From assembly GCF_015767245.1 (NCBI RefSeq), contig NZ_JADOTV010000001.1, forward strand, positions 556,896-620,895: DNA of 64,000 bases, given 5' to 3'. This document shows positions 1 through 64,000 of the stretch, in pieces (the first letter of the stretch is position 1; each line of letters opens with the position of its first letter). Source of the DNA: Aureivirga sp. CE67. Its GTDB lineage: Bacteria; Bacteroidota; Bacteroidia; Flavobacteriales; Flavobacteriaceae. The position numbers and the translations under genes were made by a program. The notes under the pieces are model-generated. The model saw nothing but the letters and a program-made list of their open reading frames with translations. It ran no database searches and was not told where the DNA came from.

Positions 1-2
1 CA

Positions 3-611
3 GATAAAAAAAACAATTTTTATATTGGAGGTAGAACGCATTATGTAATATATTTCGAAGAGGAACCTATAGAATCAAAAGGAGAATACGACTTTATTTT
101 TATGAAATATGGACACGCTAACTGCGAATGTGATGTACCAATTGCTACTTTTAGTTCTAGTCAAAATGAAGAATTAACCCATTTTTTCACTTATGAAGGT
201 TTAGAAGATTATGATACAATCTCTTGGGATTTTGGTGATGGAAATTCTTCTTCTGAAAACAACCCTACACATATTTTTGAAACCTCAGGTACTTATGAAG
301 TTTGTGTAACAGCTTCTAATGATTGTGGAGAAGATACTTTTTGCACAACAGTACAAGCTACTTTGGAAACAGAAGAATACTTTAAAAACCAAACTACAAT
401 TTTTCCTAATCCTGCTAAAGACCTTATAAATATTCAAACAAATCTTAGCTTAGAATCTTATTCGATTTATAATTATTTAGGACAAAAAATAATAGCTAAA
501 GATTACACTGAAAATAAAATTGACATACAAAATCTTCCTTCTGGAAATTATTTCCTTGAAATTGTAGATCAAAAAAATAGAAGTCAAAAAATATTTTTTA
601 GAAAAGAATAG
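3..611 (+). CDS. PKD-domain protein with T9SS sorting domain (3' part)
   Basis: This is the C-terminal part of a larger secreted protein: the reading frame is open from base 3, with no stop before the first Met codon at 102, so the gene starts outside the window. A PKD fold is seen in 'WDFGDGNSSSENNPTHIF' followed by 'SGTYEVCVTASNDCG'. The last 75 or so residues form a type A T9SS sorting domain, with 'IFPNPAKD' at its start, 'YNYLGQKI' in the middle and 'LPSGNYFLEI' near the end. Such proteins cross the outer membrane through the type IX system and are released or anchored after the tail is cut. The substrate or binding role is unknown because the N-terminal part is missing. Confidence 0.85.
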   Translation, partial: DKKNNFYIGGRTHYVIYFEEEPIESKGEYDFIFMKYGHANCECDVPIATFSSSQNEELTHFFTYEGLEDYDTISWDFGDGNSSSENNPTHIFETSGTYEVCVTASNDCGEDTFCTTVQATLETEEYFKNQTTIFPNPAKDLINIQTNLSLESYSIYNYLGQKIIAKDYTENKIDIQNLPSGNYFLEIVDQKNRSQKIFFRKE

Positions 612-645
612 AAAAGCTTTATTTCCTATCTTTCGAAAAAAATAT

Positions 646-1473
646 ATGAAAGAAATTACTATAAAATCTATTCTAAAAGAAGTTTTACAAAAAGAATATC
701 GAAATAAAATTACTTTTTTAACAGGAGCAGGAATCTCTGCTGCAAGTGGAATTCCAACTTATCGAGGTTCTGATGGAATTTGGGTGAAAGGAACAAAATT
801 TCATAAACCTGAAGAGTTTGGAACTTTCGAATATTTTTTAAAAAACCCAGAGGACGTTTGGCAATTTACTATGTTTCGCAAAAAGATGTTTTTGGAAGCA
901 AAACCAAATGTGAATCATGAATTATTAGTTTCTATTGAAAAACAACTTGGAGATCAGTTTCATTTGATAACTCAAAATATTGATAATTTACATCGAAGAG
1001 CAGGAAGTGAACGAATTTTTGAAATTCATGGAAATAATCGTGAGATGAAATGTTCGAATGGTTGTAAAGAAATTATTCCGATTCCTGATTCTATTTCTCC
1101 GAAAGAAATAGATGAAGATTTACTTAAAGAAGAAATAGAACAATTAAAATGTAAAACTTGTGGAAGCTGGATGCGACCAAATTTACTTTGGTTCGATGAA
1201 TATTATGATGAAAAAACACATAAAAAACATAGCGCTTTAAAAGTTGCTAAAAACACTGGAGTTTTATTCATTTTAGGTACTTCTGGAGCTACAAATCTAC
1301 CAATGGAAATTGCACGAACTGTGTTGAAATATGGAAACTATGTGGTAGATGTAAATTTAGAGAATAATCATTTTACAGAGCTTCTTGAAAACAAAAAGAA
1401 CAAATTGATCATTAGAGGAAAAAGTGAAGATATTTTACCTGAGATTTTGGAAACTATCAATGAATGTAAGTAA
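646..1473 (+). CDS. SIR2-family NAD-dependent protein deacylase
   Basis: A sirtuin of 275 aa. The NAD-binding motif 'GAGISAASGIPTYRG' is near residue 27 and 'TQNIDNLHRRAG' near residue 109. The catalytic His is in 'EIHGNN'. A zinc site is formed by a first pair of cysteines (CSNGC) and a second pair (CKTCG), and 'GTSGATNLP' belongs to the Rossmann part. Family knowledge: sirtuins remove acyl groups from lysine while consuming NAD+. The protein is slightly longer than compact bacterial CobB proteins and has a short N-terminal extension. It starts 34 bp after the T9SS gene, with no terminator seen between them. The acyl-group preference cannot be told from sequence, so I give no symbol. Confidence 0.93.
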   Translation: MKEITIKSILKEVLQKEYRNKITFLTGAGISAASGIPTYRGSDGIWVKGTKFHKPEEFGTFEYFLKNPEDVWQFTMFRKKMFLEAKPNVNHELLVSIEKQLGDQFHLITQNIDNLHRRAGSERIFEIHGNNREMKCSNGCKEIIPIPDSISPKEIDEDLLKEEIEQLKCKTCGSWMRPNLLWFDEYYDEKTHKKHSALKVAKNTGVLFILGTSGATNLPMEIARTVLKYGNYVVDVNLENNHFTELLENKKNKLIIRGKSEDILPEILETINECK

Positions 1474-1595
1474 GTGTTAAATTATTTTATAAAAAAGGAA
1501 TCAAAACACTACAATTCATTGATTTTCAAATTCATTATCCATATTTTCGTATAAAAGAAAATTAAAATTATTTCACTTAAAAAAATCAAAAATTC

Positions 1596-2306
1596 ATGAG
1601 GATTCTAACATTACTTTTTGCAGTATTTTTTGCAGCCCTGTTTTCAACTTTTAGTCAAAATGAAAAAACTATTTTAGACGAAAAAGGAAATAATTTAGAA
1701 GAATTAATTCCTGAAAATTGGAAATTATTAGAATCCACCAAGGGAGATTTGAATAAAGATAATATTGAAGATTTTGTTTTTATTGTTCAAAATACAGAAG
1801 CTTCAAATTTCATAAAAAACACTTCTGGTCTTGGTGAAAAAGAAATTGATTTAAACCCAAGAGTTATTGGAATTTATTTTGGAACAAAAAATGGAGAATT
1901 TATCAAAGAATTAGAATCAGATCATTTTATTTCTCTTAAAGATAACCCAACAATGGACGAACCTTTAGATGGGTTGGAAATAAGTAAAAAAGGAGTTTTA
2001 AATATAGATTTTAGATTTTGGTACTCTGCTGGAACTTGGAAAGTAAAATTATATACTTATAAATTTAGATTCCAAAATAATGAATTTAAAATGATTGGAT
2101 ACGATTCTTCTATCGTACGAAGAAATTTGGGTGATTTTACAAATTATAGCGTAAATTTCTTAACGAATAAAATGAAGATCACAGAAGGAAATTATACAGA
2201 AGAAGCGGATTCTGAAACTATCCAATGGAAAAAGATAAAAAATGAAGAGCTTGTCAGTTTAAGTTCTTTTAAAAAACCTTTAGATTGGACTATAAAAAGT
2301 CTTTAA
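1596..2306 (+). CDS. Exported protein of unknown function
   Basis: 236 aa with a clear signal peptide (hydrophobic residues 3-18, cleavage likely after 'STFS'). After it comes 'GDLNKDNIEDFVFIVQN', which resembles the FG-GAP/calcium-loop phrase seen in many Bacteroidota secreted proteins. The rest holds alternating beta-like strands and no catalytic motif that I recognise. There is no T9SS tail and no lipobox, so it is probably periplasmic. A strong terminator follows the stop within 5 bp, so the transcript ends here. Similar small proteins of unknown role occur in other flavobacteria; I infer nothing about its substrate. Confidence 0.7.
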   Translation: MRILTLLFAVFFAALFSTFSQNEKTILDEKGNNLEELIPENWKLLESTKGDLNKDNIEDFVFIVQNTEASNFIKNTSGLGEKEIDLNPRVIGIYFGTKNGEFIKELESDHFISLKDNPTMDEPLDGLEISKKGVLNIDFRFWYSAGTWKVKLYTYKFRFQNNEFKMIGYDSSIVRRNLGDFTNYSVNFLTNKMKITEGNYTEEADSETIQWKKIKNEELVSLSSFKKPLDWTIKSL

Positions 2307-2310
2307 ACAT

Positions 2311-2346
2311 AAAAAAGCTACTTCGCATTGAAGTAGCTTTTTTTTT
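2311..2346 (+). terminator. Rho-independent terminator
   Basis: Inverted repeat AAGCTACTTC / GAAGTAGCTT around a 5-nt loop (gcatt), followed by nine or more T. An A-run on the left arm means it can also work for the convergent gene ending at 2362. Confidence 0.9.
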
Positions 2347-2361
2347 GAGATAAACTATAAA

Positions 2362-3756
2362 TTATTTTTTCAATAATTTCAATTTTTGATATTTGTTATC
2401 CTTTGTTTTTATTTCAATAAAATAAATTGCAGATTTTAAACTCTTTATAGTTATTTTCTCCTCCGCATTATTATTTCCTTTTAAAACAATTTTTCCTAAT
2501 TCGTCATATACCATATAAGAATAACCTGTTTCTACTCCTTTAATTTCAACAAAATCTTTAGAAGGGTTTGGATAAATCTTAGCTGAAAGTGTAAACAACT
2601 CTACAACATCAAGCGTTTCATCATCTAAATAATTTGGAATTTCATCATTGTCATCATCATCATCTGTTGGATCTCCATTTTCATTTGTATCTTCATCTAC
2701 AGTTAATACCCCGTCATTATCATCATCTGTATCTAAATAATTTGGAATTCCATCACCATCTGTATCGTCATCAGTTAAAATACCATTCCCATTTAAATCT
2801 TCTGTAGAAGATACAACTCCATCATTATCATCATCCGAATTATCACAATCAATAGCATTTACAACTAAGGTTAAAATATTTCCATCAATATTTACAAATA
2901 ATTCTTGTGTAGAATTCTCAATATTTAACGGAAAGCTTAAAGGATTTACATTCGACTCCGCATCTGCTAATGTAGTATGAATTGAGTAAGTAGTATTCTC
3001 AAGTTGGTAATCTTCAGTTAAAATTTGAAAATCTTCTTCACTTATTGCTAAGTCTTCACTTGTACAAAGATAAGTATTGTAAGTTCCCTGATCATAAATA
3101 AATCTCCAAGATTCTTCAATCAATTCTTCTTGAAAGATGTTTCTATTTTCTGGAGTAAATGCAACCGAAGCATCGCTATTTTGAATACCTATAAGACCAT
3201 TTCCATTATTCCACCCTGTACATAATCCTTTATTTTTAATATGAACATCAATGAAATTAGTATTTTCATGAAGTATTACTAAAAAAGATGATTCTTGGTC
3301 AGAGCAAGTGTTTCCAAAATGTATTATTTTTTTATACTCAACAATGAATTTTCTTTGAGGAGCCACCCCTTCTATAGAAAGTTTAATAGAATTTTCTCCA
3401 AAGTTATCTATAAAAACATCCATATCGTGGTATAGTGCAAAAATTACGTCAGTTGCTTGTTGTTCACTTGGTAATTCAGCATTAAAAGACCAACCAAAAT
3501 AACCACCAAAATTAGCTGGATTAAATGCCAAAACTCCATCTGTACCAATACCAACCTGGTTTTTAATTGCGCCAAAAAATTCAAAATCAAAAGGGATATC
3601 ATATGCCGATGATACTACTCCATCAATAGTAAAATTTGTATCTGTAGCATTATCACCTAATGCATCGCTGTAATCAAAAGGAATGGAAACTACTCTATAC
3701 TGCGCACTCATTTTTATAAAAACAAGCAAAAAAAGAGAAAGTAATGTCTTTTTCAT
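2362..3756 (-). CDS. T9SS-exported protein with thrombospondin type-3-like Asp repeats
   Basis: 464 aa secreted protein. The signal peptide is residues 1-18 (ending 'IKMSAQ'). Residues 20-230 are a beta-rich domain that I cannot assign; it has nidogen-like phrases such as '[12 protein letters not shown]'. Residues 300-380 contain calcium-binding TSP3-type repeats ('DDDNDGV', '[20 protein letters not shown]', '[15 protein letters not shown]'). The C-terminus is a T9SS sorting domain ('[12 protein letters not shown]' to '[19 protein letters not shown]'). It is probably cell-surface or released; adhesion or matrix binding is only a guess. The ATG is 19 bp from an AT-rich upstream stretch. It is monocistronic, facing the terminator at 2311-2346. 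Confidence 0.85.
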
Positions 3757-3868
3757 ATTATTTAAGTTAAATTATTAACACAAATATATTATATATTTTG
3801 TTTAAATAAAGAGTTAAACAAAAATATTTGTTAATAATTTCACAAAAACAATTCTTTTATTTTAAAAT

Positions 3869-4303
3869 TTAACCTAAAGAAGCAAACAAATTCTCATGAT
3901 GTAAAAAAGCAATTTTAAACTCTTTTTCTGTGATTAAAATAAAATCTCCACTATTAAAAAATAGTTCTTCAAAATTTCTTGGATAAATTTCATGTACAAA
4001 CTCATAAAATGAATTTGCTTTGACTTTAAATACTTTTTTTAAGGAATAACATTTATCAATCAGAATATAAATGGACTCTTCTTCATTTAAATTTTGATTT
4101 CCAATTAATAATTTTGCCAATTCTTCATCTCTTGTTTCTTCATTTAAAAATGGAAATTCTTGATCTTCATAAAACATTCTTACTAATTGGTCAATACTTG
4201 GTCCAAAAGGATAACCAGAAACTTCTAAAAAATCATCTTCTGCATAATTCTCATTAATAATTTTCCAAAGTTCCTCAAAAGAAACTAATTCGTATTTCTC
4301 CAT
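3869..4303 (-). CDS. Hypothetical acidic protein downstream of LytTR regulator
   Basis: 144 aa, acidic, with no signal peptide or membrane segment, so presumably cytosolic. It begins 6 bp after the stop of the LytTR response regulator and very likely shares its transcript. No family is recognised. The sequence has aromatic and acidic blocks ('FEELWKIINENYAEDDFLEVSGYPFGPS' region) and a C-terminal 'FILITEKEFKIAFLHHE' stretch, a layout reminiscent of small immunity or SMI1-like proteins, but no diagnostic motif is visible. Its place as the third gene of a sensor-regulator unit is the only functional hint. Confidence 0.7.
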   Translation of the reverse strand: MEKYELVSFEELWKIINENYAEDDFLEVSGYPFGPSIDQLVRMFYEDQEFPFLNEETRDEELAKLLIGNQNLNEEESIYILIDKCYSLKKVFKVKANSFYEFVHEIYPRNFEELFFNSGDFILITEKEFKIAFLHHENLFASLG

Positions 4304-4309
4304 CTAATA

Positions 4310-5014
4310 TTAAATCTTTTTTATAAAATTCTCATGAAAATATTCTTTGAACGCTCTCCCCAAAGGAATCGCTATATTATTTTCAATAAAAATCTGGTTT
4401 CCTGAAACTTTCTGTATGCTTTGCGTATTTATTATATACGACTTATGCACCTGACAAAACTGTTTTTTATTTAATTTTTCTAACCAAAATTTCAACGGAT
4501 AAGAAGTCAAATGCTTTTTTGTATTTGTAAAAATCTCCGTGTAATCTGCTTCCGATTTTATGTATTGAATTTCTTCAAAAAGAACTTTTATAAAATCATG
4601 TCCAGACTTGATGAAAATAAAATCGTTTTCTTCAGAATTCTCCTCTGCTTTTTCTGTTTTCAAAATATTTTCTGCTTTCGAAACTGCTTTTACAAATCGT
4701 TGAAAAGAAAAAGGCTTCAGTAAATAATCAACCACATTGTATTCATAGCCTTTTAAAGCATATTCAGAAAAAGCTGTTGTAAGAATAATTTGTGTGTCTT
4801 TTTTCAAAATCTCTAAAAACTCCATTCCAGAAATTTTTGGTAAATGCACATCTAAAAAAATTAAATCTACATCATTTTCATTCAAAAAATTCATTGCAGA
4901 AATTGCATCCGAAAAAGTTCCTTTCAAATCCAAACTTCCTAAATCAGCAATATATTTTTGCAAAATTCGCTGTGCAGGCGGCTGATCTTCTACTATGATA
5001 CATTTCAAAATCAT
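4310..5014 (-). CDS. LytTR-family response regulator
   Basis: 234 aa. Residues 1-120 form a receiver domain: an acidic pocket in 'IIVEDQPPAQ', the phospho-acceptor Asp in 'DLIFLDVHLP' (about residue 55), a switch Thr/Ser in 'ILTTAFSEYA' and the Lys in 'DYLLKPFSFQRF'. Residues 135-234 are a LytTR DNA-binding domain ('FIFIKSGHDFIKVLFEEIQYIKSE' region, 'QVHKSYIINTQSI', 'IPLGRAFKEYF'). It starts 3 bp after the kinase gene, so the two form a cognate pair. Targets are unknown; LytTR pairs in this phylum control varied surface and stress functions. Confidence 0.93.
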   Translation of the reverse strand: MILKCIIVEDQPPAQRILQKYIADLGSLDLKGTFSDAISAMNFLNENDVDLIFLDVHLPKISGMEFLEILKKDTQIILTTAFSEYALKGYEYNVVDYLLKPFSFQRFVKAVSKAENILKTEKAEENSEENDFIFIKSGHDFIKVLFEEIQYIKSEADYTEIFTNTKKHLTSYPLKFWLEKLNKKQFCQVHKSYIINTQSIQKVSGNQIFIENNIAIPLGRAFKEYFHENFIKKI

Positions 5015-5017
5015 TTC

Positions 5018-6049
5018 TTAAGCATTTAATTTCGTTAAATCCAATTCTAAATTTACTTTGTAAAAATCCGCAGCAGAATCAATTTCTAAATGATGCTGAT
5101 TTGGATACAATAATAGCAAACGTTTTTGTACGTTTTCTAATCCAATTCCTCCAGAAATCGCATCTGTATTGGAAGTAGACAAACAACTATTTTTACAAGA
5201 AAAAAGAAGCTTTCCTTCTGTATTTACTTCCAATGAAATTTCGATAGAAATATTTTCAGATTGACTTGCAGTACTATGCTTAAAAGCATTTTCAATGAAA
5301 ACATTTAGAATTAATGGTGCAATCTTATAATCTGAATTTTGAATATCAATGTCAAAAGTGATTTCCCCTCTATTTTCTATCTGTAATTTACTCAACTCCG
5401 TAAAGTTTTTCAAATGATCAATTTCTTTAGTCAAAGACACAAAATCTTCTCTACAATCGTACAACATATAACGCAAAACGGAGGAAAGCTCTAAAATTAT
5501 CGTTGGTGTTTTTGGCGAATTTTCAATCGCATAAGCATATAAATTATTCAAATTATTGAACAAAAAATGCGGGTTTATCTGCGATTTTAAATATTGTAAT
5601 TCACTCTCTTTTACTAGTGATTGAAGTTCTTCTAATTGTTTTTGTTTTTCAATAGAATCGTAAGCGAATTTTGCTCCAACGAAAATTAAAATAATTGGTG
5701 CTATTTCTAATAAACTATAAAAAATTCCATGAAAATATTTCCCTCTAGTATCTGGAAAAAATATTTGTTCCAAAACACCTTCTTCTATAAAAATAGCAAA
5801 AGTTATAAGCAGTAAAACTCCTATTGTAAATTTTAAATATCTCTTGTTATAAAAGTATTTTGGAAGTAAAAAATAATTGATAAAAAATGCTATAATCGCA
5901 TAATTTAAAAAGAAAATGAATTGGTAAAAATCAATTTTCGGATTGTGTTTATCAAATGAATAAAACAAAAACAGCAAAATGAAAATTATTGTTTGATAAA
6001 TAATTTCTTTTACCGTTTTTGATTTATTTATAAAACGTTGTGATTTCAT
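5018..6049 (-). CDS. LytS-type sensor histidine kinase (His_kinase / HATPase)
   Basis: 343 aa inner-membrane sensor. Four hydrophobic segments lie in residues 15-135 with no large periplasmic loop, then comes a short coiled stretch. The His-kinase box 'LKSQINPHFLFNNLNNL' (about residue 155) carries the phospho-accepting His. An ATPase domain has the N-box 'LILNVFIENAFKHS' and a G-box 'GGIGLENVQKRL'. This is the LytS/YehU class that pairs with LytTR regulators, and the partner is the next gene 3 bp downstream. The ligand is probably sensed in or near the membrane. The promoter should lie in 6050-6149. Confidence 0.92.
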   Translation of the reverse strand: MKSQRFINKSKTVKEIIYQTIIFILLFLFYSFDKHNPKIDFYQFIFFLNYAIIAFFINYFLLPKYFYNKRYLKFTIGVLLLITFAIFIEEGVLEQIFFPDTRGKYFHGIFYSLLEIAPIILIFVGAKFAYDSIEKQKQLEELQSLVKESELQYLKSQINPHFLFNNLNNLYAYAIENSPKTPTIILELSSVLRYMLYDCREDFVSLTKEIDHLKNFTELSKLQIENRGEITFDIDIQNSDYKIAPLILNVFIENAFKHSTASQSENISIEISLEVNTEGKLLFSCKNSCLSTSNTDAISGGIGLENVQKRLLLLYPNQHHLEIDSAADFYKVNLELDLTKLNA

Positions 6050-6149
6050 ATTACAAAAATACGCTTTATCAAGGGATTAGAAATAAAAATCCGTTGAACA
6101 ACAATTTTAAACATGAAAACAACAATTTTGAGATTATAAACTGTTTTGA

Positions 6150-6599
6150 CTAGTTCGAAAATTCTTTTTTTAGTCTTTTAGTCAAAATATTTTTGAGAAG
6201 AAAATATGCTGCAATAGCATAAATAATTCCTGTAATGATTCCTCCAACAATCAAGGAAAGATAAACTTCTGATCCTGCTTTGAAAATAGTAGAAACAAAA
6301 TGAATATCTAATTTATCTGGAAAAGCAAAGCCAGATTCGATTCCTAAAACTTTTTGTCCTAACCAATAATTGAAAGAAAAAATAAACAATCCTGTTACTA
6401 AATTTGTATTGAAAACAGCAACACACGCAGCTTTTTTATTAAGCTTAAATAAAGAAGCAAAAGCTAACGAAACTAAAACTTGAAAACCTGGAATTGGCAT
6501 CATTCCGATAAAAGAGCCCATTGCAAAACCTTTTGCTATTTTTTCTGGATTATCTTCAAGTTTAAAAATACTTTTAAAGAGTTTTATAGGGTTTTTCAT
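6150..6599 (-). CDS. DUF2062 membrane protein
   Basis: 149 aa with three predicted membrane spans. It shows the hallmark of DUF2062, 'FAMGSFIGMMPIPGFQ' near residue 25 followed by 'LNKKAACVAVFNTNLVTG'. Members of this family often sit next to glycosyltransferases or lipid enzymes; their biochemical role is not settled. The ATG overlaps the stop of the START-like gene in an ATGA arrangement, so translation is coupled. It is the last gene of the dehydrogenase-START block, which suggests a role in envelope lipid handling (inference). Confidence 0.85.
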   Translation of the reverse strand: MKNPIKLFKSIFKLEDNPEKIAKGFAMGSFIGMMPIPGFQVLVSLAFASLFKLNKKAACVAVFNTNLVTGLFIFSFNYWLGQKVLGIESGFAFPDKLDIHFVSTIFKAGSEVYLSLIVGGIITGIIYAIAAYFLLKNILTKRLKKEFSN

Positions 6600-7255
6600 T
6601 CGGATTTCATCAATTTTTGAAGATTTAAAAAAGAATCTATTAGCTTATTCTGTATAATTGGATCTTTGATAAATCTAGGTATTTTAGAATCCGAAATGGA
6701 AACTACAGAAAACTCAACACTCAATTGTCCAGACATTGCAGGCATTACTCTCCATTCTGATAAATAGAATTTTTCTCTTCGAAAATCTTTCACATCTGGA
6801 ATGTATTTAGGTTTTGCGAAAGCAGTAATTACAAAGCCATTTCCTTTCTTTTTTGCAACATGTTCAATAACTAAGTCTTGCTGCGTAAATAAATGTGGAA
6901 TTTTATACATATAATGCGAAATCCAAGTAGAATCCATGTCTTGAAGTATTTTCATGTCTTTTACATTTTCATTCCATTGTTCTATTTTCTTCGGACTTTT
7001 TAATACTTCATACATTTTGTTTAAAGAACCAAAAACCGAAAATTCTGCTTTCATTTCTCTAACTTCTAGAGTATCGCTAAACTTTAATTTTCGATATTTT
7101 AATACAATTCCTTTTCTTTTTTTCGCTATTTTCCATTCACTTTTGCTTGCTAGTTCTGTAAACTGCTCCAAATCTGTAAATGAATCTAACTCTCTTTTTT
7201 GTGCATTCACAGTTGTAAAGCAAATACACAATATGATCATGAATAAATTTTTCAT
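6596..7255 (-). CDS. START-like lipid-binding exported protein
   Basis: 219 aa with signal peptide 'MKNLFMIILCICFTTVNAQ', followed by a domain that resembles the StAR-related lipid-transfer fold. Recognisable stretches are 'WKIAKKRKGIVLKYRK' near the start, 'IEQWNENVKDMKIL' in the middle and 'FTQQDLVIEH', then 'WRVMPAMSGQLSVEFS'. Members bind sterols, lipids or polyketides in a deep cavity. The signal peptide would place it in the periplasm. It lies 11 bp downstream of an epimerase-type dehydrogenase and is translationally coupled to the DUF2062 gene, so a lipid-like ligand made or moved by these neighbours is plausible but unproven. Confidence 0.8.
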   Translation of the reverse strand: MKNLFMIILCICFTTVNAQKRELDSFTDLEQFTELASKSEWKIAKKRKGIVLKYRKLKFSDTLEVREMKAEFSVFGSLNKMYEVLKSPKKIEQWNENVKDMKILQDMDSTWISHYMYKIPHLFTQQDLVIEHVAKKKGNGFVITAFAKPKYIPDVKDFRREKFYLSEWRVMPAMSGQLSVEFSVVSISDSKIPRFIKDPIIQNKLIDSFLNLQKLMKSE

Positions 7256-7266
7256 AAGTAATATTT

Positions 7267-8235
7267 TTAAGATTTAGTCTTTTCAAAAAATTCTACAGCA
7301 TCCTGAATTGCATTTTCAATTGGTTGGTATTCTAAATTCAGTGCTTCTTTTGATTTTTGGTTAGAATAAAAATTCTCGATACAAAGTGATTTCATATTTG
7401 TAGAATTTATCCCTGTTTTCAGCTTAAAAAAGCGTAAAACATTCCCAAAATAGCCAACTCCTAATAAGATTCCTTTTGGTACTCGAATCATTATTGGATT
7501 TTGTTTTGTTGTTTTATTTAGTTTTTGAAAAAATTGTTTGTAGGTAAGATTTTCATTTGCTAAAAGATATTTTTCACCAGAAACTCCAGATTTTAAACTC
7601 TGAATAATTCCATTAGCAACATCTTTTACATGTACAAAATTCTTCCCGCCAGAAGGATAAAACAATATTTTCTTTTTCCAACCCATCAAAATAATCTGCC
7701 CAGAACTAGGTTTTGTATCATATCTTCCAAGCATAAAAGTTGGATTTACAATAATTGTTTCTATTTTATCTTTATTTTCCAACAAACGATTTTCTGCTTC
7801 CTTTTTACTTTTTGCATAAAATGAATTTGTAAAAGGAAATTTCATCTTTTGTTTTTCAGTTCCATCAATTCCTTTTGTTCCAAAGCCTAAAGTATTTGCA
7901 GTACTGACAAACACAAACTTTTTCACTTTGGATTTAATCGCTGCATGAAACAGTTGAATTGTTGCATTTGTATTTACTTCCCAATATTGACTATAAGAAG
8001 ACAAATTCATATCTGTAACAGCAGCAATATGAATCACAGCATCCACATCTTTCAAAACTTCTGTAAAGTCATCAAATAAAGTTCCTTCAATCAATTCTAA
8101 ATTCGGATGCAGTTTTCCTTGGTATTTGTTTTTATTTCGCAGAAAACCTTTTACCAAATAACCTTTATCCAATAATTCATGAACCAAATTTGTTCCTAAC
8201 AATCCATTTATTCCTGTTACAAATATCTTACGCAT
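7267..8235 (-). CDS. NAD-dependent epimerase/dehydratase family protein (extended SDR)
   Basis: About 322 aa. N-terminal Rossmann motif 'FVTGINGLLGTNLV' (GxxGxxG), then 'DVDAVIHIAAVTDM' and the catalytic pair 'YAKSKKEAE' (YxxxK, about residue 142). The overall pattern matches dihydroflavonol-4-reductase or 3-beta-hydroxysteroid dehydrogenase-like enzymes. I choose the ATG at 8235 over a GTG one codon upstream because the family typically begins 'MRKIFVTG'. It overlaps the end of the upstream SDR gene by 8 bp. The substrate is unknown; the START neighbour favours a hydrophobic alcohol or ketone. Confidence 0.87.
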   Translation of the reverse strand: MRKIFVTGINGLLGTNLVHELLDKGYLVKGFLRNKNKYQGKLHPNLELIEGTLFDDFTEVLKDVDAVIHIAAVTDMNLSSYSQYWEVNTNATIQLFHAAIKSKVKKFVFVSTANTLGFGTKGIDGTEKQKMKFPFTNSFYAKSKKEAENRLLENKDKIETIIVNPTFMLGRYDTKPSSGQIILMGWKKKILFYPSGGKNFVHVKDVANGIIQSLKSGVSGEKYLLANENLTYKQFFQKLNKTTKQNPIMIRVPKGILLGVGYFGNVLRFFKLKTGINSTNMKSLCIENFYSNQKSKEALNLEYQPIENAIQDAVEFFEKTKS

Positions 8236-9025
8236 CACTTACTTCTCTTTTTAAAATCCTAGTCATTATCGGAACTTTTATTCTACTTGGAAGCAAAATT
8301 GTCAAAAACCACATTAAAGGATTCACTACTATTAATCGTTCTTTTTTCAATAATTGTTTGATGGAATATTTCGCTACTTTTTGTGGTTCTAATAAAGTTA
8401 TCTTTCCAAAAAAACCTTGCTTTTCTGTTCTTAAAGTCACATCTGGATTTGTTTTCATTGCTCCTGGATTCACAACACTTACAGAAACAGAAGTATTCTT
8501 CAACTCCGAAGCCAATCCAAGTGAAAATGAATGAATAAAAGATTTGGAAGCAGGATAAACAGTTTTATATCCAATTGGCGTATGTGCTGCCATACTCGAA
8601 ACATTCAAAATATATGCATCTGATTGTTTCTTCAGATTTGGTAACAATTGATGCGTCAAAATAGAAGTTGCTTTGACATTTACTTGAATTATTTTATTGA
8701 TATAATCCATATCTACTTTCTCAAAATTCCTTGTTCCTCCAATTCCAGCATTATTAATCAAAATATTTATTTCATAATTATGATTAATATGATTTGTGAG
8801 CTCTTTCAAATTATCATCACAAGACAAATCTGTTTCAAAACACACAGTTTCCACATTATACTTTCGCGAAATTTCTTTAGATAATTTGTTTAAATTTTGG
8901 TTTGGTAAACTAATTAGTATGAGATTATTTTTACGCTTTGCAAGTTCAATACAAAACTCTTTTCCTAAGCCTTGACTTGCTCCTGTAACTACCGCAAATT
9001 TCTCATTCGTTGGAGTCTTCATCAT
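8228..9025 (-). CDS. Short-chain dehydrogenase/reductase
   Basis: About 265 aa classical SDR. Cofactor motif 'VVTGASQGLGKEF' (TGxxxGxG), 'LINNAGIG' (NNAG), catalytic Ser in 'ILNVSSMAAH' and YxxxK seen as 'YPASKSF'. 'VNPGAMKT' follows the active site. The reading frame continues upstream to a TTG at 9061, but the ATG at 9025 (or the next codon, 9022) fits the family N-terminus better. A hydrophobic C-terminal segment ('MWFLTILLPSRIKV') suggests membrane association. It is the first gene of a four-gene block with an epimerase, START-like and DUF2062 proteins. Confidence 0.88.
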   Translation of the reverse strand: MMKTPTNEKFAVVTGASQGLGKEFCIELAKRKNNLILISLPNQNLNKLSKEISRKYNVETVCFETDLSCDDNLKELTNHINHNYEINILINNAGIGGTRNFEKVDMDYINKIIQVNVKATSILTHQLLPNLKKQSDAYILNVSSMAAHTPIGYKTVYPASKSFIHSFSLGLASELKNTSVSVSVVNPGAMKTNPDVTLRTEKQGFFGKITLLEPQKVAKYSIKQLLKKERLIVVNPLMWFLTILLPSRIKVPIMTRILKREVSDA

Positions 9026-9150
9026 ATTCGATTTAAAATTCAAGTACAAAATTATCGTCAAACTCAGGGAAAAATATCCCGTATTATAAAGTTACACATA
9101 ATTTATTTCACACTGAAAATCAAAAGAATACAACCTAAAAAAGTTTAAAA

Positions 9151-10242
9151 TTATAATCCTGAACGCTCTTTTTTAAATTCAGAAGGAGTTTTTCCTGTAA
9201 TTTTTTTGAAAGTAGTATTAAAAGAAGATTTAGAACTAAATCCAGATTCGAAAGCAATTCCTAACATGGATAATTTTTCAGAATCTTTTCCTTGTAATAG
9301 AATTTTTGCTTTTTCCACTCGATATTTATTAATGAATTGAGAGAAGTTTTGATTGAAACCATTATTGATAACATAAGACAATTGGTGTGAAGTTATTTCC
9401 AATTGATCTGAAAGAATGATTAAATTAATTTCACTGTCTAAATATGGTTCTTTTTCTAGCATTAAAGAATTTAGTTTCGATTTCAATTCTATTAATTTTT
9501 CATCAGAAAGTAATTGTTTTTTAGAATTATTCGAAATCGGATTTTCCTGAATATTTTCAATTTCTTCTTTTTGCTTTTTGTCTTTTGGAAAAATTTCTTT
9601 TTGCTTTAAAATATTATATGCTGTTGCAAAAATTGTAACCAATACAATTAAATTCATCCATAAATTTAAAGGGAAACCATAAAATAAAATACTGAAAACC
9701 GTCATAGAAAAAATCAAAACCATAGAAATAATTATAATTCTCTCTAACCAAACTAAATTGATTTCTAATGTATTTGAAGAAAATAAAAGAATCTGTTTTT
9801 GATGTTTTCTAATTTTAAAAAATGAAACAATTATATATAGTAATCCATGAATCAAAACTATTCCAAGAAGTATCGATTTATTTGGAAAACCTGTGATTTG
9901 TTTATAAATCAACAATGTGTAATAAATAAATGGTAGAATAAGAAAAATTAGACTTTTCTTGGTGAATTTATAGTTTGGATTCGTAAAATTTAAAACACCC
10001 AAATAAAAACAAAGCGGAATCAAGAACTGAGGAATTTTTAAAACAAAATCTAATGTTTCATTTAATTGTTCTTTCTCAAAAATCAAATAAACTTGATCAA
10101 TCCAATAAGAAGCCCAGAATAACATAAAAAATCCAAACCAAAAATTTGCTTTTTTATTTATTTTTAATGGATTACTTAACAACAAAAATGAAAGTAAAAC
10201 CAAAGAACCGAAAATTGTTATATCTAGAAAGTCTGTTATCAT
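9151..10242 (-). CDS. AraC-family regulator with multi-pass membrane N-terminus
   Basis: 363 aa. Residues 1-215 hold about seven hydrophobic spans and no large soluble loop. Residues 265-360 hold an AraC-type double helix-turn-helix ('LEITSHQLSYVINNGFNQNFSQFIN', then 'IAFESGFSSKSSFNTTFKK' and 'GKTPSEFKKE'). Such 7TM-AraC fusions are common in flavobacteria and would act from the membrane on DNA. The gene ends 125 bp before the SDR operon starts in the same direction, so control of that operon is a reasonable inference. The signal sensed is unknown. Confidence 0.88.
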   Translation of the reverse strand: MITDFLDITIFGSLVLLSFLLLSNPLKINKKANFWFGFFMLFWASYWIDQVYLIFEKEQLNETLDFVLKIPQFLIPLCFYLGVLNFTNPNYKFTKKSLIFLILPFIYYTLLIYKQITGFPNKSILLGIVLIHGLLYIIVSFFKIRKHQKQILLFSSNTLEINLVWLERIIIISMVLIFSMTVFSILFYGFPLNLWMNLIVLVTIFATAYNILKQKEIFPKDKKQKEEIENIQENPISNNSKKQLLSDEKLIELKSKLNSLMLEKEPYLDSEINLIILSDQLEITSHQLSYVINNGFNQNFSQFINKYRVEKAKILLQGKDSEKLSMLGIAFESGFSSKSSFNTTFKKITGKTPSEFKKERSGL

Positions 10243-10290
10243 TAGAATTGTTTGAAAATTCCTTTTTTACAAAGATACTAAAACCTAAAT

Positions 10291-11166
10291 TTAAGAATTC
10301 ACAGGTTCTTGATTCAATAAATCTCGATGAATCTCTCCTGGATAAATTACACGAATTGGAATCTGAATCTTATATTTTTTACAAAGCTCTAAAATGTTTT
10401 TATCAATATCTTCTTTATAATATCTCGAAGAAAAATGATTTAGAACCAATTGTTCCACTTCTATTTCGGAAACCATTTTTAAAACTTCATCTAGTTTACT
10501 GTGTTTGTTCGATTTATTTATTTTTGAATCATCTGAATTTTCTAGAAAAGTTGCTTCATGAATCAAGATTTTCGAGCCATTCCATTTTTCATAATCATCA
10601 ACAGGTGTATCTCCAGAATAAGTCAGAATATTTGTTTTTACAGTTTCCAGCATATTTTCTTTTCCTTTTTCTTTGAAAAGATTTTGAAGCGTTTTTTTAT
10701 CTAATTCTAAATATTCTAGTTTCAGTTTCTGTTTGGTCTCAAATAGTTTATAACTCAAACTTTTGAAAACTCCTTCAGGAGCATTGATATGTTCGTTTCG
10801 GATTGCTTGGATAAAAAAGTCTTTTCGAACTGGAATTTCGGATAAATGCTGAATTGGATTCCATTCTACAAATTTATTTTGCACATCAAATTTGGTTTGA
10901 AAATCTCGCATTGCTGGAAAAGAACCACAATCTTTTGGATAATATATTTTCGGAAAACCTTCTCTTGCATTCAAAGCGTTTAATTGAAATAATCCCATCA
11001 GGTGATCTCTGTCTGGATGCGTTACGAATATTTCTTTGATTTTTCTGGATTTTTGTAATAATCCAGAACTGACTCCATCTCCTGCGTCTAATAAAATCCC
11101 TAGTTCTTCGATAAAAATCCATGTGGAAAATAATGCGGTAGAATATGCTGTAATCGTTAAGTTCAT
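10291..11166 (-). CDS. MBL-fold hydrolase, RNase Z-like
   Basis: About 291 aa metallo-beta-lactamase-fold protein. The start at 11166 is chosen because the protein from there begins 'MNLTITAYSTALFSTW' and the extra upstream frame is low-complexity. The first metal motif reads 'THPDRDHLMG', so the usual second His of HxHxDH is Asp. Later metal ligands are plausible in 'TYSGDTP' and 'LVLNHFSSRY', and 'IHEATF' matches the RNase Z region. It may act as a tRNA 3' endonuclease or another phosphodiesterase. The altered motif leaves the substrate uncertain, so I do not use rnz. Confidence 0.75.
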   Translation of the reverse strand: MNLTITAYSTALFSTWIFIEELGILLDAGDGVSSGLLQKSRKIKEIFVTHPDRDHLMGLFQLNALNAREGFPKIYYPKDCGSFPAMRDFQTKFDVQNKFVEWNPIQHLSEIPVRKDFFIQAIRNEHINAPEGVFKSLSYKLFETKQKLKLEYLELDKKTLQNLFKEKGKENMLETVKTNILTYSGDTPVDDYEKWNGSKILIHEATFLENSDDSKINKSNKHSKLDEVLKMVSEIEVEQLVLNHFSSRYYKEDIDKNILELCKKYKIQIPIRVIYPGEIHRDLLNQEPVNS

Positions 11167-11231
11167 CTTTTTTCTTTCAAAGTTAATTTTTTGATTTGTA
11201 TAAGCAGTATTTTTCTGTGTTTTCTTGTTTT

Positions 11232-11321
11232 GCGTTAGGGATTGGAGCAATTGTCTGAGCTCTTTTTTGGCTATTTAGACAAAAAAAGCGAGTGCGGAAA
11301 GCCCGACCGGAGGGAACGCCC
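11232..11321 (-). repeat. Intergenic repeat copy C
   Basis: This stretch carries the boxes 'TTAGGGATTGGAGC' and 'TGCGGAAAGCCCGACC' separated by an inner inverted repeat (TTTTTT ... AAAAAA, with GTCT/AGAC). The same two boxes, in opposite orientation, occur at 19206-19315 and 30737-30861. It fills most of the 389 bp gap between the MBL hydrolase and the TonB receptor. It is the most divergent of the three copies in the middle part. Confidence 0.7.
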
Positions 11322-11555
11322 AAATTGTAATTATTATTTCTAGTATTTCTGTAGTCACGATTTCCTAGATCACACACCTAGCCCCTCTCGAGAAAGGAAC
11401 GAAATAATCTATATGTTTTATAAAAAGTAATTGTAAGTTCTATTTTTTCATGTAAAAAGATGTTCATCCTTTTTTTTTGGTCGTTTATCGATTCTTTTTT
11501 TCTGTTTTTATAAAATGAAAGACTTTTGAATGGAAATTAAAATAAAACAGATAGG

Positions 11556-13940
11556 ATGAACCGAATTATAACACAATTGTTTTTTTTCCTTTTCGTAGTT
11601 TTTGGATTACAACAAAATTTTGCGCAAAAAGGAAATGTTCAAATTATTGGAAAAGTAGTGGAAGAAGCTAACCAGCAGCCAATTGCTTTTGCAACAGTTA
11701 TTTTGAAAAACAAAAACACGAATGAAAACATTTCTGGAACTACGACTTCGGATGATGGTAGTTTTGAGATGACAAGTAAAACTCCTGATTTTTATATCGA
11801 GGTAAGTTTTATGGGATTTGCTACAAAAACTATTAAAAACTTTACGACAAAAAATGGTCAAGCTGATTTTGGACTTATTGTTTTAAAGGCAGATGTAGAA
11901 ACTTTGGAAGACGTGACGATTATTGCTGAAAAATCGCAAACAGAATTCAAATTAGACAAAAAAGTTTTTAATGTTGGAAAAGATTTAATAAGTTCTGGTG
12001 CAAGTGCGATGGAAGTATTGAATAATGTTCCGTCTGTAAATGTTAGTATTGAAGGTGCAATTAGTTTGAGAGGAAGTGAAGGAGTTCAGATTTTGATTAA
12101 TGGAAAACCTTCTGTTTTGACAAATGGAGATAGTAATGGACTTGGAACAATCACTGCTGACATGATTCAGAGTGTAGAGGTAATTACAAATCCGTCTGCG
12201 AAATATAATGCGGAAGGAACTTCTGGAATTATCAATTTGATCTTGAAAAAAGATGAGAAAAAAGGTATTAATGGTTCTGTTACTTTAAATACTGGTTCTC
12301 CGAACAATCATAGTGTTGGTTTGAGTTTAAATAAAAGAACAGAGAAATTTAATATTTTCAGTCAATTTGGAGTTGGTAGAAGAACTTTCCCTTTTGAGTC
12401 TGAAAGAACAAATACGTATCCTGCAACTGCAACTTCTACGGAAAGAGAATTGACTACAATTGGAGACGGGAATAAAAATGAAAAATTCTACAATGTAGTT
12501 TTAGGAACAGATTATCATATTAATGAGAATAATGTAATTACACTTTCGGGAAATTTCGCTTTTGAGGATGAAAGTGAAGATTCTGATTTAGCTTATTACA
12601 ATTATTTGGCTGGAACTTTAAACGAAACTACTTATAGAAACGAGAATACAACTGCTACAAATCCAAAATGGCAGTACGATTTACAATACAAAAAAGACTT
12701 TGAAGATCATAAAGACCATTCTTTATTATTAAGTGCTACAGGTTCTTTCTTTGGAAAAGATAAAAAATCATTATTTGAAGATATCAATTCTACAAATAGC
12801 TCTGATTTACAAAAAACAGCTACTGACTTTAAAGAAGCAGAATATTCTTTCAAATTAGATTATACACATCCTTTTTGGGAAAAATATAAATTTGAAACAG
12901 GTTTTCAGTACGATATGAATGATGTATCAAACGATTATTCTGTAGCAAACTTGATTAATGATGAATATATTATTGATCCAAACTTCACGAATATTTTCGA
13001 TTATGATCAGAAAGTTTTAGGTGTTTACGGAACTACTTCCTATGAGGGAGAAAAATGGGGAATCATGCTTGGACTTCGTTTAGAAGATACAAACGTAAAT
13101 ACTTTATTAAAAAATACGAACGAGAAAAACGATCAGAAGTACACAAACCTTTTCCCTAGTTTACATTCTTCTTATAAGTTTACAGACGATTTTTCTATGC
13201 AAGTTGGATATTCTAGAAGAATCCGTAGACCAAATCTTTGGAACTTAAATCCTTTTACATCTTTTAGAGATAAATTTAATATCTCTGCAGGAAATCCAAA
13301 CTTACAACCAGAATTTACAGATTCATATGAGTTTACTGCAATTTATAAATTCAACAAAGGAAATGTAAACTTAGGAGTGTATCATTTATATACAACGGAT
13401 GTAATGGAGCGAATTACTTCTACAGATGGTTTGGTTTACATTACACAACCAGAAAATATTGGAACAAATGCTGCGACTGGTTTAGAGTTAAATATGAAGT
13501 ATAATCCTTTCCGTTGGTTTACATTAACTGGTAACTTTAATTATAACTATTTCGATAGAAAAGGAGATTATGAAGAAACTTCTTTCGATTTTACAGGAGA
13601 TCGTTTTACATCAAGAATGACAGGGAAATTTAAACTTCCTGCAAAATTTGATTTAGAAGTTAGTGGAAATTATAGTTCAAAATATAAAACATTACAAGGA
13701 GAGAATAATGACAATCTGTTTGCAAACCTTGGTGTTCGTAAGAAAATATTAAAAGGAAAAATGGTTTTAAACCTAAGTGTTCGTGATGTTTTTGCTTCAA
13801 GAGTTTTTGAAAGCTTTAGAAACATCGATGGAAACACAGTTTCTTCTACATATAAGAGAGGACGTTTTGTAACATTCGGTGTAAGTTTCGGATTTGGTAA
13901 AGGAGAAGCAATGGAATTCTCTGGACATAAACGATTCTAA
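11556..13940 (+). CDS. TonB-dependent outer-membrane receptor family protein
   Basis: 794 aa. Signal peptide residues 1-23, then a carboxypeptidase-regulatory-like domain ('IIGKVVEEANQQPIAFATVILKNKNT' region). A plug domain follows ('SGASAMEVLNNVPSVNV', 'SLRGSEGVQILINGKPSVL', 'QSVEVITNPSAKYNAEGTSGIINL'), and then a long beta-barrel that ends with an aromatic residue ('FSGHKRF'). It is of the OMP_b-brl_3 type: large Bacteroidota receptors without a SusD partner. The next gene is not a SusD homologue, so polysaccharide uptake is not indicated. The ligand is unknown; peptides, metal chelates or signalling are all possible. No terminator is visible directly after it. Confidence 0.92.
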   Translation: MNRIITQLFFFLFVVFGLQQNFAQKGNVQIIGKVVEEANQQPIAFATVILKNKNTNENISGTTTSDDGSFEMTSKTPDFYIEVSFMGFATKTIKNFTTKNGQADFGLIVLKADVETLEDVTIIAEKSQTEFKLDKKVFNVGKDLISSGASAMEVLNNVPSVNVSIEGAISLRGSEGVQILINGKPSVLTNGDSNGLGTITADMIQSVEVITNPSAKYNAEGTSGIINLILKKDEKKGINGSVTLNTGSPNNHSVGLSLNKRTEKFNIFSQFGVGRRTFPFESERTNTYPATATSTERELTTIGDGNKNEKFYNVVLGTDYHINENNVITLSGNFAFEDESEDSDLAYYNYLAGTLNETTYRNENTTATNPKWQYDLQYKKDFEDHKDHSLLLSATGSFFGKDKKSLFEDINSTNSSDLQKTATDFKEAEYSFKLDYTHPFWEKYKFETGFQYDMNDVSNDYSVANLINDEYIIDPNFTNIFDYDQKVLGVYGTTSYEGEKWGIMLGLRLEDTNVNTLLKNTNEKNDQKYTNLFPSLHSSYKFTDDFSMQVGYSRRIRRPNLWNLNPFTSFRDKFNISAGNPNLQPEFTDSYEFTAIYKFNKGNVNLGVYHLYTTDVMERITSTDGLVYITQPENIGTNAATGLELNMKYNPFRWFTLTGNFNYNYFDRKGDYEETSFDFTGDRFTSRMTGKFKLPAKFDLEVSGNYSSKYKTLQGENNDNLFANLGVRKKILKGKMVLNLSVRDVFASRVFESFRNIDGNTVSSTYKRGRFVTFGVSFGFGKGEAMEFSGHKRF

Positions 13941-14021
13941 AACACTAATTAACAGTTAAATGTACGGTTCGAAATTTTAGAATAAATCGAAAAATACTTT
14001 TATAATAAAATATAATATTAC

Positions 14022-14098
14022 TATATTAGTAATCGGTAGGAGCCTTCCTACCCTCTTTTTCATAGCAATTTTTCCCCACTTTTTAAGTGGGGTTTTTT
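14022..14098 (+). ncRNA. Putative small RNA, unit 1 of a four-copy family
   Basis: Hairpin GGTAGGA-gcct-TCCTACC at 14035-14052, linker 14053-14073 starting 'CTCTTTTTCATAGCAA', and terminator stem CCCCACTT/AAGTGGGG at 14074-14092 with a T-run. The promoter box is degenerate here (TATATTAG at 14022-14029, no TTG at -33). The one change in the hairpin loop (T for C) keeps the stem intact. The range includes the -7 box; the RNA itself should begin near 14035. Confidence 0.7.
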
Positions 14099-14260
14099 AT
14101 TTCTTTATTTTTTATTCATTTTGCTTTTTAAAACGTGTTATTTTTACATTTATTTGATTCAATTCTAGTTTTTTATTCAAAATCCATAATTCAATATTTA
14201 TTTACCTAGGAAAATTTTAATTTTTTTCAATATTTCATACTAAGTATTTATACGTAGTTT

Positions 14261-14290
14261 TTTTCTATTAAATTTTTATTCGTATATTTG
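14261..14290 (+). promoter_or_regulatory. Promoter of small RNA unit 2
   Basis: The -7 box TATATTTG is at 14283-14290. The -33 position, exactly 19 nt upstream, reads TTT instead of TTG. This fits the Bacteroidota primary sigma factor consensus. Confidence 0.7.
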
Positions 14291-14297
14291 AACCTGT

Positions 14298-14365
14298 GGT
14301 AGGAGCCCTCCTACCCTCTTTTTCATAGCAATTTTTCCCCACTATTAGTGGGGTTTTCTTTTTTT
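14298..14365 (+). ncRNA. Putative small RNA, unit 2
   Basis: Hairpin GGTAGGA-gccc-TCCTACC at 14298-14315, the same linker, and a terminator CCCCACT-att-AGTGGGG at 14337-14353 with a T-run to 14365. The terminator loop differs from the other copies while the stem is kept, which argues for selection on structure. A TATATTTG box ends 7 nt before the hairpin. Confidence 0.78.
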
Positions 14366-14541
14366 AGGACCTACCTAACTTTTATTTCAATTTTTATTTT
14401 ATTCTAAAATAATTCAAGTTACTTCTGTAAGAAACTTATATTATCACTAATTATGAAATATTTTATCATAAATACAATGTATTTCAATGTGTCTGAAGTA
14501 CCTAATTCATGGTATTTTTCATTACAAGATGTTAAATAGCA

Positions 14542-14571
14542 TTGTTATTTAAAAAACTCAACGTATATTTG
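14542..14571 (+). promoter_or_regulatory. Promoter of small RNA unit 3
   Basis: TTG at 14542-14544, 19 nt spacer, TATATTTG at 14564-14571: a full match to the Bacteroidota consensus TTG-N19-TAnnTTTG. Confidence 0.82.
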
Positions 14572-14578
14572 TAGCTGT

Positions 14579-14641
14579 GGTAGGAGCCCTCCTACCCTCT
14601 TTTTCATAGCAATTTTTCCCCACTTTTTAAGTGGGGTTTTT
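14579..14641 (+). ncRNA. Putative small RNA, unit 3
   Basis: Hairpin at 14579-14596, linker 14597-14617, terminator stem 14618-14636 plus T-run. It is preceded by a perfect TTG-N19-TATATTTG promoter. The flank after the terminator (TTTATTTTATAGATATTCC) is shared with unit 4, which points to recent duplication. Confidence 0.8.
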
Positions 14642-14811
14642 ATTTTATAGATATTCCTATTTTTCTTTTAATATTATTTTTAAAATTTTACACTGTTTTT
14701 TTCTTAAATAATTCTTCTGAAACCAAATGAGTCTATTCTCGTAGTTGGAATTTATTTTTCTTCCTTAAATGATCCTTTTCATTTTTCTCAGTTAATCTGT
14801 ACTTCCTTTTA

Positions 14812-14971
14812 GAGCCTGTTTAAAATTATATCAGAATTTATTTTATAGCTTATTGAATTGCTATTTTGCCGACTTTTTGGGAGTGCATAGCATCGCTATG
14901 GACGAGAAAAAAGACAAAAAAGAGCTTTTAAGAAGCATATAAATTTTTTTGATAGAAATTTAAACAGGCTC
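14812..14971. mobile_element. MITE-like element, 160 bp
   Basis: Perfect terminal inverted repeats of 13 bp (GAGCCTGTTTAAA ... TTTAAACAGGCTC) extend with mismatches to about 27 bp. A 3-bp direct repeat TTA borders both ends (14809-14811 and 14972-14974). The interior is itself a long imperfect hairpin centred on CATAGC-atc-GCTATG (14886-14900). There is no coding capacity. GAG tips with a TNA target fit the IS1031 group of the IS5 family (family knowledge; assignment tentative). Confidence 0.75.
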
Positions 14972-15029
14972 TTAATTTTATTCACCTAATATCAAATTGT
15001 TAAAGTTGAGTTTACCATGTTAAAATTTA

Positions 15030-15059
15030 TTGTTTTAAAAAAATATCATTTTATATTTG
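15030..15059 (+). promoter_or_regulatory. Promoter of small RNA unit 4
   Basis: TTG at 15030-15032, 19 nt spacer, TATATTTG at 15052-15059. The hairpin of the RNA starts 7 nt after the box. Confidence 0.82.
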
Positions 15060-15065
15060 ACCCGT

Positions 15066-15129
15066 GGTAGGAGCCCTCCTACCCTCTTTTTCATAGCAAT
15101 TTTTTCCCCACTTTTTAAGTGGGGTTTTT
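15066..15129 (+). ncRNA. Putative small RNA, unit 4
   Basis: Hairpin at 15066-15083, linker 15084-15105 (one extra T), terminator stem 15106-15124 plus T-run. It is preceded by a perfect TTG-N19-TATATTTG promoter. The unit is bracketed by a direct repeat, 'TCAAATTGTTAAA' plus a near-copy tail, at 14992 and 15207. Confidence 0.8.
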
Positions 15130-15426
15130 ATTTTATAAATATTCCATTTTATCTTTTTTAAAACTGTTTTTTGCTTTTTTAATATGCAGTAATAGAATAA
15201 TCTAATTCAAATTGTTAAAATCGAGCTCAAATAAACTATATAAAAAGTTAAATTTCAAAAACTTACACTCAAAACAGTTATCTAAAACATTTCTTTCTAG
15301 ATATTTATTTTATTGACATCATGAAGAATTTTAAAATCTAAAAACCATAGCTCTTATTGTTAAAAAACCGTTTTAACTATTATAAGTTATGATTTCCCCA
15401 TAATTTTGCAGAAAAATTTATAAAAC

Positions 15427-15663
15427 ATGAATTTAGATATTTCTTATGTAGAAATGGTAGGTTACTTAGCCTCTGTTCTATTAATCATTGCATTTACTTT
15501 AAAAAACATTCGTTCACTTAGAATTGTTAATACGTTAGGTTGTTTTACTTTCATGATCTACGGTGTAATGCTAGACATTGCATGGCCAATTGTTATTACA
15601 AATGCTTTTATTTTTATTACCAATTTATACTATTTATTTCTAAAAAAAAGAGTAGATTCGTAG
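15427..15663 (+). CDS. Small membrane protein, YgjV-like
   Basis: 78 aa with three hydrophobic segments. The layout 'EMVGYLASVLLIIAFTLKNIRSLRIVNTLGCFTFMIYG' region followed by 'PIVITNAFIFITNLYYLFLKK' resembles the YgjV inner-membrane family, in which a Pro-containing helix pair is repeated. Its function is unknown. A -7-like box TAATTTTG at 15401-15408 lies 18 bp before the ATG. The gene is followed after 29 bp by two glycosyltransferases in the same direction, so they may be co-transcribed. Confidence 0.75.
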   Translation: MNLDISYVEMVGYLASVLLIIAFTLKNIRSLRIVNTLGCFTFMIYGVMLDIAWPIVITNAFIFITNLYYLFLKKRVDS

Positions 15664-15692
15664 CCCTATTGGTGAATCTAAATAAATAATTT

Positions 15693-16784
15693 TTGAAAAA
15701 AGTTGTCATATCAGTAATAAATGATTTAGCTACAGACCAGCGTGTCGAAAAAGTATCTAATACTCTTTTTCAAAATAATTATGAAGTTCTATTGATAGGT
15801 AGAAAATTACCAAATAGTCTACCTATCAATAGAAACTATAAAACTCACCGCATGAAGCTTATTTTTAACTCAGGTAAGCTTTTCTATTTAGAATACAATT
15901 TTCGTTTATTTTTCTTTCTTCTTTTTACCAAAAAAGACATTTTACTTTCTAATGATTTGGATACACTTCTTGGAAATTATTATGCTGGAAAATTAACTAA
16001 TACACCTTTAGTTTATGACAGTCATGAATTATTTACAGAAGTTCCAGAATTAATTCATCGACCGAAAACCCAAGCTATTTGGGAGCGTTTAGAAAATAAA
16101 CTTTTACCTAAAATAAAACATTGCTATACTGTTTGTGATTCTATCGCTACTTTTTACAATAAAAAATACTCAACAAATTTTAAAGTAATAAAGAATGTTC
16201 CTGTTTTAAATCCAAACTTTGAGGAATATTCAGAAAAAGACATCCCCTTTTCGTCCAAAAAAGTCTTGATTTATCAAGGAGCTGTAAATGTTGGAAGAGG
16301 AATAGAATTAATGATTGATTCGATGAAATTTTTACCAGAAGATTATCAATTATTAATTGTAGGTGATGGAGATATTTTTGATGCTATAAAAGAAAGAGTT
16401 TCTGAAAAAAAATTAGAAAATAAAATTCTTATTCTAGGCAGGATTTCTCCTAAAAAGCTTAAATCCATAACAAAAAAAGCACATCTGGGATTTAGCTTAG
16501 AAGAAGAATTAGGATTGAGCTATAAATTTGCACTACCAAACAAACTTTTTGATTATATTCACGCTGAAATTCCGGCACTAGTATCAAATCTACCTGAAAT
16601 GTCTAATATTGTTACAAAATATCAAATTGGTAAAGTTGTAAAAAACCGTGATCCAAAGGCAATAGCAGAGCAAATAATGAGTTTTGAAACTAAATCTTAT
16701 TCGAAGCAATTAAAAAATGCAAAACAAGATTTAAACTGGAACCATGAATCAACCAAATTATTAACTATTTTTAATGAAATCTAA
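15693..16784 (+). CDS. Glycosyltransferase, GT4-like
   Basis: 363 aa GT-B fold protein. N-terminal 'VVISVINDLATDQRVEKVSNTL', middle 'DTLLGNYYAGKLTNTPLVYDSHELF', and a C-terminal domain with 'ILIYQGAVNVGRGIELM', 'LLIVGDGD' and 'LGFSLEEELGLSYKFALPNKLFDYIHAEIP', the usual donor-binding stretch. The start codon is TTG at 15693: an in-frame stop sits just upstream and the next Met is at residue 53, inside the conserved domain. It overlaps the next glycosyltransferase by 11 bp. It probably adds a sugar to a surface glycan or lipid; donor and acceptor are unknown. Confidence 0.88.
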   Translation: MKKVVISVINDLATDQRVEKVSNTLFQNNYEVLLIGRKLPNSLPINRNYKTHRMKLIFNSGKLFYLEYNFRLFFFLLFTKKDILLSNDLDTLLGNYYAGKLTNTPLVYDSHELFTEVPELIHRPKTQAIWERLENKLLPKIKHCYTVCDSIATFYNKKYSTNFKVIKNVPVLNPNFEEYSEKDIPFSSKKVLIYQGAVNVGRGIELMIDSMKFLPEDYQLLIVGDGDIFDAIKERVSEKKLENKILILGRISPKKLKSITKKAHLGFSLEEELGLSYKFALPNKLFDYIHAEIPALVSNLPEMSNIVTKYQIGKVVKNRDPKAIAEQIMSFETKSYSKQLKNAKQDLNWNHESTKLLTIFNEI

Positions 16785-17922
16785 AAAATTACAACTCAAT
16801 ATCATATCTTTTGATGTGCCATATCCTGCAAATTATGGGGGTGTTATTGATGTTTTTTATAAACTAAAAGCACTTTCCGAAATTGGAGTTGAGATTTTTT
16901 TACATACATTCGAGTATGGTAGAGGACAGCAAGAAGAATTAGAAAAATACTGTAAAAAAGTATTTTATTATTCTCGAAATAATTCTCTATCAAAACTTAT
17001 CTCAAGAAAACCTTTTTTAACCCAATCTAGATACAGTGAAGAGCTTATCAAAAATATTCAAACCAATAATGCTCCAATTCTATTTGAAGGTTTACATACA
17101 ACTGCACCTCTTTTAGAAAATTTTTCTGATCGTATAACAATGATTCGAGCTCATAATATTGAACATAATTATTACAATGGTCTTTTTAAAAGTGAAACCA
17201 ATAAATTTAAAAAATTATTTTTCCTATTAGAATATTATAGATTAAAAAACTACGAAGAAATTTTAGCTAAAACAGATTATGTTTTAAGTATTTCACCTTT
17301 TGAACATAATTATTTTATTCAAAAATTCAATTCTGTAAAATATATTCCTGTTTTTCATAAACATGAAAATATACAGTTTCAAGGAATTCATGAAGAAAAA
17401 TTTGCATTATACCACGGTGATCTTAGAGTAGCAGATAATAAAAGAGCAGCTCAATTTGCTATTGATGTTTTTTCAAAACTGGATTATCCTCTAAAAATAA
17501 TAAGCAGTCATCATAATAAAAAACTAATCGAACAAGCAGATAAATATAAAAACATCTCTTTCATCAAAATAAAATCACAAAAAGAATTAGATGATTATAT
17601 TCAGCATGCACACATCAATATTTTACCAACTTTTCAGAAAACTGGAATTAAATTAAAACTAATTAATGTTTTATTCTCTGGTAAATTTGCGATAGTAAAT
17701 AATGAAATGATTAGCGATACTGGATTAGAATCCATGTGCGAGTTGGCCAATACGAAAAAGGAGTTTAGAGAAAAAGTTCTAAAAATGGCACAAAAAGAAT
17801 TCACCAAAGATGAGTTCGACAAAAGGCAAGAAGGTTTAAAAATCTTCAACACCAAACAAAATGCCTTACAGATAAAAGAATTAATAGAATCAAAACAAGA
17901 AACAGAAGTTCTTCAAGACTAA
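16774..17922 (+). CDS. Glycosyltransferase family protein
   Basis: 382 aa, also GT-B-like. N-terminal 'FDVPYPANYGGVIDVFYKLKAL' is typical of GT4-type enzymes that start with a nucleotide-sugar-independent acceptor domain. 'MIRAHNIEHNYYNGL' and 'ALYHGDLRVADNKRAAQFAI' follow, then 'INILPTFQKTGIKLKLINVL' as the donor-site region. The gene overlaps the preceding glycosyltransferase, so the two are likely translated together and act in the same glycan pathway. A terminator overlaps the last codons. Confidence 0.82.
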   Translation: MKSKKLQLNIISFDVPYPANYGGVIDVFYKLKALSEIGVEIFLHTFEYGRGQQEELEKYCKKVFYYSRNNSLSKLISRKPFLTQSRYSEELIKNIQTNNAPILFEGLHTTAPLLENFSDRITMIRAHNIEHNYYNGLFKSETNKFKKLFFLLEYYRLKNYEEILAKTDYVLSISPFEHNYFIQKFNSVKYIPVFHKHENIQFQGIHEEKFALYHGDLRVADNKRAAQFAIDVFSKLDYPLKIISSHHNKKLIEQADKYKNISFIKIKSQKELDDYIQHAHINILPTFQKTGIKLKLINVLFSGKFAIVNNEMISDTGLESMCELANTKKEFREKVLKMAQKEFTKDEFDKRQEGLKIFNTKQNALQIKELIESKQETEVLQD

Positions 17923-17940
17923 AAGAACTTCTGTTTTTAT
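17901..17940 (+). terminator. Terminator after the glycosyltransferase pair
   Basis: CAGAAGTTCTT and AAGAACTTCTG form an 11-bp stem that includes the end of the coding region, followed by TTTTT. folC converges and ends at 17943. Confidence 0.85.
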
Positions 17941-17942
17941 AT

Positions 17943-19166
17943 TTATATCACTTCTGCAACCACAAAAGTACTTCCTCCAATATAAATCACATCTTTTTCT
18001 TTCGCATTCGAAATAGCTGCTTCTTTCGCTTCTGTTACCGAATTGAAAGCTGTTCCTTCAATACCAGCATTTGCTGCTTTTTCAACCAATATTTCCACAT
18101 CCAATCCTCTTGGAATATCTGGCCTACAGAAATAATAATTTGCATCTTTCGGGAACAAAGCCAAAACTTCCTCCACAGATTTATCATTTACAAAACCAAG
18201 CACAATGTGTAAATTTTCATATGGCTCTTCAGAAAGCTGTTTCAAAGTATAAAACAACCCTTCTTTATTATGTGCAGTATCGCAAATAATTTTCGGAGAA
18301 CTTTCCTGAAGAATCTGCCATCTTCCTTTTAACCCTGTGTTTTGAACCACATGTTGCAATCCACATTTTAATTGTTCCTCAGAAATAGAGATCACTTCTT
18401 TGTCTCGCAAGACTTGAATTGCACGAACTGCAGTTTTCATATTTTTTTGCTGATAAGAACCCAATAAATCTGTCGTATACCCCCCCTGAACTTCTCTTTC
18501 AGCCAAATGTAAATCCGCAGAAACTTCCTTTGCTTTTTCTTCAAATACAGAAAAAACTTCTTCCTGATATTCTCCAATCACCACTGGAGTATTTTCTTTA
18601 ATAATTCCAGCTTTTTCACCAGCAATCAAAGGCAAAGTATCTCCCAAAAATTGCACATGATCTTTTCCAATATTCGTAATTACAGAAATTTCAGGTTCAA
18701 TAACATTCGTAGAATCCAATCTTCCTCCAAGACCAACTTCAATCACAGCAAAATCCACTTCCTTTTCTTTAAAATAACTAAAAGCAAGTCCAACTGTCAT
18801 CTCAAAAAAAGACAAACTATTCGCCTCTAAAAATGGTTTGTTTTGCGAAATAAAATCCACCACAAAATCTCTCTCAATTTCCTCTCCGTTGATTTTAATT
18901 CGCTCCGTATAATTCTTCAAATGAGGTGAAGTATACAGCCCAACTTTATATCCAGCTTCCTGCAACACTGAAGTAATCATATGACTTGTCGAACCTTTTC
19001 CGTTCGTACCACCCACATGAATCATCCTGATTTGCCTTTCCGGATGCCCCAAATGCTCCGTTAAATTTAAAATATTTGATAAATCCGCTTTAAAAGCTGT
19101 TTTTCCCTTTCGCTGATACATTGGCAACTGAGAAAACATCCAGTTTATCGTTTCTTGATATGTCAT
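17943..19166 (-). CDS. folC: Folylpolyglutamate / dihydrofolate synthase
   Basis: 407 aa Mur-ligase-superfamily enzyme that adds glutamate to folates (and, in bifunctional types, to dihydropteroate). ATP-binding motif 'VGGTNGKGSTSHMI' near residue 51, 'TSPHLKNYTERI' as the folate loop, 'VIEVGLGGRLDSTNVI' with the conserved metal site, and 'CDTAHNKEG' in the C-terminal domain. The length is normal. It is transcribed alone on the minus strand; the region upstream of its start holds intergenic repeat copy A. Confidence 0.95.
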   Translation of the reverse strand: MTYQETINWMFSQLPMYQRKGKTAFKADLSNILNLTEHLGHPERQIRMIHVGGTNGKGSTSHMITSVLQEAGYKVGLYTSPHLKNYTERIKINGEEIERDFVVDFISQNKPFLEANSLSFFEMTVGLAFSYFKEKEVDFAVIEVGLGGRLDSTNVIEPEISVITNIGKDHVQFLGDTLPLIAGEKAGIIKENTPVVIGEYQEEVFSVFEEKAKEVSADLHLAEREVQGGYTTDLLGSYQQKNMKTAVRAIQVLRDKEVISISEEQLKCGLQHVVQNTGLKGRWQILQESSPKIICDTAHNKEGLFYTLKQLSEEPYENLHIVLGFVNDKSVEEVLALFPKDANYYFCRPDIPRGLDVEILVEKAANAGIEGTAFNSVTEAKEAAISNAKEKDVIYIGGSTFVVAEVI

Positions 19167-19205
19167 AAAAGGATGAAAATTTTTAGTATAAAATTATTTT
19201 GAATT

Positions 19206-19315
19206 GGAGCTTCCCATTTTTCTTCGTTTCCAAAAAACTCAGAAAAAGGTCGGGCTTTCCGCTATATCTTTTGCTCCGTACCTCCGCAAAAGGATGCCGC
19301 TGCAATCCCTAAGCC
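19206..19315 (+). repeat. Intergenic repeat copy A
   Basis: Runs from 'GGAGCTTCCCATTTTTCTTC' to 'GCAATCCCTAAGCC', with a middle box 'GGTCGGGCTTTCC' and an inner hairpin TTTTGC/GCAAAA. About 110 bp; copy B at 30737-30861 is nearly identical outside the inner loop. No reading frame of note. Confidence 0.85.
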
Positions 19316-19483
19316 ATAGCACAAAGATATTCCAAAAACCAAAACAAAAAACCTCAAAAAACTACAATTTAGACAGAAGATTCTAATTTCGTTTTTGAGA
19401 AAAATAAAATGAAGTATCTATAAACAGAAAAACATGTTAGGAAATTATCCTAACATGTTAGTATTTTTATAAAAATTAAAATC

Positions 19484-19735
19484 TTATAATGCAGCTACGT
19501 GTTTAGCTAACTTAGATTTTAAGTTTCCTGCTTTATTCTTGTGAATAATGTTTCTCTTTGCTAATTTATCTAACATAGAAACAACTGATGGAAATAATTC
19601 CTCTGCAACAGCTTTATCTTCAGTTGCACGTAACTTTCTTACAGCATTTCTAGTAGTTTTGTGGTAATATCTGTTTCTTAGATATTTAGTCTCGTTACTT
19701 CTTACTCTTTTAAGCGCTGACTTATGATTTGCCAT
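19484..19735 (-). CDS. rpsT: 30S ribosomal protein S20
   Basis: 83 aa, highly basic. The N-terminal '[22 protein letters not shown]' region and the C-terminal '[19 protein letters not shown]' are the S20 signature; S20 binds the 5' domain of 16S rRNA early in assembly. The gene sits 25 bp downstream of five tRNA-Glu genes on the same strand and is probably part of their transcript. Confidence 0.97.
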
Positions 19736-19760
19736 TTTAGTTATATATTTTTACAAGTTG

Positions 19761-19832
19761 TAGTCCGTAGGGGAATCGAACCCCTGTTACCAGGATGAAA
19801 ACCTGGCGTCCTAACCCCTAGACGAACGGACC
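19761..19832 (-). tRNA. tRNA-Glu (UUC), copy 5 in transcription order
   Basis: 72 nt cloverleaf: acceptor GGTCCGT/ACGGACT, anticodon stem CCAGG..CCTGG with loop containing TTC, T-arm CAGGGGTTCGATTCCCCT region. CCA is not encoded. It is identical to its four neighbours and closest to rpsT. Confidence 0.95.
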
Positions 19833-19855
19833 ATTAAAAAGTTATTAAAAAAAAG

Positions 19856-19927
19856 TAGTCCGTAGGGGAATCGAACCCCTGTTACCAGGATGAAAACCTG
19901 GCGTCCTAACCCCTAGACGAACGGACC
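19856..19927 (-). tRNA. tRNA-Glu (UUC), copy 4
   Basis: Identical 72 nt gene with anticodon TTC, separated from the next copy by a 23-nt AT spacer (TTATTAAAA-like). Confidence 0.95.
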
Positions 19928-19949
19928 ATAAAAAGTTATTAAAAAATCG

Positions 19950-20021
19950 TAGTCCGTAGGGGAATCGAACCCCTGTTACCAGGATGAAAACCTGGCGTCC
20001 TAACCCCTAGACGAACGGACC
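19950..20021 (-). tRNA. tRNA-Glu (UUC), copy 3
   Basis: Identical 72 nt gene; spacers on both sides are 22 nt. Confidence 0.95.
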
Positions 20022-20043
20022 ATAAATGTTTATTAAAAAATCG

Positions 20044-20115
20044 TAGTCCGTAGGGGAATCGAACCCCTGTTACCAGGATGAAAACCTGGCGTCCTAACCC
20101 CTAGACGAACGGACC
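20044..20115 (-). tRNA. tRNA-Glu (UUC), copy 2
   Basis: Identical 72 nt gene; 22-nt spacers on both sides. Confidence 0.95.
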
Positions 20116-20137
20116 ATAAAAGTTATTAAAAAATTAG

Positions 20138-20209
20138 TAGTCCGTAGGGGAATCGAACCCCTGTTACCAGGATGAAAACCTGGCGTCCTAACCCCTAGAC
20201 GAACGGACC
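20138..20209 (-). tRNA. tRNA-Glu (UUC), copy 1, promoter-proximal
   Basis: Identical 72 nt gene, first to be transcribed. The leader from the likely start point is about 40 nt. Confidence 0.95.
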
Positions 20210-20250
20210 ATTATTTTTGTTATCTAACAAGCTTCATTTCTAAAGCGGTG

Positions 20251-20278
20251 CAAAGATAATATTTTTTTTTAATTTCAA
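20251..20278 (-). promoter_or_regulatory. Promoter of the tRNA-Glu x5 / rpsT unit
   Basis: On the minus strand TTG (20278-20276), then 17 nt, then TATCTTTG (20258-20251). It lies 42 bp upstream of the first tRNA. The spacer is 2 nt shorter than the usual 19. Confidence 0.65.
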
Positions 20279-20323
20279 AATATCTTTTAAAACTTTTTTA
20301 AAAATTTCTCAAAGAACAAATTG

Positions 20324-20360
20324 TTAAAAAACAACCGCATTTCTTTCGATTTGCGGTTGC
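20324..20360 (-). terminator. Terminator after proS
   Basis: CAACCGCA / TGCGGTTG 8-bp stem with a 12-nt loop, followed by TTTTTT on the minus strand. It lies about 65 bp after the proS stop. Confidence 0.75.
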
Positions 20361-20389
20361 AAAAGTAAATCTTTTTTTTATTTCTACAA
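20360..20389 (-). promoter_or_regulatory. Consensus promoter just upstream of the proS terminator
   Basis: Minus strand TTG (20389-20387), exactly 19 nt, TACTTTTG (20367-20360). The terminator hairpin begins within one base of the box, so any RNA from it would be very short unless it reads through to the tRNAs. Confidence 0.5.
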
Positions 20390-20424
20390 GAATTTTTAAA
20401 ACTTTTTTTAGTTTTTTTTCGATG

Positions 20425-21903
20425 TTAATATGCTTTTGCAAACAAGACTCTCTTCGTTGAAGGTTTTCCTGAGAACACACAAACTCCTTCTTCTTCTTTG
20501 GCATCCAAAGGAATACATCTAATTGTTGCTTTTGTAAGCTCCTGAATTTTGTCTTCTGTCTCAATTGTTCCATCCCAATGTGCTGAAACAAATCCTCCTT
20601 TATTTTCAATTACATCTTTAAACTCTTCAAAAGAATTTACTTCTGTAATGTGCTCATTTCTGTAGTTATGCGCTTTTGAGAAAAGACTTTCTTGAATTTC
20701 TTCTAAAAGTTTTTCGATATGCTCTACAACTCCCTCTTGTGGTAAACTTTGTTTTTCTAAAGTATCTCTTCTTGCAAGCTCCAAAGTACCATTTTCCATA
20801 TCTCTTGGTCCCATTGCAATTCTCACAGGCACACCTTTTAATTCCCATTCAGCAAATTTCCATCCTGGTTTGTGTGTTGTTCTGTGATCAAACTTCACTG
20901 AAATTCCTTTAGCTTTTAATCCAGAGATAATTTCATTTGCCTTTTCAGAAATCATGTCTAATTGCTCTTCTGTCTTATGAATAGGAACAATTACAACTTG
21001 AATTGGAGCTAATTTTGGAGGAAGTACTAATCCATTATCATCCGAGTGCGTCATGATTAACCCTCCGATTAAACGTGTAGAAACTCCCCAAGATGTTGCC
21101 CAAACAAGCTCTTGCTTTCCTTCTCTTGAAGTAAACTTCACATCAAAAGCTTTTGCAAAATTTTGCCCTAAGAAATGAGAAGTTCCAGCCTGAAGTGCTT
21201 TTCCATCTTGCATTAATGCTTCGATAGTATAAGTTTCATCAGCTCCTGCAAATCTTTCACTTTCTGATTTTACTCCTTTAATAACTGGCATTGCCATAAA
21301 GTTTTCAGCGAAATCTGCATAAACTCTCTGCATTTGCTCTGATTCTGCAATTGCTTCTTGTTTTGTAGCATGAGCTGTGTGTCCTTCTTGCCATAAGAAC
21401 TCTGCTGTACGTAAGAATAATCTTGTACGCATCTCCCAACGAACAACATTTGCCCATTGATTTACTAAGATTGGTAAATCTCTATAAGATTGAATCCAAC
21501 CTTTGTATGTATTCCAAATAATTGCTTCCGAAGTAGGACGTACTACTAATTCTTCTTCCAACTTTGCTTCTGGATCTACTCTTAACTTTCCTTTGTTATC
21601 AGGATCGTTTTGTAATCTATAGTGTGTTACTACTGCACACTCTTTAGCAAATCCTTCTGCATTTTTCTCTTCTGCTTCGAATAAACTTTTGGGTACGAAA
21701 AGCGGAAAATATGCATTCTCATGTCCTGTTTCTTTGAACATTCTATCTAATTCTGCTTGCATTTTTTCCCAGATAGCAAAACCATATGGTTTGATCACCA
21801 TACAACCTCTTACTCCTGAGTTTTCTGCTAAGTCTGCTTTTACTACTAAGTCGTTGTACCACTTAGAATAATCGTCTTCTCTTTTAATTAGTTTCTTACT
21901 CAT
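20425..21903 (-). CDS. proS: Prolyl-tRNA synthetase (type 3)
   Basis: 492 aa class II synthetase that charges tRNA-Pro. Motif 2 region '[20 protein letters not shown]' and '[14 protein letters not shown]' are present. The anticodon-binding domain and the C-terminal zinc-like domain end in the typical 'FAKAY' Tyr. It lacks the long editing insertion of the E. coli enzyme, so it is the archaeal/eukaryote-like form normal in Bacteroidota. Monocistronic, with its own terminator; divergent to the lipoprotein gene at 22014. Confidence 0.96.
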
Positions 21904-22013
21904 TCCCTACTTTATTTGGCATAGATATTGTGGCTTTTTAACACAATATCAATAATATTTTGGACAAAATTAGTTAATTTTGATTTCTTCAACAATAAAA
22001 ACTTATAAGGATT

Positions 22014-23093
22014 ATGAAAGCTTCAGATTTTATAAAAAAACGTAGGCTCCATTTTGGAGTTTTAACTACCCTCGCCATTTTCGTATCTTCATGTGGAAGT
22101 TATAATAATGCAGACTATGCAGACAATGATGGAATTTATGCTTCACCTAAAAAAAGGTACACGGCTGACACTGGTGATTACTCACAAAACGATAGTCAAG
22201 ACAACTATACTTATTTAGATGACACACCAGACACAGAACAAAATACTAACGCTAAAACAGAAGGAAATAATTCACAAAACTACTTTTCACACAAATTAAA
22301 AGAGGTTCAACAACAAAACGAGTATACTAATCAAATTTTTACTGACATTGATGCTTATAATAGCCCTGACAGTGAAACAGAAGATGAAGAAACACCAAAT
22401 TCCGTTTATGAATATCAACCTAATGATGTTGGATCGAATGCTCCTTGGGGATATACAAACGATGTGAGTGTAAATATTTACACTTCTCCTTCTTATGATT
22501 ATTTATACTGGAATAACTTTGGAACTTTCGGTATAGGTTTCGGTTTTTATCCTAATTGGTATTACTCTCCTTACTATTATGGAGGTTTTTATCCATACAG
22601 TTATTGGGGAAGACCTTACAGACCATATTATTCTCCTTACTATCATCACCACAATCATTATTATAATTCACCATATTACAGTAGTACTTACGGTAAGCGT
22701 CCTGGATATTATTCTAACAAAAGACCTTACTCAAGAAATCCTAACTATTATTCAAAATATGATAGTAGAAGATCTTCTTCTGTAAATTATAATAAGAGAT
22801 CAAACACAAGATCTTATTCTTCGGATAAAAAATATAATTCTAGTAGAAGAAGTAATCAATCTACAAGATCTTCTTCTAAATATAAAAATCCAAGATCTAA
22901 CGATAAATATTACAACAAGAACAGAAATAACTATAAATACAATAACAACAGAAGCTCTTCATCAAAAAGAAGTAATAATTACCAATATAAATCACAAAGT
23001 AGTAGTCGAAGCTATAACAGAAATAACAGTGCAACGCACAGAGGAGGTTCTTCTAGAGGTGGTTCTTCAAGTAGAGGGGGTTCTAGAAGATAA
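22014..23093 (+). CDS. Lipoprotein with Tyr-rich centre and Ser/Arg/Asn-rich tail
   Basis: 359 aa. A lipobox is seen in 'IFVSSCGSYNN' with Cys at about residue 27, so it should be lipid-anchored. Residues 35-145 are acidic and disordered-looking. Residues 150-220 are rich in Tyr, Pro and Gly ('WNNFGTFGIGFGFYPNWY', 'YGGFYPYSYWGRPYRPYY'). Residues 220-359 are a basic low-complexity tail of Ser, Arg, Asn and Tyr that ends in RGGSS repeats. No enzyme motif is visible. It is followed after 54 bp by an outer-membrane porin gene; a surface or cell-envelope structural role is inferred only from context. Confidence 0.8.
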   Translation: MKASDFIKKRRLHFGVLTTLAIFVSSCGSYNNADYADNDGIYASPKKRYTADTGDYSQNDSQDNYTYLDDTPDTEQNTNAKTEGNNSQNYFSHKLKEVQQQNEYTNQIFTDIDAYNSPDSETEDEETPNSVYEYQPNDVGSNAPWGYTNDVSVNIYTSPSYDYLYWNNFGTFGIGFGFYPNWYYSPYYYGGFYPYSYWGRPYRPYYSPYYHHHNHYYNSPYYSSTYGKRPGYYSNKRPYSRNPNYYSKYDSRRSSSVNYNKRSNTRSYSSDKKYNSSRRSNQSTRSSSKYKNPRSNDKYYNKNRNNYKYNNNRSSSSKRSNNYQYKSQSSSRSYNRNNSATHRGGSSRGGSSSRGGSRR

Positions 23094-23147
23094 TTTTAGA
23101 ATCTAATTTCAAAAAAGAACTAATTTATTAAACTAAACTTTAAACGA

Positions 23148-24488
23148 ATGAAAAAAATATTAGCCTTAACATTATTATTAGCGGCAAGTTTTCATGCTAA
23201 AGCACAGATTTCTAGTTATACTGATCTTGGAACAAAATTTACTTCTGAAGATTTAAATGGTACTTCTAGATTTGTGAGTATGGGAGGAGCTTTTGGTGCA
23301 TTAGGAGGAGATCTTTCTGCAATTTCAGTAAATCCAGCTGGTGCGGCAGTTTTTATGGATTCTCAATTTACGGGAACTCTAGGGTATAGATCTACAGAGT
23401 TTAAATCAAACTACTATGGAACACCAACAAATTCAAATGACGATTATTTTAATATTCAACAAATAGGTGTTGTTTTTGTGAATGAATATAATTCTTCAAC
23501 TTGGTCTAAAGTAGCTTTTGGTTTCAATTATACGCTTTCTACAGATTATGACAATGACTGGAGAGCTGAAGGAAATAGTAATTTCCCTACTTTTACAAAA
23601 AGTCCTGATGGAGAATCTGAGCCTTATTTATACACAACTGGACAACGATTTTTAAATGTTTATGAAGGACAAAAGAATAGATACGAATTTTTTATCGCTG
23701 CAGATGTAAATGACCAATTCCAGATTGGTGGATCTATTATTTCTTTTTCAAATGATTTGAATCAAAACGTAATTTTAAAAGAATATAATGACGATAATCA
23801 AGGAAACGAATTAGATGCTACTCTGGACGAATATTTAGAAGTTAGATCTAATGGTATTGCTCTTAATTTTGGTTTGATTTATAAGCCAATTCAAAGTGTA
23901 CGTTTAGGTTTATCATACCAAACACCTACATGGTATAGTGTTTCAGAAGCTTATGTAAAGTCTGAAAGAAGATTTTTTAGTATTGATGAAACAACTTATG
24001 TAGATAATTTTGATCCAAATTTCTTTGATTATGATTTAAGAACACCTTCTAAAACAACAGCGAGTTTTGCTTATATTTTCGGTAAAAAAGGATTGATTAG
24101 TGTAGATTATACTTACCAAAACTATAGTAATATTGAATACGATAATCCTTACAATGATTTCAATAACGAAAATCGATTTTTTAGTCAAAATTTAAATGGA
24201 GTTTCTCAATTAAGAATTGGTACAGAGTGGAGATTAAAAAATTTAAGTTTAAGAGGAGGATATAATTATGAACAAAGTCCTTATAAAAATTCTAAAAGCT
24301 CTGAAAACATCAATCGAATTGCATTTGGTTTAGGGTATAATTTTGGAAGAGTAAAAATTGATTTATCTTACCAAAATGTGCAGTATGATACTTACTACGA
24401 TTTTTATCCACAATACGAGCAAGTTGATTTAACGAAACTAAAAGTAAATACAAGCTCTATTCTTGGTTCCGTTTCGATTGAATTATAA
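23148..24488 (+). CDS. OmpP1/FadL-family outer-membrane transport protein
   Basis: 446 aa beta-barrel. The signal peptide ends at 'HAKAQ'. The conserved N-terminal 'RFVSMGGAFGALGGDLSAISVNPAGAAVF' region is the FadL-type plug/hatch signature, and there are many alternating aromatic strands up to the C-terminal 'GSVSIEL'. Members carry hydrophobic compounds across the outer membrane; in flavobacteria they are often annotated as hemin or long-chain fatty-acid transporters without proof. Followed by a bidirectional terminator. Confidence 0.9.
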   Translation: MKKILALTLLLAASFHAKAQISSYTDLGTKFTSEDLNGTSRFVSMGGAFGALGGDLSAISVNPAGAAVFMDSQFTGTLGYRSTEFKSNYYGTPTNSNDDYFNIQQIGVVFVNEYNSSTWSKVAFGFNYTLSTDYDNDWRAEGNSNFPTFTKSPDGESEPYLYTTGQRFLNVYEGQKNRYEFFIAADVNDQFQIGGSIISFSNDLNQNVILKEYNDDNQGNELDATLDEYLEVRSNGIALNFGLIYKPIQSVRLGLSYQTPTWYSVSEAYVKSERRFFSIDETTYVDNFDPNFFDYDLRTPSKTTASFAYIFGKKGLISVDYTYQNYSNIEYDNPYNDFNNENRFFSQNLNGVSQLRIGTEWRLKNLSLRGGYNYEQSPYKNSKSSENINRIAFGLGYNFGRVKIDLSYQNVQYDTYYDFYPQYEQVDLTKLKVNTSSILGSVSIEL

Positions 24489-24528
24489 AATATGAACGCA
24501 ATTTTTCAACATATAAGTTTTTTATTAT

Positions 24529-24565
24529 AAAAAAAGAGGCCCTAAAAAGCCTCTTTTATTTTTTC
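24529..24565. terminator. Bidirectional terminator
   Basis: AAAAGAGGC / GCCTCTTTT with an 8-nt loop and T-runs on both strands, between two convergent genes (porin and TolC-like). Confidence 0.9.
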
Positions 24566-25951
24566 TTATAATTCGATTCCTGAATTTTGTATCAAACTTA
24601 TTTTTGTTTTCACCAATTTAAATAACAAATCATTATTTTTCAATTGTGCTTCAATCCATTTTTGCTCTCGATAATTAATGGTAAAAAGTGCGCTTTCCCC
24701 CAAAAAGAATTTTCGTTCTTCAGCTTTCACTAGTTTTCCATAATTCTTTGTATTCACAATCGCCAATTCTTTTTGTTTCACGATGGAATTATACTCTATC
24801 TGATAAGCTTTTATTTTATTCTGAATTTCTAATGTTTGCTGTTTCGTTTGATATTCTAAATCTCGAATCTTATTTTTTGTCAAACGTAAATCTCCTCTTT
24901 CTTTTCTTAAAAATATTGGTAAGCTAAATTTCACTTTAAACTTATAATTATCAATATCCAAAGATTGTACAGAATTCAGATTTGGACTTAAAAAATTATA
25001 CTCTAAATTAATTTTTGGCAACAAAGCATTTTTCTTCAATTTCACATCTAACTTTGAAATATCTAACTTTGATTGCAACATTTTAATTTTCGGATGATTT
25101 TCCACTAATTGATCATTTGTAAAAACAGATTGTGCCAATTCTGTAAGTCTATTTTCATTTACTTCAGTTGGTGTTACTTTATTCTGAATTTCAACTGGAA
25201 CATCTTTTAACCATAAATAATTACTTACATTCAACTTGGCTTTTTCTCGCATCATTTGTGCATTTTCCAAACCAAGTCTTCTGCTATCCAAAATTATTTT
25301 AGCTTCTAAAGTATCAATTGCAGCCTTTTCTCCTTGAATAAAACTTTTCTTCGTTGCTTCAAATCTAGTTCTAGCATTCGTCAAAGAATTTTCAAAAACT
25401 TGAACATCTAATTCCGATTTGTACCAATAGAAATATGCTAAACTTGCATCATAAATTAAATCTAATATCAATTTACGTTTTTCTTCTTTGGCTAAATTTC
25501 CATATTCTTTTGCTTTTTTAACTCCAATATCTCTTTTATTAAAGATAAAATCTTGTGCAATTGGCAATGAAATTCCAACATTATACAAACCATTATCTGG
25601 CACAGTTAAACTCGGGTCTAAATACTTTCCGTCGTTATCTTCATAAGTTGCTTTAATATCCACACCATACCAAAGTGGAATTTTAAAAGTAGACGAAAAT
25701 TCTTTATAATATTTCGTGTCTTTAAATTCTTTTTGAGAAAAGTTCGATTCAATTTTAGGATCAAACAAACCTCTAGATTTTAAAAGTTTTGCCTCTGCAT
25801 CCAATATTTTCAAATCTGCTTGCTTAGCAATCGGATGGTGCTTTTTCACCAAAGAAATAAAAACATCATAAGAAAGAGTATCTGCTTTTTGCTCTTGAGA
25901 AAAAGACCATTGAAAAACAAAACAGAAAAGTAAAAACATTAATTTTCTCAT
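24566..25951 (-). CDS. TolC-family outer-membrane efflux protein
   Basis: 461 aa with a signal peptide (residues 1-18, ending 'WSFSQ') and two long coiled-coil regions ('RKLILDLIYDASLAYFYWYKSELDVQVFENSL' and the repeat at residues 280-460). These build the TolC-like tunnel. It overlaps the HlyD-type gene by 4 bp and completes a three-part exporter with the ABC protein at 27357-28991. The substrate is not visible in the sequence. Confidence 0.9.
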   Translation of the reverse strand: MRKLMFLLFCFVFQWSFSQEQKADTLSYDVFISLVKKHHPIAKQADLKILDAEAKLLKSRGLFDPKIESNFSQKEFKDTKYYKEFSSTFKIPLWYGVDIKATYEDNDGKYLDPSLTVPDNGLYNVGISLPIAQDFIFNKRDIGVKKAKEYGNLAKEEKRKLILDLIYDASLAYFYWYKSELDVQVFENSLTNARTRFEATKKSFIQGEKAAIDTLEAKIILDSRRLGLENAQMMREKAKLNVSNYLWLKDVPVEIQNKVTPTEVNENRLTELAQSVFTNDQLVENHPKIKMLQSKLDISKLDVKLKKNALLPKINLEYNFLSPNLNSVQSLDIDNYKFKVKFSLPIFLRKERGDLRLTKNKIRDLEYQTKQQTLEIQNKIKAYQIEYNSIVKQKELAIVNTKNYGKLVKAEERKFFLGESALFTINYREQKWIEAQLKNNDLLFKLVKTKISLIQNSGIEL

Positions 25952-27312
25952 TTCTTCTCTTTTTTAGATGATTTACCTTTACTCGCTTTTGGTGTATAAT
26001 AATCTGCTGGGAATCCGTTCAACTGACGCCATAATTCATACCAAATCGGCACATCATTAAGAAGTGAAACAGTATTTGCTCCTGTTCCAATCTTAATATT
26101 CTTTGGCCATTCTTTTTCTGTTTCATCAGGAATTACCAACACTCTGAATTTCCCATTTTCACTCATAAAAGACTCAATCGTTACTACCTTTCCAGCGAAA
26201 GTTCCATAAGAAGTATTTGGCCAACCACTAAAAAATAAAACTGGCCAACCTTCGAATTGAATTCGAACATCTCCTCCTTCGTGAATCAAAGGCAAATCAA
26301 TTGGAGAAACAAACGTTTCTACAGCAATATCATAATTCACTGGCAAAATACTCACTAACTGCTCTCCTTCTTTGAAAGCTTCACCAATTCCGACACGAAT
26401 TGCTCTATTCACAATTCCATCTTGAGGCGCTGTAATATAATGTTGACTTCTACGAATCTCATAATTATTCGCTTGATTCTCCAGCTTAGAAACTTGTGCT
26501 TTTGTATCCTGAATTACAGATTCTACACTATGAATTTCTCCTCTCAACTTTGACAATTTATCCAAATACGTCGCATTGATCTTGAAAACTTCCAACTCCG
26601 CATTTCGGATATCATTTTGCGTGATGTTTAATTTATTTTGCTGCGCAATATATTTCGCTTTCGAATCTTGCCATTTGATTTTCTTCTCTTCTACATCTTT
26701 TACAGCTTTCAGACCTTCTTCCTGCAATGTTTTCGCACGATCATATTGAATTTTCGCAATCTGAACATTGTTTTCTAAAGCAACCAAATAAATACTATCA
26801 TTCTCATATTTCAAATCCAACTGAATCTGTTTATTCTTTGCTTGAGAAATTTTATTTTTTTGCTCTTGTTGCAGCGCTATTATTTGTTGCTCCAAAGCTT
26901 TTTGTTTCTCTTTATACGAAACTGTAGAAGCTTTTTTAGCATCTCTTTGTTCTCTTGTTCTTTCTAATAAATTCGGATCTTGATACTCATTTTTAATTTC
27001 TGAGATATAAAGTATCGTATCTCCTTTCTTCACGAAATCTCCTTCTTTCACATACCATTTCTCGATTCTTCCAGGAATTGGAGATTGAATCGTTTGTGGT
27101 CTTTGATCAGGAGAAAGTGCCGTTACAAATCCTTTTCCTTTCACATTCTGCGTCCATGGCAAAAACATGATGATGATGATTAGTAAAAAGAAAGCCAATA
27201 AAAACTTATTGAAAATATTGTAATCTTTTTTCCTTTTTAATCTTTGAAAAGAAGAGTATTTATTTAAATCTACTTCTTTACTTATACTTTTATTTTTAGA
27301 TATATTTAGCAT
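25948..27312 (-). CDS. HlyD-family periplasmic adaptor
   Basis: 454 aa. One membrane anchor (about residues 36-54), a split biotinyl-lipoyl domain ('QTIQSPIPGRIEKWYVKEGDFVKKGDTILYI' region and 'ITAPQDGIVNRAIRVGIGEAFKEGEQLV'), and between them a long coiled coil of about 150 residues. A beta-barrel domain follows ('GGDVRIQFEGWPVLFFSG'). It links the ABC protein to the TolC-like channel. It overlaps the TolC gene by 4 bp, so stoichiometric expression is likely. Confidence 0.92.
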   Translation of the reverse strand: MLNISKNKSISKEVDLNKYSSFQRLKRKKDYNIFNKFLLAFFLLIIIIMFLPWTQNVKGKGFVTALSPDQRPQTIQSPIPGRIEKWYVKEGDFVKKGDTILYISEIKNEYQDPNLLERTREQRDAKKASTVSYKEKQKALEQQIIALQQEQKNKISQAKNKQIQLDLKYENDSIYLVALENNVQIAKIQYDRAKTLQEEGLKAVKDVEEKKIKWQDSKAKYIAQQNKLNITQNDIRNAELEVFKINATYLDKLSKLRGEIHSVESVIQDTKAQVSKLENQANNYEIRRSQHYITAPQDGIVNRAIRVGIGEAFKEGEQLVSILPVNYDIAVETFVSPIDLPLIHEGGDVRIQFEGWPVLFFSGWPNTSYGTFAGKVVTIESFMSENGKFRVLVIPDETEKEWPKNIKIGTGANTVSLLNDVPIWYELWRQLNGFPADYYTPKASKGKSSKKEKK

Positions 27313-27356
27313 GATTTTTTCTCTTTAAAACATTATCAAAACAGCCATTAACTCAC

Positions 27357-28991
27357 TTATTTTTCTAAATAATTTTCTTTATTAAAATTGATTACAGAAA
27401 AATCTTTCGAAGTAAAATCATGGTTTGTGGCTATAATTAAAATCCATTCCTCATTGTGTTGTAAAAAAGAAATAATCTCTTCCGATTCTTTTTTAGACAT
27501 TTGAGAAAAAACATGTTCTAACATTAAAACTTTTGGTTTTCTAAAAATCTCTCTAGCTAATAATATTTTCTTAACTACAGTATCTGGCAAATTCGATCCA
27601 TAAGGTTGAATGATGGTGTCAATTCCATTTTTTAAAGTCTGAATAAACTTTTTCAATTGTAATTTTTCCAACAATAACAACACATCTTCTCTTGAAACAT
27701 CTGATTTCCCAAGAGCTATATTTTCTAAAATAGATCCTTTAAAAGGTTCTTCTTTAGCTAAAACAATTCCTACATTTTGTAAATATTCATCATGATCTAC
27801 ATGTGAAAATCTATTTTCATTCACTATCAATGATTCTTGATTTTTGGTAGAAATACCACTTAAAATATCAAATAATTGTGTTTCTTTCTTTCCAAAATTA
27901 TCATGAACGATATATGTTTTTCCTTGCTCAAAAATCATCTTTTTATTTTCAAAAGCTTTGATTCCTTTTAGCTCAATCTTATTTTCTTTTGCTTTAAATG
28001 GCAATAATTTACCATCCATTTTTTCTTCCAAATCTTTATCTACCACATAAGCGATTTTTTCTAAAGAAGTCAAAACATCATAGAAAGACTCTAATCCTGT
28101 CACTAATTTTTCAACAGAATTAATAATCATCAGAATGATAATTTCCGAGGCAACAAATTGTCCAATATTCAACTTTTGATTTAAAACTAAAATCCCTCCA
28201 ATTAATAATAATCCAATAGTGATAAACACTTTAAAAGCAATCATTTTTTTGAATTGAAAAAGCAACATTCTAAAATGTCCTTCTCTAGATTGCAAATATT
28301 TATCTGTAAGTTTATTATTTTGGTTTAAAATAAAATCCTCACAAGGTTTATTCTTAAAAGTCTTTACTCCAAGTGCAACCTGCTGAATCCAGTAAGCATT
28401 TTTATATTTTGTATTCGATTCTTCAATACTAGATTTCAACCCTTTTTCTACAGAATATTTAAACAAAAAGTATAAAATGATAACGAAAAGTAATCCGTAA
28501 AAAATAAAGAATGCATTATAAAATGAAAGTAAAAGTAAACCAAAAACGATCTGTAATAAAGCAGCCGGAAAATCAATCAATATCTTCGATAATCCTTTCT
28601 GAATACCAACTACATCAAAAAAGTAATTTGCATATTCTGTCGCATGCTTATTTTTAAAAGCATCTAGTTTAATTTTTGGTAATCTGTATGAAAATTCAAA
28701 AGAAGTTCTGGTAAATATTTTTTGTTGAATATTTTCCAAAATTCGAATTTGCATTACCTGAAGTCCACCTTGAAAAGCTACTCCCAAAGTCACCACAAAT
28801 ACAAGCACCACCCAAGAAGAAGATACTTGCCCTGTTTGAAGTAAATTAATAATTGCCTGAATTCCTAAAGGAATGGTCAACGACACGATTCCAATAAAAA
28901 CAGCATAATAACATATTTGTTTTATATCTCGTTTATCCAACGAAAGCATTTTCACCAAACGCCTCCATGAAGTTCTGATTTGTTTTTCCAT
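27357..28991 (-). CDS. ABC exporter with degenerate ATP-binding domain
   Basis: 544 aa. Residues 1-310 form an ABC type 1 transmembrane domain with about six spans ('YAVFIGIVSLTIPLGIQAIINLL', 'FGLLLLSFYNAFFIFYG'). The C-terminal domain is homologous to ABC ATPases but lacks key residues. Where Walker A should be, the protein reads 'VHDNFGKKETQLFDIL', with no GxxGxGK[ST]. The signature helix reads 'LPDTVVKKILLAREI' in place of LSGGQ, and Walker B reads 'KVLMLEHVF', without the catalytic Glu. It may bind nucleotide poorly or need a partner. Its neighbours are HlyD and TolC proteins. Confidence 0.88.
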   Translation of the reverse strand: MEKQIRTSWRRLVKMLSLDKRDIKQICYYAVFIGIVSLTIPLGIQAIINLLQTGQVSSSWVVLVFVVTLGVAFQGGLQVMQIRILENIQQKIFTRTSFEFSYRLPKIKLDAFKNKHATEYANYFFDVVGIQKGLSKILIDFPAALLQIVFGLLLLSFYNAFFIFYGLLFVIILYFLFKYSVEKGLKSSIEESNTKYKNAYWIQQVALGVKTFKNKPCEDFILNQNNKLTDKYLQSREGHFRMLLFQFKKMIAFKVFITIGLLLIGGILVLNQKLNIGQFVASEIIILMIINSVEKLVTGLESFYDVLTSLEKIAYVVDKDLEEKMDGKLLPFKAKENKIELKGIKAFENKKMIFEQGKTYIVHDNFGKKETQLFDILSGISTKNQESLIVNENRFSHVDHDEYLQNVGIVLAKEEPFKGSILENIALGKSDVSREDVLLLLEKLQLKKFIQTLKNGIDTIIQPYGSNLPDTVVKKILLAREIFRKPKVLMLEHVFSQMSKKESEEIISFLQHNEEWILIIATNHDFTSKDFSVINFNKENYLEK

Positions 28992-29119
28992 TATTCCGCC
29001 TCTATTTACAAAGAGCTTTGTTAATTGAATTATTCACATTAAAATTATGATAGGACTCTATGTACTCCGTTCGAAACAAATTCAAGCAGTGTACATAAAT
29101 TTACGATTATTTTAAAGGA

Positions 29120-29425
29120 TTATAATTCCGGAGGAGGTATAAATATTTCTAAAAAAAGATGTTTAAACCTTGATTTTAAACTTTTTTCAATTTTTCTTGA
29201 GTAAGAATTCGTAAAAATATTAACAGCTTCCACTTCATAAAAAAGATCATATTTATAGATTTCTTTCAGTTCTTCTTCCATATCTTCCGAAGTTTCTAAA
29301 AGCTCTGTATGCTCTTTATTCTCTTCAATTATTACATGAATAGGCTGCATAAAAAACACATAGAAAAACATTGGCAGAACCAATATTTTCAAAAATAAAT
29401 CGATGATTTTCTTCTTACTATGCAT
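29120..29425 (-). CDS. Hypothetical small membrane-anchored protein
   Basis: About 101 aa from the ATG at 29425; a TTG at 29452 would add nine residues. One hydrophobic segment near the N-terminus ('IIDLFLKILVLPMFFYVFFM'), an acidic stretch, and a C-terminus ending 'FIPPPEL'. A -7-like box TATATTTG sits at 29457-29450 on this strand but has no clear -33. It precedes the ABC exporter in the same direction by about 130 bp. No family is recognised. Confidence 0.65.
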   Translation of the reverse strand: MHSKKKIIDLFLKILVLPMFFYVFFMQPIHVIIEENKEHTELLETSEDMEEELKEIYKYDLFYEVEAVNIFTNSYSRKIEKSLKSRFKHLFLEIFIPPPEL

Positions 29426-29663
29426 TTTTATTCTTAATTGTTTTGAGTGCAAATATAATAGTATTACTATTAATTATGAGTGTTTAACTAAAAATTAACA
29501 TTTTCTTAGAGTAAATGGCAGAATATTTATAGCTATGAATTAAAATAATGTATATTTGTTTTTCTCTTGGCTTTCAAATTCTGTAAGTCATTTCCCCCTT
29601 ATATTTACTTGTGTTCACACAAAATTTTGTAATTTATATAGTAAAATTTACAGCATAAAACTT

Positions 29664-30704
29664 ATGAAAAATTTAGTCCAAAAAAGTATTCTAATAATTC
29701 TGTTACTTTTAACATTTTCTGTTCAAAGTCAAACAAAAAATTTAATTGTCACAGCAAGAAAGGGAGATGGAATTTATTCTTTATTAAGAAAACATGGACT
29801 AAATCCTTCAAAATATTACAATGCTTTTATCAAACTAAATAAAAAAAGTATCGGGAAGAAAAATCAACTTTTTGCAGGAAGAAAATATAAACTTCCTATT
29901 GATAAATCTTCTAAAAAAACAACAACAAAAAATACCAAAAAGCCAAAGAAAACCAATAAGAAAAAAACAATAATGACTTATGAAATCTTTGGTAAAAAAC
30001 ACAAAGATGTAGAACTTGTCGATAATAAATTAGAAGGAGCTGTGTATTATTTGGTTTCTGGTCATGGTGGCCCAGACCCTGGAGCTATTGATAAAATCAA
30101 CGGAAAACTTATCAGTGAAGACGAATACGCTTATGATGTGACGCTTCGTTTAGCACGTCAATTAATCCAGCATGGAGCAACAGTTTATTTGATTGTAAAA
30201 GACAAAAATGACGGAATTCGTGATAAAACTCTTCTAAGCCTTGACAAAGATGAAGTGGTACACCCAAATCTAAAAATTCCACTTCACCACGGAAAAAGAT
30301 TGAAACAAAGAGCAAATGCAGTCAATAAACTTTATAAAAAGAACAAACCAAAATACCAAAGATTAATCGTTCTTCACGTAGATAGTAGAAGTAAAAATCA
30401 GAATATTGATGTATTTTTCTATCATTACAAAGGAAGTAAAACCGGAAAATCTCTTGCTACCACACTTCGAAATACTTTCAAGAAAAACTACAAAAAACAC
30501 CAACCAAAAAGAAGTTACGAAGGAACTGTTAGCACACGAAATCTATACATGGTCAACAATACATATCCTTCGATGGTGTATATCGAACTTGGAAATATTA
30601 GAAATGCAAGAGATCGAAAACGAATCATCAATCCAGAAAATCGTGAAGCGATGGCGAAATGGATTAAAGAAGGAATTTTAATAGATTTTGATAAATTCAA
30701 TTAA
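29664..30704 (+). CDS. N-acetylmuramoyl-L-alanine amidase with LysM-like N-terminus
   Basis: 346 aa from the ATG at 29664; the signal peptide ('SILIILLLLTFSVQSQ') supports this start over the longer upstream frame. A LysM-like segment (residues 22-75, 'VTARKGDGIYSLLRKHGLN ... QLFAGRKYKLP' pattern) is followed by a basic Lys/Thr linker and an Amidase_3 domain. Zinc ligands are seen as 'GHGGPDPGA', 'ISEDEYAYD', 'VLHVDS' and the catalytic Glu in 'VYIELGNI'. It cuts the stem peptide from glycan strands in the periplasm, likely at daughter-cell separation. A -7 box TATATTTG at 29551-29558 implies a leader of about 100 nt. Confidence 0.9.
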   Translation: MKNLVQKSILIILLLLTFSVQSQTKNLIVTARKGDGIYSLLRKHGLNPSKYYNAFIKLNKKSIGKKNQLFAGRKYKLPIDKSSKKTTTKNTKKPKKTNKKKTIMTYEIFGKKHKDVELVDNKLEGAVYYLVSGHGGPDPGAIDKINGKLISEDEYAYDVTLRLARQLIQHGATVYLIVKDKNDGIRDKTLLSLDKDEVVHPNLKIPLHHGKRLKQRANAVNKLYKKNKPKYQRLIVLHVDSRSKNQNIDVFFYHYKGSKTGKSLATTLRNTFKKNYKKHQPKRSYEGTVSTRNLYMVNNTYPSMVYIELGNIRNARDRKRIINPENREAMAKWIKEGILIDFDKFN

Positions 30705-30736
30705 AATATAATCAAGCAAATTTTTGTAATTTTTCT

Positions 30737-30861
30737 GGGAGCTTCCCATTTTTCTTCGTTTCTAAAAACTCAGAAAAAGGTCGGGCTTTCCACTATATCT
30801 TTTTTGCTAAAGCAGCTGAATGAAGAAAAGCAAAAAAGGATGCCGCTGCAATCCCTAAGCC
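30737..30861 (+). repeat. Intergenic repeat copy B
   Basis: Same boxes as copy A ('GGGAGCTTCCCATTTTTC', 'GGTCGGGCTTTCC', 'GCAATCCCTAAGCC'). Its inner region is longer, with TTTTTTGC ... GCAAAAAA as stem. It lies 32 bp after the amidase stop, before tRNA-Arg. Confidence 0.85.
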
Positions 30862-30894
30862 AAAAAAATCGTTTCAAACGAATCAAGAAGAAAA

Positions 30895-30968
30895 TGACCG
30901 CGGAAGGATTCGAACCCTCAACCCTCGGAGCCGAAATCCGATATTCTATCCAGTTGAACTACACGGCC
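30895..30968 (-). tRNA. tRNA-Arg (UCG)
   Basis: 74 nt cloverleaf. Acceptor GGCCGTG pairs with CGCGGTC (two G-U pairs), discriminator A, anticodon stem TCGGA/TCCGA with loop TTTCGGC giving anticodon TCG. CCA is not encoded. Confidence 0.92.
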
Positions 30969-30970
30969 AA

Positions 30971-30994
30971 AAAAAGCTCTTAAAAAAGAGCTTT
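30971..30994 (-). terminator. Terminator after yqeY
   Basis: Minus strand AAAGCTCTT / AAGAGCTTT with T-run between yqeY and tRNA-Arg; it would also sit just upstream of the tRNA. Confidence 0.75.
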
Positions 30995-31000
30995 AATGTT

Positions 31001-31453
31001 TTATTTAGACAACTTTGCTTTTACAACAGTTGAAATAGACTTTCCATCTGCTTTTCCAGCTAATTTAGAAGAAGCAATTCCCATTACTTTCCCCATATCA
31101 GCCATTGAAGAAGCTCCAGTCTCAGCAATAATTCCTTCGATAAATTGCTCTAATTCTTCAGCGCTTAATTGCTCTGGTAAGAATTTAGAGATTACTTCTG
31201 CTTGAGCAATTTCAGGTTCAGCTAAATCTTCACGTCCTTCTTTCGTATAAAGAGCAGCACTATCTTTACGTTGCTTCACTAATTTTTGTAACAACTTGAT
31301 TTCTTCGTCTTCTGATAATCCTTCAGCAGCTCCTGATTTTGTTTGTGCTAATAATAACTCTGATTTGATAGCTCTTAAAGCTTCTAAAGCAATAGTGTCT
31401 TTCGATTTCATTGCTTCTTTCATGCTCGTCATGATTTGTTTCTGTAAGCTCAT
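31001..31453 (-). CDS. GatB/YqeY domain-containing protein
   Basis: 150 aa. 'MTSMKEAMKSKDTIALEALRAIKSELLLAQT' region at the start and 'VISKFLPEQLSAEELEQFIEGIIAE' in the middle match the YqeY family, and 'ADMGKVMGIASSKLAGKADGK' near the end is its most conserved part. The domain is homologous to the tRNA-binding tail of GatB; the stand-alone protein's role is not settled. It follows the dcw cluster in the usual flavobacterial position but after a strong terminator, so it has its own transcript. Confidence 0.92.
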   Translation of the reverse strand: MSLQKQIMTSMKEAMKSKDTIALEALRAIKSELLLAQTKSGAAEGLSEDEEIKLLQKLVKQRKDSAALYTKEGREDLAEPEIAQAEVISKFLPEQLSAEELEQFIEGIIAETGASSMADMGKVMGIASSKLAGKADGKSISTVVKAKLSK

Positions 31454-31477
31454 AATTTTAATTTTATGGTACGAATA

Positions 31478-31529
31478 TAAAAAAAAGGAACTCGAAATTC
31501 TTAAATTTTACCTCAAGAATTTCGAGCTC
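31478..31529 (-). terminator. Terminator of the dcw transcript
   Basis: A 15-bp inverted repeat (GAGCTCGAAATTCTT / AAGAATTTCGAGTTC, one G-T) with a 12-nt loop, followed by eight T on the minus strand. It separates ftsZ from yqeY. Confidence 0.9.
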
Positions 31530-31560
31530 TATAATAATCTAAACTCTGGGGAAATTTTTC

Positions 31561-33432
31561 CTAATCTACATTATCATGTAAAAAAGAATTATTTGATCTA
31601 AATTTTAAATCATCTTTATCATCTGTTTCTAAAGATGTTCTAGATTGATTAGTTTGAGACGATGATGTATTTTGATTCAACTCTACTCCCATTCTCTTAT
31701 AAGCAGGCTCTTTCTCGATATCATCAATATTTTGATTTACCTTGTTTACAAACTTATAATTGAATTCTTTCATTTTCTCTCTTCTTTCTCTAGCTTTTTT
31801 CTGTAATTCAGAAATTGTTAGATCTAAAGGAGAAATTTCTCTACTATCATCTCTTTGATCAGGTTCCGATTCTGTTCTGATATTAAAATTCAAATCATCT
31901 TCCGTAACAAATAAATCATTTTTGTTTTGTAAATTTTTCGAATCTTTTACAGTTTCATTATCATCATCTAAACTATAATATATTTTTTCTTCAGCAACTG
32001 TTGTATTCTGAATAGGTTTTGGTTCTTCAACCTCAACTTCTTTCATCGTATTTACAACAGGTTCTTCTTCTATTTTAATCTCTGAATTTTGCATTTCAAA
32101 ACTAAAAGAAGTTTGTTGCTTATCCATGTTTGTTTGTTCTTGAATTTCTTTTTTCTCTATTTCTTTTTGAATATCGAAAGAAGTATCTTCAATTTCGTGT
32201 ACTCTGATTTCCTCAAAAGACACATCTAAATCATGAATAGAATTTACTGAAGATTCTGAAGTAGGATTTGTAGGTTCATTTACTACAACCTCTTCTTTTT
32301 CTTCCTTTTTATCATCTATTTTTAAGTGAATTTCAGGTAACTCAATAGTTTTAGGCTTTTCTTCAGCTACAACATCTACTGTTGTTTCTTGATCAGAATC
32401 TAAACTATGAATAATCTTTTTAGTCTCCTTGTTAGAGATTCCATCTTGTTGATCAAGATTAAAACCTGTAGCAATTACAGTAACAGAAATTGCTTCTCCT
32501 AGGGCTTCATCATCACCAACTCCCATAATAATATTTACGTTAGTTTGTGCTTCCGACTGAATGAAGTCATTGATTTCTCCAATTTCATCAATTGTAATTT
32601 CATTAGCTCCAGAAACAATCAATAATAATACATTTTTCGCTCCTGTAATCTTGTTATCATTCAATAATGGTGAATCTAAAGCTTTACTAATAGCCTCAGA
32701 AGCTCTACCAGATCCTGAAGATGTTGCAGATCCCATAATTGCAGTACCACTATTAGATAATACAGTTTTCGCATCTTTTAAATCGATATTCTGTGTATAG
32801 TGATGTGTAATTACTTCCGCAATTCCTCTTGCAGCTGTAGATAATACCTCATCTGCTTTAGAGAACCCTGCTTTAAACCCTAAGTTTCCGTAAACTTCTC
32901 TTAGTTTATTATTATTTATAACAACTAATGAATCCACAAAACTTCTTAAAGTTTCTATACCTACTTTTGCTTGTTCATTTCTCATTTTCCCTTCAAAAGA
33001 AAATGGAATTGTAACAATACCAATAGTTAGAAGATCTAATTCTTTTGCCATTTTAGCAATAATAGGCGCAGCTCCTGTTCCGGTTCCACCACCCATTCCA
33101 ACGGTAATAAATACCATTTTTGCTTTTGTACTTAGCATTGATTTTATCTCTTCAATACTCTCCATCGCAGATTGCTCTCCAACTTCTGGATTTGCTCCTG
33201 CTCCTAACCCTTCAGTTAAAGAAACTCCTAACTGAATTTTGTGAGGTACTGGACTATTTTGTAAGGCTTGTGCATCTGTATTACAAACTACAAAGTCTAC
33301 ACCTTTGATTCCTTGCAAATACATGTGATTTACGGCATTACTTCCTCCACCACCTACTCCGATTACTTTTATCACGTTCGATTGATTTTTTGGTAAATCA
33401 AATGATATATTATTAAATTCTGTACTCCCCAT
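31561..33432 (-). CDS. ftsZ: Cell division protein FtsZ
   Basis: 623 aa tubulin-like GTPase that forms the division ring. N-terminal 'VIGVGGGGSNAVNHM', the GTP-binding signature 'GGGTGTG' at residues 114-120 and the T7-loop region 'QNIDLKDAKTVLS' are intact. The GTPase core ends near residue 330. A very long, acidic linker of some 280 residues follows, and the extreme C-terminus 'NNSFLHDNVD' is the Bacteroidota version of the peptide that binds FtsA. The long tail is usual for the phylum. It is the last gene of the dcw run, 11 bp after ftsA, with its own terminator. Confidence 0.97.
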   Translation of the reverse strand: MGSTEFNNISFDLPKNQSNVIKVIGVGGGGSNAVNHMYLQGIKGVDFVVCNTDAQALQNSPVPHKIQLGVSLTEGLGAGANPEVGEQSAMESIEEIKSMLSTKAKMVFITVGMGGGTGTGAAPIIAKMAKELDLLTIGIVTIPFSFEGKMRNEQAKVGIETLRSFVDSLVVINNNKLREVYGNLGFKAGFSKADEVLSTAARGIAEVITHHYTQNIDLKDAKTVLSNSGTAIMGSATSSGSGRASEAISKALDSPLLNDNKITGAKNVLLLIVSGANEITIDEIGEINDFIQSEAQTNVNIIMGVGDDEALGEAISVTVIATGFNLDQQDGISNKETKKIIHSLDSDQETTVDVVAEEKPKTIELPEIHLKIDDKKEEKEEVVVNEPTNPTSESSVNSIHDLDVSFEEIRVHEIEDTSFDIQKEIEKKEIQEQTNMDKQQTSFSFEMQNSEIKIEEEPVVNTMKEVEVEEPKPIQNTTVAEEKIYYSLDDDNETVKDSKNLQNKNDLFVTEDDLNFNIRTESEPDQRDDSREISPLDLTISELQKKARERREKMKEFNYKFVNKVNQNIDDIEKEPAYKRMGVELNQNTSSSQTNQSRTSLETDDKDDLKFRSNNSFLHDNVD

Positions 33433-33443
33433 AATACTAAAAT

Positions 33444-34790
33444 TTATTCTGCGTTATCTAAAAATTCTCGAAACTTGTCTGCCCATTTTTCAAGAATTGA
33501 TTTTTTATTATCTCGTTGAACTTTTGGTTCTGGTATTGTTTCTTCAACTGGTACCTCTACTGGTTCTGGCTCTGGAATTTCTGGTTCTTCTACTTCTGGT
33601 TCTTCAACAACTGTTTGTGGTTTTTTACTTTTTAAACTCAAACCTTTCATTAATAAACCAACAGCAGTAGCATAAGTTGGACTTGAGAATCCTTCATTAG
33701 AGTTTCCAGCTAAATGCTCATTAGGATAACCAATTCTAGTATCCATACCTGTAATATATTCTACCAATTGTTTCACATGCTTCAATTGTGAACCTCCACC
33801 TGTTAAAACAATACCTGCTATTAACTTTTTCTTAGGCTCTTCATGCCCATAGTTTTTTATCTCTAAATATACTTGCTCAATTATCTCTACAACTCTTGCA
33901 TGAATAATTTTAGACAAGTTTTTTAGTGTAATCTCTCTTGGCTCTCTTCCCCTTAAACCTGGAATAGAAACAATCTCATTGTCTTTATTTTCTCCTGGCC
34001 AAGCTGAACCAAATCTTATCTTTAATAATTCCGCTTGTTTCTCTATGATAGAACAACCTTCCTTAATATCTTCTGTAATTACATTTCCTCCAAAAGGAAT
34101 TACTGCTGTATGACGAATAATTCCATCTTTAAAAATGGCTAAATCTGTAGTTCCTCCACCTATATCGATAAGAGCAACTCCAGCTTCTTTTTCTTCTTGA
34201 CTTAAAACAGCATCAGCAGAAGCTAGAGGCTCAAGAGTAACTCCTGAAAGCTCTAAACCTGCATTTTTGATACATCTACCAATATTTCTAATAGATGAAA
34301 CTTGTCCGATTACAACATGAAAATTAGCTTCTAAACGTCCACCAAACATACCTCTAGGTTCTTTGATTTCTGCTTGACCATCTACTTTATATTCTTGAGG
34401 AAGTACGTGAATGATTTCTTCCCCTGGTAACATTACAAGTTTATATACTTGATTAATTAACAAATCAATATCTTCATCATCAATAACTTTATCTGATTTC
34501 TGTCTTGTAATATAATCACTGTGCTGTAAACTTCTAATATGTTGTCCTGCAATACCAACAATAGCTTCATGAATCTGTATACCAGAAGAGGCAACAGCTT
34601 CATCAATTGCTTTTTGTATGGATTCAATAGTTTGTGTAATATTATTTACCACACCTCTATGTACACCACGACTTGGAGCTTTACCAAGACCCAGCAATTC
34701 AATTTTTCCGTATTCGTTTTTACGGCCAATTATCGCTACAATCTTCGTCGTACCAATATCTAATCCAACCGAAACGTCATTGTACTCCAT
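33444..34790 (-). CDS. ftsA: Cell division protein FtsA
   Basis: 448 aa actin-like ATPase that tethers FtsZ to the membrane. Phosphate-1 loop 'VGLDIGTTKIVAIIG', 1C subdomain near residues 85-165, phosphate-2 'LIDIGGGTTDLAIF', adenosine loop 'GIVLTGGGSQLKHV'. A Pro/Glu-rich linker leads to an amphipathic C-terminal helix 'KSILEKWADKFREFLDN', which inserts in the inner membrane. Four bp separate it from ftsQ. Confidence 0.96.
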   Translation of the reverse strand: MEYNDVSVGLDIGTTKIVAIIGRKNEYGKIELLGLGKAPSRGVHRGVVNNITQTIESIQKAIDEAVASSGIQIHEAIVGIAGQHIRSLQHSDYITRQKSDKVIDDEDIDLLINQVYKLVMLPGEEIIHVLPQEYKVDGQAEIKEPRGMFGGRLEANFHVVIGQVSSIRNIGRCIKNAGLELSGVTLEPLASADAVLSQEEKEAGVALIDIGGGTTDLAIFKDGIIRHTAVIPFGGNVITEDIKEGCSIIEKQAELLKIRFGSAWPGENKDNEIVSIPGLRGREPREITLKNLSKIIHARVVEIIEQVYLEIKNYGHEEPKKKLIAGIVLTGGGSQLKHVKQLVEYITGMDTRIGYPNEHLAGNSNEGFSSPTYATAVGLLMKGLSLKSKKPQTVVEEPEVEEPEIPEPEPVEVPVEETIPEPKVQRDNKKSILEKWADKFREFLDNAE

Positions 34791-34793
34791 ATT

Positions 34794-35510
34794 TTAATTC
34801 TTTACACAGACAACTTGATTGCTGTACTTTAAATTCAACAACTTATATTTATTCTCTTTATTCTGAGCGATAAGATCTTTATATAATGCTTTTAAATTAT
34901 TAATCTTACTCTCTAGATTTTCTATTGTTCCCAATAAAACTTTTTGGTTTGCAATTCTTAGTTTTAAATAATATTCGTTTTTATTTGTTCTAGTAACTGC
35001 AATTACCTGCTTTTCTAAAAAAGCATCTTTCTTTATAAAATTCAATAATCTATGTACTTCTTCTAAATTATTTTCTCTTATATCTCCAGAAAACAAAGGT
35101 ACTCTTGCAGAGTAATTTTTAGAAAGTGGCATTTTTTCTCCTAATTGATCTATATAAAACACCTCTTTTTTTGTTTGAACTCTACCTATCGGTTCTCTTT
35201 GTTTTATTTTCGAGTGTAATTTTCCATCAACGGAAACATAAATATCAGCACTTTCAATCATCGGATGATTATTTACTTTTTCTTCCAATGACTTAACGTC
35301 AATTTTACTTTTCAATTGATTTTTAATATCAACTCGTTTTTCCTTTAAAATTTCAATCACATTTTCTGAAGTTAAGAAAAAGTTTTCACCTTTTTCAAAT
35401 TCAACAGAAACATCTGTAATCGTTCTTCTAGCATTTCTTATAGTTGCAAAACCATAAAGAAACGTTATAAAAACGATCAACATTAATGTTTTAATATGAC
35501 TAACCTTCAT
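34794..35510 (-). CDS. ftsQ: Cell division protein FtsQ/DivIB
   Basis: About 238 aa bitopic membrane protein: anchor at residues 6-22 ('IKTLMLIVFITFLYGFATI'), then a POTRA-like domain ('ITDVSVEFEKGENFFLTSENVIEIL', 'MIESADIYVSVDGKLHSKIKQREPIGRV'). It bridges early and late divisome parts with FtsL. ATG at 35510 preferred over a TTG six bases upstream. It overlaps murC by 11 bp. Assigned by position and topology, since sequence conservation in this family is low. Confidence 0.88.
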   Translation of the reverse strand: MKVSHIKTLMLIVFITFLYGFATIRNARRTITDVSVEFEKGENFFLTSENVIEILKEKRVDIKNQLKSKIDVKSLEEKVNNHPMIESADIYVSVDGKLHSKIKQREPIGRVQTKKEVFYIDQLGEKMPLSKNYSARVPLFSGDIRENNLEEVHRLLNFIKKDAFLEKQVIAVTRTNKNEYYLKLRIANQKVLLGTIENLESKINNLKALYKDLIAQNKENKYKLLNLKYSNQVVCVKN

Positions 35511-36846
35511 TTTCAAATTTACTTTGAACTTCCTTTATCACTTCTCCAATATCTCCAGCTCCTAGCATCAATACAACTTCAGCATCGGATTCTTTGATAT
35601 CTGTATATACGTTTTCTTTAGTTCCTAATTTCTTAGAATCTAAAGTAACTTTATCTAAAAGCCAGCTAGAGTTTACACCTTCAATAGGTAACTCTCTTGC
35701 TGGGTAAATATCTAACAATATTAATTCGTCAAATTTAGACAAACTTTCTGCAAAATCATCAGCAAAATCAAGAGTTCTAGAAAATAAGTGTGGCTGAAAA
35801 ACACCTAACACCTTCTTTCCAGGATACATCTCTCTAGCTGTGTCAATTACAGCATTTATTTCTGTTGGATGATGTGCGTAATCATCTATCAGAACAAAAT
35901 TCTCCGTATTAATTTTATATGAAAACCTTCGTTGAATTCCTTTAAATCTCTTTAAAGATGCTGCAATTTTTTCAATTGATACTCCATATTCACTCGCCAT
36001 TGCAATAGCAGCCAATGCATTTTTCACATTATGCATTCCTGGCAAAGGTAACTCAATATCGTAAAATGTAGTATTTGGGGATACAAGGTCAAAAGTATAA
36101 ACTCCATTACGAATTTGCAAATTTATAGCCCTATATTTTGCATTTTCTGAAAATCCGTATTTTATTCCCTCAATTAGTAAACTTTCTTCCACAAATAATG
36201 CTCTTTTAACATTATTTGAAAAATCCACAAATGTACTTTCTAATTCCTCTTTATTTCCATAAATATCCAAATGATCTGCATCCATAGAAGTAATACAGGC
36301 TACATCTGGAAAAAGCTTCATAAATGAGCGATCAAATTCATCAGCTTCTACTACAGAAATCTCATCTCCACCTAGAATTAAATTCGAATTATAATTCTCC
36401 GAAATCCCTCCTAAAAATGCCGTTGCATTAATTCCGTTATCATGTAAAATATGCCCTAACATTGTTGATGTAGTCGTCTTCCCATGTGTTCCAGCAACAG
36501 CTAAACAAAGTGAATCTCTCGTAATTTCTCCAAGAACTTCTGCTCTTTTTAAAATATGGAATCCATTTTCTTTAAAATAATTAAACTGTTTATGATCTTT
36601 TGGAATCGCTGGCGTATACACTACTAAAGTAGTTGCAGGTTCCAAAAATTCTGCAGGAATCACATCCAATCTATCTTCAAAATTGATTGTTATTCCTGTT
36701 TGTTGTAAAGCATTTGTAATAGGCGTCGAAGTTCTGTCATATCCTGCCACAAGCTTATTGTTATTCTTAAAATAACGTGCAAGCGAACTCATACCGATTC
36801 CTCCGATACCAATAAAATAAATTGTATGTATTCTAGTTAAATTCAA
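35500..36846 (-). CDS. murC: UDP-N-acetylmuramate-L-alanine ligase
   Basis: 448 aa cytosolic Mur ligase that adds L-Ala to UDP-MurNAc. N-terminal '[17 protein letters not shown]', ATP site '[14 protein letters not shown]' (about residue 118), '[12 protein letters not shown]', and '[12 protein letters not shown]' with the conserved His-His. The start codon is TTG at 36846 (TTGA overlap with the murG stop); the next Met is inside the GIGGIGMS loop, so it cannot be the start. Length is normal for the family. Confidence 0.96.
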
Positions 36847-37934
36847 TTTAATAATAATTCTATTTCGTTTACTATATCTTTCGTCGCATTTGGTAAAGCA
36901 AGTTTTTTAATATTTTCAGCTAAAACTTTTTGATAAGAATTATCTGAAATTAAACTTTGAAACACCAACTGAAAAGAATCTAACTCAGATTCTTTAATCA
37001 TTATTGCGCCATTATGATCAACAATTGCTTGTGCATTTTTCGTTTGATGATCTTCTGCTACATTCGGTGATGGAATAAATATCGTTGGTTTTCCAACTAA
37101 ACATAATTCTGAAATAGAACTTGCACCAGCTCGACTGATTATAAAATCCGAAGCTGCATATACCAAATTCATTTCATTTAGAAAAGCATGAACTTGAACT
37201 CCATCTAATTCATCATACTTTTTATATTGCTCGTAATACAGTTTTCCTGTTTGCCAGATTACTTGAATATCTCTTTCTACAAGCCAACCAATATTTTCAG
37301 CAATTAGTTTATTTACATTTCTTGCTCCTAAGCTTCCTCCTAGAATTAATAATGTTTTCTTTTCTTTATCTAAATTAAAACGTTCTAAAGCCTTATTTCT
37401 GTATTCTGACACATTTAGTAAGTCATTCCTTACAGGGTTTCCTGTTTTTATTATTTTATTTTTTGGAAAAAACCTATCTAAATTGTCATATGCAACACAT
37501 ATTTTATCTACTTTTTTAGATAAAAGCTTATTTGTAATCCCTGGAAATGAGTTTTGTTCTTGAATTAAAGTAGGAATTCCCTTTCCGCTTGCAACTTGTA
37601 AAGTTGGCCCACTAGCAAACCCTCCTGTTCCAATAACTACATCTGGTTTAAATTTTCTAATAATTCCTTTAGCTTTCATAATACTTGAAACTAACTTAAA
37701 AGGAAACATTAAATTTTTTAAAGACAAACTTCTTTGTATTCCAGAAATCCATAATCCTTTAATCTCGTAACCTGCTTGTGGAACTTTTTCCATTTCCATT
37801 CGGTCACTTGCTCCAACAAATAAAAAATTTGCATCCGGATAACGTTCTTTAATTTCATTCGCTATCGCAATTGCTGGATAAATATGTCCACCTGTTCCAC
37901 CTCCACTCAGTAATATGTTAACCGATTTTTTCAT
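36843..37934 (-). CDS. murG: Lipid II synthase (UDP-GlcNAc transferase) MurG
   Basis: 363 aa GT-B glycosyltransferase that converts lipid I to lipid II on the inner leaflet. '[21 protein letters not shown]' is the N-terminal signature, '[14 protein letters not shown]' the acceptor-side loop, '[26 protein letters not shown]' the donor-binding motif. Overlaps ftsW by 17 bp and murC by 4 bp, showing a tight operon. Confidence 0.96.
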
Positions 37935-39141
37935 TCAATATTTGTAAAGGATTATCGTATAAATTTTTATTATCTTTTTCTTCTATTTCTTCAAAATCTT
38001 CTGAAGTTTCTTCATCTCTAGCTGCACTTACACTAAGAACAATTCCAAGTGCAATACAAGTCATCCAAATCGAAGTTCCTCCACTACTAATCAATGGTAG
38101 TGTCTGTCCTGTAACTGGTACAAGATTTACAGCAACTCCCATATTTACCATAGCTTGAAAAACTATGGGGAGACCGACTCCAACTACAACTAGAGTTGCA
38201 AAAATGGTCGATGCTTTTTGTGCTACAATTATAATTCTAACTAACAATAGGAAATATAATGTAACAATAACAAAAGCTCCTATAAGTCCTGCTTCTTCTA
38301 CAATAATTGGAAAAATAAAATCTGAAGTAGATTGTGGCATAAAATTTTTCAAAACACTTTTTCCAAAACCTCTTCCTGTTACTCCTCCACTTACAATTGC
38401 TTCTTTTGCTTTTTCTACTTGATAATTACTTTCTGTTTCTCCTGAAAAAAAGTTCTCAACACGTTTAATCCATGTATCCACACGGTTTGGTGCAATTTCT
38501 GGAAATGCTTTAAAAGTTAAAACAAAAACCATTAAAACAACGATTCCTGAGCCTAAAATACCTAGTAAATATTTCCAAGGATAACCTCCTATAAAACAAA
38601 CTAAAAGTACCATTACAAACAAAATAGCTGTTGTTGAAAAGTTTGCTGGCAATATTAATGCTAAAACTACAGCAACTGGCACCCAAAGCTTCCAAATACT
38701 TTCTTTAAAATCAATATCTTCATTCTTTCTTTGGGCTAAATATCTTGCTACATAAATCATTAAAACTACACTTGCCAATGTAGAAGGCTGAAAAGTAAAA
38801 TTCACTATTGGTATCCGCACCCATCTACTTGCATTTGCTCCACCTATTGTTGTTCCTTGCAGCAAAGTATAGACTAACAATGGAATTACAATATAAAGCA
38901 TCAAAATAGATCCTCCACTGAAATATCGATATGGAATTTTATGTACAAAATAGATTATTCCGAAACCAAAAAACAATAAAAAGGCATGTTTAAGCAAATG
39001 TCCCGTCGTCGTTCCATTTCCTACAACATAAACTAAATTAGTACTTGCACTATAAATTGGCATAAACGAAAAAATCGCTAATGTCGCAACTACAGCCCAA
39101 ATAACTCTATCTCCTTTTAAGTGTTTTAATAATTCCTTCAT
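37918..39141 (-). CDS. ftsW: Peptidoglycan glycosyltransferase FtsW
   Basis: 407 aa SEDS-family membrane protein with about ten spans. '[34 protein letters not shown]' and the late '[25 protein letters not shown]' are the SEDS hallmarks; the catalytic Asp region sits in the large loop before '[13 protein letters not shown]'. It polymerises lipid II at the septum together with FtsI. A short acidic cytosolic tail follows the last helix. Confidence 0.95.
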
Positions 39142-39146
39142 AAAAC

Positions 39147-40478
39147 TTACAATTCTCTAACTGCATTTTTAAATTGTGTTCCTCGATCTTCGTAGCTTGA
39201 AAACAAATCAAAACTTGCACAAGCTGGAGATAATAAAACAGCGTCTCCTTTTTCTGCAATTCGATATGCTTTTCGAACAGCTTCCTCTGCACTTAACGAT
39301 TCTTCTATCGTTTCTATTACATTTCCAAAAGTGTCAATGATCTTTTGATTATCAACTCCAAGACATATAATAGCTTTTACTTTTTCTCTGACTAATGGCA
39401 TTAACTCCATATAATCATTTCCTTTATCAACTCCTCCAACAATCCAAACTGTTGGTTTATTCATACTTTCTAAAGCATAATATGTTGCATTTACATTTGT
39501 TGCTTTAGAATCATTTATATATTGTACTCCACAAATTTTTAAAACAGATTCCAAACGATGTTCTGCTCCTTCAAAATCTTCTAAACTTTCGCGAATTATT
39601 TCATTTTCTACTTTAAATAGCTGCGCTGTCATTCCGGCTGCCATTGCATTCTTCATGTTATGCTTACCTTGTATTGCTAATGCTGCTATTCCCATAGTAA
39701 AAGTTTCTGTATTTATGTTTAATACTAAATTATCGCCGTCTAGATATGCTCCTTTATCTAATTTTCTTGAAACTGAAAAAGGTAACAACTGAGCTTTTAC
39801 TTCATTATTTTCCAACCAATTTTGAATCACAGGATCATCTGCATCATAAATCAGATAATCTTCTTCTGTCTGATTCATTGTAATTCGAAACTTTGAAGCA
39901 ACATAGTTTTCCATTTTATAATCATATCGATCTAAATGATCTGGAGTAATATTGGTAATAATCGCAACTTTTGGTCGAAATTTCTCAATACCATCCAACT
40001 GAAAACTACTTAATTCTAAAACATAACTTTCAAAAGAATCTTTTAAAACACTAGCTGCAAAACTATCTCCGATATTTCCTGCAATACCAATATTTAAATT
40101 TCCTTTTTTAAGTATATGATGCGTAAGCAAAGTTGTTGTTGTTTTTCCATTTGAACCTGTAATACCTACAATTTTTGCATCTGTATATTTTACAGCAAAT
40201 TCAATCTCAGAAATCACTGGAATTCCTTTTTCTTTTAATTCTTGAATCAAAGAAATTTTATCAGGAATCCCTGGACTTTTCATTACTTCATCAGCTTGAA
40301 AAATCTTTTCTAAAGAATGTTTTTTTTCTTCAAATGGAATCTCATTATCTAAAAGAACTTTTTTATATTTTTCCTTTATTTCACTTTTGTCTGAAACAAA
40401 AACTTCAAATCCTTTACTTTTTGCAAGTAATGCTGTTCCAACACCACTTTCTCCTGCACCTAAAACGACTAATTTCAT
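39147..40478 (-). CDS. murD: UDP-N-acetylmuramoyl-L-alanine-D-glutamate ligase
   Basis: 443 aa. N-terminal 'LVVLGAGESGVGTALLAKS', ATP site 'VGITGSNGKTTTTLLTHHIL', 'LELSSFQLDGIEKFRPKVAIITNITPDHLDRY' and C-terminal 'LLSPACASFDLFSSYEDRG', all typical of MurD, which adds D-Glu to the growing precursor. Five bp separate it from ftsW and one from mraY. Confidence 0.96.
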   Translation of the reverse strand: MKLVVLGAGESGVGTALLAKSKGFEVFVSDKSEIKEKYKKVLLDNEIPFEEKKHSLEKIFQADEVMKSPGIPDKISLIQELKEKGIPVISEIEFAVKYTDAKIVGITGSNGKTTTTLLTHHILKKGNLNIGIAGNIGDSFAASVLKDSFESYVLELSSFQLDGIEKFRPKVAIITNITPDHLDRYDYKMENYVASKFRITMNQTEEDYLIYDADDPVIQNWLENNEVKAQLLPFSVSRKLDKGAYLDGDNLVLNINTETFTMGIAALAIQGKHNMKNAMAAGMTAQLFKVENEIIRESLEDFEGAEHRLESVLKICGVQYINDSKATNVNATYYALESMNKPTVWIVGGVDKGNDYMELMPLVREKVKAIICLGVDNQKIIDTFGNVIETIEESLSAEEAVRKAYRIAEKGDAVLLSPACASFDLFSSYEDRGTQFKNAVREL

Positions 40479-40479
40479 C

Positions 40480-41721
40480 TTATCTCAACTTCAATGTAAC
40501 AATTGTAATCACTGCCAACATAATTCCGATAATCCAGAATCTGTTTACAATTTTACTTTCATGATAACCAAGTTTTTGATAATGGTGATGCAGTGGCGCC
40601 ATTTTAAATATTCTTCGCCCTTCTCCGTATTTCTTCTTCGTATATTTAAAAAAGCTTACTTGCATTACAACAGATAAATTTTCAATTAAGAAAATTCCTG
40701 CTAACACTGGAATCAATAATTCTTTTCTTACTGCAATTGCTAAAACTGCTATTATTCCTCCAATAGTCAAACTTCCTGTATCTCCCATAAAAACTTGTGC
40801 TGGATAAGTATTATACCATAAGAATCCAACCAAACCACCAGTCATTGCACTGATAAATACAGTCATTTCTCCAGAGTTTGGAATATACATTACATTCAGA
40901 TAATCAGAGAAAACAATATTTCCTGAAACCCATGCAAAGATTCCTAAAGTAGCTACAATTATGGCGGAAGAACCTGCTGCTAATCCATCAATCCCATCGG
41001 TCAGATTTGCTCCATTGGAAACTGCTGTGATAATAAAAATCACTAAAGGAATAAAAATTAACCAAGAATATTGACGTAAATTATCGCTAATAGAACCTAA
41101 AATTGAACTATAATCCAACTCATTATTTTTTAAGAATGGTATTGTAGTTTTCATCGATTTATGTGCCTCTCCAAAAACTTTTGTAGCATCGTGTGTTTGA
41201 TCTGTTTGTTCAATTTGAGCTACTTCTTCTTTTGGTAATTTTTCTTTAATAGTAACATGTGGATTGAAATATAACATTCCTCCTACTATTAAACCTAAAC
41301 CAACTTGACCAAGAACTTTAAAACGTCCTTTTAATCCTTCTTTATCTTTTTTAAAGACTTTTATATAATCATCAATAAATCCAATTGCTCCCATCCAAAC
41401 TGTGGTAATAATCAAAATAATGATGTAAATATTATCTAGTTTATTAAATAATAAAACAGGAATTAATGTTGCTAGAATAATAATTATTCCTCCCATTGTT
41501 GGAGTTCCAGCTTTTTCTACTTGTCCTGTTAATCCTAAATCTCTTACAGATTCTCCAATTTGTTGTTTTCGTAAAAAGTTAATAATTCTCTTTCCGAAAA
41601 TTGTCGAAATCAAAATTGAGAAAACAAATGCCATCGCAGAACGGAATGTCAAATATTGAAACACTCCTGCTCCCGTCAGTTGATAATGTTTGTCTAAATA
41701 TTCAAATAAATAATAAAGCAT
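40480..41721 (-). CDS. mraY: Phospho-MurNAc-pentapeptide translocase MraY
   Basis: 413 aa with about ten membrane spans. It moves phospho-MurNAc-pentapeptide to undecaprenyl phosphate to make lipid I. '[12 protein letters not shown]', '[14 protein letters not shown]' (Asp-Asp motif), '[17 protein letters not shown]' and '[17 protein letters not shown]' (metal-binding His cluster) are intact. Residues 135-185 hold an extra soluble loop compared with E. coli MraY, as is normal in Bacteroidota. Confidence 0.96.
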
Positions 41722-41731
41722 TCTTTCTTCT

Positions 41732-43198
41732 CTAAATTTTAACTTGTTCTAAAAATATTTTTTCTACAACTTGATAATCATCAAAATTGTTTCTTATTCC
41801 GTTTATCTCTTGATATGTTTCATGTCCTTTTCCTGCTACTAAAACGATATCCGATTTATCAGCCAATTTAATCGCCATTCGAATTGCTTGTTCCCTATCT
41901 GGAATCGAAACTACTTTTGGTTTATTTTCTGGTAAAACTCCCGCAATAATTTGATTTAAAATCTGAATTTCATCTTCAGTTCTTGGATTATCAGAAGTAA
42001 AAACTACCTGATCACTCAAATTAGAAGCAATTTGTCCCATTTTTGGACGTTTTTCAGCATCACGATCTCCTCCACAACCAACAACGGTAATCACATTTGC
42101 TCTTTCATCTTTGATATCATGAATTGTTTCCAATACATTTTTCAGAGCATCAGGTGTGTGTGCATAATCGATAATTGCAATCGTTCCATTTGGTGAAATC
42201 TGGTATTGAAAACGACCAGAAACTGTTTCTAATTCACTCAAAAGTTCCATTGCTCTTAATTGCTCTAAACCTAAAAGTTGTGCAACTCCATAAATCGCTA
42301 ATAAATTATATGCATTAAAAGATCCAATTAATCTTGTCCAAACTGGCATATTATTAATTTCAATACAAATTCCAGAAATTTGATTTTCTAGAACTTTTCC
42401 TTTGAAATCTGCCATTGTTTTTAAAGCATATGTATATTTATTCGCTTTTGTATTTTGAAGCATGATTGAACCATTTCTGTCATCAATATTTACCAAAGCA
42501 AAAGCTTCTTTAGATAAATTATCAAACAACATTTTCTTCACATCACGATATTCTTTAAAAGTCTCGTGATAATCTAAATGATCATGTGTTAGATTGGTAA
42601 AAACAGCTCCATCAAAATTTAAAGCTTCTGTTCTATTTTGATGAATTCCATGAGAACTCACTTCCATAAAACAATGTGTCACACCAGCATCCACCATTTT
42701 TCTCATCAAAAAATTAATTGATAAAGAATCTGGAGTTGTGTGTGTTGCATTTATATCTTCGTCGTGTATTTTATTTACAACTGTTGATAAAAGTCCAGTC
42801 TTGAAACCAGCTTTTTCAAATAAATTATACAACAATGTAGCAATTGTTGTTTTTCCATTTGTACCAGTAATTCCAACCAACTTCAGCTCTTTCGAAGGAT
42901 TTCCATAAAAATTGGAAGCCATTCTTGCTAAAGCTTTTGTCGAACTTTGTACAATTATATAGGTAATAGTATCTTTTGTTTCCTTTGGTTTTTCTTCACA
43001 AACAATCACAGAAGCTCCCAATTCTATTGCTTTTTCTATATATCGATGTCCATCAACAATAGTTCCTCTAACTGCAACAAAAATGTCATTTTCTGTAACT
43101 TTTCTAGAATCAAAAGTTATATTATTAATAGGTGTATCCATATTTCCTAGAATTTCTTCTATGGATACATTTAATAATATGTCTTTTAATAATTTCAT
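41732..43198 (-). CDS. murE: UDP-MurNAc-tripeptide synthetase, meso-DAP-adding
   Basis: 488 aa. ATP site '[20 protein letters not shown]', '[34 protein letters not shown]' region, and the DNPR motif ('[11 protein letters not shown]') that selects meso-diaminopimelate rather than lysine. So the cell wall should be of the DAP type, as in other Bacteroidota. It sits between ftsI (37 bp gap) and mraY (10 bp gap). Confidence 0.96.
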
Positions 43199-43235
43199 AC
43201 TTCCTTTGTTAGATCAATTCTTTATTCCTTTAATT

Positions 43236-45254
43236 CTACAATAAATCCAAATAAATTGTATTACCCTTTTTTATTTTTTCTCCATTTTTAATAGACTGTT
43301 TCTTTACGACTCCAGTCCCTTTATACTTCACATTTAAACCTAAATTTTCTAAGATTGAAATTGCATCCATCCCTGGCATTCCAACTACATTAGGTACAAT
43401 TGTTATATACTTTTCAGAAACTTCAAAATACTTCTCAAACTTATTGTCTAGTTTTTCAGAGTTTACCGTTCCTGACTCCATTTCAATTTCTGAAGGAGTA
43501 TCCGTATAAATCTTTTGCGCAATTTTCTTAAAAACAGGCGCAGCTACTGTAGCACCATAATATCCTTTTGATTTTAAAGGCTCATGAATTACTACAATAC
43601 AAGAATATTTAGGCTCATCTGCAGGAAAATAACCTACAAACGATGAAATATATTTTTGGTTTGAATAATATCCTCCTCCAATCTTTTTTCCATTTGCATC
43701 TCTTTCAATTGGAATCCACTTTTTAGCAGTTCCAGTTTTCCCAGCCATAGAAAAATTTGAAGTATAAATATTTTTTGCTGTTCCACGTTTCACAACGTTT
43801 TCCATCATGACTTTTACTTTATCAATTGTTTCCTGTGAACAAATTTCATCTTCCAATACAGTTCTATCAAAAGTTTCTACCACGGCATTTTGATCACGTA
43901 ATTCTTTGATGAATTGGGGTTTTACCATTTCACCATTATTCGCAATTGCATTATAAAAGGTTAATGTTTGAAGTGGAGTAAGTGAAACTCCATATCCCCA
44001 AGCCATCCATTGTAATGAAATTCTTGACCAATCTTTATCAGATGGTTTTCTGATTTTTGGTTTTCCTTCTCCTTTTATTTCAAGTCCAATCTGTTTATCC
44101 AATCGCATTTTAGTTAATCCATCTACAAATTTCTTTGGATTATTTTTATAATGTTCTTGAATAACTTTTACAATTCCAATATTCGATGAAACTTCAAAGG
44201 TTTTGGCAACCGAAATTTTACCAAAACCTCCTGCATGCGAATCAATCACATTGCTATTATATACTTTATAAACTCCATTCCCAGTGTTTACCACTTGTCC
44301 TGTATCAATTACTTGATCCTCCAAAGCAACTACCAAACTCATCAACTTAAATGTTGATCCTGGTTCATGAGATTCATAAACTGCATAATTTCTTTTCTCG
44401 TAATAGTTCCCTTTAGATGTTCTTGCAAGATTCGAAATTGCTTTAATTTCCCCTGTTTTGGTTTCCATTACAACAACTGAGCCATGTTCTGCCTCAAATT
44501 TATGCATCTGCTCCATAAGCGCAGTACTTGCAATGTCTTGAATATTCACATCGATAGTTGTAACTACATCTTGTCCATCTTTTGGTTCTACTTCATTGTC
44601 ATCATTGATAGGCTTATATAAATCTTTTGCGATTTTCTGCTTCATTCTCCATCCAGAAGTACCTTTTAAATACTTACTAAACGCACCCTCAATTCCAACT
44701 CTCCCTCTATAATCATCATATCCAATTGTTCGCTCTGCAACTTTTCCTAGTGGATGTTCTCTTACAGTACTTTGTTCTGCAATAAATCCACCACGATGAA
44801 GTCCTCTTCTAAAAATTGGAAAACTTTTCATTTTCAAATAATCATTATATCCCAAACCTCTTGCGATAAATAGATATCTATTTTTATTTTTTCGAGCTCT
44901 TTTTATTTTATTTTTAAAATGTTTTGGAGTATTTCCTAACATTTTGGCCAACTCGATAGAAAGAGAATCTATATTTTTTTTAAATAAATCATCCGAAATA
45001 TTTGGTGAAGCAGCGTCCATTCGAATTTCATATTTAGTAACAGATGTTGCTAACAAACTTCCGTCTTCGGCATAAACATTCCCTCTATTTGCATGAATTG
45101 TATCTCGTTTTACTTCATTTGCAGATAGACTTCGATATTTATCTCCTTCACTAAATTGAATATTGAAAATTTTAAAAATAATAGACACAAAGAATACTAA
45201 CATCAATGTAAATATGATGTAAAGTCGTTTCAATATGTACTTTTTCTCAACCAA
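43236..45254 (-). CDS. ftsI: Division-specific transpeptidase FtsI (PBP3) with PASTA domain
   Basis: 672 aa. One membrane anchor near residues 10-28, a pedestal domain, then a transpeptidase domain: 'EPGSTFKLMSL' carries the active-site Ser (SxxK), 'SSNIGIV' the SxN and 'GKTGTAKKW' the KTG motif. The C-terminal 60 residues form one PASTA domain ('VPNVVGMPGMDAISILENLGL'). It starts with TTG at 45254: a stop lies four codons upstream and no ATG occurs before the anchor. It cross-links septal peptidoglycan with FtsW. Confidence 0.94.
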   Translation of the reverse strand: MVEKKYILKRLYIIFTLMLVFFVSIIFKIFNIQFSEGDKYRSLSANEVKRDTIHANRGNVYAEDGSLLATSVTKYEIRMDAASPNISDDLFKKNIDSLSIELAKMLGNTPKHFKNKIKRARKNKNRYLFIARGLGYNDYLKMKSFPIFRRGLHRGGFIAEQSTVREHPLGKVAERTIGYDDYRGRVGIEGAFSKYLKGTSGWRMKQKIAKDLYKPINDDNEVEPKDGQDVVTTIDVNIQDIASTALMEQMHKFEAEHGSVVVMETKTGEIKAISNLARTSKGNYYEKRNYAVYESHEPGSTFKLMSLVVALEDQVIDTGQVVNTGNGVYKVYNSNVIDSHAGGFGKISVAKTFEVSSNIGIVKVIQEHYKNNPKKFVDGLTKMRLDKQIGLEIKGEGKPKIRKPSDKDWSRISLQWMAWGYGVSLTPLQTLTFYNAIANNGEMVKPQFIKELRDQNAVVETFDRTVLEDEICSQETIDKVKVMMENVVKRGTAKNIYTSNFSMAGKTGTAKKWIPIERDANGKKIGGGYYSNQKYISSFVGYFPADEPKYSCIVVIHEPLKSKGYYGATVAAPVFKKIAQKIYTDTPSEIEMESGTVNSEKLDNKFEKYFEVSEKYITIVPNVVGMPGMDAISILENLGLNVKYKGTGVVKKQSIKNGEKIKKGNTIYLDLL

Positions 45255-45256
45255 TA

Positions 45257-45589
45257 CTAATCTTCTTTAGTTATTACTTTTATTTTTTTTGGTGGATGTC
45301 CTAAAGGATGCAAACCTTTTTCTGATACTTTTTCTCTGATGGTAGATTCGAGTTTTAGTTTTACAACTTTCGAACGGTTATCTACATACTCTGCTCTCAA
45401 CTTTAACAACTCTTTATTGAGGTTATTAATTGTCATTATCTTTTGATCTGCCTTATGAGAACTTCCAATCATTATTAAAAACAATAGAACTACAAAAACA
45501 ATAATTTGCCAATTTCTGATAGAATCTTTACTTACAAGAAACTTTACCTTTAAGAAATCATAAATTTTTTGTTTTAATAATTGCATCAT
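45257..45589 (-). CDS. ftsL: FtsL-like cell division protein
   Basis: 110 aa, one membrane span ('WQIIVFVVLLFLIMIG'), a Lys-rich cytosolic start and a coiled-coil periplasmic part ('NNLNKELLKLRAEYVDNRSKVVKLKLESTIREKV' region). The C-terminal 'GLHPLGHPPKKIKV' matches the phrase seen in flavobacterial FtsL. Assigned by position between rsmH and ftsI and by topology; primary sequence is poorly conserved in this family. Confidence 0.82.
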   Translation of the reverse strand: MMQLLKQKIYDFLKVKFLVSKDSIRNWQIIVFVVLLFLIMIGSSHKADQKIMTINNLNKELLKLRAEYVDNRSKVVKLKLESTIREKVSEKGLHPLGHPPKKIKVITKED

Positions 45590-45591
45590 AA

Positions 45592-46488
45592 TTAAATACG
45601 TTTTGCGATTCTTAATTTGGCGCTTCGAGCTCTGTTGTTTTGTTTTATTTCTTCATTTGTTGGAATAATCATTTTTCCAACTTTTTTGAAAGGAACACTT
45701 ACATTTCCGAAAAAATCTTTTTCTGGTTCCCCATCAAACATTCCATTTCTAATAAATCTTTTCACCAAACGATCTTCTAAAGAATGGTAAGAAATCACAC
45801 TTAATCTTCCATTTTTTTCTAATAAATCAGTAGTTTGTAATAAAAATTCTTTTAAAACTTCCAACTCTTGATTTACTTCGATACGAATCGCTTGATAAAT
45901 TTGAGCTAAAATTTTATGCGCTTTTGATTCAGGTAAAAATTGTTTCAAAGCTTCTTTTAACTGAAAACTCGTCTTGATTGGCGAATCTTCACGAACTTCT
46001 ACAATTCTACTTGCAATTGCTCTAGAATTTCTTAACTCTCCATATTGAAATAAAATATTTGCTATTTCACTTTCTTCGTAGTTATTTACAATCTCATATG
46101 CCGAAAGACCATCACTTTGGTTCATTCGCATATCTAGCTCTCCATCAAACCTCGTAGAGAAACCTCTTTCTGCAGCATCAAACTGATGTGATGAAACTCC
46201 TAAATCTCCTAAAATTCCATCCACTTTTTGTACACCATAAAATCGTAAATAACGACTTATGAATCTAAAGTTTTGAGGAATTAAAGTAAATCTTGGATCG
46301 TCAATAATATTTCTCTGTGCATCTTCATCCTGATCAAAAGCGAATAATTTCCCATTTTCTCCAAGTCTACTCAAAATTTCTCTTGAGTGTCCTCCTCCTC
46401 CAAATGTAACATCTACATACGTTCCATCTGGTTTGATATCCAATCCATCTACACTTTCTTTCAACAACACAGGGTTATGATATTCCAT
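45592..46488 (-). CDS. rsmH: 16S rRNA (cytosine(1402)-N(4))-methyltransferase
   Basis: About 298 aa. SAM-binding 'YVDVTFGGGGHSREIL', 'FAFDQDEDA', 'VDGILGDLGVSSHQFDAAERGFS' and 'ISYHSLEDRLVKRF' are the RsmH (MraW) signature. It methylates C1402 in the ribosome decoding site. The ATG at 46488 is chosen over an upstream TTG; the gene overlaps mraZ by 14 bp. Confidence 0.96.
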   Translation of the reverse strand: MEYHNPVLLKESVDGLDIKPDGTYVDVTFGGGGHSREILSRLGENGKLFAFDQDEDAQRNIIDDPRFTLIPQNFRFISRYLRFYGVQKVDGILGDLGVSSHQFDAAERGFSTRFDGELDMRMNQSDGLSAYEIVNNYEESEIANILFQYGELRNSRAIASRIVEVREDSPIKTSFQLKEALKQFLPESKAHKILAQIYQAIRIEVNQELEVLKEFLLQTTDLLEKNGRLSVISYHSLEDRLVKRFIRNGMFDGEPEKDFFGNVSVPFKKVGKMIIPTNEEIKQNNRARSAKLRIAKRI

Positions 46489-46948
46489 CTTCAATATTAT
46501 TTAAGTTTCCCATGACTTCTTCTGCTAATAAAGCAAAGTCATCTACAGTATTTTCAATTGTTTTTTCATACGCATCCTTAGACCAAATCTCAATGATATT
46601 AATCGCCGATGCTTGCACTATTTCTTTCGTGATTCCAGAATATTGTTGTAAATCTTTCGGAATAAGCAACCTACCAGAACTATCCAATTCAATCATTTTC
46701 ACTCCTGCTGTAAAGCTTCGAATAAAGTCATTATTCTTCTTCACAAAACGATTTAGCTTATTAATTTTAGACATCATCAGGTTCCATTCTGCCATTGGAT
46801 AAAGCTCCAAACATGGCTGAAACACAGATCTTTTCAGAACAAAACCTTCATGCAAAACAGTCTCCAACTGCTTCTTCAATGGAGAGGATAGCATTACTCT
46901 TCCTTTTGCATCCATTTTAGCCTCATATGTCCCAATTAGATTCAACAT
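46475..46948 (-). CDS. mraZ: Transcriptional regulator MraZ
   Basis: About 157 aa with two AbrB-like SpoVT half-domains, each with a conserved core: 'GTYEAKMDAKGRVMLSSPLKKQL' and 'VKMIELDSSGRLLIPKDLQQY'. MraZ forms rings that bind direct repeats in its own promoter and damps the dcw operon. The ATG at 46948 fits the family start ('MLNLIGTYE'); a TTG two codons earlier is less likely. A matching repeat array lies upstream at 46989-47013. Confidence 0.95.
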   Translation of the reverse strand: MLNLIGTYEAKMDAKGRVMLSSPLKKQLETVLHEGFVLKRSVFQPCLELYPMAEWNLMMSKINKLNRFVKKNNDFIRSFTAGVKMIELDSSGRLLIPKDLQQYSGITKEIVQASAINIIEIWSKDAYEKTIENTVDDFALLAEEVMGNLNNIEDGIS

Positions 46949-46970
46949 CCACAATAGTACTATTAATCAT

Positions 46971-46978
46971 CAAAAGTA
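46971..46978 (-). promoter_or_regulatory. -7 box of the mraZ/dcw promoter
   Basis: TACTTTTG on the minus strand, 23 bp before the mraZ ATG. No clear TTG lies 19 nt upstream; the putative MraZ boxes occupy that position instead. Confidence 0.5.
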
Positions 46979-46988
46979 ACAATAATTT

Positions 46989-47013
46989 ACCACTTTTTCC
47001 CACATTAAAACAC
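46989..47013 (-). promoter_or_regulatory. Putative MraZ operator
   Basis: On the minus strand three 5-mers, GTGTT, GTGGG and GTGGT, are spaced by 5 nt each (10-bp period). MraZ of other bacteria binds TGGGN-type repeats with 5-nt spacing. The array overlaps the -33 position of the mraZ promoter. Confidence 0.6.
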
Positions 47014-47172
47014 TTTGTTGATAACTTTTATGAGTTTTTTCTAATATTTAGTTAAAAACTTGAAAAACAATTTTTTAAAACTTAATTTCAAGGGATTCTA
47101 TATATAGTGTCAAAAAAATATGATTTTATTATAAAAAAACTATATTTGTGCTTGCTTTAAACCCGAATATTG

Positions 47173-47937
47173 ATGAGTTATAAACTTATAAAAGAAGATA
47201 AATTCAATTATATAGAAGTTGGTGAGGGACAACCTATTGTTGTTCTACATGGTTTGATGGGAACATTAAGTAATTTTAGTGGAATTTTAGATTATTTTCC
47301 TACAAAAGGATATAAAATTTTAGTACCAGAATTACCAATATATGATTTACCTCTTATTAAGACAAATGTTAAAAATTTAGCAAAATATCTTAATGAATTT
47401 ATCAAGCATAAACAATTAGAAAATGTAATACTTCTAGGAAATTCTCTTGGAGGACATGTTGCATTATACTATGCGAAGCTTTATCAAGAAAACGTTAAAG
47501 CTCTAGTACTTACAGGAAGTTCTGGATTGTATGAAAACTCTATGGGAGATACTTATCCAAGAAGAGGTGATTATGATTTTATCAAGGAAAAAGTACAAGA
47601 CGTATTCTTTAAACCAGAAACTGCTACAAAAGAAATCGTTGATGAAGTTTTTAGTACTGTAAACGATAGAAATAAAGTAATCAAAACCTTAGCAATTGCT
47701 AAAAGTGCGATACGTCATAATATGGCTAAAGATTTACCAAATATCAATGTTCCAACTTGTTTAATTTGGGGTAAAAATGATACGGTAACTCCACCAGAAG
47801 TAGCCGATGAATTCCATGATCTTTTATCTAATTCAGATTTATACTGGGTAGATAATTGTGGACATGCAGCAATGATGGAAGTTCCTGAAGAATTTAATGA
47901 AATCTTAATAAAGTGGTTTTCTGAGAAAAACCTATAA
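47173..47937 (+). CDS. Alpha/beta-fold hydrolase
   Basis: About 254 aa. '[15 protein letters not shown]' (oxyanion region), nucleophile Ser in '[15 protein letters not shown]' (about residue 97), Asp in '[12 protein letters not shown]' and His in '[10 protein letters not shown]' make a full catalytic triad. Starts at ATG 47173 rather than the TTG one codon earlier. A -7 box TATATTTG is at 47141-47148. It is followed after 5 bp by engB. The substrate is unknown: esters or C-C hydrolase products fit the fold. Confidence 0.9.
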
Positions 47938-47942
47938 TTTTT

Positions 47943-48554
47943 ATGAAAATAACTAAAAGCGAATTTGTAATTAGCAACACAGATGTAAGCAAATGCCCGA
48001 AGGACGCTATCCCAGAATATGCTTTTATTGGAAGATCAAACGTAGGAAAATCCTCTTTGATCAATATGCTTACTGGAAGATCTAGTCTTGCTAAAACTTC
48101 TAGTACTCCAGGGAAAACACAATTAATCAATCATTTTAAAATAAATGATCAATGGTTTTTAGTGGATTTACCAGGATATGGATATGCACAAGTTTCTAAG
48201 ACAAAAAGACAAACTTTTCAAAAATTTATCAAAGATTATTTTGTTCAAAGAGAACAATTAGTTTGTTCATTTGTATTAGTAGATTCTCGTCATTCTCCAC
48301 AAAAAATTGATGTAGAATTCATGCAATGGCTAGGAGAAAATGGAATTCCTTTTGGAATCATTTTCACAAAAGCTGATAAATTAAAATCTTCTCAATTGAA
48401 TAAAAATATTCAAGCTTATAAAAAAGAGTTATTAAAAACTTGGGAAGAACTACCAATTAGCTTTGTCACTTCTTCAGCACACAAAAAAGGTGGTGAAGAT
48501 TTATTAAATTTTATCGACTCTGTAAATGAGGATGTCAAAGATAATTTTAAATAA
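47943..48554 (+). CDS. engB: Ribosome biogenesis GTPase EngB (YihA/YsxC)
   Basis: 203 aa GTPase for 50S assembly. G1 '[14 protein letters not shown]', G2 '[11 protein letters not shown]', G3 '[12 protein letters not shown]' and G4 'FTKADKL' are all present. It starts 5 bp after the hydrolase stop and is 3 bp ahead of a pseudouridine synthase, so the three form an operon. Confidence 0.96.
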
Positions 48555-48557
48555 AAA

Positions 48558-49244
48558 ATGGCATCTACAAAAGATACTTTAAAGGTTATTTATGAAGATA
48601 ACCACATCATTGTCGTAAACAAACAGGTTGGAGATATTGTACAAGGTGATAAAACTGGCGACACTCCACTTAGCGACATTGTAAAAGAATATATAAAAGA
48701 TAAGTACAACAAGCCTGGAAATGTTTTTCTAGGTGTTGTACATCGATTAGACAGGCCAACTACAGGAATTGTCGTTTTTGCAAGAACTTCGAAAGCTTTG
48801 GAGCGAATGAATAAAATGTTTAGAGAACATAAGGTTCAAAAAACATATTGGGCAGTCGTAAAGAATGAACCTCCAAAACAAAAAGACACTTTAACACATT
48901 ATTTAAAGAAAAATCCAAAAAATAATAAAGCTTCTCATTTTGTAAAACATGTAGAAGGCAGCAAAAAAGCTATTCTACATTATGAAGTTTTAAAGAAATT
49001 GGAAAACTATTATTTACTTCAAATTTTATTGGAAACTGGAAGACATCATCAGATCAGATGTCAACTTTCTGCAATTCATTGTCCAATCAAAGGAGATTTA
49101 AAATACGGATCAAAAAGAAGTAATAAAAATGCAGGAATTCATCTTCATTCTAGATTTATAGAATTTACGCATCCTGTATCTAAAGAAAAAATTTCTCTTA
49201 CAGCAGATTTACCAAAAGATCCTATTTGGAATGCTTGTAACTAA
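48558..49244 (+). CDS. RluA-family pseudouridine synthase
   Basis: 228 aa. 'VIYEDNHIIVVNKQVGDIVQGD' at the start, catalytic Asp in 'VVHRLDRPTTGIVVFAR' (about residue 68), and 'LLETGRHHQIRCQLSAI' near the C-terminus. No S4 domain precedes the catalytic domain, so it is the short form. The RNA target (23S or tRNA) cannot be decided. Confidence 0.93.
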   Translation: MASTKDTLKVIYEDNHIIVVNKQVGDIVQGDKTGDTPLSDIVKEYIKDKYNKPGNVFLGVVHRLDRPTTGIVVFARTSKALERMNKMFREHKVQKTYWAVVKNEPPKQKDTLTHYLKKNPKNNKASHFVKHVEGSKKAILHYEVLKKLENYYLLQILLETGRHHQIRCQLSAIHCPIKGDLKYGSKRSNKNAGIHLHSRFIEFTHPVSKEKISLTADLPKDPIWNACN

Positions 49245-49247
49245 AAT

Positions 49248-49286
49248 AAAAAACTCTCAGCAAAATACTGAGAGTTTTTCTTTTTA
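49248..49286. terminator. Bidirectional terminator
   Basis: AAAAACTCTCAG / CTGAGAGTTTTT stem with a 7-nt loop, T-runs on both strands, between convergent genes. Confidence 0.9.
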
Positions 49287-49303
49287 TATATTCTTTATTT
49301 ATT

Positions 49304-49933
49304 TTAAGCTAAAAACATTTTTACCAGTTGAAAAGATCCAATTACAAATAAAATTGCTCCAATTCCTTTGTTTAAATATTTGGAGATATTTTGCACTTTA
49401 TTTTGAATCAAAACACTCAGTTTTCCATATAAAAATAAAGCTAAAAACTTCCCTACATACACTCCCATAAAAAACAGAATTAACTCATCTAAAGGACGCA
49501 TAATATTTATTGGAAGCCATTGTTTACTTTCTACAAAAGTAAAAGCAAAAAGCCAAAAAACAAGTACTGGTGGGTTTATTAATGCAAGTAAAAACCCTTT
49601 CATCACATTAGAAAAAGAAGATTGTTTTGATTTCTTCTCTTTCTGTTCTTTTTTCAAGAAAAACAAAGTAGCTCCTACAATTACTAAAACCACTGCAATA
49701 ATCACATTGATTATCTTATTTTGACTAATAAAATCATTTACAAGCATGCTACAGTGTAGCGCAAAATAAGAAAGAATTATCTCGGCGAAAGCTGCTGCAA
49801 TTACAATTTTCATTGCAGAAATCAAGTTGTACCTAATTGTAGTGTGTACAACAGATAAATTTACAGTACCCAAAGGCAAAGCTCCTAGAAAAGCTAGAGA
49901 AACACCAAAGAATAAGTATAATAAATTCATCAT
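49304..49933 (-). CDS. LysE-family transporter
   Basis: 209 aa with six predicted membrane spans. The N-terminal 'FFGVSLAFLGALPLGTVNLSVVHT' matches the LysE/RhtB family hallmark of a Gly-Pro-rich first loop, and 'LALINPPVLVFWLFAF' is its second conserved part. Family members export amino acids or related small molecules. It stands alone, convergent to the rluA-type gene. The exported substrate is not predictable here. Confidence 0.82.
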   Translation of the reverse strand: MMNLLYLFFGVSLAFLGALPLGTVNLSVVHTTIRYNLISAMKIVIAAAFAEIILSYFALHCSMLVNDFISQNKIINVIIAVVLVIVGATLFFLKKEQKEKKSKQSSFSNVMKGFLLALINPPVLVFWLFAFTFVESKQWLPINIMRPLDELILFFMGVYVGKFLALFLYGKLSVLIQNKVQNISKYLNKGIGAILFVIGSFQLVKMFLA

Positions 49934-50275
49934 GATATTGTAGTTATAATTTCAATTAATTCTAATATTTAGTTGTAAGAATTTTCATTCATTACAAAAA
50001 TATTACTGTTTTATGATTATTTAACCCAAAAATATCTAAAAACTATCACATCAAATCTTAAGCCAATTTTCAATATTTTAACAAAAATGGATTTTACTTT
50101 CATTTATCTAATTTATTTACTCATAGCAAAATACAGTATTTAATATTAATTAGATGTTATTAAATTATCTCTATTTTTTATAAAATTTTAATAGTATCTT
50201 TTAATAATATTAAATCATCATAATAAGAAAAGAGTTTTATAGAAAATCTTATCTTTGACGACCGAAATTTTTAAG
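49934..50275. other. AT-rich intergenic region with promoter
   Basis: 342 bp between the LysE-like gene and the polyprenyl synthase. Nothing but AT-rich DNA is seen, except a -7 box TATCTTTG at 50250-50257 for the plus-strand gene, 18 bp before its ATG. I found no repeat, RNA gene or reading frame. Confidence 0.6.
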
Positions 50276-51253
50276 ATGAAGCCAGTAGAGTTAATAAAAC
50301 AGCCTATTTTAGAGGAAATGGAACTCTTTGAAGAAAAGTTCAAAGAAGCAATGCAGACGAAAGTTCCTTTACTTAATAGAATTACTCATTATATAATTCG
50401 ACGAAAAGGAAAACAAATGCGACCAATGTTTGTATTTCTTGTTGCAAAAATGGTTTCTAATGGTGATTTCAAAGAAAGAACATATCGTGGAGCTTCTGTT
50501 ATCGAGCTAATTCATACAGCAACTCTTGTTCATGATGATGTTGTGGATGATAGTAACAGAAGACGTGGATTTTTCTCTATCAATGCACTTTGGAAAAATA
50601 AAATCGCCGTTTTAGTTGGAGACTTTCTACTTTCTAAAGGTTTATTACTCTCTATAGATAATGACGATTTTGATGTTTTAAAACTAATTTCTATTGCAGT
50701 TCGAGAGATGAGTGAAGGAGAACTTCTTCAAATCGAAAAAGCGAGAAGATTAGATATTACAGAAGATGTTTATTTTGAAATTATTCGTCAAAAAACTGCA
50801 ACTTTAATCGCTGCTTGCTGTGGAATTGGTGCTGCTTCTGTAAATGCTTCGAAAGAAGAAATCGAAAAAATGAGACTTTTTGGAGAATATGTAGGTATTG
50901 CTTTCCAAATTAAAGATGATTTATTCGATTATGGTGAAGAAAAAATCGGGAAGCCTACAGGAATTGATATCAAGGAGCAAAAAATGACACTTCCTCTGAT
51001 TCATACTTTAAACACTTGCTCGGAACAAGACAGAAAATGGCTAATCAAATCTGTAAAAAAACACAATCATAATAAAAAACGAGTAAAAGAAGTAATTCAG
51101 TTCGTGAAAGATAATGGTGGAATGGAATACACTATTGAAAAGATGAACGAATACCACAAAAAGGCAATGGATATTTTAGAAACCTATCCGGAGTCAGAAT
51201 ATAAAACTTCTTTGAAGACAATGGTAAATTATGTTATCGAAAGAAAAAAATAG
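50276..51253 (+). CDS. Polyprenyl diphosphate synthase
   Basis: 325 aa from the ATG at 50276; the longer frame begins with a TTG that lies in the promoter box. The first Asp-rich motif is 'LVHDDVVDDSNRRRG' (about residue 83) and the second 'QIKDDLFDYGEEKIG', both needed for Mg2+ and diphosphate binding. It makes the long isoprenoid chain, probably for menaquinone. A terminator overlaps its stop. Confidence 0.93.
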   Translation: MKPVELIKQPILEEMELFEEKFKEAMQTKVPLLNRITHYIIRRKGKQMRPMFVFLVAKMVSNGDFKERTYRGASVIELIHTATLVHDDVVDDSNRRRGFFSINALWKNKIAVLVGDFLLSKGLLLSIDNDDFDVLKLISIAVREMSEGELLQIEKARRLDITEDVYFEIIRQKTATLIAACCGIGAASVNASKEEIEKMRLFGEYVGIAFQIKDDLFDYGEEKIGKPTGIDIKEQKMTLPLIHTLNTCSEQDRKWLIKSVKKHNHNKKRVKEVIQFVKDNGGMEYTIEKMNEYHKKAMDILETYPESEYKTSLKTMVNYVIERKK

Positions 51254-51282
51254 CTTAAGAATTAACTTAAGCTATTTTTTTT
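51249..51282 (+). terminator. Terminator after polyprenyl synthase
   Basis: TAGCTTAAG / CTTAAGCTA stem with a 6-nt loop that includes the stop codon, then eight T. Confidence 0.88.
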
Positions 51283-51288
51283 AGACTT

Positions 51289-51720
51289 TTATAAAACTAC
51301 AAAATCTGAAGTTCTATCTACTTTATCCATCATTTCTAGAATATCACTTGGCGGAACGGATAGTTTTCTTTTTGCTAAATCCAACCAAGCTCCTGTTACA
51401 ATTACTTCTGCAGCAACCACTCCATTTGGCTTGATGATTTGATGTTGAAACTTAAATCGATCACCATTTTCAGACATTCCAGCCAAACAAACAGTTACTG
51501 TAATATCTTCTCCTAAATTAATTTCTCTTAAAAAATTTGTTTCTTCTTTGAATAAAATTGGACCAAGATTCATTTTGTTTAACTTCAAAATATCAAATCC
51601 ATTTTCCATCAAAAATCGAACTCTTGCTTCTGCTGCATAATCATTATAAGCAGAATGTCTCATATGTCTGTTTGGGTCAAAATCTGCCCATTTACTTTTA
51701 AAAGTATATTCTAATTTCAT
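51289..51720 (-). CDS. Acyl-CoA thioesterase family protein (hotdog fold)
   Basis: 143 aa. 'WADFDPNRHMRHSAYNDYAAEARVRFL' is the conserved hotdog helix with the Asp and aligned His of 4-hydroxybenzoyl-CoA thioesterase-like proteins, and 'EVIVTGAWLDLAKRKL' is the later strand. It would cleave acyl-CoA esters. It ends the operon tail of the protease and permease genes, starting 6 bp after the permease stop. Confidence 0.87.
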   Translation of the reverse strand: MKLEYTFKSKWADFDPNRHMRHSAYNDYAAEARVRFLMENGFDILKLNKMNLGPILFKEETNFLREINLGEDITVTVCLAGMSENGDRFKFQHQIIKPNGVVAAEVIVTGAWLDLAKRKLSVPPSDILEMMDKVDRTSDFVVL

Positions 51721-51726
51721 TATTCT

Positions 51727-52806
51727 TTATTTAACATCTAATATATCTCTCAGCGAATTTCCAATCATCATAAAAGCCATTACTAAAGACATAATTGCTA
51801 ATCCGGGAACTATCGCCAAATAGGGTTTCCCTAAAATAATATAATTATAATTATCCTTAATCATTCCTCCCCAAGAAGGTGTTGGTGGTTGCGCCCCAAT
51901 TCCAAGAAAACTTAACCCACTTTCTACCAAAATTGCTGCTGCAAAATTAGCTGCCGATATCACAATAATTGGCCCAACTATATTTGGTAAAATATGTTTC
52001 AAAATAATTCGAAAATCAGAATACCCTAAAACTTTTGCTGCTTGCACATATTGCATTTCTTTCACACTCATTACCTGTCCACGAACTACACGTGCTACTT
52101 CTACCCACATTGTCAATCCTACAGCAATAAAAACTTGCCAATATCCTTTTCCTAAAGCTAAAGTTATGGCTATTACTAAAAGTAAGGTTGGAATTGACCA
52201 AGTAACGTTTATAATCCACATAAAAAAAGCATCGACTTTCTTCCCGTAATATCCAGAAAGCGCTCCAATAGGAATTCCAATCACCAAGGAAATAAAAACT
52301 GCTATAAACCCAATAAAAAAGGAAATACGAGCTCCAATAATCATTCTACTCAGTAAATCTCTTCCATATTTATCTGTTCCTAAAAGAAACGTTTTTTTAG
52401 AAATATATTTTTCTACATCTCCATTCCACTCAGAAATTGGGTAAGCTTTTTCTTTTAAAACCTCTGGATTCTCAGCGTACTCTTTTACAAATACGCTATC
52501 ATTTTTTATTCTATAAGAAGAAATAGCAAGTTCTGTTGCAGTTGTTTTTTTTCCATAAAGAAGTGTTTCAAAAAATCCTGTTTCTTCTTTTTTCAATTCG
52601 GGGAATTTTAATATTTCCACAGAAAAACCAGGTCTTTTAGAATGAATTTCCAGATGCATCGAATTGGCATTTGAAGAATCATCTGGAGCTATGAAATAAG
52701 CAAAAATAGCAACCAAAAATAGGATTGCAATCCAACCTAAACTAAAAGCTCCAAGTAAATGACTTTTCATTACTTGGAGCTTTGTACTTTTATTTTTTTT
52801 CACCAA
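51727..52806 (-). CDS. OppC/DppC-like ABC transporter permease
   Basis: 359 aa. An N-terminal span ('GWIAILFLVAIFAYFIAP'), then a soluble insertion of about 90 residues ('MHLEIHSKRPGF' to 'WNGDVEKYI'), then 'LLGTDKYGRDLLSRMIIGARIS', the typical OppC entry motif, and five more spans with 'EYVQAAKVLGYSDFRIILKHILPN' as the coupling (EAA) loop. 'GAQPPTPSWGGMI' is near the end. No other subunit of the transporter is nearby. TTG at 52806 is the likely start; an ATG at 52770 is the alternative. Confidence 0.9.
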   Translation of the reverse strand: MVKKNKSTKLQVMKSHLLGAFSLGWIAILFLVAIFAYFIAPDDSSNANSMHLEIHSKRPGFSVEILKFPELKKEETGFFETLLYGKKTTATELAISSYRIKNDSVFVKEYAENPEVLKEKAYPISEWNGDVEKYISKKTFLLGTDKYGRDLLSRMIIGARISFFIGFIAVFISLVIGIPIGALSGYYGKKVDAFFMWIINVTWSIPTLLLVIAITLALGKGYWQVFIAVGLTMWVEVARVVRGQVMSVKEMQYVQAAKVLGYSDFRIILKHILPNIVGPIIVISAANFAAAILVESGLSFLGIGAQPPTPSWGGMIKDNYNYIILGKPYLAIVPGLAIMSLVMAFMMIGNSLRDILDVK

Positions 52807-52817
52807 AATAACAAAAT

Positions 52818-54950
52818 CTAATTTTGCACTAATTTAGGTGATTTTACTTTAAGTTTTTCTAATACTTTTAATGCTTCATCAACATAGATATCTTTTGCAA
52901 GATTTTTATGCCAATTCTTACGCTTATCTCCTAAAATTGTATCTACAGCAATTAAAGGTAATTCGTAAGTTGGAGATTTGAATTGTAATTCTGTTTTGAA
53001 ATCTTTAATCCCATCAAACTCCTTACTCTCAGCATCTCTCTTATCTACATCTTTCACATAATCATCATAGTTTAAATACACAGTATTATCATTCTGAATA
53101 TCTTTTAACCATCTTGCATTTTTATTAATTAAATCAAAGTATGAATTCTTATTAATTTCTTTTTGACTTTGCTTAATTACTTCGTCATAATTCGTATATC
53201 CTTTCCAAGTATTGTAAGAAGCTGCCTCAATCATATCCCATGGAAGTGGGTTTTCTTGATCTCTTTCTCCAATATCCATGAATTGATACCTATCCGGAAT
53301 TACGATATCAGAACTAACCCCTCTTAATTGTGTAGAACCTCCGTTAATTCTATAGAATTTTTGAATCGTAACTTTCAAATCTCCTAATGGTTTTGGATAG
53401 TTGTAAGCTTGGTTTAAAGAATATAAAGTTTGTACTGTTCCTTTTCCGAAAGTTTGCTTACTTCCGATAATTACCGCTCTTTTATAATCTTGCATCGCAG
53501 CTGCTAAAATCTCAGAAGCTGATGCTGATAATTCATTTACTAAAATTACTAAAGGTCCATCCCAAACAATTCCTTCTGATTGATCAAACTTTACATTTGG
53601 TGACTTATCTCTATATTTTACTTGAACCACAGGTCCTTTATCAATAAATAATCCAGCGATATCAATTGCAGTAGAAAGAGATCCTCCTCCATTATTTCTT
53701 AAATCAATAACTAATCCTTTAACTCCCTGAGCTTTTAAACTTTCCACTTCGTGTTTCATATCTGTAGCGGCAGTTCTTTTGTCATCTTCTTTAAAATCAA
53801 TGTAGAATTTTGGTAAATTAATTACACCATACATATTTCCATTCATTTCTACTGTCGAAGATTTTGCAAAAGTTTCTTCTAATTCGACTTCATCACGAAT
53901 AATTGGAATTATCTCAACACTTCCATCTATCTTTTTTACAGTTAAACGTACTTCGGTTCCTTTTTTTCCTTTGATATATTCAATTGCATTACTCAATCGC
54001 ATTCCTACAATATCTACAGGCTCCTCTTCTCCTTGTCCTACTTTAAGAATAATATCTCCTGCTTCTAATTTTCCATCTTTCCATGCTGGTCCTCCAGAAA
54101 TTAACTCTACAACCTTCGTATAATCTTTTTCTCTACTAAGTCTTGCACCAATACCTTCAAAAGTTCCTGAAATACCTACGTCAAAATCTTCTTTACTTTT
54201 TGGAGTTAAGTAGTTTGTATGCGGGTCAAAAACCATTGTCATCGCATTTAAATAAATAGAAAAAGATTGATTATGATCTAATTCATCTAAAAACTCAAAA
54301 TACCTTTCCATATTATTTTTCACACTCTCACGAGCTTCTTTCTCTAAATCTTTTCTAGATTTTTTCTCAAACTCCTCACCGTCTTTTTCTTTATTTTTCT
54401 GAAGTTCTTCGCTATCGTATAATGAAGATAAAACACTTGCTTTTAATTGCTTTCTCCATCTTTCTTTTACACCTTCTGTTCCTTCTCTATAAGGACGGTT
54501 TTCATAATCAATATCAAAAGTCTCTTTTTCTTTAAAATCAAAAGGTTTTGCAAGAATATCTACATAATATGTTTTTGCTTCCGCTATTCTTTTCTTATAT
54601 CTGTTATCTACAAGTTTGAAGAAAGTCAAATCTTCTTGTTTGATCTGATTATCTAATAAAGTTTTATACATAGAAAACTCATCAATATCTTCTTGTGTAA
54701 AATATCTTTTAGACGGATCTAAAGAATTTAAGAAATTATCATAAAAAGTTTCTGAAAATTCGTTATCAATTCTATGTGGCTCGTAATGTAAATTTTTTAA
54801 TACATATCGGATGATACTTATTTTTAATCGATCTTCTTCATTTTGATCATAGACTTTTTTTATCTGGAAACCAAATAAAACACCTGCCAATAAAATTATT
54901 GGTATAATTATTTTATAATTTCGCCTCATAAATTTGATGATTTTACGCAT
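52818..54950 (-). CDS. Carboxy-terminal processing (tail-specific) protease
   Basis: 710 aa. An N-terminal anchor (residues 12-28), a Prc-type N-terminal domain, a PDZ domain ('GTFEGIGARLSREKDYTKVVELISGGPAWKDGKLEAGDIIL' region), and a S41 peptidase core with 'KGLVIDLRNNGGGSLSTAIDIAGLFI', catalytic Ser in 'NELSASASEILAAAM' and Lys in 'QTFGKGTVQ'. It cleaves proteins at their C-termini in the periplasm. A C-terminal DUF3340-like region follows. It is first in a unit with a permease and a thioesterase. Confidence 0.94.
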   Translation of the reverse strand: MRKIIKFMRRNYKIIIPIILLAGVLFGFQIKKVYDQNEEDRLKISIIRYVLKNLHYEPHRIDNEFSETFYDNFLNSLDPSKRYFTQEDIDEFSMYKTLLDNQIKQEDLTFFKLVDNRYKKRIAEAKTYYVDILAKPFDFKEKETFDIDYENRPYREGTEGVKERWRKQLKASVLSSLYDSEELQKNKEKDGEEFEKKSRKDLEKEARESVKNNMERYFEFLDELDHNQSFSIYLNAMTMVFDPHTNYLTPKSKEDFDVGISGTFEGIGARLSREKDYTKVVELISGGPAWKDGKLEAGDIILKVGQGEEEPVDIVGMRLSNAIEYIKGKKGTEVRLTVKKIDGSVEIIPIIRDEVELEETFAKSSTVEMNGNMYGVINLPKFYIDFKEDDKRTAATDMKHEVESLKAQGVKGLVIDLRNNGGGSLSTAIDIAGLFIDKGPVVQVKYRDKSPNVKFDQSEGIVWDGPLVILVNELSASASEILAAAMQDYKRAVIIGSKQTFGKGTVQTLYSLNQAYNYPKPLGDLKVTIQKFYRINGGSTQLRGVSSDIVIPDRYQFMDIGERDQENPLPWDMIEAASYNTWKGYTNYDEVIKQSQKEINKNSYFDLINKNARWLKDIQNDNTVYLNYDDYVKDVDKRDAESKEFDGIKDFKTELQFKSPTYELPLIAVDTILGDKRKNWHKNLAKDIYVDEALKVLEKLKVKSPKLVQN

Positions 54951-55456
54951 TTATTTAGTATTTAAAACTAAAAATATAAAAATAGCTTCAATACTAGTAT
55001 GAATTACTAAAAAATATGTTAAAATGTATTTTCCCAAAGGTACTGAAAAAATATATTTTCTTTTTTATAAAATATTTTATTTTCTCATGAAACCCCTTTG
55101 TTTTCTTAGCTTTTGTCGAAATATTTCTCTAAAAATTTCAACTTGAATACATTATTGAAGCAATACTTTTGCCAATATAACATTTTTACTCAATTATCTT
55201 ACCAAAGTAAATAATACTTATCATTTTAAGCAGTAAATATTTTATTAATTATTTCATAAATATTGATTTTAAACTTATCCCAAGATCAATTATTGATTTT
55301 AAACCTCAAGCCTATATTTTTTGACATATATTATTTTTTCAATAAAATTTCTTCAATTATTATGTAAATATTTCATTCTTTATTATTTTTTAAAACAAAA
55401 ATTTACTTTACTTCATTTATTTAATTAGCTTTGTTCTAAATAGAAAAACTTTTTAA
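54951..55456. other. Divergent intergenic region with 14-bp direct repeat
   Basis: 506 bp of very AT-rich DNA between the protease and surE. TATTGATTTTAAAC occurs at 55261-55274 and again at 55291-55304 (30-bp period). A -7-like box TAGCTTTG is at 55426-55433 for surE. No reading frame, tRNA or hairpin of note is seen. Confidence 0.55.
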
Positions 55457-56224
55457 ATGAAAGAAAAGCCATTAATTTTAGTAACTAATGACGATGGAAT
55501 CACGGCTCCAGGTATCAGAAACCTTATCAAGGTTATGAACGAAATTGGAGAAGTTGTAGTTGTTGCACCTGATAGCCCACAAAGTGGAATGGGACATGCA
55601 ATTACACTAGATTCTACATTACATTGTCAGAAAGTTATTATAGACGACGGACCACAGACAGAATATAAAACTTCTGGGACACCGGCGGATTGTGTAAAAA
55701 TGGCAAAAAGCGAACTTCTGAAAAGAAAACCAGATTTATGTGTTTCTGGAATCAATCATGGTTCCAATTCATCTGTAAACATTATTTACTCTGGTACAAT
55801 GAGTGCAGCTATCGAGGCTGGTATTGAAGGAATTCCTGCTATTGGCTTTTCATACTTGGATCATTCTTGGAATGCCGATTTTTCGAAATTAAATGATTCT
55901 ATAAAAAATATTGTTATAAACGTTTTAAACAACAAATTACCAGAAGGAGTAGTCTTAAATGTTAACTTTCCAAAATTGGATACGGACTTTAAAGGAATTA
56001 AAATCTGTAGACAAGCAAGGGCAAATTGGGAAGAAAAAATGGACAAAAGAACCAATCCACAGGGAAAAGAATATTATTGGCTTACTGGTAAATTTGTAAA
56101 TATGGACAAAGGAGAAGACACAGACGAATGGGCATTGGCAAATGGTTATATTTCCGTTGTTCCTGTACAATTTGACTTAACAGCACATCACTTTATACAA
56201 CAATTAAATACTTGGAACTTTTAA
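55457..56224 (+). CDS. surE: 5'/3'-nucleotidase SurE
   Basis: 255 aa. Metal-binding 'ILVTNDDGITAPGIRNL', 'VAPDSPQSGMGHAITL', and 'VSGINHGSNSSVNIIYSGTMSAAIEA' are the SurE signature. It removes phosphate from nucleoside monophosphates and may rescue stationary-phase cells. It heads a plus-strand unit with a small membrane protein, lpxB and a DUF58 gene. Confidence 0.95.
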   Translation: MKEKPLILVTNDDGITAPGIRNLIKVMNEIGEVVVVAPDSPQSGMGHAITLDSTLHCQKVIIDDGPQTEYKTSGTPADCVKMAKSELLKRKPDLCVSGINHGSNSSVNIIYSGTMSAAIEAGIEGIPAIGFSYLDHSWNADFSKLNDSIKNIVINVLNNKLPEGVVLNVNFPKLDTDFKGIKICRQARANWEEKMDKRTNPQGKEYYWLTGKFVNMDKGEDTDEWALANGYISVVPVQFDLTAHHFIQQLNTWNF

Positions 56225-56225
56225 A

Positions 56226-56510
56226 ATGAATATGAAAAAAGAAATGGCCATAGGGTTTTTCTCAGGAATCATCGCTACAGCTGTAGGGTTATATTTATAT
56301 CTACAACTTGCTTTTGATAGCGATTTTGATACTTCTTTAAAAAGAATAATGGAAGAAGGTTTATTTGGGAAAGTAATTAGTTTAGCAGCAATCGCAAATC
56401 TTGCTGTATTTTTTATTTTTATTAAAAAAAACAAAGACTACAGAGCAAGAGGAGTATTACTTGCAACAATCGTTATTGCTGCGGTAACCATGATTATTAA
56501 ATTTTTATAA
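56226..56510 (+). CDS. Small membrane protein between surE and lpxB
   Basis: 94 aa with three hydrophobic segments (residues 7-25, 45-65 and 75-93) and a basic loop between the last two. No family is recognised. It starts 1 bp after the surE stop and ends 3 bp before lpxB, so it is co-transcribed with them. A similar small gene at this place occurs in other flavobacteria as far as I recall; a role in lipid A or envelope work is inference from context. Confidence 0.72.
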   Translation: MNMKKEMAIGFFSGIIATAVGLYLYLQLAFDSDFDTSLKRIMEEGLFGKVISLAAIANLAVFFIFIKKNKDYRARGVLLATIVIAAVTMIIKFL

Positions 56511-56513
56511 TAA

Positions 56514-57635
56514 ATGAAATATTATATAATTGCAGGAGAAGCTTCAGGTGATTTACACGGATCCAACTTGATGAAAAGTATCTTGAAAAAAGATCCAGAG
56601 GCTGAGTTCCGATTTTGGGGAGGAGATTTAATGCAAAGTGTAGGTGGAACTTTGGTAAAACATTACCGAGATCTTGCTTTTATGGGGTTTATAGAAGTTT
56701 TGATGAACATCAAGACGATTCTTAAAAATATCAAATTTTGTAAAGCTGATATTTTAGAATACAAACCGGATACTATTATCTTTATTGATTATCCAGGGTT
56801 TAATATGCGGATTGCAGAATTTGCCAAAAATCACGGAATCAAAACAGATTATTATATTTCGCCACAAATTTGGGCTTGGAAAGAAGGACGAATCAAAAAA
56901 ATCAAACGAGATGTTGATGAAATGTATGTGATTCTTCCTTTTGAAAAAGATTTTTATGAGAAAAAACATCAGTTCCCAGTTCATTTTGTAGGACATCCTC
57001 TTATCGATGCTATTGCGGATAGAACGCAAGTAGACGATAAAACTTTTAGAACTGAAAATAATTTAGATCTAGAAAAACCAATCATTGCACTACTTCCTGG
57101 AAGTAGAAAACAAGAAATTACAAACATGTTGGAGGTAATGCTTTCTGTAACAGAAAATTTCCCTGAATATGAATTTGTAATTGCTGGTGCTCCTAGCCAA
57201 GATTTTAGTTTTTACGAACAATTTATCACAAAAGACAATATTAAGTTTATCAGCAACAAAACCTACGATTTACTTTCACTTTCGTATGCTGCTTTGGTAA
57301 CTTCTGGAACCGCAACTTTAGAAACTGCTTTGTTTAAAGTTCCTGAAATTGTTTGTTATAAAACGAGTAATATTTCTTATCAAATTGCAAAAAGACTTAT
57401 TAATCTTAAGTTTATTTCTTTGGTAAATTTAATTATGGACAAAGAAATCGTTGTAGAATTAATTCAAGGTGAGTTCAATAAAAAACGTTTGACTTCAGAA
57501 TTGGAAAAAATCTTAACGATGAAAAAACGAGAAGAACTTTTTGAAAACTATTATGATTTGGAAGAAAAATTAGGAGGAAAAGGAGCCTCTGACAATACTG
57601 CTGAATTAATTATAAACGATATTAAAAAAGCATAA
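56514..57635 (+). CDS. lpxB: Lipid-A-disaccharide synthase
   Basis: 373 aa GT19 enzyme that joins lipid X and UDP-diacylglucosamine. 'IIAGEASGDLHGSNLMKSI' is the family start, 'DYYISPQIWAWKEGRIKKIKRDVDEMYVILPFEKDFY' the membrane-binding core, and 'IALLPGSRKQEI' the donor site. Shows the organism makes lipid A. Confidence 0.96.
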   Translation: MKYYIIAGEASGDLHGSNLMKSILKKDPEAEFRFWGGDLMQSVGGTLVKHYRDLAFMGFIEVLMNIKTILKNIKFCKADILEYKPDTIIFIDYPGFNMRIAEFAKNHGIKTDYYISPQIWAWKEGRIKKIKRDVDEMYVILPFEKDFYEKKHQFPVHFVGHPLIDAIADRTQVDDKTFRTENNLDLEKPIIALLPGSRKQEITNMLEVMLSVTENFPEYEFVIAGAPSQDFSFYEQFITKDNIKFISNKTYDLLSLSYAALVTSGTATLETALFKVPEIVCYKTSNISYQIAKRLINLKFISLVNLIMDKEIVVELIQGEFNKKRLTSELEKILTMKKREELFENYYDLEEKLGGKGASDNTAELIINDIKKA

Positions 57636-57647
57636 AAATAATTTTCT

Positions 57648-58571
57648 ATGAATGAGATTTCTGTTTCACAAATTTCCGAACTAAAATATCTAGACCTTCT
57701 AGCAAAACAAGTTGTAGAAGGATTTATTACAGGAATGCATAAAAGTCCATTTCACGGATTTTCTGTAGAATTTGCCGAGCATAAACTTTATAATAAAGGA
57801 GAAAGCACAAGGCATATTGATTGGAAATTATTTGCAAAAACAGGAAAGCTTTACACTAAAAGATACGAGGAAGAAACAAATCTGAGATGTCATATTATTG
57901 TTGACAATTCGGCTTCGATGCATTATCCTGATATCAAAAATCCGAACATCAAGAATTTGAATAAAATCAGTTTTTCTGCAATTGCAGCTGCTGCGCTTAC
58001 AGAAATATTGAAAAGACAAAGAGATGCTGTAGGATTGAGTGTTTATAGCGATAAATACGATTATTATGCTCCAGAAAAAGGAAGTGAGCGTCATAGACGA
58101 ATGTTATTGACCGAACTTTCTAATATGATTTCTAAAAAATCGACTGCAAAAACGGATACGTATAAATTTTTACACCAAATTGCAGAAAACATCCATAGAA
58201 GATCTCTGATTTTTCTTTTTACGGACATGTTTCAGGTGGATAAAGACAAAGAAGAATTATTTGAAGCACTTCGTCATTTGAAATATAATAAGCACGAATT
58301 AGTACTTTTTCATACGTACGACGGAAATTTAGAATATAATTTTGATTTTGATAACAAACCGAAGAAATTCGTGGATGTAGAAACAGGAGAATCTATCAAT
58401 TTATTCGCTGAAAACGTAAAAGAATCCTATAAAGAATTGATAGATAATTACTTCCAAGACTTAAAAATGACTTGTATGAAGTACAAAATCGATTACATTC
58501 CGGTAGATATTCACCAAGGTTTTGAACAAATTCTAATCTCATATTTGATTAGTAGAAAAAAAATGTTGTGA
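57648..58571 (+). CDS. DUF58 / VWA-like protein
   Basis: 307 aa. 'GFSVEFAEHKLYNKGESTRHIDWKLFAKTGKLYTKRYEEET' is the DUF58 core, followed by a von Willebrand A-like fold with a MIDAS start 'VDNSASMHYPD'. Members usually stand beside MoxR ATPases; none is visible here. It is the last gene of the surE-lpxB unit, 12 bp after lpxB. It has no membrane segment. Role unknown. Confidence 0.88.
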   Translation: MNEISVSQISELKYLDLLAKQVVEGFITGMHKSPFHGFSVEFAEHKLYNKGESTRHIDWKLFAKTGKLYTKRYEEETNLRCHIIVDNSASMHYPDIKNPNIKNLNKISFSAIAAAALTEILKRQRDAVGLSVYSDKYDYYAPEKGSERHRRMLLTELSNMISKKSTAKTDTYKFLHQIAENIHRRSLIFLFTDMFQVDKDKEELFEALRHLKYNKHELVLFHTYDGNLEYNFDFDNKPKKFVDVETGESINLFAENVKESYKELIDNYFQDLKMTCMKYKIDYIPVDIHQGFEQILISYLISRKKML

Positions 58572-58587
58572 TTTTTTTCAAAAAGCC

Positions 58588-58617
58588 TTGCAGATATAAA
58601 AAAAGCTTGTATATTTG
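58588..58617 (+). promoter_or_regulatory. Promoter of tRNA-Asp
   Basis: TTG at 58588-58590, 19-nt spacer, TATATTTG at 58610-58617: a full consensus match, 18 bp before the tRNA. Confidence 0.88.
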
Positions 58618-58635
58618 CACCGCAATCAAGCAAAC

Positions 58636-58709
58636 GGTCTGGTAGTTCAGCTGGTTAGAATACCTGCCTGTCACGCAGGGGGTCGCGGGTTCGAGTCCCG
58701 TCCAGACCG
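58636..58709 (+). tRNA. tRNA-Asp (GUC)
   Basis: 74 nt cloverleaf: acceptor GGTCTGG/CCAGACC, discriminator G, anticodon arm CCTGCCTGTCACGCAGG with anticodon GTC, T-arm CGCGGGTTCGAGTCCCG. CCA is not encoded. Single gene with own promoter and terminator. Confidence 0.97.
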
Positions 58710-58711
58710 CG

Positions 58712-58744
58712 AAAAGCTCCTCAATTTTTGAGGAGCTTTTTTTT
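58712..58744 (+). terminator. Terminator after tRNA-Asp
   Basis: AAAAGCTCCTCA / TGAGGAGCTTTT stem with a T-run, starting 2 bp after the tRNA. Confidence 0.9.
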
Positions 58745-58949
58745 GGTTTAAAGATTCCCTTTACTTCAAATAATCAAAACTTATCATTCCCCCTACTCTC
58801 ATTAAAATTTTCCCCAGCCAAAATACTTTTTCAAAGCAATTAAAGTTTCAGATGAAAATTTGAACAGATATTCATTATTTTTTAGAATAAAAAAATCGTA
58901 CTTTCAAATTAGTTTCTAATTTTGCAGTCTGAAATCTAGCGAATCGTAT

Positions 58950-60245
58950 ATGGAAAGAATTTGGTTGAAGAAAGAACTTTCAGAGGTTTCTGAGTTTAAA
59001 GAGAAAATGTTGTTTTGGGCACAAAAGTTTGCCCATATTTGCTGGTTGGATAGTAATTCACATCAGGCGAAATATGGTTCTGTAGATGCTGTTTTGGCTG
59101 TAGATGCTGAAAGAGTATTAGATTGCAATTATCAAAATGCTTTTCAAAAACTGACTGATTTTAGAAATGAAGTAAACGACTATATCTACGGATATTTAGC
59201 TTATGATCTAAAAAATGATGTCGAAAAACTTACTTCCTCTAATTTAGATGGATTACATTTTTCCGATTTAGTTTTTTTTCAACCTAAAAAAATATTTTCA
59301 CTACAAGGAAATACGCTTTCTATTGGATATTTAAATCCACAAGAAATTGAAAAAGATTTGGAAGAAATCTCAAACATTTCTTTACCAAAGAATCAAAAGA
59401 TTTCAGAGAAACAAATCGAAGTACAACAAAGAATTTCGGAAAGTGAATACAAAGAAAAACTAGAACAAGTTTTATATCATATTCATCGTGGTGATATTTA
59501 TGAAGCTAATTTCTGTATGGAGTTTTTCGCTGAAAATGTAGATTTAAATCCATTTGCTGCTTATCAAAAATTAAATTCGATCTCTACACCTCCTTTTGCT
59601 ACTTTTTTCAAAACAAAAAATAATTATCTAGCCTCTGCATCGCCTGAGAGATTTGTAAAGAAAAAAGGGGGGCAAATAGTTTCGCAGCCAATAAAAGGAA
59701 CTTCAAAACGTGGAAAAAACAAAGAAGAAGATTCGAAATTAATTTATGAATTAGAAACCAATATCAAAGAGCGAGCTGAAAACATCATGATTGTAGATTT
59801 GGTTCGAAATGATTTGTCTAGAAAAGCAAAAAAAGGAACTGTAGAAGTAACGGAACTTTGTAAAATATACACATTTGAGCAAGTACATCAGATGATTTCT
59901 ACAATCGTTTGTGAAGTGGAAGAAAAAGAGGATGTAGTTGGAATTATTCGTGATTTATTCCCAATGGGAAGTATGACTGGAGCTCCAAAAATTTCGGCAA
60001 TGCAAATCATGGAACGACTGGAAGAATCTAAGCGTGGATTGTATTCTGGAGCTGTTGGATATTTTACACCTGATGGAGATTTTGATTTCAATGTGATTAT
60101 TCGAAGTATTTTGTACAATGCAGAAAATAAATATGCATCCTTTTCTGTTGGTGGTGCAATTACAGCAAAATCGATTATCGAAAAAGAATACGAAGAGTGT
60201 TTTGTAAAGGCAAATGCCATGAAAAAAACGTTGGAAGAAGGTTAA
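58950..60245 (+). CDS. pabB: Aminodeoxychorismate synthase component I
   Basis: 431 aa chorismate-binding enzyme. In the active site it has 'QPIKGTSKRGKN'; the Lys in PIKGT is the one PabB uses as nucleophile, where TrpE has Ala in IAGT, so 4-amino-4-deoxychorismate rather than anthranilate is the likely product. 'HRGDIYEANFCMEFF', 'MGSMTGAPKISAMQIMERLE' and 'GGAITAKSIIEKEYEECF' complete the fold. No amidotransferase (PabA) gene is nearby. It feeds folate, as does folC in this window. A -7 box TAATTTTG is at 58917-58924. It overlaps recJ by 4 bp tail to tail. Confidence 0.88.
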   Translation: MERIWLKKELSEVSEFKEKMLFWAQKFAHICWLDSNSHQAKYGSVDAVLAVDAERVLDCNYQNAFQKLTDFRNEVNDYIYGYLAYDLKNDVEKLTSSNLDGLHFSDLVFFQPKKIFSLQGNTLSIGYLNPQEIEKDLEEISNISLPKNQKISEKQIEVQQRISESEYKEKLEQVLYHIHRGDIYEANFCMEFFAENVDLNPFAAYQKLNSISTPPFATFFKTKNNYLASASPERFVKKKGGQIVSQPIKGTSKRGKNKEEDSKLIYELETNIKERAENIMIVDLVRNDLSRKAKKGTVEVTELCKIYTFEQVHQMISTIVCEVEEKEDVVGIIRDLFPMGSMTGAPKISAMQIMERLEESKRGLYSGAVGYFTPDGDFDFNVIIRSILYNAENKYASFSVGGAITAKSIIEKEYEECFVKANAMKKTLEEG

Positions 60246-61945
60246 ATTTCTTCCAAACTATTTTCTTTAATATCTTTTAAAATCAACTGTAATTCCTGTT
60301 TTCCATTCCAAGTATTCAAATCCACTTGAAAAGCTGCGGAAAACTCTGAATTCTCAGCAATATCTAATTTTTCTCCTAAATTAAAACCTACTGCTTGTAG
60401 TTCTAGATTTTTCTGAAAATCGGCTATTTGTAATTTTAAATGATTTGCATCTGCTCCTATTTTTCTAGCAATATTCGCTTTCAAATGCGAACATTTAAAA
60501 ACAGGTTTCATATTCGCAGGTCCAAAAGGTGCAAATTGCCTTAAAACAGCATAAAATCGTGGTGTAATCTCCTCAAATTCGATTTCTGCATCAATACTTA
60601 TTTCTTCAGTTTTTAATTCTTCTGGAAGCGTTTCAGAAACTACTTGTTCAAATTTATTTTTAAAACTCTCATAGTTTTCTTCCAAAATAGTCAAACCAGC
60701 AGCGTATTTATGTCCTCCAAATTGCTCGATAAACTCTGAACATTGATCAATTGCTTCATACACATCAAAACCTCTTACAGAACGAGCAGAAGCAGTTAGT
60801 TTCCCATTACTTTTTGTAAAAACAATCGTAGGACGATAATAAGACTCAATCAATCTTGAAGCAACAATTCCAATAACCCCTTTATGCCAGTTTTCGTCAT
60901 AAACTACTGTGGTCATCTTTGAGGTTTCTTCATTTTTGACAATTTGTAAAAGTGCTTCTTGCGTGATTTGTTTATCTAAATCTTTTCTTTGTTTGTTGAA
61001 ATAATTGATTTCTTTTGCAAAAATTCTAGCATCGTCTTCATTTGTTTCTGTCAGAAGCTTCACAGCATTTAATCCATGTTTGATTCTTCCTGCTGCATTA
61101 ATTTTAGGAGCAATTCCAAAAACAACATCTGTAATCGTCATTTTTTTATTTGAAACATCTTTTAAAGCTTTAATTCCAATTCTTGGCTGCTCATTTATTA
61201 TTTTTAAACCAAAATGCGCTAAAGTTCTATTTTCTCCAGTCATCGGAACAATATCAGCTCCAATACTCACAGCAACCAAATCCAAATAAGGATATACTTC
61301 ATCAAAACTTTGTTTATAACTTTCATTCAAAGCTTGAATTAATTTAAAACCAACACCACATCCCGAAAGCTCATCATAAGGATAATGACAGTCTTTTTGC
61401 TTTGGATTTAAAATAGCATCTGCATCTGGCACAATTTCTCCAGGCCTATGATGATCACAAATAATAACAGAAACGCCATTTTCTTTTGCATATTTGACTT
61501 TATCCATTGCTTTAATTCCACAGTCAAGAGTGATCATTAAAGAAAAATCATTGTCTATCGCAAAATCAATTCCTTGAAAAGAAACTCCATAACCTTCCGT
61601 ATATCGATCTGGAATATAACTAGCAACATTTGGTGTCAAAGTTTTTAAATAAGTAGACATTAAAGAAACCGCCGTAGTTCCATCCACATCATAATCTCCA
61701 TAAACCAAAATATTTCCATTTTTAGAAATCACTTCTTGAATAAGATTTACAGCTTTCTCCATATCTTTCATTAAAAAAGGACTGTGTAAATCTTCTAAAG
61801 ATGGTCTAAAAAACTGTTTTGCTTGCTCAAAAGTTTCAATTCCTCTTTGCACCAATATTTTAGCTAAAGTATTACTTACATTAATTTCTTTCGAAAGTTG
61901 TTCAATTTTTTCAGGATTTGGTTCTTCTTTAATAGTCCAACGCAT
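60242..61945 (-). CDS. recJ: Single-stranded-DNA-specific exonuclease RecJ
   Basis: 567 aa DHH-superfamily nuclease. 'VYGDYDVDGTTAVSLM' holds the first Asp motif, 'IICDHHRPGEIVPDADAILNPK' the DHH motif, and 'GGHKYAAGLTI' the DHHA1 domain (GGGHxxAAG-like). It acts 5' to 3' on single-stranded DNA in repair and recombination. No operon partner; downstream of queA but separated by a terminator. Confidence 0.96.
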   Translation of the reverse strand: MRWTIKEEPNPEKIEQLSKEINVSNTLAKILVQRGIETFEQAKQFFRPSLEDLHSPFLMKDMEKAVNLIQEVISKNGNILVYGDYDVDGTTAVSLMSTYLKTLTPNVASYIPDRYTEGYGVSFQGIDFAIDNDFSLMITLDCGIKAMDKVKYAKENGVSVIICDHHRPGEIVPDADAILNPKQKDCHYPYDELSGCGVGFKLIQALNESYKQSFDEVYPYLDLVAVSIGADIVPMTGENRTLAHFGLKIINEQPRIGIKALKDVSNKKMTITDVVFGIAPKINAAGRIKHGLNAVKLLTETNEDDARIFAKEINYFNKQRKDLDKQITQEALLQIVKNEETSKMTTVVYDENWHKGVIGIVASRLIESYYRPTIVFTKSNGKLTASARSVRGFDVYEAIDQCSEFIEQFGGHKYAAGLTILEENYESFKNKFEQVVSETLPEELKTEEISIDAEIEFEEITPRFYAVLRQFAPFGPANMKPVFKCSHLKANIARKIGADANHLKLQIADFQKNLELQAVGFNLGEKLDIAENSEFSAAFQVDLNTWNGKQELQLILKDIKENSLEEI

Positions 61946-61991
61946 ATTTTTTAGTTTTTGCAGAAATCCGAAGATACTTAATATTTTACAT

Positions 61992-62023
61992 AAAAAAAAC
62001 TCTAGAATTGTCTAGAGTTTTTT
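61992..62023 (-). terminator. Terminator between queA and recJ
   Basis: ACTCTAGA-attg-TCTAGAGT stem with A-run on one side and T-run on the other; on the minus strand it ends the queA transcript. Confidence 0.88.
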
Positions 62024-62048
62024 AAATAATTTATGTTGTAATGAATGA

Positions 62049-63098
62049 TTATAAAATCAACATTGCATCACCGTAAGAATAGAAATTATATCCTTCTTCT
62101 ACAGCTTCTTTATAAGCTCTCATTAATAAATCATAACCAGCAAAAGCAGCAGTCATCATCATTAAAGTAGATTGTGGTGTATGGAAGTTTGTAATCATAC
62201 AGTTTGCGATACTAAACTCATAAGGAGGGAAAATAAATTTATTTGTCCATCCAGTATAAGGATTCAAATGTCTATCTGCAGAAACTGAACTTTCGATAGC
62301 TCTCATTACTGTTGTTCCAACAGCACAAACTTTTCTTTTACTATCAATAGCACTATTTACAACATCCGCTGTATCTTGTAAAATTTCGATTTGCTCAGAA
62401 TCCATTTTATGTTTAGATAAATCTTCAACTTCTACTGGGTTGAAAGTTCCTAAACCAACATGAAGTGTTAATTCTGCAAAGTCAATTCCTTTAATTTCCA
62501 AACGCTTCATTAAGTGCTTAGAAAAGTGCATTCCAGCAGTTGGTGCTGCTACAGCTCCTTCATGCTTTGCATAAATTGTTTGATATCTTTCTTCATCTTC
62601 TGGCTCAACATCTCTTTTGATATATTTTGGAAGAGGAGTTTGTCCTAACTCCTTTAATTTAGCTCTAAACTCTTCGTATGAACCATCATATAAGAAACGT
62701 AATGTTCTTCCTCTTGAAGTAGTATTGTCGATTACTTCTGCAACTAAACTTTCATCTTCTCCGAAGAATAATTTATTACCAATTCGGATCTTACGAGCAG
62801 GGTCTACTAATACATCCCAAAGTCTTCCTTCTGCATTAAGCTCTCTTAATAAGAAAACTTCAATACGAGCTCCAGTTTTTTCTTTCAAACCATATAGCCT
62901 TGCAGGAAATACTTTAGTATTATTCAAAATCATTAAATCTCCCTCATCAAAATAGTTGATCAAATCCTTGAATGTTTTATGTTCAATTGTTTGTTCTTTT
63001 CTATTTAAAACCATTAAACGAGCTTCGTCCCTGTGTTCTGCAGGGTGCTCAGCTAATAATTCTACAGGTAGATCGAATTTATAATCTGATAATTTCAT
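62049..63098 (-). CDS. queA: S-adenosylmethionine:tRNA ribosyltransferase-isomerase
   Basis: 349 aa. '[28 protein letters not shown]' is the family start; '[15 protein letters not shown]', '[18 protein letters not shown]', '[25 protein letters not shown]' and '[17 protein letters not shown]' follow. It adds the epoxycyclopentane of epoxyqueuosine to tRNA wobble G34. Length is normal. No other queuosine gene is in the window. Confidence 0.96.
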
Positions 63099-63188
63099 AA
63101 AATGAATGTTTTTTCAAAATGTGAGCAAATATACAACTTCAAAATAGGCGTTGTCAAGTGTTTAGGCTTAAAAATTATTATAAATTTT

Positions 63189-64000
63189 TTATTTTGTTAA
63201 TTTACTAAAATCTTTCCAGAAATCCGTATATGATTTCGTTACAACTTCTTGATTTTCAACAAACAAACTATTTTTTAGACAAAGAGGTGCAAAAGCCATT
63301 GCCATTCTATGATCATTATACGTTACTACAGAAACATCAGAAAGCATTGTTTTTGAGTTTTTTAGCTCTAAACTTTCGTCTGTAATCATTACTTCTGCTC
63401 CAAATTTCTCCAATTCTGTTTTCAAAGCAACCAAACGGTCTGTTTCTTTGATTTTTAACGTATGTAAACCTGTCATTTTAGTCGCAATACCTAAACCAAA
63501 ACAAGTTACAGCAATTGTCTGTGCAATGTCCGGCGCATTACTCAAATCTAATTCTAAAATCTCTGGAAGTTCAAAATTTTCAACTTTTTCTAAATGCAAA
63601 GTATTTTTCTCAAAACAACTTTTCACACCTAATTTCTCATAAATATCTACAAGAACACTATCACCCTGTAAACTTTCAGGTTTATAGGTTTGTAGCGAAA
63701 CTTTTCCTTTTGCGCTTAAAGCAATCAAACTAAAATAATAAGAAGCAGAGCTCCAATCAGATTCTACCGCAAAATCTTCTATTTGATTTTCTTTCAAAGG
63801 AAAAACCTGAATACTATCTTCTTTCCATTCTAGAGAAACACCTAAACTCTCCAAAAGAGAAGTTGTCATTTTGATGTATGGAATCGAAGTTAATTTACTT
63901 GTAAAATTAATTTTTAAACCATTTTCCAACGAAGGTGCAATCAATAAAAGCGCAGAAATATACTGACTCGAAACATTTCCTTGAATCGAAACTTCTTTTT
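63189..64000 (-). CDS. aroA: 3-phosphoshikimate 1-carboxyvinyltransferase (C-terminal part)
   Basis: The frame is open to the window edge, so the N-terminal part is missing. 'SIQGNVSSQYISALLLIAP' is the Q-x-SSQ-like substrate loop, 'ESDWSSASYYFSLIALSAKGKV' and 'DLSNAPDIAQTIAVTCFG' follow, then 'LKIKETDRLVALKTEL' with the conserved KETDR and 'VTYNDHRMAMAFAPL' with DHRMAM. EPSP synthase makes the precursor of chorismate, which pabB uses. It lies 90 bp upstream of queA in the same direction. Confidence 0.93.
   Translation of the reverse strand, partial: KEVSIQGNVSSQYISALLLIAPSLENGLKINFTSKLTSIPYIKMTTSLLESLGVSLEWKEDSIQVFPLKENQIEDFAVESDWSSASYYFSLIALSAKGKVSLQTYKPESLQGDSVLVDIYEKLGVKSCFEKNTLHLEKVENFELPEILELDLSNAPDIAQTIAVTCFGLGIATKMTGLHTLKIKETDRLVALKTELEKFGAEVMITDESLELKNSKTMLSDVSVVTYNDHRMAMAFAPLCLKNSLFVENQEVVTKSYTDFWKDFSKLTK

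Follow-up and report, generated by a model that had tools for sequence, protein, structure and literature searches.

Four short repeated units lie within 1.1 kb of the window, the whole stretch of 64,000 nt from Aureivirga sp. CE67 analyzed here. Each is, as we read it, probably a gene for a multicopy, trans-acting base-pairing small RNA (sRNA), whose linker would act as a seed for start codons and for partner sites at the 3′ ends of other RNAs. The family to which the units belong, its anatomy, its conservation, and the co-occurrence of complementary sites with the sRNA can be read directly from genome sequences, and the anatomy and this co-occurrence are our reasons for proposing a base-pairing sRNA with seed pairing at start codons.

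The units, all found between 14022 and 15129 as the original prediction had placed them, occupy ~65 nt each on the forward strand and read as a promoter, a 5′ hairpin, a linker of 21 to 22 nt, and an intrinsic terminator; ORFs of 60 aa or more are absent from 13941–15426, in agreement with the description of this 1.1 kb as free of protein genes. In every unit, the predicted 7-bp hairpin (GGTAGGA/TCCTACC) begins 5 to 7 nt past a −7 box, the linker CTCTTTTTCATAGCAATTTTT is the same save for one extra T in unit 4, also as had been claimed, and a terminator of the form CCCCACT..AGTGGGG plus T residues stands behind the linker. Unit 1 has the −7 box TATATTAG at 14022–14029, the hairpin GGTAGGA-GCCT-TCCTACC at 14035–14052, the linker at 14053–14073, and the terminator at 14074–14098; its promoter, previously called decayed, is indeed mismatched, but the term is a little strong because the box is only one mismatch from the consensus TAnnTTTG. 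Unit 2 comprises the −7 box TATATTTG (14283–14290), hairpin (14298–14315), linker (14316–14336), and terminator (14337–14357), the loop of which (ATT) differs as stated, whereas the stem, said to be kept, is shorter, as is the loop. The exact TTG-N19-TATATTTG promoter attributed to units 3 and 4 is present in both: unit 3 has the −33 TTG at 14542–14544, 19 nt ahead of the −7 box TATATTTG at 14564–14571, followed by the hairpin (14579–14596), linker (14597–14617), and terminator (14618–14641), and unit 4 has the −33 TTG at 15030–15032, again 19 nt ahead of the −7 box TATATTTG at 15052–15059, followed by the hairpin (15066–15083), linker (15084–15105), and terminator (15106–15129). Boxes were assigned from sequence, and hairpins, linkers, and terminators from sequence and predicted fold, which gives two hairpins per window unit. 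In the window, these folds fit an unpaired, conserved seed (complementary sites are described below): the linker core CATAGCAA is mostly unpaired in all four units (0.86–0.96). Averaged over 123 units folded with their flanks, however, it is only 52% unpaired.

The array is flanked on one side by an outer-membrane beta-barrel gene and on the other by a 78-aa ORF, for which Pfam gave no match. A 36-nt hairpin-plus-linker pattern, searched with up to three mismatches allowed, has five matches in the 4.8-Mb genome, all with zero mismatches, against none for the reversed pattern used as a control, so this recurrence is not due to chance. In total, the window genome (G000, 4.81 Mb) carries three more copies outside the array: the one at C13:33777 has the same hairpin as the array, and those on C23 and C44 have a different one, the C23 copy lying directly behind dnaJ (DnaJ by Pfam). 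Aureivirga marina (G001), a flavobacteriacean of the same genus, has six units, two of them syntenic with the four of the window, and therefore the copy number of the array differs within the genus. The two Aureivirga genomes have 6 to 7 copies at four places, the window's four forming one tandem array. Between units 3 and 4 lies a MITE-like element of 168 bp (14808–14975) with 29-nt inverted ends (GAGCCTGTTTAAA...TTTAAACAGGCTC); the rest of the window has no further occurrence of its end motif.

To place the units among flavobacterial genomes, as the original prediction had proposed, we used a small covariance model of hairpin and linker (R1; cutoff E ≤ 0.001), which has matches in 341 of 397 Flavobacteriaceae genomes and in 297 of the 330 good ones. 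Searches with the linker pattern found copies in other genera with a wholly different yet paired hairpin, and a pattern scan of GTDB contigs returned at least 118 stretches, the titles of which name Flavobacteriaceae genera or uncultured Flavobacteriia/Bacteroidetes, with one Cryomorphaceae. Of 119 unique units, a set that excludes units with a flank shorter than 80 nt or with identical flanks, 99 form a 5′ stem of 7 bp or longer (15% in shuffles), and distinct stems are carried by 97 of 118 units. That the units are free-standing genes is supported at the level of consensus, by the exact TAnnTTTG that 79 of 118 units carry ahead of their hairpin (2% in shuffles) and by the terminators of the four window units. 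Hairpin and terminator vary in sequence with pairing mostly kept. The linker CTTTTTCATAGCAATTTT is invariant, in the 119-unit set by construction, yet the R1 search, which tolerates changes, also returns mostly intact-linker scores (~28.5 bits; part of this check covered 76 of the 118 contig loci). Family-wide, no part of the unit varies less than the linker, which supports the earlier view of a short-RNA family with the linker as its functional part. Five genomes (L059, L094, L110, L111, L112) each contain two tandem units with two hairpin types, an arrangement whose sequences suggest an old duplication. The weak matches inspected outside the Flavobacteriaceae are mostly coding- or chance-like in appearance, and order-wide homologs were rejected on this basis. 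One locus in a Flavobacteriales genome outside the family (L209) has a hairpin followed by the linker-like CTCTTTTTTATAGCAA with no obvious terminator; it is possibly a distant relative or a chance match.

The commonest genomic place of the units is behind dnaJ. With the first unit of each locus taken, 68 of 118 contig loci have a member of the DnaJ cluster as the nearest upstream gene in the same orientation, with GrpE ahead of DnaJ in 61 of these 68; both are protein clusters, one member of each having been checked by Pfam. At 15 loci, the downstream cluster is aconitase (Pfam on the representative), at a distance of at least 480 nt. The copy behind grpE-dnaJ is the commonest and probably the ancestral one.

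The linker is also found in 23 IMG/VR stretches, 17 of which have a terminator hairpin after it by eye (15 by the automatic test) and 7 of which carry, in addition, a 5′ stem no shorter than 6 bp. Neighboring genes in six of these viral stretches match tape measure, portal, RecT, SbcC, ParB, or integrase families. A shared version of the unit, with the hairpin GGTAGT/ACTACC (a variant of it in L407), occurs in the viral contigs L386, L392, L394, and L407, where it lies near regulators, ParB-like genes, or recombination genes. In L399 and L405, an ORF on the opposite strand begins at the linker match, with the full 18-nt linker complement at the start codon, and one of these two ORFs resembles by eye a DNA adenine methylase. 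A search of 50,697 annotated phage records with one 161-nt query gave no relatives.

The reverse complement of the linker, AAAATTGCTATGAAAAAG, is readable as a translation start, which is a plausible role for it. A search for long complementarity to the linker yielded few extra sites, and in 5 of 20 stretches from this search (L292, L296, L297, L303, L305), an intrinsic terminator stands immediately behind the anti-linker. The complement UUGCUAUGAAAA indeed recurs directly ahead of intrinsic terminators, mostly in 3′UTRs. With a dedicated pattern (TTGCTATGAAAA, 12 to 42 nt, TTTTTT) scanned over 299 genomes, matches were obtained in at least 115, including sRNA genes read on their reverse strand and start-like sites; by eye, at least 29 anti-linker/terminator sites in at least 24 genomes were picked among the matches listed, and 26 of the 29 pass an automatic hairpin test. 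A pattern in which the five bases before ATG were scrambled gave 14 sites in 13 of the 299 genomes, and terminators were found at none of the 14 (one scramble was used).

Presence of these sites follows presence of the sRNA. In the genus of G150, taken as Flavobacterium from its sample size and its named relatives, 82 of 199 genomes have the linker, and 31 of the 82 carry anti-linker/terminator sites vs. 1 of the 117 others (Fisher p = 4e-13, a value that overstates independence because the genomes are related). Genomes with a variant linker were counted as lacking the sRNA in this split, and the sole linker-less genome with a site (G674) has a weak hairpin there. Terminator strings are distinct in 34 of the 35 cases in this comparison, with some clearly homologous. 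At the family level, R1 matches 23 of the 24 genomes with sites (G184 is the exception), a co-occurrence that is uninformative against the background of 341/397. Predicted pairing of 45 sites with the linker has a mean energy of −20.3 kcal/mol vs. −5.1 kcal/mol for shuffles, the sites having been chosen for a 12-nt match. No perfect anti-linker/terminator site was found in the window genome, whose one listed pattern match is a copy of the sRNA. In G003 (L355), the anti-linker lies within the loop of what may be a hairpin (CTCGTGTAAGG/CCTTACACGAG), with a T-run after it.

Among 52 anti-linker sites, 37 lie downstream of an ORF of 45 aa or longer, no more than 110 nt past its stop codon; for 33 of the 37, this distance is at most 22 nt. 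Pfam searches of 36 site-bearing proteins (L292, with its site 107 nt from the stop codon, was excluded) identified fasciclin in 14, YceI in 3, CsbD in 2, and an outer-membrane barrel in 2 (one below the curated cutoff), with one each of ferritin-like DUF2383, peroxidase, 1-Cys peroxiredoxin, histidine kinase, DUF3179, DUF6327, DUF6952, and a T9SS-sorted protein, and gave no match for the remaining 7. The fasciclin, YceI, CsbD, and similar site genes are what we take to be stress or envelope genes. Fasciclin and CsbD sites are found in different genera, and YceI sites in several Flavobacterium genomes. The exact 9-mer core is present in only 2 of 30 fasciclin 3′UTRs sampled irrespective of site, both already known; thus, the fasciclin link is recurrent rather than general, and a general fasciclin 3′UTR rule was rejected. 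Other sites have no ORF. Four of these (L340, L342, L345, L352) share a 5′ part (GAAACATAAA..CTAAAAAG), an anti-linker ahead of a terminator, and a sigma54-like −24/−12 box (TTGGCA-N5-TTTGNA), and another has TATATTTG 33 nt upstream. By their sequences, these sites look like stand-alone anti-seed RNAs; Rfam gave no match for L340, L342, and L352, the three loci searched.

A second class of sites, weaker than the 3′-end class, lies at start codons (UUGCU-AUG-AAAA) of genes encoding secreted proteins or lipoproteins. ATG sites without a terminator number 23 in the 82 linker genomes vs. 11 in the 117 others (p = 0.0017, likewise inflated by the kinship of the genomes), and it is mainly on this comparison that the class rests, since natural start-codon context alone favors TTGCT 2.8- to 3.6-fold over the scramble. 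Among the examples, recognized by eye from sequence, are sulfatase-like genes (L309, L410) and a ComEC-like gene (L293, L318), each kind seen in two genera, as well as lipoproteins. Predicted partners in the window's own organism are weak: the genome has only two start-codon sites, with one mismatch each, at a membrane-protein-like gene (L029) and a lipoprotein-like gene (L030). Long gene-start complementarity as the only target class was rejected, as there are few extended sites per genome and the reversed control is similar in many genomes; some extended gene-start sites are coding coincidences (e.g., L286/L287).

We propose a mechanism in which transcription, pairing, blocking, and titration are inferred steps. 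The unit's own sigma-A type promoter would start a transcript of ~65 to 75 nt just ahead of the 5′ hairpin, and hairpin and terminator would cap the two RNA ends, presumably for stability. The single-stranded linker seed CUUUUUCAUAGCAAUUUU would then pair with UUGCUAUGAAAA sites in other RNAs. At start codons of secreted-protein and lipoprotein genes, seed pairing would block initiation. The sites before terminators belong mostly to the 3′UTRs of stress and envelope mRNAs (fasciclin, YceI, CsbD, peroxidase, peroxiredoxin) and in a few cases to stand-alone RNAs, and once the stress genes are switched on, these partner ends would titrate the sRNA or be stabilized or destabilized by it. Whether the 3′ ends act as sponges or as targets is about an even question. 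We give slightly less than even chances to the branch of this explanation in which the pairing is real and the 3′UTR sites are regulated targets, with altered mRNA decay, instead of sponges: that sites turn up repeatedly in fasciclin, CsbD, and YceI genes is easier to explain if these genes are the regulon, but the ORF-less anti-seed elements, four with the sigma54-like box and one with TATATTTG upstream, are sponge-like. More tentatively still, the sRNA could be a family-wide hub with an invariant seed, in which anti-seed sites have been gained repeatedly and independently, the 3′ ends of the stress regulon set the level of free sRNA, and phage copies of the seed enter the network.

Two other explanations dispense with pairing. 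The linker might be the site of an RNA-binding protein and the units CsrB-like protein sinks, the complementarity in mRNAs being incidental; an invariant U-rich linker between two variable hairpins and the variable copy number are what such a sink would predict, but we regard it as unlikely, as the linker reverse complement before terminators tracks sRNA presence (31/82 vs. 1/117) and the one scramble tried does not. It is still harder to credit that the units are mere transcription terminators or MITE-like repeats that spread without RNA function. The exact promoter in 79/118 units, the paired but variable 5′ stems, the invariant linker, and the recurrent dnaJ place all speak against it, as does the absence of inverted ends common to the units, even though 12 Flavobacterium-genus genomes without a strong R1 match have a terminator after dnaJ with no linker seen and a MITE-like element lies inside the array. 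No inverted pair encloses each unit among the inverted pairs of the array region, where the AT-rich pairs I2 and I5 enclose units 1 and 2 only; the units as transposon or MITE ends are thus unsupported, as is the concern that the family might be the ends of a known transposon.

The preferred reading, a base-pairing sRNA, was also compared with known RNAs. A match to Flavo-1, raised as a possibility in the original prediction, is not borne out: the Rfam covariance model (RF01705) has no match in 13940–15430 up to E = 10, and the identity is excluded because Rfam places Flavo-1 only at 19244–19319 and 30775–30865. These two RNAs are unrelated to the units; the second adjoins a tRNA gene. Five tandem tRNA genes of equal score and one direction occupy 19761–20209. 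No Rfam 15 family matches the units or the other loci searched at the gathering threshold, and the best score for the units, from anti-hemB, is 23.4 bits vs. a threshold of 49.5, mainly via the terminator. The Qrr RNAs of Vibrio are reportedly several near-identical short sRNA copies with their own promoters and terminators and a common seed, and ChiX/chbBC and GadY/gadX are said to be sponge or 3′UTR partner cases. LhrC of Listeria, in the available part of its description, has the same multicopy design (PMC4132741). Relative to LhrC and Qrr, the units have another sequence, another phylum, a family-wide distribution, a freely varying 5′ hairpin, and a seed complement that sits before terminators. 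The sRNA sponges and 3′UTR partners described in the accessible portions of PMC12559287 and PMC9732341 likewise have a partner site able to titrate the sRNA or be controlled by it, whereas the site here recurs in many unrelated 3′UTRs and tracks sRNA presence. Like the units, Flavo-1 is a Bacteroidetes RNA motif in the same window, with the units not among its matches (RF01705; PMC2864571, as far as the available text goes). A transcriptome paper on F. psychrophilum presents 85 new RNAs; Rfp18 of that species, in the text available to us, is likewise flavobacterial, conserved beyond the species, active on secreted-protein mRNAs, and predicted to pair via a third stem-loop (PMC9723704). That description sets the unit apart, which has two predicted hairpins, a single-stranded seed, and no third stem-loop, and identity with Rfp18 was rejected; a unit copy may be among the Rfp1–89 RNAs of Table S8 of the same paper. 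A match of the site string in PMC7311995 is due to chance, being the start of the enterobacterial gene yahO. No description of the unit RNA was found in the literature searched.

To our knowledge, post-transcriptional control in Bacteroidota is poorly known. If the proposed reading is true, the units would represent a core sRNA in a major family of marine and soil bacteria, without an Rfam 15 match and with a ready list of partners. The linker-less genomes of the genus Flavobacterium would serve as natural nulls, copies on viral contigs are also at hand, and the action of sRNAs in flavobacteria and 3′UTR sponging there would become directly testable questions.
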